Assembly: GCA_002205965.3 (NCBI GenBank)
Contig: NADL03000748.1
Span: 806,001 to 870,000, forward strand
DNA: 64,000 bases
Reading direction: 5' to 3'
Source of the DNA: Kappaphycus alvarezii
Taxonomy: Eukaryota; Rhodophyta; Florideophyceae; Gigartinales; Solieriaceae
Within the stretch, counting starts at the first letter, position 1; every line of letters begins with the position of its first letter. A program made the translations under genes and the position numbers. Shown piece by piece: positions 1-64,000 of this stretch. The notes below the pieces were generated by a model, which made no database searches, was not told the DNA's origin, and saw only the letters and a program-made list of their open reading frames with translations.

Positions 1-1453
1 CTCATCCGCAGATGGGACCTCCACTACAAGCAGGGTCTCCGTTGATAGTCCCTTATCTGGGCAATAATAACCTCTCCTGCGTTGAAATAGACATTTGGGT
101 CGTTCCAAAACCCGGTGCCATTCAGAGATAACCGGCCACCGCCACCTAACGTGGAGTTGCGAGGGGAGATATCATAAATTAACGGCAGCTGCCTCGCCAA
201 GTCGTGCAACAACACCGTTGGCGCATCAATCAAACTTAGCAAAGCCGTCTGACTCCCAGGCACGGCATACAGAATCTGCAGAAAATGAAGGCCTTGAGGC
301 AGGTCATACACCGTGCTAGTAGTCTGAACACCCGGGCCAAAGTTCTCCATAACGACAGCGTGCCCCCCCGGTATATCGAGCAACATCTGCATGGCGCCCC
401 TATGCTGAACCTCAAAGCGCTGTTCGCCACCGTCGTGCTCCACACTAAACGTACATCTAACCTGAAATCCTCCTCCACCAAACCTGGCGGGAAACTGGTC
501 CGCAGACTCAAACTGTACGGCCGCCAACTCCTCACCAAACACGGGTTTCCTTCCCAAAACCTCATTCCGTTCAATATCGAAGCCGCCCCCGTCAGCAAGA
601 CCAGGGTAATAATAACAATAAACGCCCTGCCTGCGACTGCCCAGCACCTCAACGCGAGTAACCTCCTCATGTGTATTACCAGCGCTGTCCACAACCCTCA
701 GTCCAACACTAGTAACCCCCAAAGAGAACAACAAAAACGGGGTACTTACAGTCGCCAACTCAATGCCAGTAGCCGGATCAAACCAGACCCACGAAACAAT
801 AGCAGCCAAGACGCCCTCATCGGCATTGTAAAAATGCGAATGCGAGCGACTGCCATCCAACGGCACCTCCTCGACACCATCGCCATCCAAATCAAAGACG
901 CGATACTCACGCCCAGGCACAGCATGTGCGACATGATCATAGCCCAACGTATGGTCGACCTCCACTGGCGCACCCTCCGAGGGCGCGACACTAGAATCCA
1001 ACATGTCAAACAACGGCGAGTAATCCGGCTCCCCGGACGGCATGCCGTCCACACGACCCGCATCAAACGACGGTAACAGCTCATCATCCGGGGTGAACGA
1101 CGGCTCAACATCAACAAGGCCTACAATATCACCAGGAGGCAGGACGCGGTAACAAGCGGAGGGTATCCAGAGGGGGAGGGGAGGATGACAAGCTGGACAT
1201 GAGGGACGGGTGGGGTGAACGGGAGGGGAAGGCGAGGCGGGTGGAGGGGCGGAGAGGGGGGTCGGGAGACGGAGGCGGAGGGGAGGAGCAAAGGGGTGGA
1301 AGGCGGGAGCACGGGGGAAGGTGTCGGGAGTGTGGCATTGGCGACGAGGTTGTTGGTGTTGGAGTTGGCCAAGCGGAGTGGGAGGAGCACGGAGAGGAGA
1401 ATGACGACGGCGACGATGGTGGAGAGGAGCGCGGCGAGGAGTACCGGGCGCAT
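1..1453 (-). CDS. Secreted/anchored PKD-PA14-IPT protein, gene A (3' end outside window)
   Basis: Paralogue of the gene at 13,975-16,794. The start at 1453 opens a hydrophobic segment (about residues 5-28, rich in L, V and I) that would be a signal peptide or type II anchor, then a Pro/Ser-rich stalk. Next come a PKD-like beta-sandwich (about 930-660, with motif FDLDGDG and a DGSRSH..HFY block), a PA14/malectin-like domain opening with GVYCYYYPG (about 650-190), and an IPT/TIG domain (about 160-1). The reading frame breaks twice: inside the low-complexity stalk (about 1130-1340) and near 55-65. At the second site the adjacent frame continues the IPT domain with the same LST.T....VPS pattern as the paralogue. 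Both breaks equal loss of one base. A stop at 24-26 therefore looks artefactual and the gene should continue leftwards into a propeller. Probable extracellular or cell-wall-facing role; the binding partner is unknown. Confidence 0.75.
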
Positions 1454-2029
1454 GATTTTAGGGGATGTTGGGCAGGGGGAACTAGTGTGGGGGGTGGGAC
1501 ATGGCTCGAGAGAAGGATGGGTGGAAGTTATGAGATGGGGTTTTGGTTTATTGGGGCGGTGTGATTCGGGGTGCGGGGAGTGTTGGTCGATGGAAAACAG
1601 GGATGGGTTATTGGCGGAGCGGTTTGTTTATAATTGTTCATACTGGTTTTGTGGTGGGTGGGGAAAGATGTGGGTTGCGGTCTCGATGGTGGTGGTATAA
1701 AGTCAACAGCAGTGATTGGGGTTGGGTATGGTGGCGACTGGAGCGTGGGTCCAGGATGCTGTGAATGGGCCATTGATGTATGCAGTTTGCTTTGTTACAT
1801 TGCTCGACAGGTTCTTCGTGTCGTAGCCACACTCCACTTTTGATTTTCATGTATGATACAGTGCCGTACCGAAGGCTTTTTTGCTTTTCTGTACTGCCGA
1901 CCTGAAGAGAAAGTATTTACTGTAGCCCGACCAAAGCAAAGCCATGATGGCAAGCGTCCCGGGGCGCTGCAGAAAGGTCAAAAATGGGTACCCTTTTGAA
2001 ACGTTGCACCATAGTAACCTTACGAACAT

Positions 2030-2069
2030 ACTGTATACAAAACTGTACAGTACTGTACTGTACAGTACA
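2030..2069. repeat. GTACTGTAC palindrome cluster
   Basis: Alternating TACAG/CTGTA units form overlapping self-complementary stretches. The same sequence class recurs at 2382-2450, 4511-4550, 4828-4873, 17,458-17,510, 51,834-51,910 and 63,111-63,210, and inside the LTRs at 24,905 and 30,665. Confidence 0.8.
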
Positions 2070-2381
2070 TTGCTGTTCTTTAGACTTTTGTTACATCAAC
2101 TACTCAGTTTTCCACATCAAGTCTCTAAAGTTGTTGCTTTTGTACCGATTACGTAAAAACCCCAGTGCTCTGTGGTGCGTACGAGCTTTCTACCATACTT
2201 TGGTTTCCTTTCAAACCACAACCTGCCACAAGTTTTGCCCCGCACTAAAGCCATTGGACGCCGTCGAGTGGAAAACGGCAAAAGTCATTCCAAATTCGCC
2301 CAATGGGACGCCTCAATCAAACTGTTGTAGTGTACAGTACAGGAATGTTGTTGTCCTGGACAGCGGATCTTCCATTCAACT

Positions 2382-2450
2382 ATAGTACAGTACCCTTACA
2401 GACCTCCAATGCAGTACAGCACTGTACGGTACAGTACCCGTCGGGTACAA
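2382..2450. repeat. GTACTGTAC palindrome cluster
   Basis: Second cluster of the dispersed palindromic motif, with several GTACAGTACC and ACTGTACGGTAC variants in 70 bases. No gene overlaps it. Confidence 0.75.
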
Positions 2451-3175
2451 TACGATGGTGCTCGTTTCCGTGCCGAGGCGTGATATCTTTATTTTAAACT
2501 TTACCTCCGCGGTGCACTGACTCGAGTACGGTACAAACCTAAAATTTGCATGGAATTTCAATCCCTGTTGCTTACAGTGCCGTCATGCTTTTACGTCAAG
2601 AAAGATTCAAAACCGAGAAAGACCACCCCACCAATCATAATGATCCATTCAGTTCATTTTAGTTACTGTACTGTCCCGTACCGTAAGTACTGTATTGTGG
2701 ATTCTTGAAAGTCGCGGGTAGGCCGGATCAAGGCAAGGCAGCTAGGTGTAGCTAAAAATTACCATAATGTTATGGTAAATTACGATACATCTCGGCATTT
2801 TTAATGGAAAATCACGCACTAGACGCAAGGAATGAAGCAGCGCCAACGTCTTCCGCTGATGTCAGGCCAATTCTCAAAGTCGGCTTTTTCTCCTCGATCG
2901 ACTTGGTGGGCAGTTGTAGTTCCTAAAATATGGTACTGTCAAGCAACCCACCTGTCCACTTTCGAACACAATTCTCGAGTAGACTGTCAAAATACCCGGC
3001 CCCTTTCCTTGTGCAGAAAGGCGGAACGACTAGCAGAAGATATCCCAACTTGCAGACCCCGAAACAGTTTCAAAGTAATTGGAACGAAACTTGCGAATCT
3101 TCTAGCTCCATGATGGCATTGACAACAGGTCCGAGGTTGGGGACATGGTCCAGAATGCGCTTTTCCATGAACGCC

Positions 3176-4371
3176 TTAGAACCTACTGGAGCGTTTAAGA
3201 TGACAGTCCCCACAGTTTCTGCCCTCCATGCTACACGCTATCGGAGTGCCTGGGCCGTAAGGCTCCTCCTCCACGCGTGCCCTCTTCCCACCAGATGGAC
3301 CGGCCTCCTTAGCGATGACGGAGGGCGTTGTTATTGGAGCAATGGTCGCCAGCCCAGTCGTCGGTGGGGGCGTCCCTCCATTACGGAACCCACACCCAAG
3401 CTCCGCAATGTTGGCAGCTCTAGGGACAAGCACGCTCGGGAAGCGTGACCTCACCTCGGCATGGGCCGGCTGGATGGTGCGCGCACGCCCAACGCCAGTG
3501 TGTGTGAGCTGGTTGAGACGGAGCTGAATGGTTCGCTCCGTCTCACTCATCATGCGGTTAAGCCGCGCCCATACCTTACCCCACACATTCCGCCGACGGC
3601 CAATCATGGCTATGATGCGGTTCAAGACCCGCTTCTCCATTAGCTCCCGTGCGTCAATACCAGCTTGACCCCCTGTGGCGTCGCGTTGTGCCTTGAGGAT
3701 CTTACCCTGGGCAATGCATAAAGGCATAAGCACCTGATTGTGCACTGTCCATTCGCGTGCCTGTGAGGGTGTTATACCCTCAACACCGTAGAGAACTCCC
3801 AGTGCCTGCGCTATGTTGGTGAAACGCCTCACCTTGGCACCAACAATGGGCTCATCTCCTGGGTAAGCATTAAAGTCCCAAGCATCGATTGGTACCCCAT
3901 TCTCCCAGTCAGTATACATAGCACGCTCCAAGAAAGTAAAGTTCTCTCTTGCGGCCTCCTTGGGGTCCACAATCTTACTAGTATCCAACTGGTCACCAGC
4001 GGCCACAGCAACGGATTTGCCATTACGAATAACGGCACACACCTCCTCACACAGCAACTCGATCTCAGCGCGAGTGCAGTTATCGGATGGGAGGTGCACC
4101 TTGAGGTCCTTAGCCCCCTGCCACTGTATGGAGGAGCCCCCTGTGGCGCCCGCATATCGACGACCTAAAGTCTCTAGCGGTTGATTAATAGGATGGGCCG
4201 CTGGGGGTAAGGTGGCAATGGGGCGGACGGGCCTTGGAGGAACCCCTTCACGGGATGGTTCGACTGGGGCGGGTTTGGGGAAGGACGAGGTGGCGTCGCT
4301 GGCCCAGGCCATACCTCATCCATTGGAGTATCATCGCCTGCTCCAGTTTGTTGTCCTCGCGTCGTAACCAT
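3176..4371 (-). CDS. Uncharacterised 398-residue protein
   Basis: A long open frame of unknown function. The main frame starts with MAWASD at 4312. In the neighbouring frame an ATG at 4371 opens with MVTTRGQQTGAGDD and runs straight into it if one missing base near 4313 is allowed, which gives 398 residues. The N-terminal ~65 residues are Pro-rich. The middle (about residues 80-290) is mixed alpha-helical in composition with many W, R and E residues and looks globular. The C-terminal third is low complexity with a basic cluster GGKRARVEEE that could be a nuclear signal, and ends with a Cys-containing tail (C.MEGRNCGDC). No family was recognised. It could be a host gene or the gag-like protein of an unrecognised element; GTAC palindromes lie on both sides. 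That the frame stays open with only one single-base break suggests it is still under selection or young. Confidence 0.5.
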
Positions 4372-4969
4372 ACTGCGAGGGTAAGAAAGATCCTACAAGG
4401 TGGAAACGTTGATTCAATGAAAGGGGGTTGAAAGGTTGTGGATTGTGATTGGGATTGGTGAATGGTATGATGGATCAGTGGCGGGCTTGGTAAATGAAGT
4501 CAACCAAATTCTACAGTACTGTACAGTACTGTGCCGTACAGTACTGTACTCGCCAGCTTTTGAACGCTGCGCTAATTTGCTGATTTTCAAAACTGCATCA
4601 AACCGTCCAAAGTTACAGCGCAGAAGCTCCGAACCCTGGGCAAACTTTTGTAATTCGACAATACTTTTCGTTTCAAAACTATCCAAAAGTACCGGTCGAA
4701 CAGTAAGGCACAGTGCGATCTGCAGCACTGAACAGAACATTCTGTACCGTGGAACGAAAACTTTTATGACTTTCGCGGGACGCACGTCAAGTAACTATTG
4801 TGCCAAAGACTGTAGCCTAAAGTACATTACAGTACTGTACAGTACAGTATTGTTCAGTACTGTGTACAGTACAACAAGAACCCCTCGATGGGCTCTGCGC
4901 CGTTATAGATTACAGCGATTTCTTCGGGAGTGAGCTACTGTAATGCCGGTAGCGGGGGACTACGACATA
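4372..4969. other. Intergenic with two GTAC palindrome clusters
   Basis: No gene recognised. Palindromic GTAC clusters lie at 4511-4550 and 4828-4873. The region ends at the TA target site of the Tc1 element. Confidence 0.5.
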
Positions 4970-4997
4970 CAGTGCGGTGCAAAAGTATACACTCAAA

Positions 4998-5821
4998 GGG
5001 GGAATCTTTGGGTGTTTTAATGATTGAAAAATAAGGTCGGCTGTAATCCCGGATAAAATTGGTATGTTAAGGTACGGTCTTGCAATGTCACAACCTGCGC
5101 GTAAGTCCAACACCTACTGATCTTCGTCCTCAATCGAATCTGGCTCTAATGGGTCGGCGACGTCGCTATCAACGTCGTCGCCTTCCACAGAATTAGAGTC
5201 AGACCAATCCATCCAGCTAACCGGCACCCACAGGCGCTCAGTTCCATACGGACCCTGCAGAGGCAAACCGGTGGTCGTCTCCATGCTCGTAATAGCCTCG
5301 CCCGCGCGCCTAGTGTACGCCTGCCCATAGGCGACTTCGGGGTTGAATGTGATGGGGCGGCTTCCGAAGAAGATAAGGACTTCCCATCATCGACAGATGA
5401 TGAGCGTGAGGGGTTCGGTAGACATGAGGTGTTGACCGGTGGTTTGTTTGTTGTAGAGGCTGATGGTCCGGGGCTCATTTCCAAAAGGACCAAGTTGTTC
5501 GCCGTTTCCGAGCTCGTAATAGTCTCACCCGCGCGCCCAGTGTACGACTGCCCATAGGCGACTTCGGGGTTGAATGTGATAGGGGCGGCTTCCTGAGAAG
5601 ATAGGGGCTGCTCGTTACATGTTTGTGACGGGCGTGAGGGGTTCGGTAGACACGGAATATTGAGAACGTTAATGGCCAAGTGAAGAGCAGCAAAGTGCCG
5701 TCTTACGCGATGTGCCAGCAGTGCGATGCCCGCCAAAAGGGGGGAAGAAAAAATCCACAATCACAACCGTGGCGAGCCATTGGTGTAATCGCTTGAAAAA
5801 CTTCCGCTGTAAGCGCGATTA
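4998..5821. mobile_element. Insertion inside the left terminal repeat of the Tc1 element
   Basis: The right terminal repeat reads ACTCAAATGAATTGAG continuously. On the left the same sequence is interrupted after ACTCAAA (4997) and resumes with TGAATTGAG at 5822. The inserted DNA has no obvious terminal repeats or target duplication. It carries a coding fragment with a relative at 19.3-19.7 kb, so it is probably a piece of another repeat family. Confidence 0.8.
5114..5760 (-). pseudogene. Unknown repeat-family coding fragment with internal duplication and acidic tail
   Basis: The reading frame opens at 5760 with a hydrophobic stretch. It then has two copies of a ~150-base unit (about 5511-5664 and 5285-5430), both encoding CLPNPSR...SSQEAAP or SSSEAAP followed by PEVAYGQ or its frame-shifted form. 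After a one-base frame break the product continues as YGTERLWVPVSWMDW and ends in an acidic tail (EGDD.DSDVAD...EDEDQ) at 5114. The same TERLWVPVSWMDW signature with an acidic tail is found on the plus strand at 19,550-19,740. The family and function are unknown; no enzyme motif was seen. Confidence 0.55.
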
Positions 5822-6022
5822 TGAATTGAGAAAAATATTAAAATAAGCCAGATATATTGTGTACCACAAAAAACGTCTTTAGAAGCTGAGTAGAACAGCA
5901 GCATTTTTTAAAAGAAAACAAAAGACAGTACGTGCGGGAATAAAAACTGTGATTTTACCGGTGCAAAAGTATAGACTCGATCACATTTATTCTCAAACAA
6001 TAAGCCTTTAGAGGTCTTAATA

Positions 6023-7014
6023 TTAAATTTTTGTCCCACAACGGCTAATAACAGATAAAATGCGACGTTTCATTGATTTCACCAGATTATGCAGGAGCTC
6101 TTCAGAAATGAGGGACCACTCCTTGAGAATCGCCTCTTTCAAATCTACCAAGGATGAAAACTGCTTTCCATCCAGGTAAACCCGGCAAGCGAGGATCCCC
6201 AATAGGTTCTCGATCGAGTTCAAGTCAGGAGCCCGTGATGGCCATTCCAAAACATTGACAGAGTTTTCATTAAACGAGGCCTTGGTAGAGCTAGAAAAAT
6301 GAATCAGAGAGTTGTCTTGTTGGAATGTCCAACATTCGCCATGTGTCATGGAAGCCCATGGCAACAAATGATTCTTGAGAACCTCTTGATACCTTGTAGA
6401 GTTCATTAGGCCATCAACATAGACAAGATCACAAGTTCCGTAGTAAGAAAAACACCCATAAACCATGAGACCACCACCATCTTGCTGACGCTTACTTTAA
6501 ATACGTTCATCAGTGCCTAGTTGATGCCAGTAGTATGCGCAACCATAGGGACCATCCAAATTGAACTTCTCCTAGCCGAAAAAAATGACTTGCTTCCAAA
6601 AAGAATGATCATGCTCTCCTTTCTCCATGCATCAGTTCAATCTCTCCTTTTTGTGATTTTCTGTAAGATAGAAAGTAGTCTCATTTTTTTGTAAGCCAGC
6701 TCAGGGCTACTTTGCAGTACTCTTAAGACGCTATGCTTCGAAACGTGAAGCTGCAAGTCTTGTCTGATGCGATTTACTCTGTGTCCAGATCGTTTTGCTT
6801 CTCGAACGGTTTGCCTCCTCGCGGCGGGTGATATCTTGGATGGGCGACCACTTCTTTTTTTGGAGCCATAAGACTTTGGATTCTCGAGAAAGCGTGCAAC
6901 GACGGTTTGAGAGCGCTTCAACTGATCGGAGATCTGCCTTGTGGTGAGTTTGGCATTGCGCAAGGCTAAAATTGATGCTTGCTCTTCTGCAGTGAGTTGC
7001 CTTTGCCGCGGCAT
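6023..7014 (-). pseudogene. Tc1-type DD34E transposase, inactivated
   Basis: The protein starts at 7014 (MPRQRQLTAEEQ) with the paired helix-turn-helix DNA-binding region (residues 1-125), including the GRPSK hook between the two HTH motifs typical of Tc1. The catalytic part follows: first Asp in FNLDGPYG (about 6555), second in FQQDNS, third residue Glu in DLNSIEN. The second and third are separated by 34 residues, the Tc1 (DD34E) signature. The C-terminal region (SLVDLKEAILKEWS..) matches the family. In-frame stops replace a Trp codon near 6630 and a residue just before EKFNLDG. There is also a discontinuity between the HTH region and the catalytic domain, so the copy is dead. Family length (~340 residues) fits the span. 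Confidence 0.92.
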
Positions 7015-7128
7015 GATTGCAATGCATTGAAACGCAACGGATGCCTGGGGAGAGGTGAGGAGAGTCGTTTGATATGCATTTGTTCATTCTGTTTGCATTT
7101 CCCGCCACCTGACAATCTCAAACATTTC

Positions 7129-7316
7129 TTTGAGTCTATACTTTTGCACCGGTAAAATCACGTTTTTTATTCCCACACGTACTGTCTTTTGTTTTCTTTA
7201 AAAAAATGCTGCTGTTCTACTCAGCTTTTAAAGACGTTTTTTGTGGTACACAATATATCTGGCTTATTTTAATATTTTTCTCAATTCATTTGAGTCTATA
7301 CTTTTGCACCGCACTG
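7129..7316. repeat. Right terminal inverted repeat of the Tc1 element
   Basis: 188 bases, inverted copy of 4970-4997 plus 5822-5980 with few mismatches. Outer and inner copies of the sub-repeat lie at 7289-7310 and 7129-7150. Confidence 0.9.
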
Positions 7317-7339
7317 TACATACCTATATCATCAGGAAA

Positions 7340-8830
7340 GGCGTTAAACTGATCAGAGACTCGTCATCGCTCCAAGTACAGTGTGCGCCCACAGACCGAC
7401 TATAAGCGTCTCCCGACTGGAAACTGCAAGCATGCAACCACACTTTGTCACTCATGAACGGCATCGGAGACGCTCGCATCCGGTTCATCTCCACCGAGAG
7501 TGTGCCTTTGCATGCAAACCCCAACACCGTGGCAGAGTGCACTCCGCCGAGCGTGACAAAGGACCTCGCCCGCCCATTCGATGACCACCACATTGAGTAT
7601 GACTCCGAATCGAATAACGTCCCCCTCACGGCGGCTGTCCCCCATCAGGCGACCTTCCCACTACAACACGGTCGCCATCGCTTCACACCGCTCACGACAT
7701 TTACCCTGTCGGCATACGTTGCCAGCTGCATCGACTCTGACCACCTCGCATGTCAACACACCGGTGGTCGTGCAACGCTCCCCCACAGATACAGAGAGCT
7801 CGATGCTCTCCTCCTGCATTTTGCCCATCGCTTCCCCCAGTCTTTCACGACTGAGTACGGCGCACTTCCAGAATCCATGTCAGCCGCCACCCTCGCCGTC
7901 AACGCCGTAACACATACAATATGTTCTATCGTACGTGGTGCGACTCCGCAGCAAAGTGTATCTGGCAAAATGACGACTGGGAGCGCTCTCCACGGCCCGT
8001 CCCGCACCCCAACTCACAGATCCGCCGTCGTATCCGCCACCACGCCTACCTGAACACACCCGCCGCATCCTTCCTCACAGCCTGTCCGTCCGCGGTCAGC
8101 CGCACGTCCCATGCAATGTGGTCTGTCATGCTGCGCCGCCACCTGGCAGTCCGCGTCTTCGACGACACTGCGTCCCTATGATGCGCGGAATGCATCAAGC
8201 TCATGGACGACCTCGGGCACAATCCTTCCGACCTTTCCAACAAAGCCTTTGGACGGGGACAACCGTCGCAATGCCGTGTACCGCCCGCTCGGCAAGGAAC
8301 TATTTTCGGCCGCGGGACTCGGCGTGCAGTACGGGGTTCTACACCACCTACCCGGACTGAACGTGTGCCCACCGAACGTCCTCGCTATGAGGCGCCACGA
8401 TGCACGCACCACGCCGGCTCCCCTCTCGGTAGCGTATGACGTAACGGTTGTCTCCCCTTCAAGAACACAACCAAGCGCGTGGGGCAAAGGCTGCGGGGGC
8501 GGTGGCCCTGGCAGCAGAAAATCGGAAGATGGCCAACCTAGCGAAGAAAGTGTTATCCGTCCCCGGAGAAGCATTACCTGGACGTTTGCGACTTGGCTGG
8601 ACATTTGCGCCCTTTGTGTTCCATTCGTCGGGATTCCCATCCGATGCATCATCCAAGGTCATTGATGAGCACGCAGCAACTATCGCGACGCGTATTGACA
8701 GCTCCTATGGGAGAGTGAAATGTCGCTTGTGCCAGAAATCAAGCTATGCAATCTGGCCCACATGTGCCGCTTCTATAATTTGCCGCGCCCCGCAACAAAC
8801 GGGGTGTTCCCTTCCAATAGCCATCTAGTG
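7340..8830 (+). pseudogene. Non-LTR retroelement, C-terminal CCHC + endonuclease-like fragment (copy 1)
   Basis: Several overlapping frames on the plus strand together trace the C-terminal part of a reverse-transcriptase polyprotein. In order: a region with AYLNTPAASFLTACPS and MLRRHLAVRVFDD; a degraded knuckle-like C..CI.LMDDLGHN; a PPNVLAM....VAYDVTVVSPS segment matching the PD...D-x-V pattern of restriction-like endonucleases; then AAENRKMANLAKKV...GWTFAPFVFHSSGFPSDAS. In known families this arrangement (RT, then CCHC, then RLE) belongs to R2-like non-LTR retrotransposons. That assignment is my inference from motif order. The reverse transcriptase itself is absent. The frame changes several times. 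The fragment abuts the oppositely oriented copy at 8836, tail to tail. Confidence 0.65.
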
Positions 8831-8835
8831 GTGCC

Positions 8836-10824
8836 CTAGACGGTATCAGAGCATGCAGCTCCTAGCGAGTCAAAAGCAAGGAGCTGAAACTGGAAACCAA
8901 GCTCGCTTGTACCACGGGAATTGTCCAAGGAAGGGGGGACCATTCGCCTGGACAGCTCGTGTTCCAACTTCGGAATCTTCCGGCGATATCGTTGGGCAGC
9001 ATCGCCGGCGGCGTCGGCCCAATGTAAACGGCGATGTAATGACAACGTCACAAGCAATGGGTTTCTCATAGAGGTCAGCGGGGGAAGCAGGAGTATGTAC
9101 AAGTTCGGAACCAGGGATGAGGCCAGGAACCTCGAGCTGTGTGTCCAAACCAGCGGTGCGGAAGAGGTGATAGGCGAGGGCGTTACGAATGGAGTTATGC
9201 CGGTGTTGACGTTCAAACTCAGAGGGCAGATGTCAGCAGCGTGATTACCGCAGACATCCAGCGGTTGCTGGCAGTGGTGACAGTTCAGCAGCATCGAGTC
9301 TGTGTAGACTGGGAGACCGAAGTGTCATGACCCCCGGTGGGGGATCGTGGGGCGGCGCGGCATTGCACGCTCGCTTACATTAGTGTGGGAAGTAGGAGTG
9401 GCGGCAGGGGTAGCGGGCGAAGAAAGGGCCACAAGAGGGGCCCTTTCGGCGGCCGAGGCACCGGGGGCTTGGGGGAGGCCGGGCCTGTTGGATGGAGAGG
9501 CGTTGCGGGGACCGACGTGGGCGGGGGCTTGCGGGGGCTTGTTGGTCCTTTGGGCTTGGGCGAGTCGGCGGGATTCTGCGATGCCGCGGGCGTGGTGGAG
9601 CAGGGCGATGGCGAAGGTGTTGCGGACACACGGTGCCACCCAAGAGCGGATGGCCGTGTTTTGGAGGCGGTGAGCCTTTCAGCGGAGCCTGGTGACAAGG
9701 CCTTGAGCGGCGAAGACATCGAGGGCGGCCGCCGTGGTGTAGATCTCCTGCGTAGTCGTTTGGAGATCGGGGAAAGTCCTCTTGAGGTGAGCCAGTATAT
9801 TGAAATCTTGGCCACGTGCGGCAGCGGGAAAATAGAGGTACGCCCGCTCGCCAACATGAGGCGCCAAGACATGCGGCGTTAGGGGGTGTCGGTGAGCCGT
9901 GCAGCCTCACAGATGAGACTGTGCGCCGTCTCAAAGGACAGGAAGGAATGGTCACAGGTGGGCGCGCTGCCCATGTGCGACAGTTCGGGCGCAGGGGGGT
10001 GGTCGCCGGCTCCGGATTTGCGGTTCTTGGGTCAAGACGGCGGTGGGTTGCGGAGATGCAGGCAAGGAGCTTGCGGGCGCGGGCGGGGGTGGCGGGGTCA
10101 GCGTCAGCCGGTGGGCCAATGAGCTTCTGAGCTGTAGGGAGACTCATGGCCTCAGGGCCATTATAATCTGTGATACGTGGAGGCTGCACAGAGTCGAGCG
10201 TGAGCCGGGTGGTTGCTCAGGTAGGGCACAGAGGTAGATGAGCTGCGACGGCTGCGTAGGATGCGTTCATCCATGGCGATCACGACAAAGGGCGGGGCGG
10301 TGCGGGCGGAGAGTGTGGGGGGTGAGCGCCCTCCGGGATGAGATGGGGGACATTGGGGTTGTGGGGGATTTGGGGGTGGATTTCGGGGGGATGATGACAG
10401 CAATAACCCGTAGTGTCGGAAGCAGGCGTGCCATGCCGCGTCGCCCCACGACCCCCCCACGGGAGGTCATGACGGACGGCCCAACCTCACCTACGCTTGT
10501 GTCCCCAGGTTCCCCGCCGGCGGTGACGAAGCGCCGATGCCCGGAACGTGTCCCGAACCCTGACGCAGAAGGCGACAGCCTGGACACCTTAATGACGCGA
10601 TCTCCGTCGACGGCCCCGGTGCCGGCGGCAGATTTTGGACCGCTTCCCGACGCTCTCATGCTGCCTCCGGTTCCGCCTGCCACTCCGCGTCCACAGACGC
10701 AGGCCGTGGACAGCGCCGCACCCGAGAAGTCTGCATGAGCTCCGCGTTTCTCTTGGTAACCCCCCCTACATCTTCGGCACGTCCTCCATCCGGTGGACGC
10801 GCCGAAGATCACACCCCCCACCAC
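8836..10824 (-). pseudogene. Internally deleted non-LTR retroelement: ORF1-like part joined to CCHC/RLE C-terminus (copy 2)
   Basis: Read on the minus strand, 10,824-9325 encodes a Pro/Arg/Ala-rich ORF1- or gag-like protein in shifting frames (segments MSLPTAQKLIGPPADADP, APHVGERAYLYFPAAARG and SERAMPRRPT). From 9294 it passes directly into a knuckle CHHCQQPLDVCGNHAADIC, then LIPGSELVHTPASPADLY and IACDVVITSP (endonuclease-like PAD...DV pair), then GFQFQLLAFDSLG at the C-terminus. The reverse transcriptase expected between them is missing, so this is one element with a large internal deletion. Local GC is extreme: 44 of 60 bases in the row starting at 9421. The CCHC-RLE part is cleaner than copy 1. 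Confidence 0.6.
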
Positions 10825-11026
10825 TCTTCCTTGCCCTCCTCCAACCCCCTACCAAGTGTTCAACAAATTACACAAGCACAATGACTATCTCAAGAACTGG
10901 CAAACTTATAAGCACGACCTTCATCGGGTCTGTTCGAGGCCTTTTTCCTTTCACACTGGGTTGTTTTCTGGTCCATCGCGAGCCCCACTGCACGTGACTG
11001 ACGTGGAACATCCGGTTAGTTCTTAG
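10400..11026 (+). pseudogene. Retroelement fragment, ORF1-like segment joined to 3'-terminal coding end (copy 3)
   Basis: The plus strand at 10,430-10,740 encodes RAMPRRPTTPPREVMTDGP and a Pro-rich continuation, matching SERAMPRRPT of copy 2 in opposite orientation. Downstream, about 10,985-11,026, lies HVTDVEHPVSS followed by a stop, the terminal coding signature also found at 19.96 kb and 63.36 kb. A short element with both termini and no core is suggested. Confidence 0.5.
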
Positions 11027-11294
11027 CCGTATACTCAGACCCGCATTGCACGCGATAGATACCGTACTCATTAAGTTTCTCTCAACGCATTGATCCAACC
11101 GATCTCAAGGTTACAATCGCAATCTGCACCCCCAAACTTAACAGTTACCACTGGTGAAAATGGGGGGTTAATTTACTGTGGTAGATATGTGGGTTGGTAC
11201 CCAGTAAATTTGTACCGGAGCGTAGATACCGTATATTGGCCAAGCCATTTGCGAAACCGTACAATGCATCGAGAACTGTAGATGGCACTCCAAT

Positions 11295-11640
11295 CTACCA
11301 GAAGGTGGAGGGGAGGCCAGCCAGCAAACAAGCGGCATTGGAGGTTACTGTCAATGCGGAGTGCCGCTGTAAAAGAATGCATCTAACCTTCGAAAACCGT
11401 TCCATTGCGCGAGTGGCAACAGTTCTCGCGAGTTCCTTGACGACGGAGAACGCCGCCGGATGCCATCCTCCAAGCGTTGAGATGGGAACAGGAACCAGCC
11501 TGTTTCTCCCAGGCAGTTCAGCAAGGAACCCTTGGTATTTCCGCTGCTTCTCTGCGTGGGCTGCGTTGAAGCTTGTGAGTGGGTTGAAAGCCCTGGCTCT
11601 TGCATGGGACGGAACCACTTACAGCACGCAATTACAGCAG
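11295..11640 (-). pseudogene. Non-LTR retroelement C-terminus, second lineage
   Basis: The minus strand encodes AEKQRKYQGFLAELPG, VPVPISTLGGWHPAAF and then RCILLQRHSALTVTSNAACL to a stop at 11,295. The pattern A-E-K-x-x-K-Y ... G-G-W ... final helix is the usual end of reverse-transcriptase polyproteins of this type. The key residues differ from copies 1 and 2, so this is a separate lineage. The upstream RT part is not recognisable. Confidence 0.6.
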
Positions 11641-11959
11641 TCGGTTTTCGCTCGCCCATGGGCCCTTAGGTCCCTCAACGCCATAGCCCGCTTAGGCTCC
11701 TTGCTGAGGTATCAAATACAGTAGGTGTTCGACCCATCACCTGTGGACGACGTCGATACCGTTAGAGAGGGTAAACAGGGATGCTTTACTGCGGGTAATG
11801 GAAAGGTTGATAATGTTCATAGGTGAACTTGTTTTCAAAACCAATGACAGGACCTATAATATAAGTGCATGAGAGTACAGTTGAGAGTATTGTGCAGAGA
11901 AAAAGAGAGAAAAAGAGACCTTTTAATTCATGATTTCTAGTGGGGGATCAGGCAACAGC

Positions 11960-12345
11960 CCCGTCTGGACGTCAGGTGGTGGGGTATGTTCTCTGTTTTC
12001 GGTGATTAATCATGACTGCGGTGTACTGTAGAACAAATGCCGAGACACGTGTCTTAAGCTTCCGGAATTCAGACATAGGATGCTTCCCTCGGCGTTCAGA
12101 AGTGAAGTTACTCATGTCATGGAGCGCCTGGAGTCCGGTTGCCCCAATTTGTCCGTAAATGTCGATGGCCATAGGTAGAAGGTCCATACCCTCGGCACGA
12201 CAAGGTAGCGCGTAGTGTTCCCTTTTGCGCTTTTCTGCTCGTGTCAGTGCTGAGAGACCTCCATCTGCCTGGTTGCGATATGGCGCGGAGTGAGGACTGA
12301 CAATAGTCACGTCAATACCCTGTAGTGTAGGCGCGAATAAGGGTC
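11960..12345 (-). pseudogene. Non-LTR retroelement C-terminus, third lineage (copy E)
   Basis: The minus strand reads APTLQGIDVTIVSPHSAP then AEKRKREHYALPCRAEG, LLPMAIDIYGQIGATG and RVSAFVLQYTAVM. It is closely related to 31,680-31,985 on the plus strand. The DVTIVSP block is the endonuclease-like strand; the remainder is the C-terminal helical region. The two copies also share the 3' non-coding motif CCCCACCACCTGAC followed by a CT-rich tract (here about 11,890-11,990). Confidence 0.6.
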
Positions 12346-13974
12346 GTCGATGACGAGGTCCAGTACCGTACTGTAGCTACTGCAGCGAACATCACCACAA
12401 GCTTGCTGCCACCCGCTCCTCATCTTTACTGTATGGCATTAGTTTAACATTTTGGGTTATTTTGATGCATGGAAGATATGGTCGGTTATATCCACGCGGC
12501 TAATGCGTTATGCGGGATAAGTCGTCGCTGATGGGTAACACTACAGTACATGACCTTCCTTACAGGACCGGCTCAATGCCAGCGAGCAGGCATGCCGCGT
12601 TGGACATGACGGCCGCAGCAGCGTATTCATAACGCTTGTATAGACTAGTGGTCTGCCTCGGGCATCACTCTTTGCATTTCTCAAGCGTCATCTGCACGAT
12701 ACAGACTCTCGTCAAAAAAGGACTAAATACGAGTGCAAGGCTGGGTATATCAGCTCCCGTTCACCTCCGCCCCTTACGCGTCTTCCTCAACATGTACGGG
12801 CAGTCAACTCTTTCCCACACTCACAGGAATCTCTTCCTCAATCACACGTATGCTTCCTGTCCAGCGGGGACAGCTATGAACTCAACTCCCACAACAGTAC
12901 GTACTGAAATGTCCTGGTCTGTAATATTTGAATTGAACTGAGCTTACAGACGACGGTAGCGTTGAAACGTGTAGCGAAGATGTGGGCTGTGGAAGGTTAC
13001 ACTGCGTTGCGGTCGCTGTCGAGGGTTGTGTCGCATCGGTTTCCGCCAGACAAGATTATCAGGCACAATAAGCCGACACTCTGCCTGTTCCCCACTTCTG
13101 ACCAGCTGCACAACATCCTGCTCGGTCGCTTTTTGAATGCTCTTGGATATGTCGACTCGCACATGCTTTGGCCCAAATGTTCGCTTTAACTGCCGTTTAC
13201 ATGCGCGAGCATTGTCTCTGTACTGTAGACAGCGTTTTCCTCGTGCAGTTTGGCAACCATCTCACGAGTGGTACATAGGACCAGCAATGATGCTTCTCCA
13301 GCAAACATACTGTAGAGTACACCGATATTGTTGGCACCCGTATCATACAGTACTCTGCGCCCTTACAATATTATTCCCCCTATCATACCTACTTAGTCCA
13401 CCAATTTCTATTCCCGAAACCCCGTCCAACTCACCTCAACATATTCGCTTTGCATCACAATCCAGTCATACAGCAGAAAATTATGGGCAACAGGGCAACA
13501 GTGAAAGAAGGCTGGGTACGACTTGTCGCCGACACCATCGCAGAAGCTGTATCCACTTCCAATTGAACCTTTTCCGACTATTTTTCACAACGAAACCCGC
13601 AATGAAGCACATAAAGCCCTATGACACCGCCATGCCCTCATCACAAATGAAGGTCCTTGAGACTCATCTCCTTCCGCACTACCGTACCTCTTGGGTTTCC
13701 TGTCTTCCAATTTTAAACACTGCAGGTCAAAAGTCAGGTCAGTCAGGTCTTTAGCAAGGGCATAATTTCAGTTTCATCATTACTACCTCACACATCCCAT
13801 CATTCCCCTATCCCACATTTCTATCGCCCACTTCAAAACTTCACCTCCTTTTCTACAAACCCTACCATAAAAAAAAGACTGTACACATTCGAAAAAAAGA
13901 GAAAACAAAGAGAGAAAAACCATGCAACAAATCACAACTCTCGATCCTCACCCGCACTCAATCCCCTCCGCCTT
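12346..13974. other. Intergenic, no gene recognised
   Basis: Mixed-composition sequence with scattered short GTAC palindromes (for example around 13,310-13,345). Short open frames exist on both strands but none has a recognisable motif. Some may be decayed upstream parts of the retroelement at 11,960-12,345. Confidence 0.4.
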
Positions 13975-16794
13975 TCAAATGTCCATATATCGATAGTCCA
14001 CTCCTCCGGAACTCTCAACCACAGATCCATCCCCTAACCTCAGCGTAACCTGCACTCCTCCACGCCCCGCTGGCACTTCACACTTGAAAGATCTCCCATC
14101 CCCGGCAACTTCACTCACGGTCACACATGCCGCATCGCCAAACAGCGCCGTTGGGTCATTGCCCAAATTCTCTCCCGTTACTAGGACCACGTTCCCTCCC
14201 GCTCGCGGTCCGCGGAACGGCATGACCGCCGTAAACATCGGCAGTATTCCTACCGTGAACTGCGGCGTCAGCATCATAATCTCCGCCTTGTACACCCGTG
14301 GCATCAGGATGTGTCCCCATGGCGACATTACGATCGACAACCCAGAGCTTGGCCACAGCTCATCTGGTCCCGCTCGTAGATCGCCTTGCGCATTCAGCCG
14401 TACCCGGAACACCTTCCCGGCAGAGTCTTGCGTCGAGTACTTCGAGCATAGTATATCCCCCTTCAGTTCACCGCCAAAGGTGTTCGCTGTGTACTCCATC
14501 ACTCCGTTTGTACTCGACTCAAACAACGCAATTGGTGCCTGGTAGTTTCCTTCAGACGGTTCCCCAGGGTATCGGAATCGGCATTGTTCTGGATCCGTGC
14601 GTCCTCGATTACGATTAGGGTGGCCCGCATATTTCCCTTCAAGAACCTTCCCCAGTTTGTCATCCAAATTCTCCCCCTCCAGAAGCTCATGCGTGGTGCA
14701 ACTAGTGCTCATGTCCCCAAACCAACACTGGCCCCATTGTCCGTCGCATACAAAAACCCGTTTGAGTGGATGTTAATCCCAAACGAGTTTCGCCAACCAG
14801 ATGAAAAAACCTCCACGTCACCGCTTGCCTGCTCTGCTTGCCTCGGATTTCCCCTGTTGGTGTACGTGATCATACCATCAAATCCTGGCCTAGTAACATC
14901 CGCCACTAGCGAGGCGCCTGAAAGCGGATTCTCGTCAATCCCTCCCAGAGGAGAGTCCTCGACGTTGTGACCAGCGTTCGTGAATCCACCTACTTGAATG
15001 TGCAGCTTCCCTTCATGATCAAACACTAGACCGTTCACCCATGATCATGGTTAGACACAGGTAGCCCGGTAATCACTGGTTCTTCCTCCCTTTGCAAGCA
15101 GTATCCTTCGTAATCTTTGCGGATCCGCAAAATTTGGCCATTCGCCCACGCGTCAATCTCCGTGAGCTTTCCTCACGTTTCCAGGCCAGAACCGACGCCG
15201 ACACATATAATCTGACCTCAGAGTCCATGGGGTTAAAAGCGAGCCCCAAAATTGCTAGAAACAACCCTAATTTTGGCGATGTGCACTTGTCAAAGACTTG
15301 CATGCGGCTATTTGCTGCAAATGAGTGCACCTGATTGTTAATAGCAGAGGCATAGTACCGATGGTCAGGCCCGTAAACGATACCGGTAATGAGCTCAAGC
15401 TCCAGAGGCTTGCCGTCCTCAGTGACACGCGACTCGCGGAACTTGATGGGCGGGTTTCCCTCTGTCGAAAACTGAAACTGAACTGCATTCGAAGTGCCCG
15501 CCTGATTGGACGCCGTCACATCTACAACCTGAGCCCTGTCCGATGACGGCACAGTTACAAATACCTCTGTGTCTGTTGACAGCTCGGAATCAACTTCCAG
15601 CTCCTCTTCTCCAAATTGCACAGTAACTCCATTAAATAACCCGATCCCTGTGATCTTTGCGACCCCGCCTCCGTCCAGCGTCGAGGAAATTGGGTCAATG
15701 CCCGTGAGCACTGGTAGCACTTTTGACATATCGTACTCAATATTTCCTCCTCCCCTTAACAAATCTAGTTTCGCGCCGGCGGAATTCTTGCGGTGGTACA
15801 AAATTTGGACCAAATGCTGCCCGCATCTAGGTCAATGGTACCCTCAGTCGTTGTCAAGTCTGTATTTGAGCTTTCCGCGACTAATTCGTCCCCAACCAGT
15901 ACTCGAAGGGGCCCAAAATGCTCGACCTCCAACGTCAACGCGTCCCCTGCCGTCTCAACGTAGAACAAGCAGCGCACTTGAAATTCAGTGCCCCTAACGT
16001 TTTCCGGGAAATCCCCGTCATCCTCAAACTTGACTGCATCCGTTGGTGCGGCAAATATAGGCTTGATGCCCTCCTGCAAGCTGTCGTCAATGGTGAACCC
16101 ACGAGTAGACGGCTCATAGTAGTAACAGTAGGCACCATCTGTCACCGGCCTCTCAACAATGACCGTAGTGTAGTCGGTATGGGAATCGCGATAGTTGTCA
16201 GTCACGGTCAAACCTAGCACAGTCCTTCCCACCGGGAGGACAACCTCCGGCTTGGCGCCTGTGGCCAACTCCTCACCCGTGTCCTTGTAGAACCATATCA
16301 TGGAAACAATCTTGCCGATGACAATCGGGGGACCCTCATCATAGAAATGAGTATGAGATCTGGAACCATCCAAGTGGACATTAGCAACGCCGTCGCCGTC
16401 ATAATCGACGAACCGATATTGAAACCTGGGACGGCATGGCTAAGATGATCAACCAGGGATAGGTTACTACTGGTTACGATAGTAGTTGTGACAGTCGAAG
16501 AATCGGTGCCCGCGGTAGTGGCAGCAGTAGTGGTAGCGGTAGTGGTAGCGGGGGCAGAAGTGGGTGAATCAGGATCTGTGGTTGACGGAGAGTTGGTGGT
16601 AGTGGTAGGAAGGAGGATGATGAGCTGCTGGTGTCAGATGCGGTGGGATTGCCGATGGAAGCGGAATTGCTGTCCGAGACGCCATCAACAGCGCGACGAA
16701 AAGCAGTGAAGTAAATGACAAGGCCCGCAACTGCGGCGATGACGATGGTGGAAAATACAAAGCCGATCCAGAGGACCTTGGCTGAGCGCTTCAT
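13975..16794 (-). CDS. Anchored PKD-PA14-IPT-propeller-IPT protein, gene B
   Basis: Complete paralogue of gene A, 941 residues if six one-base losses (near 16,610, 16,425, 15,821, 15,170, 15,039 and 14,733) are allowed. The start at 16,794 gives MKRSAKVLWIG and a single membrane segment (residues ~8-30), then a Ser/Thr/Pro stalk (to about 16,450). A PKD domain (VDYDGDG...; about 16,430-16,160), a PA14/malectin-like domain opening GAYCYYYEP (16,145-15,770) and an IPT/TIG domain (15,700-15,450) follow. Next is a propeller resembling soluble glucose/sorbosone-dehydrogenase or HHIP-like proteins (FRESRVTEDGKPLELELITG..., NHDHG.NGLVFDHEGKL, GWRNSFG; 15,430-14,330), then a final IPT/TIG (14,240-13,990). 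Likely outside the cell or in the secretory path, binding carbohydrate. No cofactor ligands could be confirmed. Length divides exactly by three after the six corrections, arguing for an intact gene. Confidence 0.8.
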
Positions 16795-19249
16795 GGTGGG
16801 GAAAGGAGTAGGAAGGGGTGGGGGTAAGAGCCTGGAAGAGAGGGAGGGAGAGGGGGCGGACCGGGGGGAAGGGTTGGGTGGGACAACGGGGAGTGGAGGT
16901 GGGTGGATAGGGTACGGAAGACCACAAGTATGTATGGTTGGAAGTTAGTGGGTCTTGTGTCTGGGTGCGGAAGGAGTTGGGGTTTGGGAAGGGAGAAGGT
17001 GAGTGGTATGTGCGGAGTTGGACTAGTAGGGGGGGGGGTGGGAACGGGTGCGAAGGAAGTGGAGAGGGGCTTGCAGAGGGAACAGTTTGATTTTTGTTGG
17101 ATGAAATAAGGCGGGGAAATGGATGTGGCATTCGGGGCCTAGGGTGGAAAGGGTCCTACGGTGGTAGACTAGGGCTATATTGTGTTCGATACGTGGTGGT
17201 TGAATGATAAATTGGTACAGCGGTTTTCTTTTCGGGGCGTTTCTTAGTTGACCCTCCCTATTCGCTGCTCGATGAATGAATACAGTACCACTGAATGATT
17301 GTCGTCCCCCCTCTTTTTTTTTCTTTTTGTCTTTCTTTCGTTTGGCGAAATGCGCGAGACGTGGGAATTGAGCCGCCAAATTTATATTTCGGTCATCCGG
17401 AACGGATAATGCTGCAAGCTTGGGGATATCTTATCCCGTCCTTCCCGGACATTCACAACTGTACTGTACTGAACAGTACTGTACTACATAGTACTGTACA
17501 AGTTGTACTACCAAAGTAGTAAATGTATAATGTCTACAGTTGTGTAGTACGGTACTGTACAAGCAGCTTGCAGTGTCTCGCGCGCATTATTTTTAGTACC
17601 GTAGTAGCACGGTATGCCATGCTTAAGCGATCAGCCTTTGGCTTAGGTTACCAAGTGTAGGATGAGCAGACCCTTCATATACTTTACGGACTGTACACGT
17701 GGCACGGGCAAGTCAACGTTAACACACTTTTGCCAACAAGGAAAAACTCATCGGTCTTCTAATTTTACCGTACAACACACTGCTTGGATTCCTACAACCC
17801 TGTGCAAGACACAATGTGCTCTGCTCTGGTCAAACATGACGGATTGGAATGTCTTGTTTTTTTCTTTAATTTTTGGCCCCATCAGCAAACGGAGACAGTG
17901 GTCGAGACTTTTTCCTACTCTACGGTACAATTGTGCTGTACGGTTGCAAGGGTACAGTGCTAGTCGCCACAGGTTGCAATCAGAGGCTCGTTGAAATATT
18001 GACAGCAAAAATTGCCATAGAGCGCACTATGCAAGTGGCTGAAAGACTCGAGCTGGAATAACGGGAATAAAGCCACCAACAGCCAGGTGGAGGCGTCCTG
18101 GACAGAAAATGTTGCGGGCGCCCATATGGGATGATGCATTTTTGCGTCCCATTTCAGATGCGCCACGTTGAGGCATTACCCCGGCCATCAAATTGATGCT
18201 CCACATCATGCTGACAGCATGTAACAACGAGAACAAGGAATAACCTTCATGCTGGTGAATATGAATTCCAATATTTTTCCGACCAAAAGGCCGGCAATAC
18301 GAAAATAATCAGGCTAAAAATCCCGTCCAAGACGAGTCCTGATTGGGCAAAAAGTTTAAAACCTGGAACGAAAGGGAAAATTATTCGGTTCAAGCTCCAA
18401 CAACATGCGTTTTCCTGAATGTAACCATGCAAGACGCATAGCTTGTACCTATCTTGAGGCAGATTTAAAATAGTCCTAGAGGACGGAATACTGGTTTAAT
18501 CGCATTAACTCCAAAAATTACAGAAAATCAAGGGTTGTTATGATCCCTCCCACAACTGTTTTTAGGCATTCAAATTGTGGCCCTCTCACTAGGTGATGCT
18601 TGCACCAGCGAAAAGCGGATCTTTTTTTCTGACATACACGCAGTTTACAGTATAAAATCTCTCTTCAATCAGGCCCCTCTACACTGCAATTTTCAAGCTG
18701 CAAGCTTGAACAGTCCACATCTCCACATTTCCACATTGCTGCAGTCATTCTCGACCACTAGCTGGATAGGCGCTGCCGCACACAGCCATGGTCGGAGGAC
18801 CCACAGAAAATAATGAAATAATATGGTTCAGATTAACTTTATTGTGGTCCTATTTGCAGGTTACAAACTTGACCTATTTGTAATTTCTGGGATACAGTAA
18901 TCTTTCTTCTGTAGCATACACCCGTTATACTGATGCCATAAAGTTCCTATACTGTACCCTATTGATTTTAATTCACATCCCCTGACGCTTTACTGACCAA
19001 AAAAAAATATTGAGTAATATTCTTGTAACTATTTGTTTTAATTAAGATGCAGATATCTGCGATGTTAAGTTAACTTGGTTTCGGTCCCTTGTTTTCTTTT
19101 CACCACTGTACATATATAGGTCCTGCCAATGGTTTGATTACAAGTACAGAGGACTCTCAACCTTTCCATTACTCGCAGTAAACCACCCCTTTTCCATCGG
19201 TCTCCCCTAAACCCTTTCCCCTTCCCTCTTAGACTGCCTTTCTCCAACC
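16795..19249. other. Intergenic; gene B upstream region and GTAC cluster
   Basis: 16,795-17,100 is GA/CT-rich low-complexity DNA directly upstream of gene B. A GTAC palindrome cluster lies at 17,458-17,510 with a satellite at 17,545-17,560. Around 18,650 a TATAAAA-like box precedes a pyrimidine-rich leader, but no convincing coding sequence follows. Nothing else recognised. Confidence 0.4.
17458..17510. repeat. GTACTGTAC palindrome cluster
   Basis: Repeated GTACTGTACT and GAACAGTACTGTAC units in about 50 bases; same class as the other clusters in this window. Confidence 0.75.
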
Positions 19250-19740
19250 TTCATTCTGCCACGCTCGGCGCCTGCGCCGCATTAGGCGCGGGCGCCGGGC
19301 ACTCGTGCCTTCGCGCGTCTTGCGGATCGCGCACTTACGTCTCGTGCCAGAACTGGCGCCATCTGTTCCCCAAAGAACAGGCCCTCTACTATCCCGGTGC
19401 AACAACCGAAAACCCCAGGCTCCCCACCTTCTGGTGGCGAGCAGCTCCAATCTTCCGAATCTTCGGAAGCCGCTGTTATTTCAAACAAACCCCAAGGCGT
19501 CTATGGGTCGGCGTCAACTTGGCGAGAGAGTGGGCCAGTACGAGCACCGAGAAGGGAACGGGATTGGAACTTTGGGGACCGTGCGGAACCGAGCGGTTGT
19601 GGGTGCCGGTAAGTTGGATGGATTGGAACGATTTGAACTCTGAAAAGGTAATGACATCGATGATGACATTGCTGACGCAGAGGGAGAGGAGGGATGTGAG
19701 AAGGAGAACGGTGACGAGTAAGCGTAGGATTGAGTAGGAT
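19250..19740 (+). pseudogene. Second copy of the unknown TERLWVPVSWMDW repeat family
   Basis: The plus strand encodes SSESSEAAV...PQGVYGS, then CGTERLWVPVSWMDWNDLNSE and, after a one-base frame change, an acidic tail (NDIDDDIADAEGEE...). This parallels the fragment at 5114-5760 in order and in the acidic ending. It sits next to a retroelement 3' end at 19,960. Function unknown. Confidence 0.5.
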
Positions 19741-19929
19741 TGGATTTACCAAGGTTATTGCAGTACCCTTGTTTTAGGCATTCTAAGCACAGACCCAATT
19801 TACCCTTTGCAACTACCCACATATCTACCACAATAAATTACCCCTTCACCCAATTTTAACCCAACCCACCCATTCAAGTAAACCAAACACCCCTTTACCT
19901 GTACACAGAAAAAGTACAGCCTACTATCC

Positions 19930-20010
19930 TGTACAGGGTCGACCATTCACCACGCCGATTCCGAGTTCACGTGGCCGACGTGGCACATCCGGTTCCCTCT
20001 TAGCCGAATA
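19930..20010 (+). pseudogene. Retroelement 3'-terminal coding end (copy F)
   Basis: Encodes HVADVAHPVPS and a stop (about 19,970-20,003). This is the same terminal signature as HVTDVEHPVSS at 11,026 and HVDDVDHPVSS near 63,370. Only the extreme 3' end is recognisable. Confidence 0.45.
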
Positions 20011-21820
20011 GTCGAGCCAGTCAGGCTAACACTACTGTACAGAGCTGTACAGAAACGGCTTCATTTAGAGAGAGATATTGAAAATTCTGCACATTCACGG
20101 ATTTAACAATCCCTTTTCCAGACTTCCCTTACAGTTGAGCCAATTACAGTCCTACTAGCAATCCACGACCACTGTATTCCACTCTCTCCTCAAAATCGTC
20201 CCCTCAATCCACTTTTGCTCGTTGCTCGCATGGAACTATCACCCGTTCCAACAAAAAAAAATAAACTACTAATGAAAAGTAAAACATTTCCCCTCTGTAT
20301 CACTCTGTTCCTGCAATACAGAACTGTGCTCAGTCCTCGGATTAAAGCCCAACCTTGCAACCACATCCACCCTCCCATAAATTTTACAAACTCTACTGTA
20401 CAACACATCACTCATCCCGTGCTCAACCTGAGGGCCACCATTGAACATGAATAAATGTTCACCAGACCATTCCGCAGTCGACTCGAGACACGTCACCAAC
20501 AGCACACCATAGTACCCCGTTTGCCCCTCCTCCCAACAACCATACCTCATCCTCCGGTTGCCGATGGAGGTACTTTTAAAACTCGTGCCCAACCCGCGCA
20601 CCCGCCACCATCCTCCTCGCTTGCCACGTCTTCCGCACCACTACCGACACCAGCGTCGTGTCAACCCTCCTTTGCAATGCACGCATGCACAACTTGTAAT
20701 CGTCAACCGCACACTCCATCGCGCCTACATCTGTGTCATGACGTGTACCTGTTCTGTCGTGGCGGTATGTCATCGGGGTTTTTGCATGCCGCGTATCGAT
20801 TCTACGACTACCTTCCTCGAGGGGGGGTTTGACTCTGCCTTGTGTTATAAATAAATATATACTGCACTGTCCATGTTGTGTTGCAAAATTTAATACAAAG
20901 CGAGTTCAACCCACAAGGACTGGCGCAAAAACAGTGCTACTGCGATGCAAGCTAGTGCGCAGTATTTGGCACGCGGCTGGCTCACTTTGCGTATAGCGGT
21001 AGGCCACGGGTGCCGTAGCTGCAGCGCAGTTGTACAATATGTGCATTGCGCCTAATAACAGGGCACAGGTCGCAGGGCTGGGGCGTTTGAGATTCGGTCA
21101 ACAGTTGTCACAGTCTCGTCGAATAAGGCGCCTGAGTGAATGTGGGACACGTGGAGCCCCGGCCGTTCAGCACTGTGCTGTAGATACTGAACGCATTAAA
21201 CTTCTTTCTGTCACAGGCCAGGGGCATACTGTATGAATTCATGTCGGATCTCGGGGCCGTGGAATGCAGTACGATACGTAGGTATTGTTTCTCAGAGCAA
21301 CCCCACCCATGACGGAATCCAAATCCAAACAAGTGACAATCCTGCGATTTCTAATGGTGAATCCAATTGAGAATATCGCGTTTAAACGCCGACGTTCAAA
21401 AATCTCGTTGGCCACCCAGGACGGCGCAACCATTCGAGATTCAATAGTCTGGAAAGGTGAGTGCATGTAGAGCTGCTCCGAAATCAAGGTTTTCCCACAC
21501 CGACGCCGTGCCCCTTATCGCCATCCCCCCCAATTTGTTTACATGCCACCACACTATTAGCACATACCCCACCTTTCTGCTTCAAGAGACAAAGCGCCCC
21601 CTCCCGCACTGCAGTTTCTCAGGCCACCCGCGTACTAGGACAACGAAACGAATTTCGTGTGGGGTCAAGGACAGGCTAAGGTGCTCCTGTCCACCAACTA
21701 TTGAGAAGGCGAGAAGAACTATTTGTTCGTTTACTGAACGGGCTCTGCCGCAAGGTTTCTTAGCAGGAAAAGTTGACGTTTAGCCAACATGTTGTGAAGG
21801 GCAAAAAAATTAATTTACGA
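20011..21820. other. No recognised gene; one 110-codon open frame
   Basis: A minus-strand open frame at 20,269-20,601 has ordinary-looking composition but no recognised motif. A plus-strand frame near 20,690-20,830 contains a short Cys-rich stretch (ACTTCNR...LHLCHD) that I could not assign. The rest is intergenic. Confidence 0.3.
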
Positions 21821-21869
21821 ATGTGAGTTGGAAGATCTAGTGGCATTTTTTGCCTCGTTTTGGATCCAA

Positions 21870-22945
21870 ATGGCGCAGGTTGTCCTCATGACAGACTTAG
21901 AACCTTTACGAGGTGGTTCTCTTCCTGGAAAGTCTGGTAATATACTTCGTGACTACGAGGCAGCCCATGTACATTACATAACTAATACTTTTGGCCGGAA
22001 GGAGAGCTTAGGCCTGGAACATCTTCTTGTGGACCAGTGCAGACTGAAAAATATTTTAAACGGAGGTTCCGGATGCCAAAGACTGTGTTCAACAATGTTT
22101 GTACAACCACTGTAGCGAACTCGGAGTACTTGCGGAAGGGTATGCGGCCGGATGCCACCGGGCGCATGGGCATCTCTCCTCTGCTCAAGGTTATAATTGC
22201 TGTTCGCATGCTGGCCTATGCCCTTCCTGGAGACCTTGCCGACGACAGGTTCAATGTGTCACCGGCCACAGCTCGCATTTGCGTGCAGGAATTTTGCTCT
22301 GCCGTGGGTCGGTCTTTTGGTTCGGTTTTTTGAGATCTCCTTCTAGTGAAGATATATCCAGGATTGAGAGAGAGTTCGTAAAATTGGGCTTCCACGGATG
22401 TATCGATTGCCTCGATTGCGCATGATGGTCCTGGAAAAACTGTCCCAAAGCCCTTCAGTGTATAATGAAAGAGAAAGATGGAGAGCAATGCGTTCGAATG
22501 GAAGTCATTTGCTCTCTAGATCTCTGGATATGGTCTTTCCAGTTCGGACTACTATAAGGTGCTTTCAACGATTTGAATGTTCTGGAGGTTACTACTCACT
22601 TTGGGGGCGTGCTTTCAGGGATCTTTACACCTCCAAGTCCCAGTTTCACGCTATTTGGGACCTTTTTTCCTGGTTTTACTACCTCACTGATTTAATATAC
22701 CTATCCTGGAATATTTTCGTGAAGAGCTTGAGTACGCTTCTGAATACCAAAAGTATGAGCTATTGCAAAAGGCAGGAAGGTTTACGAAAGTGCGTTGAGT
22801 GCGAAAGTGCGTTGGGAGGGTTTTCGGGGTTCTTTTCAGGCATTTTAGGATTTTATTCGTTTCTAGTGAGCCCTGGCACGTTGAAATCATGAAATTAATT
22901 GCTACTGCTGCAATTATTCTAAACAACATGGTAGTATAGAAACGA
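21870..22945 (+). pseudogene. PIF/Harbinger transposase, inactivated
   Basis: In order along the plus strand: GSLPGKSGNILRDYEAAHV, FRRRFRMPKTVFNNV, GISPLLKVIIAVRMLAYALPGDLADD, then GFHGCIDCLDCA...WKNCPKALQG (first catalytic Asp region), FNDLNVL (second), and RVFGVLFRHFRIL...IMKLIATAAIILNNMVV at the end. This is the order of the plant-type DDE transposase family (Plant_tran). It is broken by several frame changes and stops. In the last block the usual V-E-R-x-F-G reads V-G-R-V-F-G, so the third catalytic residue appears lost. Not functional as read. Confidence 0.85.
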
Positions 22946-23278
22946 CGCGGGCACTACGAAGGGGATGGGATTGGTGGATTTTCTAGTTTATTTTCCGAAC
23001 TAGAGGATGAAACCGACATTGTGATTGAGACCTTGAACTCATCGAGTTGGAGAATAAGTCCTCATTTGGCCTCGGAAGACATTAAGCTTCCCGCCCTACA
23101 TCGCAAGCTGACAAAAGCGATCATCGATTACCAGTGGGAGGAGATTGGTCGCATGAAAGTATCTCACATCGCCTCTCTTCCAAAGGACTTCGCACCTTTC
23201 TTCACCTGCCAGGCGCTAGGAAGGAGGCAACAAAAGTATGGTCCATCGACGAAGTAAAACTAACAAATGTCACGCCTT

Positions 23279-24280
23279 TCAATTCAGCAAGTCGATGAGT
23301 TTGTTCTGAGGTTTGACTTCATTTGAGACCGGATCCGGAGAACGCTCATGGTCTTCAACATTTTCTGAAGAAGGGAAAACAGCTGGTATCGTCGGAGATG
23401 GAGGCGTAGGGACACTACCCTCGATCGCAATTAGTGCTTTCAGCTGAGAGGCCCTCAAGAAACGCTCCCTTATTGCTGGGTCCGTCCCAGGCAAGGAGAA
23501 TAATTTCATCAGGTAGTTGTCCCTCTCGATGTTCACTAGCTCTTGGGCAATCTTCACGCGCTTTTGCGACGCAACGGCCATTCTATCAATTCCATCTGCA
23601 CCACGTTTTAGGGCCGCGGTTTGCTGCACTACTGCTTGATACCTCTTGGCTCCTATAGGTCTATCAGTGGAAGAGGGCCTAGGCAACACAACAGAGCCAA
23701 CCTTGTTGGGTTGACCTCCTACTTTCTCCTACCTAGGTGGCGAAGAATTGTTGCCTGATTGAATGGAAGCATTTGTCTGAGCAACGGCGTCAATTTGAGA
23801 GGTGGTAGTTTCCATTTGAGCTTTTGAACCTAGTACAAGCGACCAAGTCAGTGTTGTTCGGAAGAAAAGCAGGAAATGCTGGACCGGTGTCCAAAGTTGG
23901 TTCGTTCAAGAATGCGTAAATGATGCACAATTGCGCCTCTCCGTTGTAAAAAGCTATGGCCGATCCCTTTATGTCTTCGTCATTGGGGCTCCCACTTAGA
24001 TTTCTGCCCACAATGGACCCCGAAATGCCCTCAAACTTTAAGACTCACATCTTGACTTCCTGTTTCGCTGCAAAATAGCCTCCACTATCCTGTCTCCACA
24101 GTTCGAAGAGGGATTACGCCTTTTTACTTCAATCATGAGGGCTTTGTATGCGTCAAAGACCTGGTTTCGAAACAGTTCTTTCTTCTTACCACTTCCTGAC
24201 GACGGGTCTTCTGACGCAGCGATGTACGCCTTACATGCCGCAACTCTCTCCTCAGATGTCCAACCTTCTCCTGATCCCAT
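23279..24280 (-). pseudogene. Harbinger-associated Myb/SANT-like DNA-binding protein
   Basis: Starts at 24,280 with MGSGEGWTSEERVAACKAY, a Myb/SANT-like tri-helix in the style of the second protein of Harbinger elements. A middle part follows (about 24,011-23,790: FYNGEAQLCIIYAFLNEP, then DTGPAFPAFLP). The C-terminal region (23,689-23,279) opens with RPIGAKRYQAV, resembling the R-P-x-G-x-K-x-A-K signature of the NAM-associated C-terminal domain, then a coiled-coil-like Lys/Glu segment and KLIDLLN at the end. This partner normally brings the transposase to the termini and into the nucleus. Frame breaks and stops lie between the three parts (24,040 and 23,700-23,790). Confidence 0.7.
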
Positions 24281-24899
24281 ACTTCAATTACTAGAAGATT
24301 ACGAGCAATAAGCGTATGGGGAAAAGAGAAACTCACTGTTGATATCATTGAAGGAATCTGCTGGAGAAGAACGAGGAGAGCACAAAAAGTTTTGGGACCA
24401 AACGGAAATGGCGCTTTCGCTGAATACTCTGATGTCGGGGTTTCACATTCGCGCCATTTTTGTTGCAGGGGATTAAGGGATCGCGGGATTTTTTGCAGTA
24501 GAGGTTGCGACTGAATCGAATGAGATTGCGTGCGATGATAGGTTGCCTGTTGAATTCCATCCCGGCAAAACGATGTTCAATTGTGTCTGTTTTGGACTTC
24601 CTTTTGTCGGGATGGAACCCAAAATCCGATGATTTTGATTGGAATCGAGATCCAATTTTTCGGGTGCGATCAACTTGACCGGTTTCAAGTCAAAAATCCG
24701 TTGGACCTCGATTTGGCATAACCAGTGGGGTTGCTCTCAGGGTTGGCCGATCGCTCGACGGCATTAATGTTAGGGACAAGGATACAGCAGAGTTTGTCTT
24801 ACGCGAGTGCTTACAGAATCCGTAATGATATTGATTTAGCGGTTAAGCTGAGCAAAATACATATGTTGCGCTACTCTCGTATCATTTAATTCTTAGTGT

Positions 24900-24904
24900 G
24901 TTTG
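24900..24904. repeat. Target site duplication GTTTG (left)
   Basis: Five bases directly before the left LTR, repeated at 30,881-30,885 directly after the right LTR. Confidence 0.9.
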
Positions 24905-25118
24905 TGAAATGATTGAAAGTTCCTTTATTCTTGCCTATCCTGTCTTAGGCCAAGCGTAACCTATCGTTGCCCCTTTTGCCACGCACACTCGACACAGTGC
25001 AGTATATATACTGTACTGTACCGGGTAGTGGGTATACTGTACAGTGTCAACCCTACATTAGCTGGGGGGATACAGCACAGCATCTCTCCAGCTCAGCAGT
25101 GAGCCCGCACAGTCCACA
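24905..25118 (-). repeat. LTR (3' LTR of the element)
   Basis: 214 bases, TG...CA. Contains a TATATATA-like run adjoining GTACTGTACCGGG, one of the dispersed GTAC palindromes. Confidence 0.93.
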
Positions 25119-25525
25119 TGCCCCGCACTCAAAGTGCGACACGGGCGCACAAGTAGGCAAGTCCACCCCCTAATCACTCCACCACTGTACCACCCTACCA
25201 GCTTGCCACGGCCACCTCCACCCCAACCAACGCCAACCTATCGGCTACTCAGACCCTGCGACACGCCCTCAACCATACTTGCCTGCCTCTTGAGAAGAGC
25301 CAACGTGCTGTTTAAACAGCTCGTGTACGCGTGGCGTGCCCCTCTTGGCGTGTCGTTGCAACCACCTTCCTGTAGACCATCTTCACCAGATCATCATCCC
25401 CACTTCTGTAGTCGCAACACCCTCCCGTTCGCCCCAGGCATCATCTTCCCATTGCACCTGGCTTCTCCATGCTCGTCATCCATCCCCTTGCCTTGCCCCA
25501 TTTTCGACTCCCTCTCCGGCCGACT

Positions 25526-25999
25526 ATGGCCTGCACATATCAAAAGGCCAGCTTGAGCACAGGGGGAAGAGCCCCACGTAAGGCTATTGCCACAAAAGCG
25601 GCCCGAGTTCCTCGCTCCGATGCTAGAGTGTGGTCCCGCCCCGAAGTTTTAAGACTCCGAGGATGTCAAGATATCTAGAAGATAGTCTACCGTAAAGGAA
25701 GCCCGTTAAAGTATGCCGTCTACCGTACTGGTTTCCCCTGTCCCATCGTGAAGAACGAGGAAGAGCACAGGGCTCTCTTCGGTCGTCACATCACTGCTTT
25801 CGCGCGTTATTACGCAGGCCGAGAGTTCACGAAGGCTTATGCCTACCGGCTTGGCTTGACTGAGCCCTTGGAAGATCCTGAACCATACTCCTCTGTCCCG
25901 CCCTCTTCATGGTACGTACGGTCGGTCTATTGGCACACGGTGCCAATGTATACTGCGCCATCGACGACAACACTGGTGAGGAGCATACAGTGTTCTTGA
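25526..25999 (+). pseudogene. Histone H3-tail-like ORF inside the retrotransposon
   Basis: The ATG at 25,526 opens a protein whose first 26 residues after Met align without gaps to the canonical H3 tail: 18 identities, including the blocks STGG, APRK and ATKAAR. Lys4, Lys9, Lys14 and Lys27 are replaced (Y, L, R, V), whereas Ser10, Arg17, Lys18, Lys23 and Arg26 are kept. After RPEV.R.R a TAG at 25,676 interrupts the frame, which then continues to 25,999 with YRKGSPLKYAV (perhaps the alpha-N/alpha-1 region of H3) and a part I cannot align to a histone fold. It lies antisense to gag-pol between integrase and 3' LTR. It could be a captured, decaying H3 gene or a tail mimic. A frame at 25,909-26,436 (AIDDNTGEEHTVFLN..) and another at 26,412-26,669 follow on the same strand with unknown function. 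Confidence 0.6.
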
Positions 26000-26699
26000 A
26001 TACGATGGCATTCGATGGGTTCTCTGGGGAATGCGACCCGGCCGTAAATGGAAATCAGCTTGTCCTGGGCAGACAAGACCGCCTTCAGACCATTGACAAC
26101 ATACATCTATGGTGCCAAAGGTACCCCGATCAGAAATTGAAGCTCTCCTACACGCGTTCTAGAGGCCCCCGTTTGGATCCAACTCAGCACCGTTGCCTTC
26201 CTCTCCGGCCAGTCAAATTCGGAGACCAGACGGACGGTTGCATTGATGCGTCCCTTGGTAATGCCCTGTCTGAGCATGGAGAGTCTGCTCAGGCCCTTCA
26301 TTGGGTGTCCGTTTTCCGTGAAAGAGCCGCAAGTACCCGGAACGACCTCACCCAGGGCGGCCGTGTTTGTAGCTTGAATGACGCCAGAAGGTTTTCCCGC
26401 CTCGTAGCCTCGTGCTCCAGAACTGTCTTTCACTGAACCCGCCACTCGCCTCCGTCCTAAGTCTACCGCCCGGGATATACCTAGCCACTCTCGTCGGTTC
26501 GCACGGGGTCAACCGCTGCGTCACCATCAACGCGATCAGTCGCCGACTTATCGACCCGGCCGAAGAATTCTCGTTAACGTTCCCCGCCGACGCTTTGAAG
26601 GATTGCGTGGGGTGCATCTCCGAATTTTACACCGTCTGCGAGGTAAGGCGCGTCGTGCTCCTCGATTGAGCTCCCAGCAAGCGCCTACGTCACCGAAAA

Positions 26700-26936
26700 G
26701 GGTATATTAGGACTAATAGGAGGAGGGAGGGAAAGAAAAAATCTGAGGGTCATTGAAGTTCCCATGACGCCAGCTGACTCGCCCACCTTGCGGTCCAGGC
26801 CCGAGCAACGCGCCTCTGAATGTCCCCAACCTCTTCATCTGCATCCTGTCCCTACTTCTGATTCGGACTCCCTCCCGCTTCTCTCGTCCTTCGTTCCTCC
26901 TTCTTAAATAAATTTCCTTGATGACCTAATATACCC
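26700..26936. repeat. 237-bp segment with perfect 12-bp inverted ends
   Basis: GGGTATATTAGG at 26,700-26,711 and CCTAATATACCC at 26,925-26,936. The interior holds purine-rich and TTTAAATAA-like stretches, LTR- or MITE-like in look. It separates the antisense ORF region from the integrase end. It could be a nested MITE or a decayed solo LTR; no target duplication was seen. Confidence 0.55.
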
Positions 26937-27019
26937 AACCAGCCGACGCGCTTGGATGGGTTTTCTGGTCACTCGACCAGTTGATGAGACCAACTTGTAG
27001 CGTGGATGATCAGCCTTGA

Positions 27020-30000
27020 TTACCCGGCATGGTCCGTAGTAAAACGACTCAAACGTTGGCCACTTCCGAGCCTCACTGAATGCTGCCCATGCGCCACTAG
27101 CACTTGGTCTCCAAGCTCGAACCGTTTGACCTCCCCCTTAGCCTTGCGCGGAACACGCGACTTGTCCGCTACAGCAGCCCTCACGCTAGCTTCCCCCAAC
27201 ATCTCGACGAGGCGGTGACTTGGATTGGCTTCGACCAGCAGAGCTACCGCGTCGCTTTCCATCATCCTCGGCTCGATCCCATACATTAATCGGAACGGCG
27301 AGTTGGCGTCCCCGCGATCACGTCGGCTATAGCCGTACAAGACGTTCGGCATAGCCTCCTCCCAGTCGCCTCTATTCTTCACGAATGACCTTTCGATTGC
27401 GTGCTCAACAGTCCCCACAATCCTCTCGGCCCTTCCATTTGCCATAGAGGCGTACGGGAGGACGGCTTTCCAATCGATCCCGTGCTTCTTCATAAACTCC
27501 TGGACAGAAGCAGCCATGAAAGCCATGGCGTTTTCCGAAAACATCCTCGCGGGGGCCCGAACGGCTCGATGATTTACTTCTAGATGAACTCGATAACAAC
27601 ATAGGAGGTGGAGCTCTCCGTTGCCCAAGCTATTGGCCAGCCCGTCCTGTGGTCCCCACAATTAAAGCAAACCTCTTTCCCTTCGGAGATGGCTTGAAAG
27701 GGCCCGCAAATTCCACTGAAAACGTTTCAAACAACCCAGTAAAGGGTGCTCTCCGATTCGTATGATAAGTTGGTAGCTTTCGAGCATGTTGACAGCCCGC
27801 GCAAGCTTTGACCGTTCCGATACACCCCGGCCACCCAAATCGATCCCTCGCGAACTTTCTCGTAGAAACAGCATCCCAATGACCGACGTCATCCTGGAAC
27901 GTTGTCAATATTTATGCCCGCTGCCCGATCGGCGGAACAACGCGCATTCCATCCTTCTCCCGTCGGAAAAGAGTGTCAATACAGATCATGAATTTCTTCG
28001 CTTTCCTTCGGATGCCATTCTTCTTCTTTGGGTCCGTTTTCTGAACCCTTCACCCGCCCACAAACCTCGTTCTGTCCAGTAGGTCCGGCTCTTATCCAGA
28101 TAATTTCGGGTCGTCCCACTGGACCGTCGCTACGAGGCCCTTTGTGTCCTTTTCTTCCCTTGAAGCCTCAAATTCTATTACGGTTCTGCAGGAGAGATAA
28201 TCAGCCGCCCCATTGGCCTTTTCAAGCCTATACCTAATTTCAAATTTGTACTCTTCCATCAAATTTATCCACCTCGCCAACCTCCCATGTATATCTTTCC
28301 TCTTGAAAGCCGTCTGAAGGGCCTGATGGTCCGTATATACCACGAATGGCCCGTCGGACGACACATACACACGAAATTTCGTGAGAGGGAGCACTACAGC
28401 TAGTGCTTCCCTTTCGCTCGTTTTCTTCCATTGTCTGGGAGAAGATGACCACGTCATCCACATAAACCATGGCGAAGGGTAGATATCTGAGAATTTCATC
28501 CATCATTTGTTGGAATGTTGCAGGTGCGTTCATTAACCCAAACGGTATGACATCAAACTTGTACGTTCCATACCTAGAAACGAACGTGGTCTTCTCCTTG
28601 CACATTTCGGCCATCCTTACCTGCCAATATCCGGTATACAGATCCAGAGTTGTAAAGACCTTCGAACCAGACAGATCGTCGAACAGCTCCTCGATTTTCA
28701 GTAGTGGCCAGCGGTCTGGCTTCATCACCCTATTCAACTATCGGTAATCGACACAGAACCGGGGCCTTCCGTCTTTCTTCGTGGCAATCACCACCGCAAA
28801 GGACCAGGTGGACCTCGACGGCGTGATGATTGAAGCTTCCAGCAATTCAGTCGCCTTTTTCCTTACCAATTGGTTGTGCTTCGGTGGCATTCGGCGGGCT
28901 TTCGAATGTATCGGAGTCTCATCCGTCAGCTCTAAAGATTGTACCACCGGCACCCGAGCCGCTCCAGATCATGTATAACCCACGCTATCACGCCCGTCTC
29001 CTTGAGAGCGTTCACCAACTTTTTCTGGTCCTCCTCCACGAGATGTATCAACTTCGAGACGAGAAACGCGGCGTGATCCGCTTCCTTGTCTTCCTCGTTA
29101 GGCCCCTCCTCCACCAGCAGGCCCTCTAGGTCGGGCTCATATGGTTGCTTTTTCAAGATCGCCAGCACAAATTCATTCTCAATGTCCGACCCACCATCGC
29201 TGCCGCCTGACTTTGAAGAGGACGAAGCAGGAAACTACTCTCCATCAGACTCTCCAGGGGATGTGAAATCCTCACTATCAGTCCGCATCCCGTGAATCAC
29301 CGGGGGCTCACCGAGTGGCGGTAAAAGCGCCTTCTTCCTTCCAACTGCCAGAGTAATCTGCTGCCTCTCGTAATCCAGGTTTGCCTGCATAGATTCCAAT
29401 GCAGGACTGCCAATAATGGCGTCGAATGGCGCGTTCCGCACCACCAAGAAGCCCAGAGGCACCACCAGGGTTCCAAAGGAGACTGGAACTTTCTGTACAC
29501 ACCCGATAACTTCGGCAGCCGTTCCATCGACCTCGGGGACCTGACGATCCGTAGCCATCGGAGCGAGTGACGGCCTCTCGCAAAAGTCTCAGGACATCAG
29601 GTTTGGAACTGCACCCGTGTCCAACAGGGCGTGTGACTCCATTCTATAAGCCTTCACGGCAACGACCTTCAACCGACGAGAGACTTCGGAGTGACTTATC
29701 ATGGACGCCTGAGTCACTGTGACAGTCTTGGAAACCATACGCTTCAATTGCTTCCTTGCTTCATCCGCATCTCCACGGAGAAGCTGCTCGAAGTTCATTC
29801 CCGACGAGGCCGAAGCCAGTTCTGCGACCACATTATACTTAATTACGTGGTCCTAGAGGGCTCTCGATGTCTTCTGTGTCTTTCTTGCCTTATTATTCCT
29901 CTTCCTTGGCTCCGACACGACCATCGGCGGGCGAACGACAGGGGCCTTATTCATTAGCGCATCGATGTCCATGACGTTGTCCCTGCGTCGTTTCGGAAGG

Positions 30001-30635
30001 GCTTGCTAGTAAACCTTGTCCTCCAGCTTGTGCGGCTTGCAAGCGTGCGCCAGGCCTCTGCGAAATTCTTCTCGGAGCGACCAAAGGCGCTCGAGCCCCT
30101 TCTTGTTGGCGAAGAATGCCTTCTTTTCCAACTGTAAGTATTCAATTGCCTTCTTAAGTTCCTTGTAGTCCGATGGCGCTCTATACATGACAAAGTGAGC
30201 CAACTACAGGTTGCCCGCCACCACCTTCCGAAGCAAATCAAAGGAAGCTGTTTATTTGATGCCTACCCTCTCGTAGAGGGCATCTACTCGCGCCACAGGT
30301 CCTGCTATGTCTCCTGCTATGTCTCTAGCGTCCAGTCCTGCGGAAAAGACTTCGTGAACCTCCTCTTTCGGCCTAGCCTTCTTCCCGAACTCGACGAGGA
30401 GCTTCTTCTTGACGGTGTCGTACTTTTCGGCGTCTTCGGCGAGAGACCCTTCCTGCGCAAACGACTCGTAGTAGAAGTCGAAAGATGCCGGCTCCAGATT
30501 GTACATAATCTGGAGAGCCTTCTCGTTGTCCGTCTATTCGCGCATAACGACGTTCTCGACCGCGAAAAGGAATCGGGCAATGTAGGAAGAGGGGGATCCA
30601 TCGAGAGAGAGGTGAGGGGCGTTGGAGTCTTTCAT
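27020..30635 (-). pseudogene. Ty3/gypsy gag-pol
   Basis: Read from 30,635 (MKDSNAPHL, about 30 bases inside the 5' LTR): a gag-like region to about 29,900, aspartic protease with LLDTGA (29,613-29,621), reverse transcriptase (FCVDYR, LDLYTGYWQVR, FGLMNAPATFQ, YVDD at 28,453-28,464), RNase H end (TDHQALQTAF, ADYLSCR) and integrase (zinc-binding part with CAGCQHARK, then SVEFAGPF, FSENAMAF, NGRAERIVGT). It ends near 27,020 with GDQVLVAHG and no chromodomain seen. Near 28,430 the frame jumps from the end of the RT palm directly to EREALAVVLPL, so the connection region and the first catalytic block of RNase H are deleted. In the integrase both expected Asp positions read Glu. There are several in-frame stops, so the element cannot move by itself. 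Confidence 0.9.
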
Positions 30636-30664
30636 GGCGTCGTCGGACCTTGTATGCGGTACCA

Positions 30665-30880
30665 TGAAATGCTTGAAAGTTCCTTCATTCTTGCCTATCC
30701 TGTCTTAGGCCAAGTGTAACCTATCGTTCCCCCTTTCGCCACGCACACTCGACACAGTGCAGTATATATACTGTACTGTACCGGGTGGTGGGTATACTGT
30801 ACGGTGACTGACCCTACATTAGCTGGGGGAGATACAGTACAGTATCTCCCTAGCTCAGCAAGGAGCGCGCACAGCCCACA
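30665..30880 (-). repeat. LTR (5' LTR of the element)
   Basis: 216 bases, direct copy of 24,905-25,118, TG...CA. Confidence 0.93.
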
Positions 30881-30885
30881 GTTTG
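30881..30885. repeat. Target site duplication GTTTG (right)
   Basis: Matches 24,900-24,904. Confidence 0.9.
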
Positions 30886-30989
30886 CAAGGAATTTTCGAG
30901 CTAATCCATCGGAAGATGTTCGTCATCACACAGCTTCAAGCCTCGCTGCACTTTCGACATAGGGGCCTCGGCCTCACATCATGCACTCC

Positions 30990-32010
30990 TATCAATATTA
31001 TCGCGTGCACGGTCTCAAACTTTACAAACATGCCCCTCATTAGACGGCTTCTGCACACAACTCCCACGCATACGCATGTCTCCAGGCTTCAAGCCCCATC
31101 CTCTGACACCCCGGCCATGAGTTTGGACCTCTCTGGCACTCTTCTCACGCTTCAATCACCTCGACGACAACGCCGCCAGTTCCCTCCAGGAAGAGATCAC
31201 CCATCACCTCCACCTCCCACGCCTCTCCCTTCTACACTCATCGGTCTCCACCGCCTCTTCTTCACACTTTTCTACTCATCTGGCTTCGACTGCCTCCTCC
31301 ACGGCTTCTGCCCACTTCTCAACAATCCCGCTGCTTTCTACCGACCTATACACCTCCGCGGAGATATGGCGCACAGTGGTCGACCTTCGCTTAGGAAACC
31401 TAATATTCTGCGCCCTCCAACGCTGCCATACCTGCCTTGAAGGTTATTATACCGTGCCTCCTCCCCTCGACACCACAGGCCATCACGCAGCAGCCTGCAA
31501 AGGTGGTATGGGTGCAGTGCGCCGCTACAACCGTCTTTCGGATATTCTATGCCACGTACTTACAAGCCCGGCCATTTCCCTCGCGTATTTCTGGACCTGG
31601 TTCTAGCCGCGGACCTCCACAAAAGCCCAGCCGGGCAGCGCGCACTGGACCTCTTCATCGACCACCCTTTATTCGCGCCCACCATACAGGGACTAGATGA
31701 GACCATAGTCAGCCCTCACTCCGCGCCTCATCGCAACCAAGCAGGTGGAGGAATCTCAGCAGTGACCCAGGCCTAAAGGCGGGAAAAGGGGCAGTATGCG
31801 ATGCCGTGTCGTCCCGAAATTATTAACCTTTTACCTATCGCCATCGATGTCTATGGCCAAATCGGATCAACCGGACGTCAGGCTCTTCATGACCTTGGCA
31901 ACTTTGCAGTTAATCGTTAAGGGAAGCACACCCTCTCTGATTCCCGGGATCTAAAGAAACGTGTCTCGGCGTTTGTTCTCCAATATATATCGCGGTCATG
32001 CTGAATAACC
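30990..32010 (+). pseudogene. Non-LTR retroelement C-terminus, third lineage (copy G)
   Basis: Plus-strand frames give VDLRLGNLIFCALQRCHTC followed by LDTTGHHAAACKGG (a C-x2-C...H...C knuckle) and RRYNRLSDILCHVL. They continue with DLVLAADLH, LDETIVSPHSAPHRNQ (endonuclease-like), LLPIAIDVYGQIGSTG and RVSAFVLQY. It is the best preserved relative of the copy at 11,960-12,345. A shared 3' non-coding block CCCCACCACCTGAC and CT-rich tract follow at about 32,035-32,130. Stops (for example after AVTQA and within the C-terminal helix) show it is dead; the reverse transcriptase is not present. Confidence 0.65.
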
Positions 32011-32130
32011 AAAGATCGCACACATAACATGATGTTACCCCACCACCTGACCTCCAGACGGGGCACATGCGTTGATGTCCCCATCAAGTCCATGAAATAA
32101 ATGTTCTCTTTTTCTCTCCCGTTCATACTT

Positions 32131-33360
32131 TTGCTACGCCCACTCCTCCCGGGTTTTGCCTGCGTTGAAAGCCGCTCCTCCATGCCTAAGTCTTTAGGCG
32201 CCACATGATTGTCGTTTTTCTGGGGCGTCGACAGACGATTGCCCTGCATCCCGCTATATTGTGAATTCCTCGTTTTCTAGGACTAGTCAGGTCTTCCGCG
32301 CCAACCATTCCACCGAGCTGTATTAAATTTAAGAGACACGCGTGTAGGGTTTATATAGGAGAGCCACGTGATTGACGCTATCCTATTTATGGTATATACA
32401 GCCTAAAGTTCCCTAGTTCGTAGCACGGCCGTAAAATGCCAGGATGAGCCATGGTATAGGGGGGAGAGATTAGGACGCTTTACTAATTAGGGATGCAGGA
32501 CGGCTTGTGTAATGTTCCCAGCCCATGCTACACGTGGACTAGGGCAGTCCAAAGAGGTCCGGTGCGAAAAGAAAGGATCAGAACTGGACAGATCGTATCA
32601 AGGACGTCGGACAGCCGATGGAAGGCACTTGATCACCCTCTGTTCTACTCGCTGTGGAGCGATCAGGGTGATGACACTATGTTGGTACCTTTTTATTTCG
32701 AATGTCTTAATTTAGTTATATTTCTTGCGCGGCTAGTCATTTGAGTCCTATGGCGCTCGGGAATAAATACTGTCACGACCTTGCTGAGTGGGGTCCAAGC
32801 AACTCTCTGCTGCTGTTGTTTTGTCCATTCAAACTATTCGCCGCGTTTTTGCTCCGCCGACGGAGATATACGACGCGCGAATATAATAGGCCTGCATCTT
32901 ACGGACAAGACATGGCAACAACACTCGCAGTACCCAATTAAGTAACCAGGAAATTAAGTACATGCCGTACAGTGGGTCTCAACCGCAGTTAGTGCATTCT
33001 TGCGCAAAGATCCTGTACTTGAGCAAATACTCGATTTTCAGGTAAAGGGTTGATCTTTCGGCGCAAACAGCATGGTTAACAAGTACATTAAGTCATTTCG
33101 AGACTGAAATTAGAATTGACTGTAGAACGTATTTACGTCTGACACTTGCTGGTTTGTTGATAAGTTGACGTATGGTTGATGAGTTGATTGATTGATTGAT
33201 GAGAGAGGATGGCTAGTCTAGCAGAAATAGCTATCATAAATATTTTTTGTAAACAACCCTTCCACCAAAGCTTTGTCAAGCTATGGCTACGGAATATGCA
33301 ATATGGTATTACAGAAAATTAAGTGTAACCAGAGCTAGCCTAGTATGCGGTACCGTGGAT
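32131..33360. other. No gene recognised; transition into AT-rich DNA
   Basis: Composition falls towards AT from about 32,900. A TTGA microsatellite lies near 33,180-33,205. AATTAAGTAA-like words start here (32,935-32,960). No coding region recognised. Confidence 0.4.
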
Positions 33361-33820
33361 AGGTTCAAGTCATTGATTTGGCTTTCGGGGCAATAGTCTG
33401 GGCCGGTCGGATGGAAAAAGACTGTTGGTTATCAGCTATCGTTCATCTATGTTGGGTAGAGCAGGACCAGTGTAGTATACACTAAATAGGTCCGAGCTAT
33501 GATCCAGCTTCGGAGCAACAATCGGGACCCCTAGGATAGACAGCGAATGTTGGTTATCGGTTTTCGTGTGTCCATGTTACGTAGGGCCGTCCCAGTGGTG
33601 CATAAAATGGACAGATCCGACATTTTACTGTTTTAAAGCAACAGTTTCGAGCCAGTGAATAGATAGCGACGGTTTCTTGTCAGTTTTTGAGCCTTCTAAT
33701 TGTAATAGACCAGGCTCAGTAAAGGATACCATAGAAGGTAAATGGCATGGTATCCGACTTCGAAGAAGCAGTTGGAATCCGGTAGGAAATATAATGACTA
33801 TTGGTTCCGGCGAGTCGTTT
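33361..33820. repeat. Degenerate ~130-bp tandem repeat
   Basis: About three and a half diverged units. Each contains a GGxxAxxAGTxxGxxxC core, a GACxGTTGGTTATC/TTCTTGTCAG-like block and a TCCGA unit end at 33,491, 33,616 and 33,753 (spacing 125 and 137). Confidence 0.6.
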
Positions 33821-33999
33821 CTCCACAGAAATTGTATTGTGTAAAGCAGTCCCAAAAACACATGCATATTAAAATTTTAATGATATTTATAACAAACTAA
33901 AGATTCGTTTCATCTCCAGAATAAAATCAGGAAATAAAATCCGTTCATATATTCATTGTAATTCCCTATATAGACATGCGCTATAGTGCATACGGTAGA

Positions 34000-35204
34000 C
34001 CAATTCCTGGTCGGTAGGGGATGATCAAACCTCCTCCATAGGTAGCTATCGTTATGTCTAAAGCGTCTTCCTCGGCAGCGCATTGGTAGCTGGCGAAAAA
34101 AACAGTTAGTTTGCAAGTTTCAAATCACGCGTTGCGCAGCGATGAGTATAGCTACCATTCCAAAAAAAATACTAGAAGACTTCGTCTTCCAGGGAAGAAG
34201 CATGCTGGTGACCTCACAGGTTTTTCCCTAGATTTTTTTGCCAAAATAATGCCACGTTTAATAGATGTCGACAATTCAGCATTTGATACAGTTTCTTTTG
34301 ATAAAACAAGTTCATAGATTGTAAAGGAGTTAGATCTTAAACGGACCCCGGCTCATGTGCTCTGCAATAAATTGCAAAGCCACATGGCGAGAAGGATACT
34401 TCTGTCTTGTAACCATAGTGCTTGTGCTTTTCACTGAAATAAAATTTGCTTTCTTCCATAATTCCACTTGGACGAAAGCTTGGCAGGAATGTCACATCGG
34501 TTGCGTAGCAAACCATCGGATTGTTTTGAAACAGATAATTATTCCTTACAATTTCGGTCATTATACACGTCTTTGCCTGATACTCGACCAAGTGTTCATA
34601 CATGGGTTCAGAAATGATATCAATGAACCGCATGATCATGCGCTCGAAGGAGGGTCATTTTATGCCAAACATCTTTGGAAGGAAGTCCCACTGCCCACCG
34701 AGCTTCAGAACAGCTAGAGTCACGAATAAAACATCTTTAGGCGTTTGAGCACACTTGCGACCCCCACGGGCAGTTGTACCGTTCTTTGATGTATTTTTTG
34801 AAAGTACGCGAACTAGTAGGGTACTGAGCGAGATCGAAGTTGATCATTTGAACAATCGACTCAGAGCCACCATTGTTGTAGAGTTGATAAAAGATAGGGG
34901 CGTCAATACCGTAGTCTTCATCAGAAAAATAGGCATCGTCAGAAGAGGAAGCGTATTCATGAAGTTCGGCTTTTTTTTCAACTTTGGCATCGGAAAGTAG
35001 AAGAAGAGCTCTTGAAGCTTGATTGGAGGTGAAATTTGCCATATTTGGGAAAGAATAATACGGGAAATGGAATGGAAATGTCTGAGGGGTAGTGAGGTAC
35101 AGGTAGGTTTGTCCAACGCAACTGTATAGGTTTGAAAATCGAAGTAGTGCACAATTATCGAGAGATTTCCTATAAAACCGCCATATATTGAATTTCACCA
35201 ACAT
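34000..35204 (-). pseudogene. DDE_4-type transposase relic
   Basis: The minus-strand frame from about 35,050 (MANFTSNQASRAL) has an acidic Ser-rich segment and ends NFDLAQYPTSSRTFKKYI..YNCPWGS. Further down, 34,640-34,337 encodes CYATDVTFLPSFRPSG followed by KFYFSEKHKHYGYKTEVSF and HEPGSV. The T-D-x-T/F...Y-S-x-K-H-K...K-T-E pattern is the first catalytic block of the DDE superfamily endonuclease group (DDE_Tnp_4-like), common in protist transposons. It continues in broken frames to about 34,000. Many stops, clearly dead. No termini identified. Confidence 0.6.
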
Positions 35205-38200
35205 CTTTCAGATTTGCTAATAACTCTGCATTTTAAGTAGTCGTTGAAATATTTATTATCAAATTTGATAAAGATGAAATATATTCAGAATTACTTAGCG
35301 ATTTTTCAATGATTTTATGTAATAGCATTGCAGGTAGCCATTTCAGTAAATGAATGGGTAACTTGGCATGCATATGATGTTTGTACAAAAGTACTAGTAC
35401 CACCCATATACCCAAACATTTAAGTAAACCAACCCATCTAACACAAATAAGTAAAACACCCTATTTAACCCAATTAAGCGTCTTCGATTCCTAATATCAG
35501 GAAAATTAAGTAAAAAACTGACATTTATCCAATTAAGTAACCCATAACAAACCAATCAATAAACCCACCCTACTTGAGTAAACCCACCCTATTCAGCCCA
35601 AAAATTCCTCGCTGATGGGCGGCAAATATTGTTCGCTCGTCACGCGGCGAGACTTGTCCAGAAAAACGCCAGTTGTCTTTTGGAATGGGTTTTGAGCGAC
35701 ACCTGAGGCCACAACTTGAAATTGTATATATTTTTAGAGAACCTATGTTCTCAGGGTATGGAAGTTGCTACCCAAATTGGGCCTCTTCTGCGATTGCTGT
35801 TATCAGGAAAATTAAGTAAATCACCCAATTTTTCCCAAACAGTCACTCTTGATTGGAGTCCCAAAATTCTCTATTTTCTCGGCGGCTATTCAATCCACTG
35901 CCATTAAGGTTAGCTACGAAGTGATTGACACGATGATCATGCTAATCTGCAGAGAAGCGATATCTGCCTCAACGTTAGGCATTCTGCCACCGAGCCCCGG
36001 CCTGAGGAAAACATGTGAGGTGTCAAAATATCCGAGCACCCCGATCCACAGATTGTAACCGTTTAGTGTGACACTAATTGCTATCTTTGGCTCATCAGCT
36101 CAGAATGAGGACCTTACAACCCCTTGATGATCTCAAATGCCGCGTGCGCTAACAGATTTCGAAGTATCCAGGGTATACAGCCACAATTAACGGCAAGACG
36201 GAACTTTTTCCTGGATCGAATCCAATTATCGCAAAGATTCTTCCGCAGTTCCGCTCACGACCACAAATCACTCTAATTGCTTACGACTCTCCAGCACAAA
36301 CTTGGCACTATATCCCTCAACGGCTCCTATTCCTGATCACAGTAAATGTTCGGACAATACGTATGCCAATCTTCACGCTTGGAGAATAAGGAATTGGTAC
36401 CAAGATGAGTTCAACCCTTTCGCAATTGTGGAGCAGTTTGTTGCCATTGGAGCTTCAGGTTAATGCCTCGAGATGAGGCCTATTCTCCTGCGGAATGTGA
36501 TATGCACTAAACTTGCACCCAAAAAAATCTAATGGAGAACCTATTTCGGATACAGTATCTGAACTTGCAACATATTTTTACAGTTTCTGAATTTCAGAGA
36601 TAATTTTAATTTGAAAGAGCGTGGCAATTTCATGGGTTGGTTTTTTTATGACACGCTGTCATTAATGGATGTCAGTACACGTCCATGTTATGGGTGATAC
36701 TAAAAGTTACTCTGAAACGTCTATATAAATACCACACCAATTCCCACCCCTGGCAGATGAGTGGCAGGCATGGGTATGGCACCTAGATATTTTCTTTGAA
36801 GTAACATCTCCTACTAGTCTCTCTCGTCCACACGATTCCTTTTAATGCATTTTATGGTACTTAGTATGTTTGTTTGAGATTATATGGTTAGACGAGAAGT
36901 CCACATAACCTGAGTAAACTGCTTCCTCTTGGGTAGGTGAAGCAAGTTTGAAGACAAATTCAAGTCAAGTCCCAAGTAGTTAGGAAGTTGAGAGTCATCT
37001 TCAGACACGATAGCCATTTTTCTTACAATAATACCACGAGAGCACTTTTTCGCTTTCCACACCTTCTTCTTGGGTTACTTGGCTCTAAGTATCTCTTCTC
37101 CCGACGATTTGTCCCTACCTGAATGTCAAATAAATTATTTTTAACGCTACCTGCTCATTGGCGGGGATTTCTGTTGTTGTTTGGAGAATATTCCTATCGT
37201 GACAAGGTCGATACATTCGAAGCCTCCAATGACTTTGCAACGCCATTGCCGTTCATGAAAGGATAAAACTGGAACTAGAACGCAGTCAGACGGTAAAATC
37301 TATAGTTTTGTCCATAATTTCACGTCACAGGTGGAGAATCGCTGGCAATTCCCTAGAGCCACATTTAAAATTGGAAAAAGGGAAGTCTTCCAGTATCGAA
37401 CGATTTTTTCGTCACTGTTGTTTTATCCAATTTGATTAGAAAGGCACAAGAAAATGCACAAAAATTTGCGCAGAAAACGCTGCAGGACGATTTACTCGAA
37501 AAAATTTTAACGTGAATTTTTACGAGCCGAATATCGAAGTTGGGAAAATCTACCGCCAGAAGAAATCTTGCTTGACTTACCTAGTACCAAGTCATCGACA
37601 CAATGCGAAGCTTTTTTGATGTGCAAGGACCATATTTTAGCACAAAACCGAAATCTGTCGGCCCGTATGACAGGCCCTTAATCTGCTTTGGACCTACTTC
37701 TCGACATATTCAGTGGAGATCTATAGAGCGATATTCCCAATTAGAAGCCATCACGTAACTAAACATGAGATGTCATTGTATGACATGTTAAACCGACGGT
37801 CTATAATCTCCATGACTAATACCGTTCCCAAAATCCGTCAAAATGAATCAGTATATTCATTTTCAAAATTAAAAAGGAAGCAATCAAAAATTTACCTACT
37901 CATCTACACCCCTAGTTTCCGTAGCAGTACTACTCGCCATATCCATCTTTTCGCGACTCGAAGCAACCTCAGGAGATTTTCAATCGCTCCGACTTTTCTC
38001 ATTACCCTTCCCATCAACTTTTTTTCTCTAGTCTTGGGCTTTCAGAGACATCGCAACCACATGTATGACACAATTCCGGAGAAACTCTTATTATAGCCAA
38101 AGTCCGTAAATGGGAACGTATCCACCTATTGGTAGTTAAATCCCAAGTCTGGACACATTAAGAGCTACTATTGCATTATTCAGAGCCCTTTTATTTGCTA

Positions 38201-39229
38201 GGAAAACCTCGAAGCTGTAGTGCAATGTGCGGTTCGCAGTTGCTCCAGATTCGCTACTGAATACATTCAGACAATGAAAAATCCAACAAATACACACCAA
38301 TACTTACAGAGTGCTGGCTTTCCCTCTTTCTCTGTGTGAAAACTGCAGTACAGTAGCACAGATAGCCAACAGCGAGGAAAAGTTGGGGTGGTAGAAGGGG
38401 GAAGTTCCTTGGAAGTCTGGACTGTATAATTATCCTCCGGGTTGTAAGACTGGACTGTGATCCGCGCAATGCTGGGATTTCAGAAGTGTGTATTCAAAAG
38501 GATTAAAGGCACCAGGATTGCTAACCTGGAAAATAGGCGGTCGAGAAGTGAGAAAGCTGCGCTGCGTATCTCCTTTGGAGTATCTCCTTTGTAAATAAAG
38601 GTGTTTTTACCAAAGACAACCTTGAATTTTCTCTTTGTATATAGACGCAGGAGTCCTAGGCGCCTCGGGTGAGTAAATATCACAGAAAAAAAATAAAATA
38701 GGTAACATAATATGGTATGGAGAGGGAACAACAGAAGAAGAACCTAAGCGGATAAGCGTGGCTAAAGCCACACTGTTGCTAGCAAGGGTGATGCAAAGGC
38801 AGAGTTTTGAGTCAATTTTAAAGCAAACACCGGGGTGGCTGTTTATTCTGAGGCCCTAGTGGAGAGATAGGTATAGACTCTAGTAAGCTAGGTTAGGCTA
38901 TCTGCCACGGTGTGGTTAATAATAAAGTCAATGTCAGCCAAGTAATACATTTTACATCCAAGTTAAGGATGTGTAAACCCTACATTTTGCCAAATAAGCG
39001 CCATTCACCTTCGATAACACCGGTCCTAATTTGAGGGCCGAGTGGTCCAGACTTCACGACTTCAGTCACACTTGAGTAAGTATACAGTACGAAGACCAAT
39101 GATTGCGACAATTAATGAAATGTCCTTTCTGTAAGGTACAGTTGTTAATCTTTCTGATTCCATGCAGTATGGTAGCTCGGGTCAAATTTTACTGTACTAT
39201 AGTCATTATTAGATAAGGAGTGCCAGTTG

Positions 39230-39520
39230 TCATGTAAGGGCTATCGCAATGGACAAATATAGGCGGCACAAGTGCTGGGTGGTTATTGGGCTCTCTATAT
39301 CCCACCACCCAGTTTTCTGTACGTAATAATCAATTTTTGGCGCCCATAGCAACTTGTAATAGTTGTTTTGCATTCTTTTTTGGTAAATCCGCGTTTTTTC
39401 TCGCTGAATTTGCTGGGGTGTCGGCCCATGCACTTTGTCATCGCTATCTTCAGGCTTCGGGCCCTTTAATTCGTTAAGTGTATTTTGTAGGGTGAGATCC
39501 AATATAATTTCTAGGTGCAT
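39230..39520 (-). other. Unassigned 96-codon open frame in AT-rich block
   Basis: Encodes a basic, Gln/Tyr-rich segment (VHGPTPQQIQREKTRIYQK, then GWWDIESP) with protein-like composition, unusual for this AT-rich area. No family recognised; it may be another transposon remnant. Confidence 0.25.
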
Positions 39521-42500
39521 TCAATGAGGTATCAGCCCATGAACTATCTCTCTGCGTTAAATTGGATTTGAGCCCAATTACCCACGCTCAATATACTCAT
39601 GCTGTATGGGTTCCTTCATACTGGCATCTGCGCTTTTTCTTTGGCTTTAATTCTTCCAAAACGCGAAGATCTCTTCATTCGTTTGATATACGCTCCATGG
39701 GAGCGTTTCATCGGTCAAGGGCACTCAGATATTCATATGGAAGAAGTTCACATTCTCGTCACGTCCGTTCAGTGTATTCTGCCCTACATTTCACGAGTAA
39801 TACCGTATTCAGCTGCCGGCTAATTGCAGATAATGTGAGCCCAGCTACAGGGCTGGAGGATCAACAGTATTACTTGCTAGTAGCAGTGCAATGACATGAA
39901 CAAAAATTAGATCAAAAGGTTACCAAAATCAGCTCTGCGGGTGGCAATACAGTACAAGAGAAAATTGCAGTACAACAGCTGACGCTTTCATTATTTGTAA
40001 CTAATTCGTGAGCAATAATGCATTCTAGATCCGTAATCTGACATATTCAATACCGCTTCCTATTAGAACTCTATGTAAACGATATTTGGGTGCTACAAGT
40101 TATCAATCGAACATGTTGACCATCTTTCCAACGCATCCCACCACCTGACCACAATCTCGCTCATCAACCTTTTCTGACAGCAAACTGTGACTTTTAAGTA
40201 TTAAATATTAAATTAACCCAAGTACTAACTTTTCTGACAGTAATTATAGAGAAAGATGAGAAGACCCCTCAATGACATGAAATCGAAAGCAACAAGCCAA
40301 GTGCAGTGAATATTTTTAAAGCATTTGAGATTCGCGGTGCTCATTAAACTATTTCTTTCCTATAAGGTGGCGTAGAACAACGCAGTATCCATGCATGTTA
40401 TGTATCGCACACCTTATTCATTCTTTTTACGTTTTCGGACATGTTAGATTATAGGGAAAATAATTTCAAACTGGCATCTTCCCGGTATAATTTTGCACAA
40501 ACGGCCTCAAGGGTATACCCTTAGTGATGATTATCTAACTTCGATGAACTGATAATCACCCTAGTAGACAGGGGGTGGATTTTTAACACGCACATTGCCG
40601 ATACCCTTCTCCCATTTGATTCCCAACTCTGCCCACTTCCTACTCAATCATCGTGATATCTCGGCGCTAATGACAGATGAAATAATTTACAGCTCGACAG
40701 GATGGGCAAAATGCTTTTCATCGTGGGAGTGAAAACATCTGCCGCAGGAGGGGCATAGTATTTTTACAGTAAGCAGATGCGAACCACCCTTAACGTGTAG
40801 TAAAGATTAATCTTTTGCTAAATTAATGTTCTATCGTTTAATTTCTCTCCATTTATTTCCTTCTTTTACGAAAACCCCCTTGCTCTTAAAATATATCTCT
40901 TAAGAAGTCATGTTCTATGACCAAATCTTACCAAAATATTCTTTTTGCCAGTACAGTGATTTTTTTCTGCTGCTTACGTGGCGGTAGAACAAATCAAAGC
41001 ACTGTCTCGAATCCATTTTATTTACAGATTCATCCTCTGTGAAAAAGACTTGTAGTATATTCGTCAAATAAGAGGAATTCATCACTGCATCAAATACATC
41101 GTCCCCACCCTACAATTTAGAAACCTTGCAGGATTTCCCGTTTTTAAAAGGTAAATACATTAATTATTACTAATGAGGTAAATAAAGCATGATAGTATGG
41201 TGCAGGTCGCGATTAGAAGATGATTCCCCTGTAAAGCACACCGACTTCACGCGCCAGATGGACCCGTAATAGATAATATTCTTCAACTGATTCCGTAACT
41301 ACAGATACAGTAACTGAGCAAAAAAGTTCAATTTTTGCACGGAGCATCTTAAATAATCAACTTAGGGAATGGCGTGAAGAAAAATTGCACATGCGATAAT
41401 GCTCAATTTTTTTGATTAATCAATGCACTCTTCCAGAAAATGCTACGAACGCAGGAAGACAGCTTTACTTCTCTGAATATGCATGGTACACTTACAGCTG
41501 CTACTAAAGAGATATATACAGCAGAAGCTATAAATGGATCGTGAGTATAATTTTATTTTTCACCAACTTATTTTGAACGAAGAAATGTTATGGCTAAGTA
41601 AAAAGAAAGGATTTCACCTCCACAAAAAAATCGGTTTACTTCGAAAAATAGGATATTTTTCAAATTTTTTGCATAAAAAGGATGAGCTACTATACATCTC
41701 TAAGAAATGAGCATATTGACAAGTTATGGATCTTTTACTGAAAATTGCACCCTAAAGCTTTCGCCCCAAAGAAATATTTCAGAATAAATTTAGAACTTAA
41801 AATAGCATTTCAAATCTATTCGGCCACATTAATTGGTGACAGAATGATGAAAGGAATTAAGGCCAGCTTTTAGGATTGAAGCCGCTAGAAAACAACTCCG
41901 ATATCTTTTTTGAGGCTTTAGCGCGCAAACAAACTTTCGCAGATACTTTAAAACATTCAATCTAGACCAATCGCCAGCTGTATTCATAAATTTCGGTTTA
42001 CTTCTAAGCAGATTCTTTTCAAGATAAAAATGTTATTGAAAGTATTACAGTTGAACGTTTGCAAAATAGAGTGCGTCAAGTAAAATAATATGCAAAATAG
42101 AGCATTAATAACTTGAAGAATATCATAAATTCGTTGTTATAACTATTTAATTTGGACAACTACTATGAATATCAGCACTATAGGAGAAATTTAATAACAG
42201 AACAACATTTTTTTATATGAGACATCAGGAATGTATTTATGTTTTTTAGGGCTTTTTTTTCATGCTGAAATATATCTTTCGGTTTTAACATCAGAATAAA
42301 GGGACTCATATATCTACTGGGAGGGTTTCTAAAATGCTCACTCACGTTTAGTTGTGAAGATATTGTGGTAAGCTTTATTTAAGTCACCAAGAAATGCAGC
42401 GACCGACAATAAAAATAATTAAAAATAGTTCTCGTATTTTAACCATTATTAAACTCTTTGTAGTCCTTCGAAATCCTCCGGAATGAAATGAATAAAAAAT

Positions 42501-42629
42501 GGTGCAGGAAATCTTAGTTAGAAACTTTTATAAAACTATTTGGCAATTTTTATGCACATAGTATCTGGAGTAGTACATATGTGACTAAAAGAAACTTATT
42601 AATAATGGCACAATGGTTAAATTTTTGAT

Positions 42630-43031
42630 CTACTCATAATTTCTATATAAAAGGGTAAAATGTGGGGAGATTTGAAAGATGTAGTCGGTTGTGGCCCGGA
42701 ATATCCTACCCATATAGAAGAAATTGATTGCAGTAAGTAGTGCCACCGACAGGTATATCTCTTCTATAATCGTTACATTCTTTTCGGATACTAATTTAGA
42801 ATCGCGCAAAAAATCTGTTCCTGACGAAATGTTTGTAATATCCAGGGTATGTTTTTCAATATGATTCATTGACTTATACACAACTACTTTTCGTGTGGAT
42901 TTTATTCTTGTACTTACTGTACGTTCGTGCAACCAGAAGTCAGGTTCAGTGGCACGAAAAAGAGTAGATACGGCAGGTTGGCTAGACAGGGACTTAAATA
43001 AAACTATGTATTCAGAAAATCTGGGGCACAC
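42630..43031 (-). other. Unassigned 133-codon open frame in AT-rich block
   Basis: The longest open frame in the middle of the AT-rich block. No motif recognised, and it may be chance. Listed only because nothing else covers this stretch. Confidence 0.15.
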
Positions 43032-43424
43032 TACACTTTCAAGGTCAATAGAGGGTTTTTCTAACGCTATGATTACTTTTCGATGATTTTATACCTCAGA
43101 ATTAAGCCTGGATAATTTTCAAAAGCGCTGCTAACCCATAAAATACAGTGCCGATGCAAACATTCCATTGCGAAACAGCACTGTACCATATTGTCAGCAA
43201 ATAACTCACTTTTAATACACTTCATTTTGAATATAATTTTTTCGTATCCCATATACAGTCTTCAAACTAAAATAAGGATAAACTGTGATATAGAGTATCG
43301 CAGCGTGTCTTGTCACTTGCGGTTCGATCCTTAACTAAATAAAGCGGTGAAATGTGTTAACAAATGGACGGCACAGAAATGACGGGAACCAACTTAAGAA
43401 ACGACGGCGCGCAAATAAGCACGA

Positions 43425-43612
43425 AAATTCAAAATGGTACCAAATGTCATACAAAGGTATCCCACAATGACAAATTCAAAATGGTACCAAATGTCATACA
43501 AAGGTATCCCACAATGACAAATTCAAAATGGTACCAAATGTCATACAAAGGTATCCCACAATGACAAATTCAAAATGGTACCAAATGTCATACAAAGGTA
43601 TCCCACAATGAC
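43425..43612. repeat. 47-bp minisatellite, four copies
   Basis: The unit begins AAATTCAAAATGGTACC and ends CCCACAATGAC. Four head-to-tail copies are almost identical. Because 47 is not a multiple of three, all frames are visited and the array is not a protein repeat. Confidence 0.95.
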
Positions 43613-46600
43613 AAAAGGATACAGGTAAAAGTGACTCTCACATCCAACAAAGCAAACAAATCGCAAAAGGCTGCATACTGGGCTCCAATTTGCATGCGGA
43701 AAGGCGGGGCCAAGGTATATCAGCCCCATTCAGAGAATTCCAAACCAAAAAACCAGCCATTAAAATGGGCAAGTGTTTGGGAGAATAGTCTTGATTGTGA
43801 AAAAGCGGAAAATGAGAAGTAAATGGCGGGGGAGGAAAGTTTTAGAACTGAAACTGGGGGGATAACATGGAATCTAGGAAACGGGTGAAGATGAGAGTGA
43901 GTTTGAGAGTAATCAGGACAGTGTCGAGAGGATAAGTCTACGGCTTACAGTGGAAGGGAAGAATGGGGCACAGAGAAAGCTGAAGGAAATTCGGGAGAGG
44001 ATTTTGAATATTTCATTATCGATTCAATGATGTTCACTAACGGTTTTGCCCAGAATAATGCCAATTTTGTCGCTGAATGTTTGTATGTTACAGCAGAAAC
44101 AGTGAGGGCCTTCTCAAGTACCACAGAAGTTTCGAAAAGTCGTTGAATGTACCATGTGCTACGGGAACGGTTCTAAGGTATGAAAACTTCATCCTTAGAA
44201 ACAGAGAGCAAATAATGGGCATCTCCGGATTCTGAATAGTCGGTTCGAGTTCTAGGAAAGTCTATAGCAGGGGTGAAATTGTTCAAAAATTGCTGCGGTG
44301 ATGTTTGTACGCATGAATATTCGGGAGTGGAAGTGCTAAAAGGTGGCCCAAGTTCCCGCAAAAAATTCTCCTGTACATGCTTGCTGCCAAGGGGGGCCTG
44401 TACCTGTCCAGTAGGTATCTCTAATGTACTACGGCTCAGTGATCATCAGAATCAGAGAGGAGTTGGATGAGAGATATTTGTAGAGATTTATTCATAAACT
44501 GATAGTTTGCAAAGAAAATTCTCGAAATCTTAAGCAGACCGGCCAAATAGGGCGAAATTTAGGTATTGTAATGAGTTCTTAAAGAAAATTTAACCCTTCT
44601 GTTCTTCACGATTGCTGTTTGATGGACCCGCTAGCTTTAATTTGAAGTTTATTAGCCGTGTTTGAGTTGTTCGTTTAGTTAGTCAACGTGGTTCTCTGTT
44701 TGAGCACTACTTGACTGTAAATTTCAATCAAACGTTTACTTTGGGATCTGAAGAAGTAATTGCTATAATAATAACTATTGAATACTTGAACTTATGCGCT
44801 GCTGCTTTTTTCGAGTAGTTATGCGTATCAAAAGTGTTTAAACTTTCTACAAAGTAAAAGAATATCTTCAAGTTAATTCATTTAAGAGGATTACCTATTA
44901 ATCTGGTTGTATATCCATCACAAAAGTTGTTACTATCTTTCATAGCAATTATTTGCTCGCAGTCTTTTCAATTTCATCTGAAAAGTTATTTCAACTTCGA
45001 AACTATACAATATCTCGGAATCATCTACCAAGAAAAGCCTCTCTTGAGACGGCACTATCGACCATCATTCGTTCCTGATACTTGTGTGAGCCTTTCAAGA
45101 TGATTAAAAGATTCTCTCACAATCTGTAGATTCTTTTAACGCTACAGACCTGTTCATTACAATTGCATTTTTCGTATAGGAAGCTACAGCAAAATTGAAA
45201 ACGTTGTTGAACGCAAACGCAAATAACTTCCTCGGACATTGCTGACTGTTTAACTCGTCTGCTGTTGTTATGATACCTCAAAATATATATATAGTTGCAA
45301 CAATTTATTTCAATTAGCGAGAACTGCAAAGCGGAATAGTTGTAACAAGGGGCCTTGGTGGTTGAAGAACGATTAGTCTTAGAAACAAATTATTCTAAAT
45401 TTTAGAAGTCCATTTTAAATCTTTGGAACGAGTGCGGTTAGAAGTCTCGTACCTGATCAAGTTAGTAATTTACATTACTACTTGGGAACGTGCCTATTTA
45501 AAGATTCTCTCTGTGGCTTGTGCACGTTGCGCAATTTCAAAGAGGTAGTCAGATTTCGGGTTTATCAACCATAAAAGTCGCATAAACATTGGTAAGGTTT
45601 TTTCAACTTATTATCTTGCAGCAAACGCCCAAATTATGGCGTCTAGACTACAACAAAAATGAAGTCTCGTGTTCCCTTTGAGGGCCAAAAGGCTGAAATT
45701 GGATTGCACTACTGATTTTTCTTCATTTCGAACCTTTTTTTCTTCAGTTTCTATAGATTTCTGAAGTTATTGGGTCATTAGCTGGGGAAAATACCCACAT
45801 AGCTCTCGATGAAAGTTGGGTACCGTGTCTCTGTGAAACGGGTTCGTGGTAAAATCTTCGTGGTGGTGCATTCCTATCATTTTATCACACAATCCTACTG
45901 CATTGCATAAACCTCAGAGTAGTTGAAGCAGATTCGTTAATTGACCTGAGTCGATTTCAATTTCTGGTAGAACTTCCTTCATGATACCAATTATTGGAAG
46001 CGTCCCATAGTATAGAAGATACTTTTACGTTATATCAGTGTTCCATAAGTAAAACCCGAAGATTGAGGCCAATGCTGAAAATTCAACGGATTTTTGTTGA
46101 AAGTTCGAAGATGTATGCACGAGTATGTTCTTCATTCTTTATATATAAACACCTATTTCATAGATTTTTTTTTTACTTGACGATCTAATATGTGTAAAAC
46201 CTAATTTGGAGCAAGAATTGACATAAAAGAACTTCGCATCGGTTTGAACTCTTCATAGAAAATAATTTTAGATATTTCTCTCTTGATTAATGAATAAATG
46301 TCCCTTTTTTCACCACCATTTATCTCAGCGGTCTTAGAACGCTCATAGCTTCCGTTCGATCTCCCTCCGTACAATATTAAATACCCATCAGGTGACTTTG
46401 ATTGGGAAGATGCCCGTCAAAGTTTAGAAAAGAGTGTTTATTTCAGAATCTCCCAGGCAAGGCTTTACTTCAGAGATGTTGAACTTTTTGCCTATTATGT
46501 TTGGCTGAAATATTATGAATATTACGGCGACAAAAATCACGTAGACCCCTAATATAGCCAATATAGCCAGCAATTTGCTTCTGGTGCGAAACGAGAACTG

Positions 46601-49600
46601 GGTCGCGCTGCTGATATGAACAGATGCTTTAAGCCAGAACGGGTTTATTTAGTTCTTAGTTTGATTTTAATTTATCTATTTTCATTTATATTTCTTTCCG
46701 AGCAGTTTAAATGGTTATTTCGCGTTCCAATAACTTCATTCTTTGTGATTTAGTTTATGGAACTGCGGAATATTATGGGTACTCCCAGAAGATGAGAACG
46801 GAAGATGGAAATCTTCCTGGGCCCAAATTGTCGGCAATAACCTTTACAGCACATGAAAGGGCTATTTTCATGTCATTGTTTTGCATACTTACCATATTTT
46901 TGCGCCAGATTCGCAGTGGTTGCTTGTGATACAGATCCTGTCAGCCAAGAATTTTGACGGACTCGATGCACAGTTTTTCAACTTTGATGTCGGAAAGGCG
47001 AGCGAAGTAAACGAATTTACTGCCAAGTCGCGGCCCTTGGTCTGCTGAGATTCTATTTTAAAGTTTGTTTCGATCCCAACTCAGAAATTGATTGTTGATT
47101 TCCAGAAATTCTCTTTTGAACGCATTTGAAGAAATCTATCCGCGTTAAATTTTGTCTTTTTGCCGACATAATGTAAGCCTGGTGCTATTTCAGGATATTT
47201 AATGTCAAAAGTAGACATCGCTTAAAGTGGAAATTTTCTACACCAAGAAGTACAGCAAATAGGATAAGTGAATTCTGTATATTTCATAAGGGTTCTTAAT
47301 TTATTTATTTTTACTGCGGAGCTCATAAAGTCTCGGACATACCTCTTTCCAGGCACCAACTCTACACAATTCTAGATAACTTATTTGCAAATAGACGGAT
47401 GAACTGAAGGTGTAGACCCGATATTTGAGCTCTTGTAAGTAATAAGTTGACAACATATCGAACCGGAGCGTACAGATGTTTAATTATTGTTCTGAAAACT
47501 GATAAATACCATTAATCAACATATGAAACTTGTTGATTTGGAGTGACGTGTGCATATCGCTAAAAAGAGCAGGTGAAGACTGGATAATGAGTTTTAGATT
47601 TATTTTTGAGGACTTCCATTCCAAATAACACCGATATGTCTTCATATACAATATACAGCTGAAAGTTAATACAAGGAATAGAATTTTATGTTTCTAGTAG
47701 GACTAGAACGTATCCATCGTATTGAAAAGTTGTTTCGGCGAACATGAATTTATTCCGGGAAGTATCCATTATTCGTTTTTCATCTCGAAGTCGTTTAAAA
47801 TACGATTGGGTTCTTTCTGAAGGAGTTTTGATGTTCTAATATTGCATACGATACCAACTAGTCGATCGCGATGGGCATTCATAGTGCACATTATATATGC
47901 TTAAGTCCTCTATATCAATTTTTATTCGATATCCGATCGAATAACTGCGAAAAGTCGGCAATTTAGATCTAATGCTCCTGTCTATCTGAAAGAAAATTAG
48001 AATTGTTTGAATTAGAATTGCCCAATGCCGAAATTGAAAGGTTCCAATAGTATTGCGTTTAGAAACCTCTCCCACAATTTCGTCGCAATCATGTTATTCT
48101 TCACGGAAGGGTTCTTTGGCGTGGTTGATTTTAGAGTCAAATATAAAATCCAGGAAACTTTACATTATCATCCGTAAATTACCTCTTGTGCTAACCCTAG
48201 AATCAAAAGAGATTTCAAGATCTAAAATGCTCTTAAACCGTAGTGTAGGCAGTTTTGCAGCGATTATGGCTATACCTGCAAAATTTCGAATCGATCGCTA
48301 TTTGATAAACTCCCCTTATTTCCAGCGATTTGCGGTTCAATAGAGAACTAAATATTACTTTGAAGTCATCCATGACCATGAAAATTTCATTTAAGTCGAT
48401 TTACGAGGGTATAAATGGACCAAATCAATAACTTGATACAACTTTATATCTTCTACGGTGACTCAAAGTCTAGTACAGCTCAATTATTTCTCATAAATGA
48501 CTTTAAAATTATTAAAAAATTTTAGTTAATCAGGATTGATTTACTGAACATCTTTAAGCTGAAAATACCTCCTTTGAAAGATCTTAGTCAGTGATAAAAT
48601 TGGTATTATTTCCAGGTATCAGTAAACTAATCCTGCAACAAGAGTTGGGAGCGAGGCGTTCGTGGTTGACTGAACTAATTTCTTCGTAACATAACTAAAA
48701 CAAAACGCAAAATTCAATGTTCGTTAGATGAAAGTAAACCTAGCATCTCGAAATGATGAATTAGTGTCTTAATTCAGAATATTGAAGCCGTATACCTAAA
48801 TCTGGGCACAAAAATGATAGATATTACGGACTTTTGAATTGATAGCTCTTACTTCAAGAGAATTTATTTGCAGGTAAATATTTGAAGTAAAACTGACTGA
48901 AAGGTGGCATCGAAAGCAGAAACAAATACTTACTGCCGTTGTTACCGCACTGGTTGTTACACATCAGTACCTGCGTTCAACTAGAGGTAAGGATGAGTCG
49001 GGAAAGAAAGAGTAAATAGAATCGATAGGATACATGGATACTTGAATGGAATGTTTCATTATGAAAAACCGTGGCAGAATGCCGCGACTAGGACAGCAAA
49101 CAGCATTGTAAATGCTGCTATTTCATCTTGTTTACTGTTAATCTTATATCCAAATCTTAATACTGCGCGCCGCCGCTGCTTCCCTATAAACATCAGCGAT
49201 GAAAAAAATTGCCGCGAACTCCAACCCGTATAGCCCAAGGGGTTATAACTTTCTATTTCTGCGCCTTGATTAACTGCAGCTTAGTTGTTCCACTATAGTG
49301 GCAATAAATGTACAACATCTAGGCTTTTTTGAGGGCGTATTGGGAATAATTGAAGAACATGAGGTAAAGCACGGCTCACGTTCAAAATTATTAAACAACG
49401 TCTTACACAAAAATAAAACCTTAAAAATTCAATGTATGGGAAAATAATGGGGGTTTTTGATAAATCAGGCAGCAAAAAACATATCATCAAATGATTTGAA
49501 ATATAAGTTGCACGGCAGCAAAGCAAAAAGTAGGCGCCAAACGCAGCTGATAGTTGTCCGAGAAGAATCCAAAGCTTCCATTATCCGCATTTAGCCCAAA

Positions 49601-49639
49601 AGTTCGCCCTGCATCTTCCTAATATGCTTGGTAAGCCGG

Positions 49640-50520
49640 CATAATCCAACTTTGAAAAAGGCCAAATTATCGCCCATTATTAGAACTTATGGAGCCAAAA
49701 TTAATAGTAGTATGAAGAGGCGTATAGTCAGGGGCGCGCAAAAGGAGATTCTTAAGCTCGAGGGGGTTGGTGACAACGCTGCAGCTTCCATTTCAGGCGC
49801 GTTCAGTTCGCGGCTCGTTTGGCTTGGAGGAACTGTAAATCTTCGTTCTGAAAGGATCTTGCGCATCTTAGCTGTGAGAAGCTAAGAGAGACAGGAGGAA
49901 GACCGATTGAATTGGGAAATAGAAAAATAAGCCTAGAAGAAAGCTGAATGTGGAAGAGTTCTGTAGTTTGGTGAAACATATTTTATCTGACGGTCCCGAT
50001 GGTGGTGTACACAAGCGGAACGATCTGCGAAGTAAAACAGAATGTTTTCCGAAGAGACAAAAGGGTGCACAAGTGTGATAGTATGTGCTTGTTTCGCTGG
50101 GAAAAAAACTTTTGCCGCTGGTAGTTCTCCACGGATAACAAAATGGTGTAAAGTACGTTAGTACGTTCAAGCAACGTTTGCTTCCATTTGCAAACAGACT
50201 CACTTCGAGATGGATATTTATGCAAGATGTGGCATCTGTTCATCGTCCTATGCTAACAAAAAAACGGCTGTAGGACAACTTTATATCAGTTTTGGACTGA
50301 CCGTCTTACTTCCCCGATCTCAATTCAGTCCGATTGAGGATTTCAACGGAAACCTTTTGAAGAAAGTAGACGGTCACCAGCGGCAGTTTGAATGCGTAGA
50401 ATCTTCGATTGATTGCTTACTTCACTCATGGGAAAAGATCTATCCTGATGTACTCGAAAGTTTGGTGACTTCTATGAATAACGTTTTGTCAGCATCATCC
50501 AAGGTAAGGGCAAGAAAATA
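49640..50520 (+). pseudogene. Second Tc1/mariner transposase relic
   Basis: 49,640-49,885 reads MKRRIVRGAQKE in an HTH-like context. At 50,205-50,330 come WIFMQDVASVHRPMLTKKRL and VLDWPSYFPDLNSV (second catalytic Asp and the PDLN block). 50,325-50,520 gives SPIEDFNGNLLKKVDGHQRQF then ESLVTSMNNV, the family's C-terminal end with its catalytic Glu. There are stops and frame changes throughout. Sequence differs clearly from the Tc1 copy at 6023-7014, so this is a separate, older family. Terminal repeats not found. Confidence 0.75.
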
Positions 50521-51833
50521 GACTACTAAGAGCATCTCCAACAATGAAACATAGAATATGTAAAGAACCAAATTTTCGAAATAGGCGCAGTTGTGCATCC
50601 CCAACAGCCGCAAAAATGGAAACATTATAGCCATTGGTCTAATGTTCCACTGACATATTTCCAAGTTCGAAACAGAACCCGGATACTGACTGCTGCAGTT
50701 GATCGCCGAACCATTTGGCAAAAACAATTACCTCTGCTTTGACTCCGTAAAGATGTTGTTTGCCAGTGTAATCTTTTTGCCCTCTTGAATATTGCCGTTT
50801 GGGTGATTCGCTTGATAAAATGTCCTATCAGTGGCATAGCGAGCAGTAGGGTAGTTTCAAAACCTCACACCATTATTCGATAGATCTGCAAAAGTCATCG
50901 TTGTTGCAAATTCACTTACACATTTGACATTTACATGCCTACTAACAATATAGATAGATTTAGTAACTGAGCGCTCACCCGTTCGCGCTTTCATCCCAAA
51001 CTCTAGCGATTTTCCCCCCTTTTTCACTATATTTGAGTACTACTAAAGTCATAAAGAACACATCTTTCCCACCATGTAAGTATTTACCGTCGGCTCCAAT
51101 GCTGTAGAAGCAATCGAAGTTTTTTGAGGGCATATTTCAAGTTGAGATTGTACTCATTTGCATCGAATTTTGTCATTTGTTGAACCGATTGTTCCGCACA
51201 GCACCCATACAATGTATCAAAAGCTTGGCAATTTGAACCATTCTGGTTGTCGGTGTCCTCTTTTTGTTTTTATGTCACACATCTTGCTAGATCTTGCATA
51301 CAATCAATAGAAATTGTTTTCAACAGCCGTAGTGAGTTTATTGCAGCAGCCCGAGGGAGCACAGGAATGCTAGTTTGTTGTGATTCGACAGTAAGCAGTT
51401 GCTGAGTTGTCATCTTGGATTTTTTGAAGTTGTACTGGTTGATACGCTGTGTACGGAGGTGATCTGTGACGGATCTGAGGAACAGTTTATTATTTGCGAA
51501 TATGCAGTAATTACGCAATTACTTTGTATTAGAATAAGCCTGGGCAATTCAAAAGAGGCTAGAGGCTTGTTGCGTATTAACATTGCGTTTACTTTGGCGC
51601 CCAATATTTGAAATAAAAATACGTGGTTCGGTAATATCTCGGTTATACACAATATATGGGGCTATCATTTCAAAAAACTTGCCAACACTGTATTCGCTAC
51701 AGCTTTACAGTAAAACAGTGGCTCTTTCCGCATTTCCTCAATGTTTGATCGAGAGGTTTAATACACCTTCAGAAAGCCGACCTGTCGTATATTTACTACC
51801 CCTACTTTGGCTTAAACATTTCTTTGCTTGAGA

Positions 51834-51910
51834 AGTACAGTACTGTAGTGTACTGTACAGTACTGTATATTGTACGGAACGCATTTTAGTTAGTACAGTA
51901 TATTGTACGG
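51834..51910. repeat. GTACTGTAC palindrome cluster
   Basis: Two blocks of TACAGTACTGTAGTGTACTG-like sequence separated by about 30 bases, with TATTGTACGG repeated after each block. Confidence 0.75.
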
Positions 51911-53122
51911 CGATGCGGAATCACCTCGTCGACCTCGGCAAAGAGAGGAGTAACTGTAATGTTTATAGTAATGTAATGTTAAAATGAATAGAGTGATTGT
52001 ACGCTGCATTCGAGAAACCTCAACTGTAATGCAGTGTAATTTGTAATCAAGTTAATAATATGAAACTGTTGGTCGGCTGTACACGATTCTTTGGGAACTA
52101 CGCAGAGCATTTACAGTAAATGTATTACCACCCCTCACAGATACGGTATAAATGCATATACCACTATTCACGCTTCTAGTGCTGCTGTACAGAATTTTAC
52201 TGTAAGCAAATAGTCAGCTTTTACCGTACAACGTGGTAATCTACTGGCGCACAGCGAATCAGACCAGTGCGGAACAGTATGGTACGTGAGCTGCGTTTGA
52301 AATTAGGCCACGTGAGGCCAAGTCAGAGCAGCTCGAACGGGAGGCAACAGTTCTCCTTTTTTTCCTGTTATAATTCGAAGAATCTTGAAATAAAACGACG
52401 TCCTTACACGTGTGCGTTTTCTGTAAGCTACTCCCTTTAAGGGCATTCAATTCGATGATGAAAAAAACCGGTCGGAAATTAAGTAATTTATTCTTTGAAC
52501 GAGGTGGGACTGAAGTTCTACTGTACTATAGGTACTGTACTCGACAGATTTAGCCAATGATAATTCATAAAATGCAATGTAGAAATTAGAAAGAAAAACA
52601 CCAGGAAAGGGTGGACACATCGGATCATGGCAAAGAAAATCGAGCACAAAGTATCATTTCGAGCACATTTTCGTGTGTGTAACAGAATCGCCGCCGGCCG
52701 CTTTTTTGCCTGTGACACAAAAAATAACAAAAAAAAGCCTTTGTTCGGACTTGTTCTCACCCCCCGTCGACTTGAACCCGCTGGTCTCGTATTTTCGCCC
52801 AAAAAATTCCCCCTGCAAACGTGATTTCCCCGTACTAAAGCATTCGCTGTGTCAAGCCACTTTTTCGACGGTCCATCTTTCTCACGCGACAGTTACCATT
52901 TTTTCACAGCCAAACCATTTTCGTTTCGCACTCTTATCGCAACGTCAACGAGACCCGTTTCGTTTTCAAGCTTTCCAACCGAAGTCATTTGGTGCTTGCC
53001 CTCCAGCCCAACGCACTGCCCCGTATACCTTTCTGCTTTCTTTCTCGTTCTTTCCAAAGACCTTACACTCACAAACGCCCCACACTTTTCAGTCACAACA
53101 CCTTCCGTACACATCCATACAC

Positions 53123-55310
<2,188 letters not shown>

Positions 55311-57073
55311 ATGGAAATGGCGGTCCGCGAGAAGAGCCCGTTGTTGTCTCAAAGTGAAGAGCACGGAGGCAACTGGGGTAGGCGTGTGTGTGTTGTGTAC
55401 AATAGTGGGTTGAAGCTGTTGACAGGAAGCTTGATTGGATGTGTGGTGGTTGTTTGAAAAAGTGATGCCTGAATTGAGTGAGCAGGGTAGCATTGATCAA
55501 GATGATGATTGAGGAAGATAATATCCGCTTATGACGCATGCACAACTACGCGGATGAGAAAGAGACGCACAAATTTGATGATACGAGGTGAGCTGATTGC
55601 GCACGTTGAAGAGAACGATAACGGTTATCTGTTGAACGGGCCGTTGTGAGTGTTTGCGTGTGAGCGGTCGCATAGTACAAGACTGCTGTTGCTGAGGGGG
55701 AAGAGAACAAGTGGCAATACTTGAAGACCTCTCAAGGATGTCATCGTTTGTGTTTCGTTCTTCTGATAGGATTAGAGTGTGGAATCGCCGAGTAGATTCT
55801 ATTTTGTGTGTTGTTTTCCGGGAATACATGGCTAGCGGTACTGGAATAGTAATATCTTGTGGGCTGCGAGAAAGCCTTAGAACCCTTGTTGTGTGTGTAT
55901 GTCCAGAGGTAGGAAGCGAGAATGGAGAGTGAGACGGCATCACTTTTAATTTTGGGTTTCGTGGAAGTTTTCCTGGCAACACGTAAAATATTATTCTTGT
56001 TTGGCACGTTGCCTCCGGTCGACAAATATGCAGCAGAAATGGCAGTGACGCACATATGCAGTTTCTCAGGGCCGTATCAGGGCTTGCAACTAGGCTGCCA
56101 ACCGCAAATAGTTTTGCGCAGTATGGTTCCTTGCTCGAGGGTTAGCGCGCAGCGCTGCTGGATTGGTGGCGGAGGTTATTCAATGGAACAAGCGCAAACA
56201 ATTCGATTATAAATCACACGATTAGACGGTGTCTGAAGCGGCGCACTGCAGATATGCTGAACGGAGCTCTACTTGCAGACTGCAATTACGTTGCCACTTG
56301 AACTTGAGAGTTTGTTCGGCGGGGCTTGTAGCAGGGATGTAAAAGAGGTTAGGAAGCTGCTCAAACGTCGGCCATCTCGTGCCGTAATGATCTGCACAGT
56401 AGGTTTGTAGGCGGTGAGTTTTGTTCCAATAAATTCGGGATGCTCTACGTTTCTGAGTTATTTGGTGCGATGTTTTGATAAACTAAGTTGAACCTGGCTT
56501 GTAGAACCTGAGGCTTTGGTGGTTGAATAAAGGACAAAAGCTAAAGCAGCCATCATCTGATCATCCGTCCTGCCCTAAGGGGAATACGCCGTGAGACACC
56601 TTTGCCCTTGAACTATACAGACAGTAATACTGGAATACCGGGTTTCTCGTAACGATGAAGTAAATGTCGTGCAGCCGGATAATCTCGTGCCTTACTTTAC
56701 GCGTATCCACGATTATACGAAATTTGGTGATCCGGAATGCATTCGGAGATCTAATCAAGGTAGTGTGAATGCTCTTCGGGAGAACGCACACACTACAATT
56801 AGACTTTCTCCGCCATCTCCTGTTTCAAGCCCTCGCTTCCAATTAATCTCAAGAAGGCAATGTCCTGGCGGTCGCTTTGTATTCAACCATTACGGCATTA
56901 CTATGTATCAGGGGTCCAATACGGGAATCGACTATTTAGCTAATAAAGTGCTAACGAAGTGGATCATGTCGGCCACGCGCACACGTGTGCGCGACTCTTT
57001 AGCGTTATGCAGAGACAGCCAGATAACGACGTTAACTAATGCGCCAAGAGATTCCAGTTCAGAAAACTCCAAC
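55311..57073. other. Intergenic, no gene recognised
   Basis: Downstream of the helicase. Short frames on both strands lack motifs. Nothing supported. Confidence 0.5.
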
Positions 57074-57870
57074 TTATGCATAAGGCTTCTCCGCGATGTG
57101 CGGGAGGAGGTACTCTATGAAGAGGATCGTAGCGGGAGAAGGCGAACCCAAGGAATCGAAAGACAGCGGTTGGAAATCGAAACTGGGGGCCTGTGTTGGG
57201 AGGTCGGAAGGGGGCGGGAGTCGACGCGGCAGTTTGCGTTCCAGGTCAGCGACCTTGTTGCGGAGCGCAACTGAAGCAGCACCTCGTACTTCACCAGCGG
57301 CCTTTGATCGTACGTCGAGCTTTAACTGTGAGACGATGGCGACGTCGCAGGTGATGGGGCGTTTCACGTTGCCTTCGGGAGCTGCTGGTGGATGGATGAG
57401 GATGTCAGCGGGTCGTAGTTCGGCGCCTGGCACCAGGAGCGGGACCTCGAAATGACAGTCCAGGCCGGCTGCACGGGTGATACGACCGGGAATGACGTTG
57501 CGGAGCGAGTCATGCCGGTGTTTGCGACAGAACCCGGAAGGGCACAAGTCCCGTGATCTCCAAATCTGTCCATGGGTCCTTTGCAATGCTATCAGTTCGG
57601 AGGAGCGAGTCATCGTAAACAGACAGTCCAAGGTAGCGACGTACCACGGTCTTCCAGAGCATTGCCGACACTCCCGTGTCGGCGGAATGCGTGAGGAGGA
57701 ATATGGCACCGGGGCCTTTGCGAAATGCGAGGCCGCGCATCAGGTGCTCCACTGCGGCGGTAAAGTGGTCCCCTAAATGTGCGGAAGAAACCCTGAAGTC
57801 GTCGCCTCGTAGCGGCAGAATGCAGGCCTCTTGATGCACACCGCTTAGATAGGTTTGCACGTGGATGTTT
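57074..57870 (-). pseudogene. Non-LTR retroelement CCHC/RLE C-terminus (copy H)
   Basis: The minus strand encodes GAIFLLTHSADTG..AMLWKTVVRRYLGLSVYDD, then in the neighbouring frame a knuckle CKGPMDRFGDHGTC and CRKHRHDSLRNVI. The endonuclease-like pair LRPADILI...ITCDVAIVSQL follows, then LRNKVADLERKL and FDFQPLSFDSLGSPSPATI to a stop at 57,074. It is the best preserved copy of the lineage also seen at 7340-8830, 8836-9294 and 63,346-63,790. The reverse transcriptase is absent. Frame changes occur at about 57,570 and 57,700. Confidence 0.7.
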
Positions 57871-58160
57871 CTTTGGTTTTCAAGAGGAACTCCGCTAAAA
57901 AAGACAAGTGATACACCAGGAATGGTCAGATTGGGAACTGTATCCAACCAGTGAGACATTAACAACCACGAAATCAGTAAAGCCGCCAATAGCGCGACAT
58001 ACTCACCTCTAAACACCACCCCGCCAGATCTATCCATCCAAGACTTGATTTTCTCCTGGGATCCTTTGTACGCTATTCGCGTTAAACTTGGCCAGAGAAG
58101 CTTCGCCGAATTAAAAGTCCGCGAAAATCCAACAACACAAATCCTTGGCGGCCTGAGCAT
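57870..58160 (-). CDS. Possible small membrane protein, divergent from the aminopeptidase
   Basis: The open frame starts at 58,160, about 105 bases from the aminopeptidase start on the other strand, so the two could share a bidirectional promoter. The N-terminus (MLRPPRICVVGFSRTFNSAK) is basic and hydroxylated like an organelle presequence. A hydrophobic stretch EYVALLAALLISWLLM follows. The frame then runs without a stop into retroelement copy H, so the original C-terminus is probably replaced by transposon sequence. I do not recognise the family; the boundary with the transposon is approximate. Confidence 0.35.
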
Positions 58161-58265
58161 TGGCCTACAGTTGAATGAAGCCCAAAAGGAATGTTTTTAG
58201 GGCCTCTACCTCTGTGCCACGATTCAAAAAAAAATTGTCTCATTAGGATCTGCACTGTCCACACT

Positions 58266-61223
58266 ATGTCTCCTCGAATTCCTTCCAGCACCAGCTTTGC
58301 ATTTGTCACATCGTCGTTTGCCCGCCCGGTTTCGAGACTTGCGCTTGCTACCCGACGTAGTCGTGTTACTTGTTTCAACGTCGCTACCCATCGCGCGACA
58401 CAACAGTTAGTGTACAGAAGGGGATCAGCATTTCTAGGACGGTTTGCACATAGTGTGAAATCTAAAAGTGTTTCAAACACAGCCATGCCGTTCGAACAGA
58501 ACTCGGCGCCGGTGGCATCTGCTGCCAGCGTTGCTTCCGTCGAGCCAATGACGGTCGTGGAGGAGCCAAAAGTCAAGTATTTGAAGGATTATACCCCGCC
58601 GTTGTATTTGGTAGAGGACACAAATTTGGATTTTGATCTGGATGACGACGGTTTGCATACAGTGGTCACCGCGAAGCTAAAAGTAGTACCGAGTTGTGAT
58701 GCGGGTACCCCATTTGAACTCGATGGGGAGGAGTTGAAGATTGTGGAGGGAAGTTTGAAGGTGGACGGGCGTGTTCTGGGGGATGATGAATGGCGATATG
58801 ACGCAAAGGAGCAAAAGTTAATTGTTAAGGAAGTACCGAATGAGCCATTTGTGTTTGAGAGTGTGGTTACCATTAAGCCGGCAAAGAATAGTTCCTTGGT
58901 CGGCTTGTACATGAGTGAGGGTGACTTTTGTACGCAGTGTGAAGCAGAGGCGTTCCGCAAAATCACTTTTTATCCTGATCGACCTGATGTGATGGCCAAG
59001 TTTCGGGTGAAGATTCAGGGAAGCATAGAAAGGTTTCCAATATTGTTGAGTAATGGCGACTGCGTTGAGGAAGGGAAAGAAGGCACAAAGCACTGGAAGG
59101 TGTATGAGGATCGCTTCCCGAAACCGTGCTATCTATTTGCATTGGTTGCTGGCGACTTGAGTGTGTTGGAGGATCAATTCGTCACCATGAGTGGGAGGGA
59201 AGTCAAGTTGAGAATTTTTGTAAAAGGAGAGGGGAGGTAAGGAAGTGTGAGCATGCGATGAGGAGCTTGAAGAAGGCAATGAAATGGGACGAGGATGTCT
59301 ATGGCTTGGAATACAATTACGATATCTTTAATATCGTTGCCGTGCCTTCTTTCGTGTTTGGGGCCATGGAGAATACATCGCTGAACATATTTAACTCGAA
59401 ATATGTTCTCGTAAGCCCGGAGACTGCTACCGATCTTGACTTTAACAATGTCGAAGGCGTCGTTGCGCACGAGTACTTTCATAACTACAGTGGGAACCGA
59501 GTGACCGTGAGTTCTTGGTTCCAATTGTCGTTGAAGGAGGGGCTAACAGTCTTCAGAGATCAAAGCTTTTCTGCAGACATGAACTCAGAGACGGTCAAGC
59601 GTATTCAGGATGTCACCATTCTGCGCGCAGCACAGTTCGCAGAGGATGCGGGTCCTATGGCTCATCCCATTCGGCCTGTCTCTTATATCACGTGTAACTC
59701 GTTCTATACCGCTACTGTCTATAACAAGGGTGCAGAGGTCATCCGCATGCTCAAGACGATTGTTGGACCCGAAGGATTCCGCAAGGAACAGATATCTACT
59801 TCAGTCGGAATGATGGCAAAGCCGTAACATGCGAGGACTGGGTGCAAGCCATTCAGGATGCTAATCAGCATATTGACCTTTCTCTGTTTCAAAGATGGTA
59901 CGGACAGGCAGGGACACCTTGCGTGACTGTGGACATGAAGTATGACGAGGCAGCTTCGACGCTCACTCTATCATGTGAGCAGGCCATTCCGCCAACCAAA
60001 AAGCAACCTGAGACATTACCGGTGTTCATCCGATCAAGATGGGGCTTATCGGCCCTGACGGTCAGCAGGTACCTGTGGATATCGGGGATGGATCTGAGCC
60101 GAAGCTGACAAAGGTGCTCAACTTCCAGGATGCGAAGACAGACTTCACATTCCACAATGTACCGAAGGGCACGCTTCCTTCTTTGCTCAGACAATTTAGT
60201 GCCCCTGTCAAGCTTCAATTCAAAGGAGGACTAGAGCCGGAACAGTTGGCGTTTATTATGGCCAACGACGTGGACGAATTTTCCCGGTGGGACGCCGGCC
60301 AGAAGCTTGCTCTCAACTTTATTTTGGAGTGCGTCAGGTCCGATAGTGATGACTTCAGTGAAGTTCCTAGTTCCATTATTGAGGCGTTTAGGTCGACTCT
60401 CGTTAACGAGAAAATTAATGCTGCTCTTCGTGCAGAGGTGTTTAAGTTACCGCCCGAGTCCGTCATCACCGAGGAAATGGAGGTGGCAGATCCGGTTCGG
60501 ATTCGAGCCGCGAGGAAGCATGTCATTAAGCAGATTGCAACCGCACTTGAAAGTGAGTTCTCTGCGATAGTAGATGCAGGAATGAAGGATACTGGCGAGT
60601 ACACACTTGATCCAGCTTCACAAGGACGGAGGGCATTGGTGAACGTTTCAATTGCGTTCCTGGCTTCCTTGCAGAAGAGCGAAGTGTACGCACTTTGTCT
60701 GAAGATAGTTGAGAGTGCTAAGAACATGACAGATGTAGATGCCGTGCTGCGTGTGCTGTCATCGAGTGAGTCCGAAGAGAGAGATATTGCGTTGGCTAAG
60801 TTCTATGAGAAGTGGCAATCGACACCCCTAGTTGTCGATAAGTGGTTGGCGATGCAGTCATCCTCAACCCGGGACGATGTGCTTGATATTGTGAAGAAGC
60901 TGACGGAACACGAGGCGTACAAAGAGACAGTCCCCAACTCTGTGTATGCGCTGATTGGTGGGTACGGTCGGACCAATGTGCACATCCCCACCGATGGAAG
61001 TGGATACAAATTCATGGCGGATCAAGTAATTCGACTGGATGCGATTAGTCCGCAAGTTGCTGCCCGCATGGCAAGAAGCTTTACTCGTTGGCGCAAGCAC
61101 GACAAGACCCGCCAAGGTCAAATGGAGAACGAACTAAGGAGGATCAAGGCTACGAATGGCTTGTCAAAGGACGTGTTTGAGGTAGTCAGCAATTGTTTAG
61201 ATCAAGCTGATCAGGCCTCTTGA
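58266..61223 (+). CDS. pepN: M1 metallo-aminopeptidase, PepN type
   Basis: Zinc aminopeptidase (alanyl/broad specificity) of the bacterial PepN group, also found in plants and algae. The start at 58,266 gives a Ser/Arg-rich, acid-poor presequence of ~70 residues ([20 protein letters not shown]) suggesting plastid or mitochondrial import. A second in-frame ATG at 58,485 (MPFEQ) would give a form without it. Motifs: GAMEN (59,360-59,374), zinc site HEYFH (59,468-59,482) with the third ligand Glu in LKEG 18 residues later, and the catalytic Tyr in [12 protein letters not shown]. The C-terminal helical domain runs to the stop. Three one-base losses (59,231-59,234; 59,785; 60,030) split the frame. 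With these restored the protein is 986 residues, E. coli PepN length plus presequence. Convergent with the acyltransferase gene. Confidence 0.95.
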
Positions 61224-61489
61224 GAGGTGTCTGGCCGGCTGTGAGACGGTTGCGGGTACCAGTTTGTTCCATGTTGGCATTGGCCGTCGTGTAGACCGAA
61301 ACACCTGATAGTCTTTTGCGACGGTTGAGACTTGAAATATCGTGAGGAATGTGGGCAGAGTTTTGCGGCTGAGACTCTTGGCCATGAGGAGGTTGCATTT
61401 TGTTAAATGGGAACATATGTGATATCAGGAACACACGGTAGTTATTTGTAGCGCCAATTGACGATTCGTTTCCCGTATCCTTTAGTTGC

Positions 61490-62537
61490 CTACCGAACCA
61501 ATCGAACGACTGAAACAACTGTGTACATGAGTAGGGCAAGGGCAGAGTACACGATGGCTTGGCAACGGAGCCATGTGATCCATGTCATTCGATTCCATCG
61601 CATTGGCCTCCCTTCGAACTTGCCGTTCTTTGCGAAACCCTTGAGCAAGTCATCCTTTTGCTCGTATAGAGTGTAAATCCATTGCCTCAGTTCCTCGTCG
61701 CCACTTGGGATATCGGAGAGCGGAATGCGTCTTTGATGGACATGAATGACGCGGTCGACTTTTGAGGGAGTGAAAAACATTGCTAGAAAGGAAGGCAACA
61801 GTTCCGATTTGTCAGACTGTTGATACCCGATTGTAATATCGTAAACAGCATCTGCATGACCCCGTAATGCACGAACAGTAGAAATGAATCCCTTTGTACG
61901 GGGTTGCAACACCTGCTCCAAAACTTTGAGATCGCGTTTCTTTGCGAAATCGTGGGCGGCTTCGCGTTTCTTGAGGGTGAATCGAGTACCCTCGAGGTAA
62001 TTGATAAGCCAGTACGGAGCCTTATCCCTTCGAGGGTCAGTGAGACTGGAGAAGGCTTTTGTCATGCGACGGCCGGCGCTGATGGATTGCCGCTTGATAA
62101 AAATGACAACGTCAAGAATCCAACCGGCAAAGCCATAGATGGGAAATAAAAGAAGGGAGCGTTTTGCCAAAAATTTGACATCGCCGTGCATACGAACCTG
62201 CGTGCTAGTGAAAACATGACGACAGTGTCGGCCCAGGAACGATGGTTGGCCACGACGAGGGCGGTTTCATTGGGATGAAAGGATCGCCGGTTAGGATAAG
62301 AGTCATTCGGCCGAAATGCTCGAGGTGACCAATGTAAATGGAGAACCAGGTGCGGAGGACGAGAGAGCTGAGGTTGACACAAGCGCGGTGGTTGAGTTTG
62401 AGGAGACGCCATATGGAGAGGGCGGTGAAGATCGCACCATCGACCAGGAGAATGGTGACGAGGGAGATGAAAGCAGAGAAGGAGAGGGAGTAGAGAAGGC
62501 CGATAAAGTTGAAGAGCTTAGTGGGTAATCCGGACAT
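61490..62537 (-). CDS. 1-acyl-sn-glycerol-3-phosphate acyltransferase (AGPAT3-5/LPAT2/LCLAT type)
   Basis: Acylates lysophosphatidic acid or a related lysophospholipid in the ER membrane. The start at 62,537 (MSGLPTKLFNFIG) leads into a membrane region; an ATG at 62,597 in the same frame is less likely. Motif I is NHRSWAD (H-x4-D, about 62,245-62,225). Motif III is YLEGTRF followed by the KKREAAHDFAKKRDL and QPRTKGF blocks typical of the long eukaryotic AGPAT3/4/5 and plant LPAT2 group (62,010-61,880). Two C-terminal hydrophobic stretches (AIVYSALALLMYTVVSVV) close the protein. Two one-base losses (about 62,280 and 62,196) interrupt the frame around motif I. With these restored the gene is 350 codons, normal for the family. 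Ends about 270 bases from the aminopeptidase stop, tail to tail. Confidence 0.93.
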
Positions 62538-62597
62538 TTTTGAGCAGGGGAGGAAGAGGGAAGGGAGGGTTGTGGTTTGAGGAGAATTGGTCAGCAA

Positions 62598-63345
62598 TGG
62601 AGGGGGAATATCGGCAAGGCGAGAAGGCGGGAAGGGCGTGACGTTGTGGCAAGTGAAAAGTGGAATGGAACGAGTAGATCACAAGGTGAATTTGGGCAGG
62701 AAGGGAGGGAGGTAGGAATGTGAGGAATGTGACGGTTAGAAGAGACGCAGACTGTGACATGCGCACCATTCTCGAGGATGCACTCGAGGAGGAGGCTGTC
62801 AGATGTTGGACCACACGCCGCATTGGAAACAACAGCTTGAATTGTCCCCGTGCGGCACTAGGCGAGTACTGTAGACTACTGTACTACAACAATTTTGCAC
62901 GACGACACCTCTTCAGAGGCAATGCTCACTCTACGCTACAGTACAGTATGCCAATGCTAAACACGTGGACTACACATGCAGCGCTTATACTTTCCATTAC
63001 TTGTCCTTGCTACAATTGCTATCCCTCACATCCAATTGTAATTCAATACCCCATCCTCCACTCCCCGCCGCCCAACTCCACCGCCGCAGAGAACTCCGAG
63101 TTCTCTGCCATGTACTGTACAGTACAGTACAGTACAGGACAAGTGGAACCTATCCGTCTCAACCGGCTTGTCGGAAAATGTAAAGTACGTGTACTGTGCT
63201 GTACAGTACAATGGGTGAAGTGGGTGGAAGGTGGCAGCCGTATATTCATTACAGCATTAGTTATATATTCATTACAGCATGAGTTGTACAGTATAATACT
63301 TTACTTTATGGCATTAGTAGAACAGGTGTCCGCTGCAGGATCCGA
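62598..63345. other. Intergenic with GTAC palindrome clusters
   Basis: Upstream region of the acyltransferase (first ~150 bases purine-rich on the plus strand), then GTAC palindromes at 63,111-63,138 and 63,186-63,210. A short direct repeat TATATTCATTACAGCAT(T/G)AGTT lies near 63,240-63,285. No supported gene. Confidence 0.5.
63111..63210. repeat. GTACTGTAC palindrome clusters
   Basis: Two blocks, the first a run of tandem GTACA units ending CAGTACAGGAC, the second GTACTGTGCTGTACAGTAC. Confidence 0.75.
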
Positions 63346-63790
63346 CTATATTGCTAGCCAAGAGCTAACTGGATGGTCCACGTCGTCCACGTGCAGCGGC
63401 ATGCGCGAAAAAATAGCTTGCGCAACTGAAGACCAGATAGTGCAACTGATGCGGCTCAACACGCGCGTGCGGATCACTCCGACAGGGGTGCTGAACTTCT
63501 CCGCGATACGCAGCAGAAGACCCTCTATGAAGAGGAAGGTGGAAGGAGAAGGTGACCCCAGAGAATCGGACGCCAGAGGTTGAAACTCGAAATTGGGGGC
63601 CTGGGTCGGGTTGTTTGAGGGCGGTGGCAGACGCCGCGAAAGTTTTCGCTCCAGGTCTGTCATCTTGTTGCGGTGAGCGATGGCAGCGGCATCGCCAATT
63701 TCGCCGGTGGCCCTCGATGTTACGTTGTCCTTGAACGGAGAGACCATGGTGCCATCGCTGGCGATGGGGCGGACCGCGTTGCCGTCAGGG
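63346..63790 (-). pseudogene. Non-LTR retroelement 3' coding end (copy I)
   Basis: The minus strand encodes IAHRNKMTDLERKLSRRL, NFEFQPLASDSLGSPSP and FLFIEGLLLRIAEK, then TRVLSRISCTIWSSVAQAI and the terminal HVDDVDHPVSS. It is closely similar to copy H (57,074-57,870) but extends further to the 3' end of the coding region, and so shows that the HV.DV.HPVSS signature at 11,026 and 20,000 belongs to this element family. Confidence 0.65.
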
Positions 63791-63849
63791 ACAAGCGGTG
63801 GTGGAAAAGGATGTCAGCGGATCGTAGTTCAGTTAGAGCAACCAGGCTC

Positions 63850-64000
63850 AAAGTCTATATAAGATCGACCCTCACTTTGTTCTCGGCCTCAGTAAAGATA
63901 ACCACCACCTTCTCTCCTCTCAACTCTCTCTTTTGTCACTCACTCTTTCTCTGCCCTCACTCATCTTCTCTCTGTCCCTCGACCTTCGACTCCTTCTCTG
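63850..64000 (+). promoter_or_regulatory. TATA box and CT-rich leader at the window edge
   Basis: TCTATATAAG at about 63,854-63,863 is followed by a long CT-rich tract (63,905-64,000) with CTCTC/TTCTC repeats, like a core promoter and 5' leader of a gene or LTR that starts beyond the window. Confidence 0.4.

Follow-up and report, generated by a model that had tools for sequence, protein, structure and literature searches.

A histone H3-tail-like N-terminus in an antisense accessory gene of Ty3/gypsy retrotransposons from the red alga Kappaphycus alvarezii, and its possible role against silencing

The window, i.e., the whole stretch of 64,000 nucleotides analyzed here (Kappaphycus alvarezii assembly GCA_002205965.3, contig NADL03000748.1, positions 806,001 to 870,000 of the forward strand), carries on its minus strand an element bounded by two long terminal repeats (LTRs) of 215 bp each, which have TG..CA ends, are 91% identical, and are flanked on both sides by the 5-bp target-site duplication (TSD) GTTTG (Table 1). 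The pol pieces between them lie in the order protease, reverse transcriptase, RNase H, and integrase (PR-RT-RNase H-INT), which is the Ty3/gypsy order. In this decayed copy the reverse transcriptase and RNase H pieces score above the Pfam cut-off and the protease and integrase pieces below it; a sister element (C453) is above it with RVT_1 (E 4.2e-30), H2C2 (E 9.1e-11), and rve (E 3e-10). The carrier is a Ty3/gypsy LTR retrotransposon, and between its integrase (which ends at 27,020) and its 3' LTR an accessory gene is placed on the opposite strand. An earlier note, made from the letters of the window, had described a histone H3 tail encoded antisense to gag-pol inside such an element, and its frame, strand, and coordinates were all recovered as it gave them.

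Table 1 Features of the retrotransposon and its antisense accessory gene (window coordinates)
Feature	Position	Strand	Evidence or remark
Target-site duplication GTTTG, left	24900..24904	.	direct reading
3' LTR, TG..CA	24905..25119	-	216 bp aligned with the 5' LTR, 91% identity
H3-tail-like N-terminus of accessory protein, residues 1-27	25526..25606	+	tblastn, phmmer, coding constraint
Accessory gene antisense to gag-pol	25526..26716	+	end approximate, mapped from the stop of copy L009
Later piece of accessory gene, other frame in window copy	25909..26436	+	open frame
Integrase core piece	27020..27661	-	weak rve_3, E 0.049
Integrase zinc-binding (H2C2) piece	27630..27908	-	weak, E 0.018
RNase H piece	28092..28499	-	RT_RNaseH, E 5.7e-14
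Reverse transcriptase piece	28240..28737	-	RVT_1, E 4.6e-18
Aspartyl protease piece	29235..29558	-	weak, E 0.014
5' LTR	30665..30879	-	repeat comparison and edge reading
Target-site duplication GTTTG, right	30880..30884	.	edge reading

The open frame at the start of the accessory gene begins with an ATG at 25,526 (+), meets an in-frame TAG at 25,676–25,678, and ends at 25,999; its N-terminus is MACTYQKASLSTGGRAPRKAIATKAAR. Aligned with histone H3 without gaps, 19 of 27 residues are identical when Met is included and 18 of 26 after Met, the latter being the figure of the earlier note. With filters and composition correction off, tblastn of H3 against the window matched the tail at E = 2e-6, and a phmmer search of the window frame against PDB chains had its best match at E = 1.1e-4, full H3 chains following at about 3e-4 to 1e-3. 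The tail of this copy keeps S10, R17, K18, K23, and R26 and has lost K4, K9, and K27, as the earlier note had reported, with Y, L, and V in their places; across the family the loss holds for K9 and above all for K27 but not for K4, which is kept in 47 of 69 tails. The frame itself is real as the one that encodes the tail, but it is not the whole gene, as homology to other copies runs to about 26,716, and 25,526–25,999 is the 5' part of a gene of about 1.2 kb and about 400 residues. Further downstream, the stretch 25,894–26,394 is 80% identical to residues 111–278 of P0002, a protein that also served as a search query. The earlier note had argued for decay of this copy from the TAG, and this stood: besides the stop at 25,676, the window gene is broken by frameshifts near 25,935 and 26,400 (located by reading), and it is a dead relic.

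Other copies were searched for in the genome (336,021,096 bases in 884 contigs), which together with one tail-less metagenome fragment provides all of the evidence on the family. Three phycobilisome matches in this genome support its red-algal origin. The ORF is present in other copies, where the earlier note had proposed to look for it: the DNA search with 25,526–25,999 gave at least 40 matches, which fall at 39 places (44 candidates, of which 40 were scored), and the protein search with P0002 gave at least 117 (107 of 871 candidates scored). The 39 loci, window included, were read, with L027/L030 and L031/L032 being identical duplicate pairs; copies were collected through the accessory gene itself, and elements that lack it lie outside the count. 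Of the 38 other copies, 20 begin to match the window element at its LTR edge (24,900–24,908). Integrase pieces were detected by tblastn at 20 of 39 loci, window included, always on the strand opposite to the accessory gene and at no locus on the same strand; the fetched flanks were about 1.5–2 kb, so loci without an integrase match say little. In each of the distant elements C453, C458, and C826, too, the accessory gene is adjoined on the other strand by reverse transcriptase, RNase H, and integrase. Another copy (L010/L051) consists of an LTR, the accessory gene, reverse transcriptase, protease, a gag-side region, and an LTR, with no integrase match. No copy was seen to combine both LTRs with a complete pol and an unbroken accessory gene, whole elements having been read for very few copies.

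Several copies deviate in layout. L015/L048 (the G000:C745 copy) has two LTRs that are 91% alike and retains the accessory gene and part of the integrase without the rest of pol, and this short derivative is possibly a non-autonomous form. In some others (L013, L021, L023, and L027 with L049) the accessory gene is followed by an LTR edge in inverted orientation, an arrangement that suggests nested insertions or palindromic products of reverse transcription; L021 is itself an inverted duplication, arranged head to head.

The accessory gene is clearly under coding constraint. Over tail codons 2–28 of the 39 copies, variation amounted to 0.128, 0.111, and 0.279 at codon positions 1, 2, and 3 (within-codon permutation, p 1e-4). 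Pairwise dN/dS, which the earlier note had suggested computing for the tail, was 0.318 over the first 32 codons and again 0.318 over codons 33–150, then 0.415, 0.52, and 0.573 towards the end, i.e., decay was not uniform. For the whole gene it was 0.42, the lowest of the six frames; the two other forward frames had 1.03 and 1.15 and the reverse frames 0.95, 1.19, and 0.52. The values for the coding frame were practically unchanged when two identical duplicates were removed (0.317 for the tail, 0.419 for the gene). The reverse frame at 0.52 could be taken to mean that the constraint comes from the RNA or from a role of the sense strand, with the protein reading incidental. We consider this very unlikely, since that frame is taken to reflect forward codon phase, and the forward frame has the lowest value of all six and encodes residues that are H3-like.

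From the P0002 matches, we fetched 12 distant genes together with 29 short stretches starting near the N-terminus (P0002 residue ≤ 40). A tree built from 25 body pieces gave a support of 1.0 to each of clades B, C, and D and also to the branch separating them from clade A. Among six representatives, between-clade identity was 13–21 of 27 residues in the tail (48–78%) and 30–42% in the body, and the H3 tail is common to the four deep clades (A–D). Long frames exist among these genes, L064 being open from ATG to stop (421 residues) and L065 over 446 residues, up to the end of the fetched stretch. Within clade B, pairs with L075 gave dN/dS values of 0.21–0.37 and all other pairs 0.48–1.3, a contrast that we attribute to selection acting on the active lineage and to neutral decay of copies once they had been inserted. 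Outside this genome, no homologues were retrieved with P0001 at E ≤ 10 (26 candidates) or with P0002 at E ≤ 1 (5547 candidates), while the profile of alignment A1 matched one metagenome fragment at E 2.1e-18 (8000 candidates scored), namely P0003, which has 154 aa and is without an H3-like tail. In viral contigs queried with L064 there was no confirmed match, and one stretch fit a pattern.

The simpler explanation offered by the earlier note was a captured host H3 gene that merely decays within the element. The stop and the frameshifts of the window copy are in line with it, and so is a profile of 32 rows whose match to PDB H3 (E 2.8e-10) covers residues 1–52, slightly past the tail. We nevertheless reject it as hardly tenable, because the body is without an H3 match, the tail is common to four deep clades (and has a dN/dS of 0.32), and the codons agree with those of host H3 at chance. 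In the window copy, aligning the H3 core in a frame-aware manner to 25,607–26,110, i.e., 3' of the tail, gave a score of 37 (shuffle mean 38), which 34 of 60 shuffles reached as well; the body of about 400 residues has no Pfam Histone match that would indicate a histone fold after the tail, and the genome has 26 PF00125 matches, of which none fell at an element locus that was read. At residues identical to the intact host H3 gene L053, 326 of 1111 codons were the same (29.3%), with 28.9% expected, hence the likeness has outlived synonymous saturation, and the tail has therefore been held by selection rather than being a recent capture.

The body of the accessory protein gave no Pfam match at all, and the best hit of a PDB sequence search was at E 0.51. 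Three columns of alignment A1 are largely conserved among the rows with a residue there (C250 in 19 of 21, H342 in 12 of 14, and D355 in 11 of 13), a combination that suggests a papain-like cysteine peptidase. On this basis, the C-terminal domain might perform the actual job of the protein, and the tail might be its address or a substrate-like pro-segment, for example if a peptidase or deubiquitinase has to be brought to chromatin. Like the tail, the body is under constraint (dN/dS 0.32–0.57 by segment), as such a function would have it, but the likeness to peptidases is a reading of conserved residues in a body that has neither a Pfam match nor a PDB sequence match better than E 0.5, and we regard this explanation as quite improbable. 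The C-terminus is rich in K and R in several copies, which is perhaps a nuclear signal.

In order to describe the tail residues across the family, 80 loci were considered and the 69 ungapped tails scoring ≥ 60 were kept; none of the 11 that were dropped had K at position 27. Lysine is replaced at position 27 in all 69 tails (V in 41, M in 7, F in 6, A in 5, I in 3, S and T in 2 each, P, D, and G in one each), although the pairwise match has its edge at this residue and the replacement may thus partly be the end of homology. At position 9, L is found in 48 tails and M in 10, with K in 7 and Y, F, N, and E in one each. The other sites are retained to different degrees: Met0 in 50, K4 in 47 (R in 8), Q5 in 61, S10 in 58, T11 in 61, K14 in 8 (R in 49), K18 in 39, K23 in 61, and R26 in 51. 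The probability that K9 and K27 would by chance be the two most lost of the six lysines is about 1 in 15, and both are classical repressive methylation sites of H3. Clades differ in these respects. K4 is kept in 29 of the 39 close copies; in clade A (39 copies) R8 is mostly S (30/39) and T6 mostly K (31/39), which alters the K9 site. All seven K9 tails belong to clade C, mostly with A in place of R8, and in this clade K4 is mostly replaced by R and K18 by G, R, or L. As examples, the tail of L067 (clade B) reads ARTKQLARLSTGG..ATKAARVAR, that of L066 (clade C) ARTRQTAAKSTGG..AKAARIS, and that of L072 (clade D) ARTKQLARLSTGG..ATKAARMS, the last being the H3K27M context. The H3 register holds from the start codon onwards, and Met before Ala is usually removed, so the mature protein would begin with a free ART.. 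end.

A free end of this kind could also serve a positive recruiter, in which ARTKQ and the acetylatable K18 and K23 bind activating readers or writers (of the WDR5, PHD, or acetyltransferase type), or it could anchor the complex of the element on chromatin for integration; the loss of K9 and K27 would then just keep the mimic from repressive marking. The retention of K4, Q5, K23, and K18 in 47, 61, 61, and 39 of 69 tails speaks for such a role. Another link to chromatin would also make sense in elements without a chromodomain, the domain that members of the chromovirus branch of Ty3/gypsy have at the integrase C-terminus, and none was found in the integrase pieces of the three elements scanned (window:27023-27661 at E ≤ 10; L105:2539-2865 and L109:1621-2496 at E ≤ 1), a scan that a divergent chromodomain could escape. 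However, clade C departs from the expected residues at both K4 and K18, and the kept reader sites leave the mostly hydrophobic residue 27 unexplained, and we judge recruitment to be rather unlikely.

We favor instead, with a rough probability of 0.55, that the antisense accessory gene encodes an H3-tail mimic that counters silencing as a decoy or inhibitor of repressive H3 methyltransferases. The accessory protein would enter the nucleus, where its tail would engage chromatin enzymes whose usual binding partner is H3; having no methylatable K27 and mostly no K9, it would act as a decoy or substrate-site inhibitor of repressive H3 methyltransferases, the most likely target being E(z)/PRC2 and the mode that of EZHIP and of the K27M and K9M oncohistones, and the silencing of the element would be countered. 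This reading is preferred because K9 and K27 are the most lost lysines and their substitutes are non-methylatable and mostly hydrophobic, and because K9M and K27M peptides act on SET enzymes, an E(z)-like gene is present in the host, and H3K27me3 lies on repeats in a second red alga. The host gene carries CXC and SET within a single ORF, and its match to EZH2 has E 2.9e-59, whereas the SET group ranking second is at about 1e-21. A scan for the Pre-SET family of SUV39-type enzymes gave no match, and neither did its controls. In that second red alga, 50% of the repeats are reported to be covered by H3K27me3, which goes with lower expression (PMC5405695); the SET domains of Clr4 and G9a are described as trapped by a K9M peptide (PMC5030085), and PRC2 as blocked by EZHIP through a K27M-like peptide (PMC12713659). 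Several points speak against the anti-silencing reading: V is the commonest residue at position 27, the K9 site is altered in clade A and K9 is kept in clade C, K18 is kept in only 39 of 69 tails, the loss of just these two lysines has the 1-in-15 chance given above, position 27 is at the edge of the match, no complete copy was seen among the few whole elements read, most clade B pairs have a high dN/dS, and a single genome supplies the evidence.

A narrower proposal is that this lineage, independently of cancer and of EZHIP, evolved the oncohistone trick, in which Met, Ile, or Val at position 27 and mostly Leu or Met at position 9 would jam E(z)/PRC2 and the H3K9 enzymes and so relieve the element of its own silencing, and that this was kept over four clades. 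We advance it tentatively and with the odds somewhat against it. A review notes dominant action in cell lines only for K27M and, less, for K27I (PMC6562757), and with V27 being the commonest residue (41/69), a strict oncohistone mechanism at this position fits the 10 of 69 tails with M or I.

The accessory protein resembles the H3K27M/I and H3K9M oncohistones in that a hydrophobic residue stands for a methylated lysine (ATKAARMS in clade D, partly AARIS in clade C, and M9 in 10 of 69 tails); oncohistones, however, are full histones that enter nucleosomes, and no histone fold was found in the accessory protein. The influenza protein NS1 is reportedly a viral histone mimic through a few residues at its C-terminus, and it is likewise a parasite protein that imitates a histone tail, whereas here 17–21 of 27 residues match H3 from the N-terminus (six representatives). 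The DNA transposon VANDAL21 is said to encode VANC, a DNA-binding anti-silencing protein that acts on DNA methylation and has no histone likeness; an anti-silencing protein of the mobile element's own is what we propose here as well. EZHIP/CATACOMB is likewise a non-histone protein, and its H3K27M-like peptide inhibits PRC2 (PMC12713659), but it is encoded by the mammalian host itself and its motif is short and C-terminal, while the retroelement mimic copies the whole tail from residue 1 and has V more often than M at position 27 (41 vs. 7 of 69).

It is known that LTR retrotransposons can carry antisense accessory ORFs, the function of which is described as unsettled (PMC7264820). In plant Gypsy elements (Grande gene23, RIRE2, and Retand; aORF-3R) they occupy the same place between pol and the 3' LTR in the same antisense direction, and some of their proteins are nuclear, but these have other domains (e.g., TRP28) or none known (PMC7264820, PMC11963269), and the word "histone" is missing from the main text of both articles. 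No retroelement-encoded H3-tail mimic appeared in the titles and abstract openings searched, a scope that leaves out most subscription papers and bioRxiv. Histone mimicry, known from viruses and mammalian EZHIP, and antisense ORFs of LTR elements are thus joined here in a preserved retroelement gene whose sequence itself points to a likely target, and the function of such ORFs becomes directly testable with peptides. If the proposal is true, a parasite has arrived independently at a K-to-hydrophobic inhibitor of H3 methyltransferases, which would bear on whether PRC2 guards red-algal genomes against transposons.

Elsewhere in the window, an M1 aminopeptidase gene at 58,191–61,223 (+) is formed by three adjacent ORFs (Peptidase_M1_N, Peptidase_M1, and DUF3458), and a DEAD-box RNA helicase with a glycine-rich end spans two ORFs at 53,566–55,310 (+). 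Three ORFs on the minus strand (27–1043, 13,978–14,712, and 15,076–15,729) have IPT/TIG domains and appear to be copies related to each other. Two repeats were also observed, a tandem repeat of 47 bp in about four identical copies within an AT-rich stretch (43,425–43,615), and an inverted repeat of 158 bp with 97% identity (5821–5978 and 7132–7289), perhaps the ends of a short DNA transposon.
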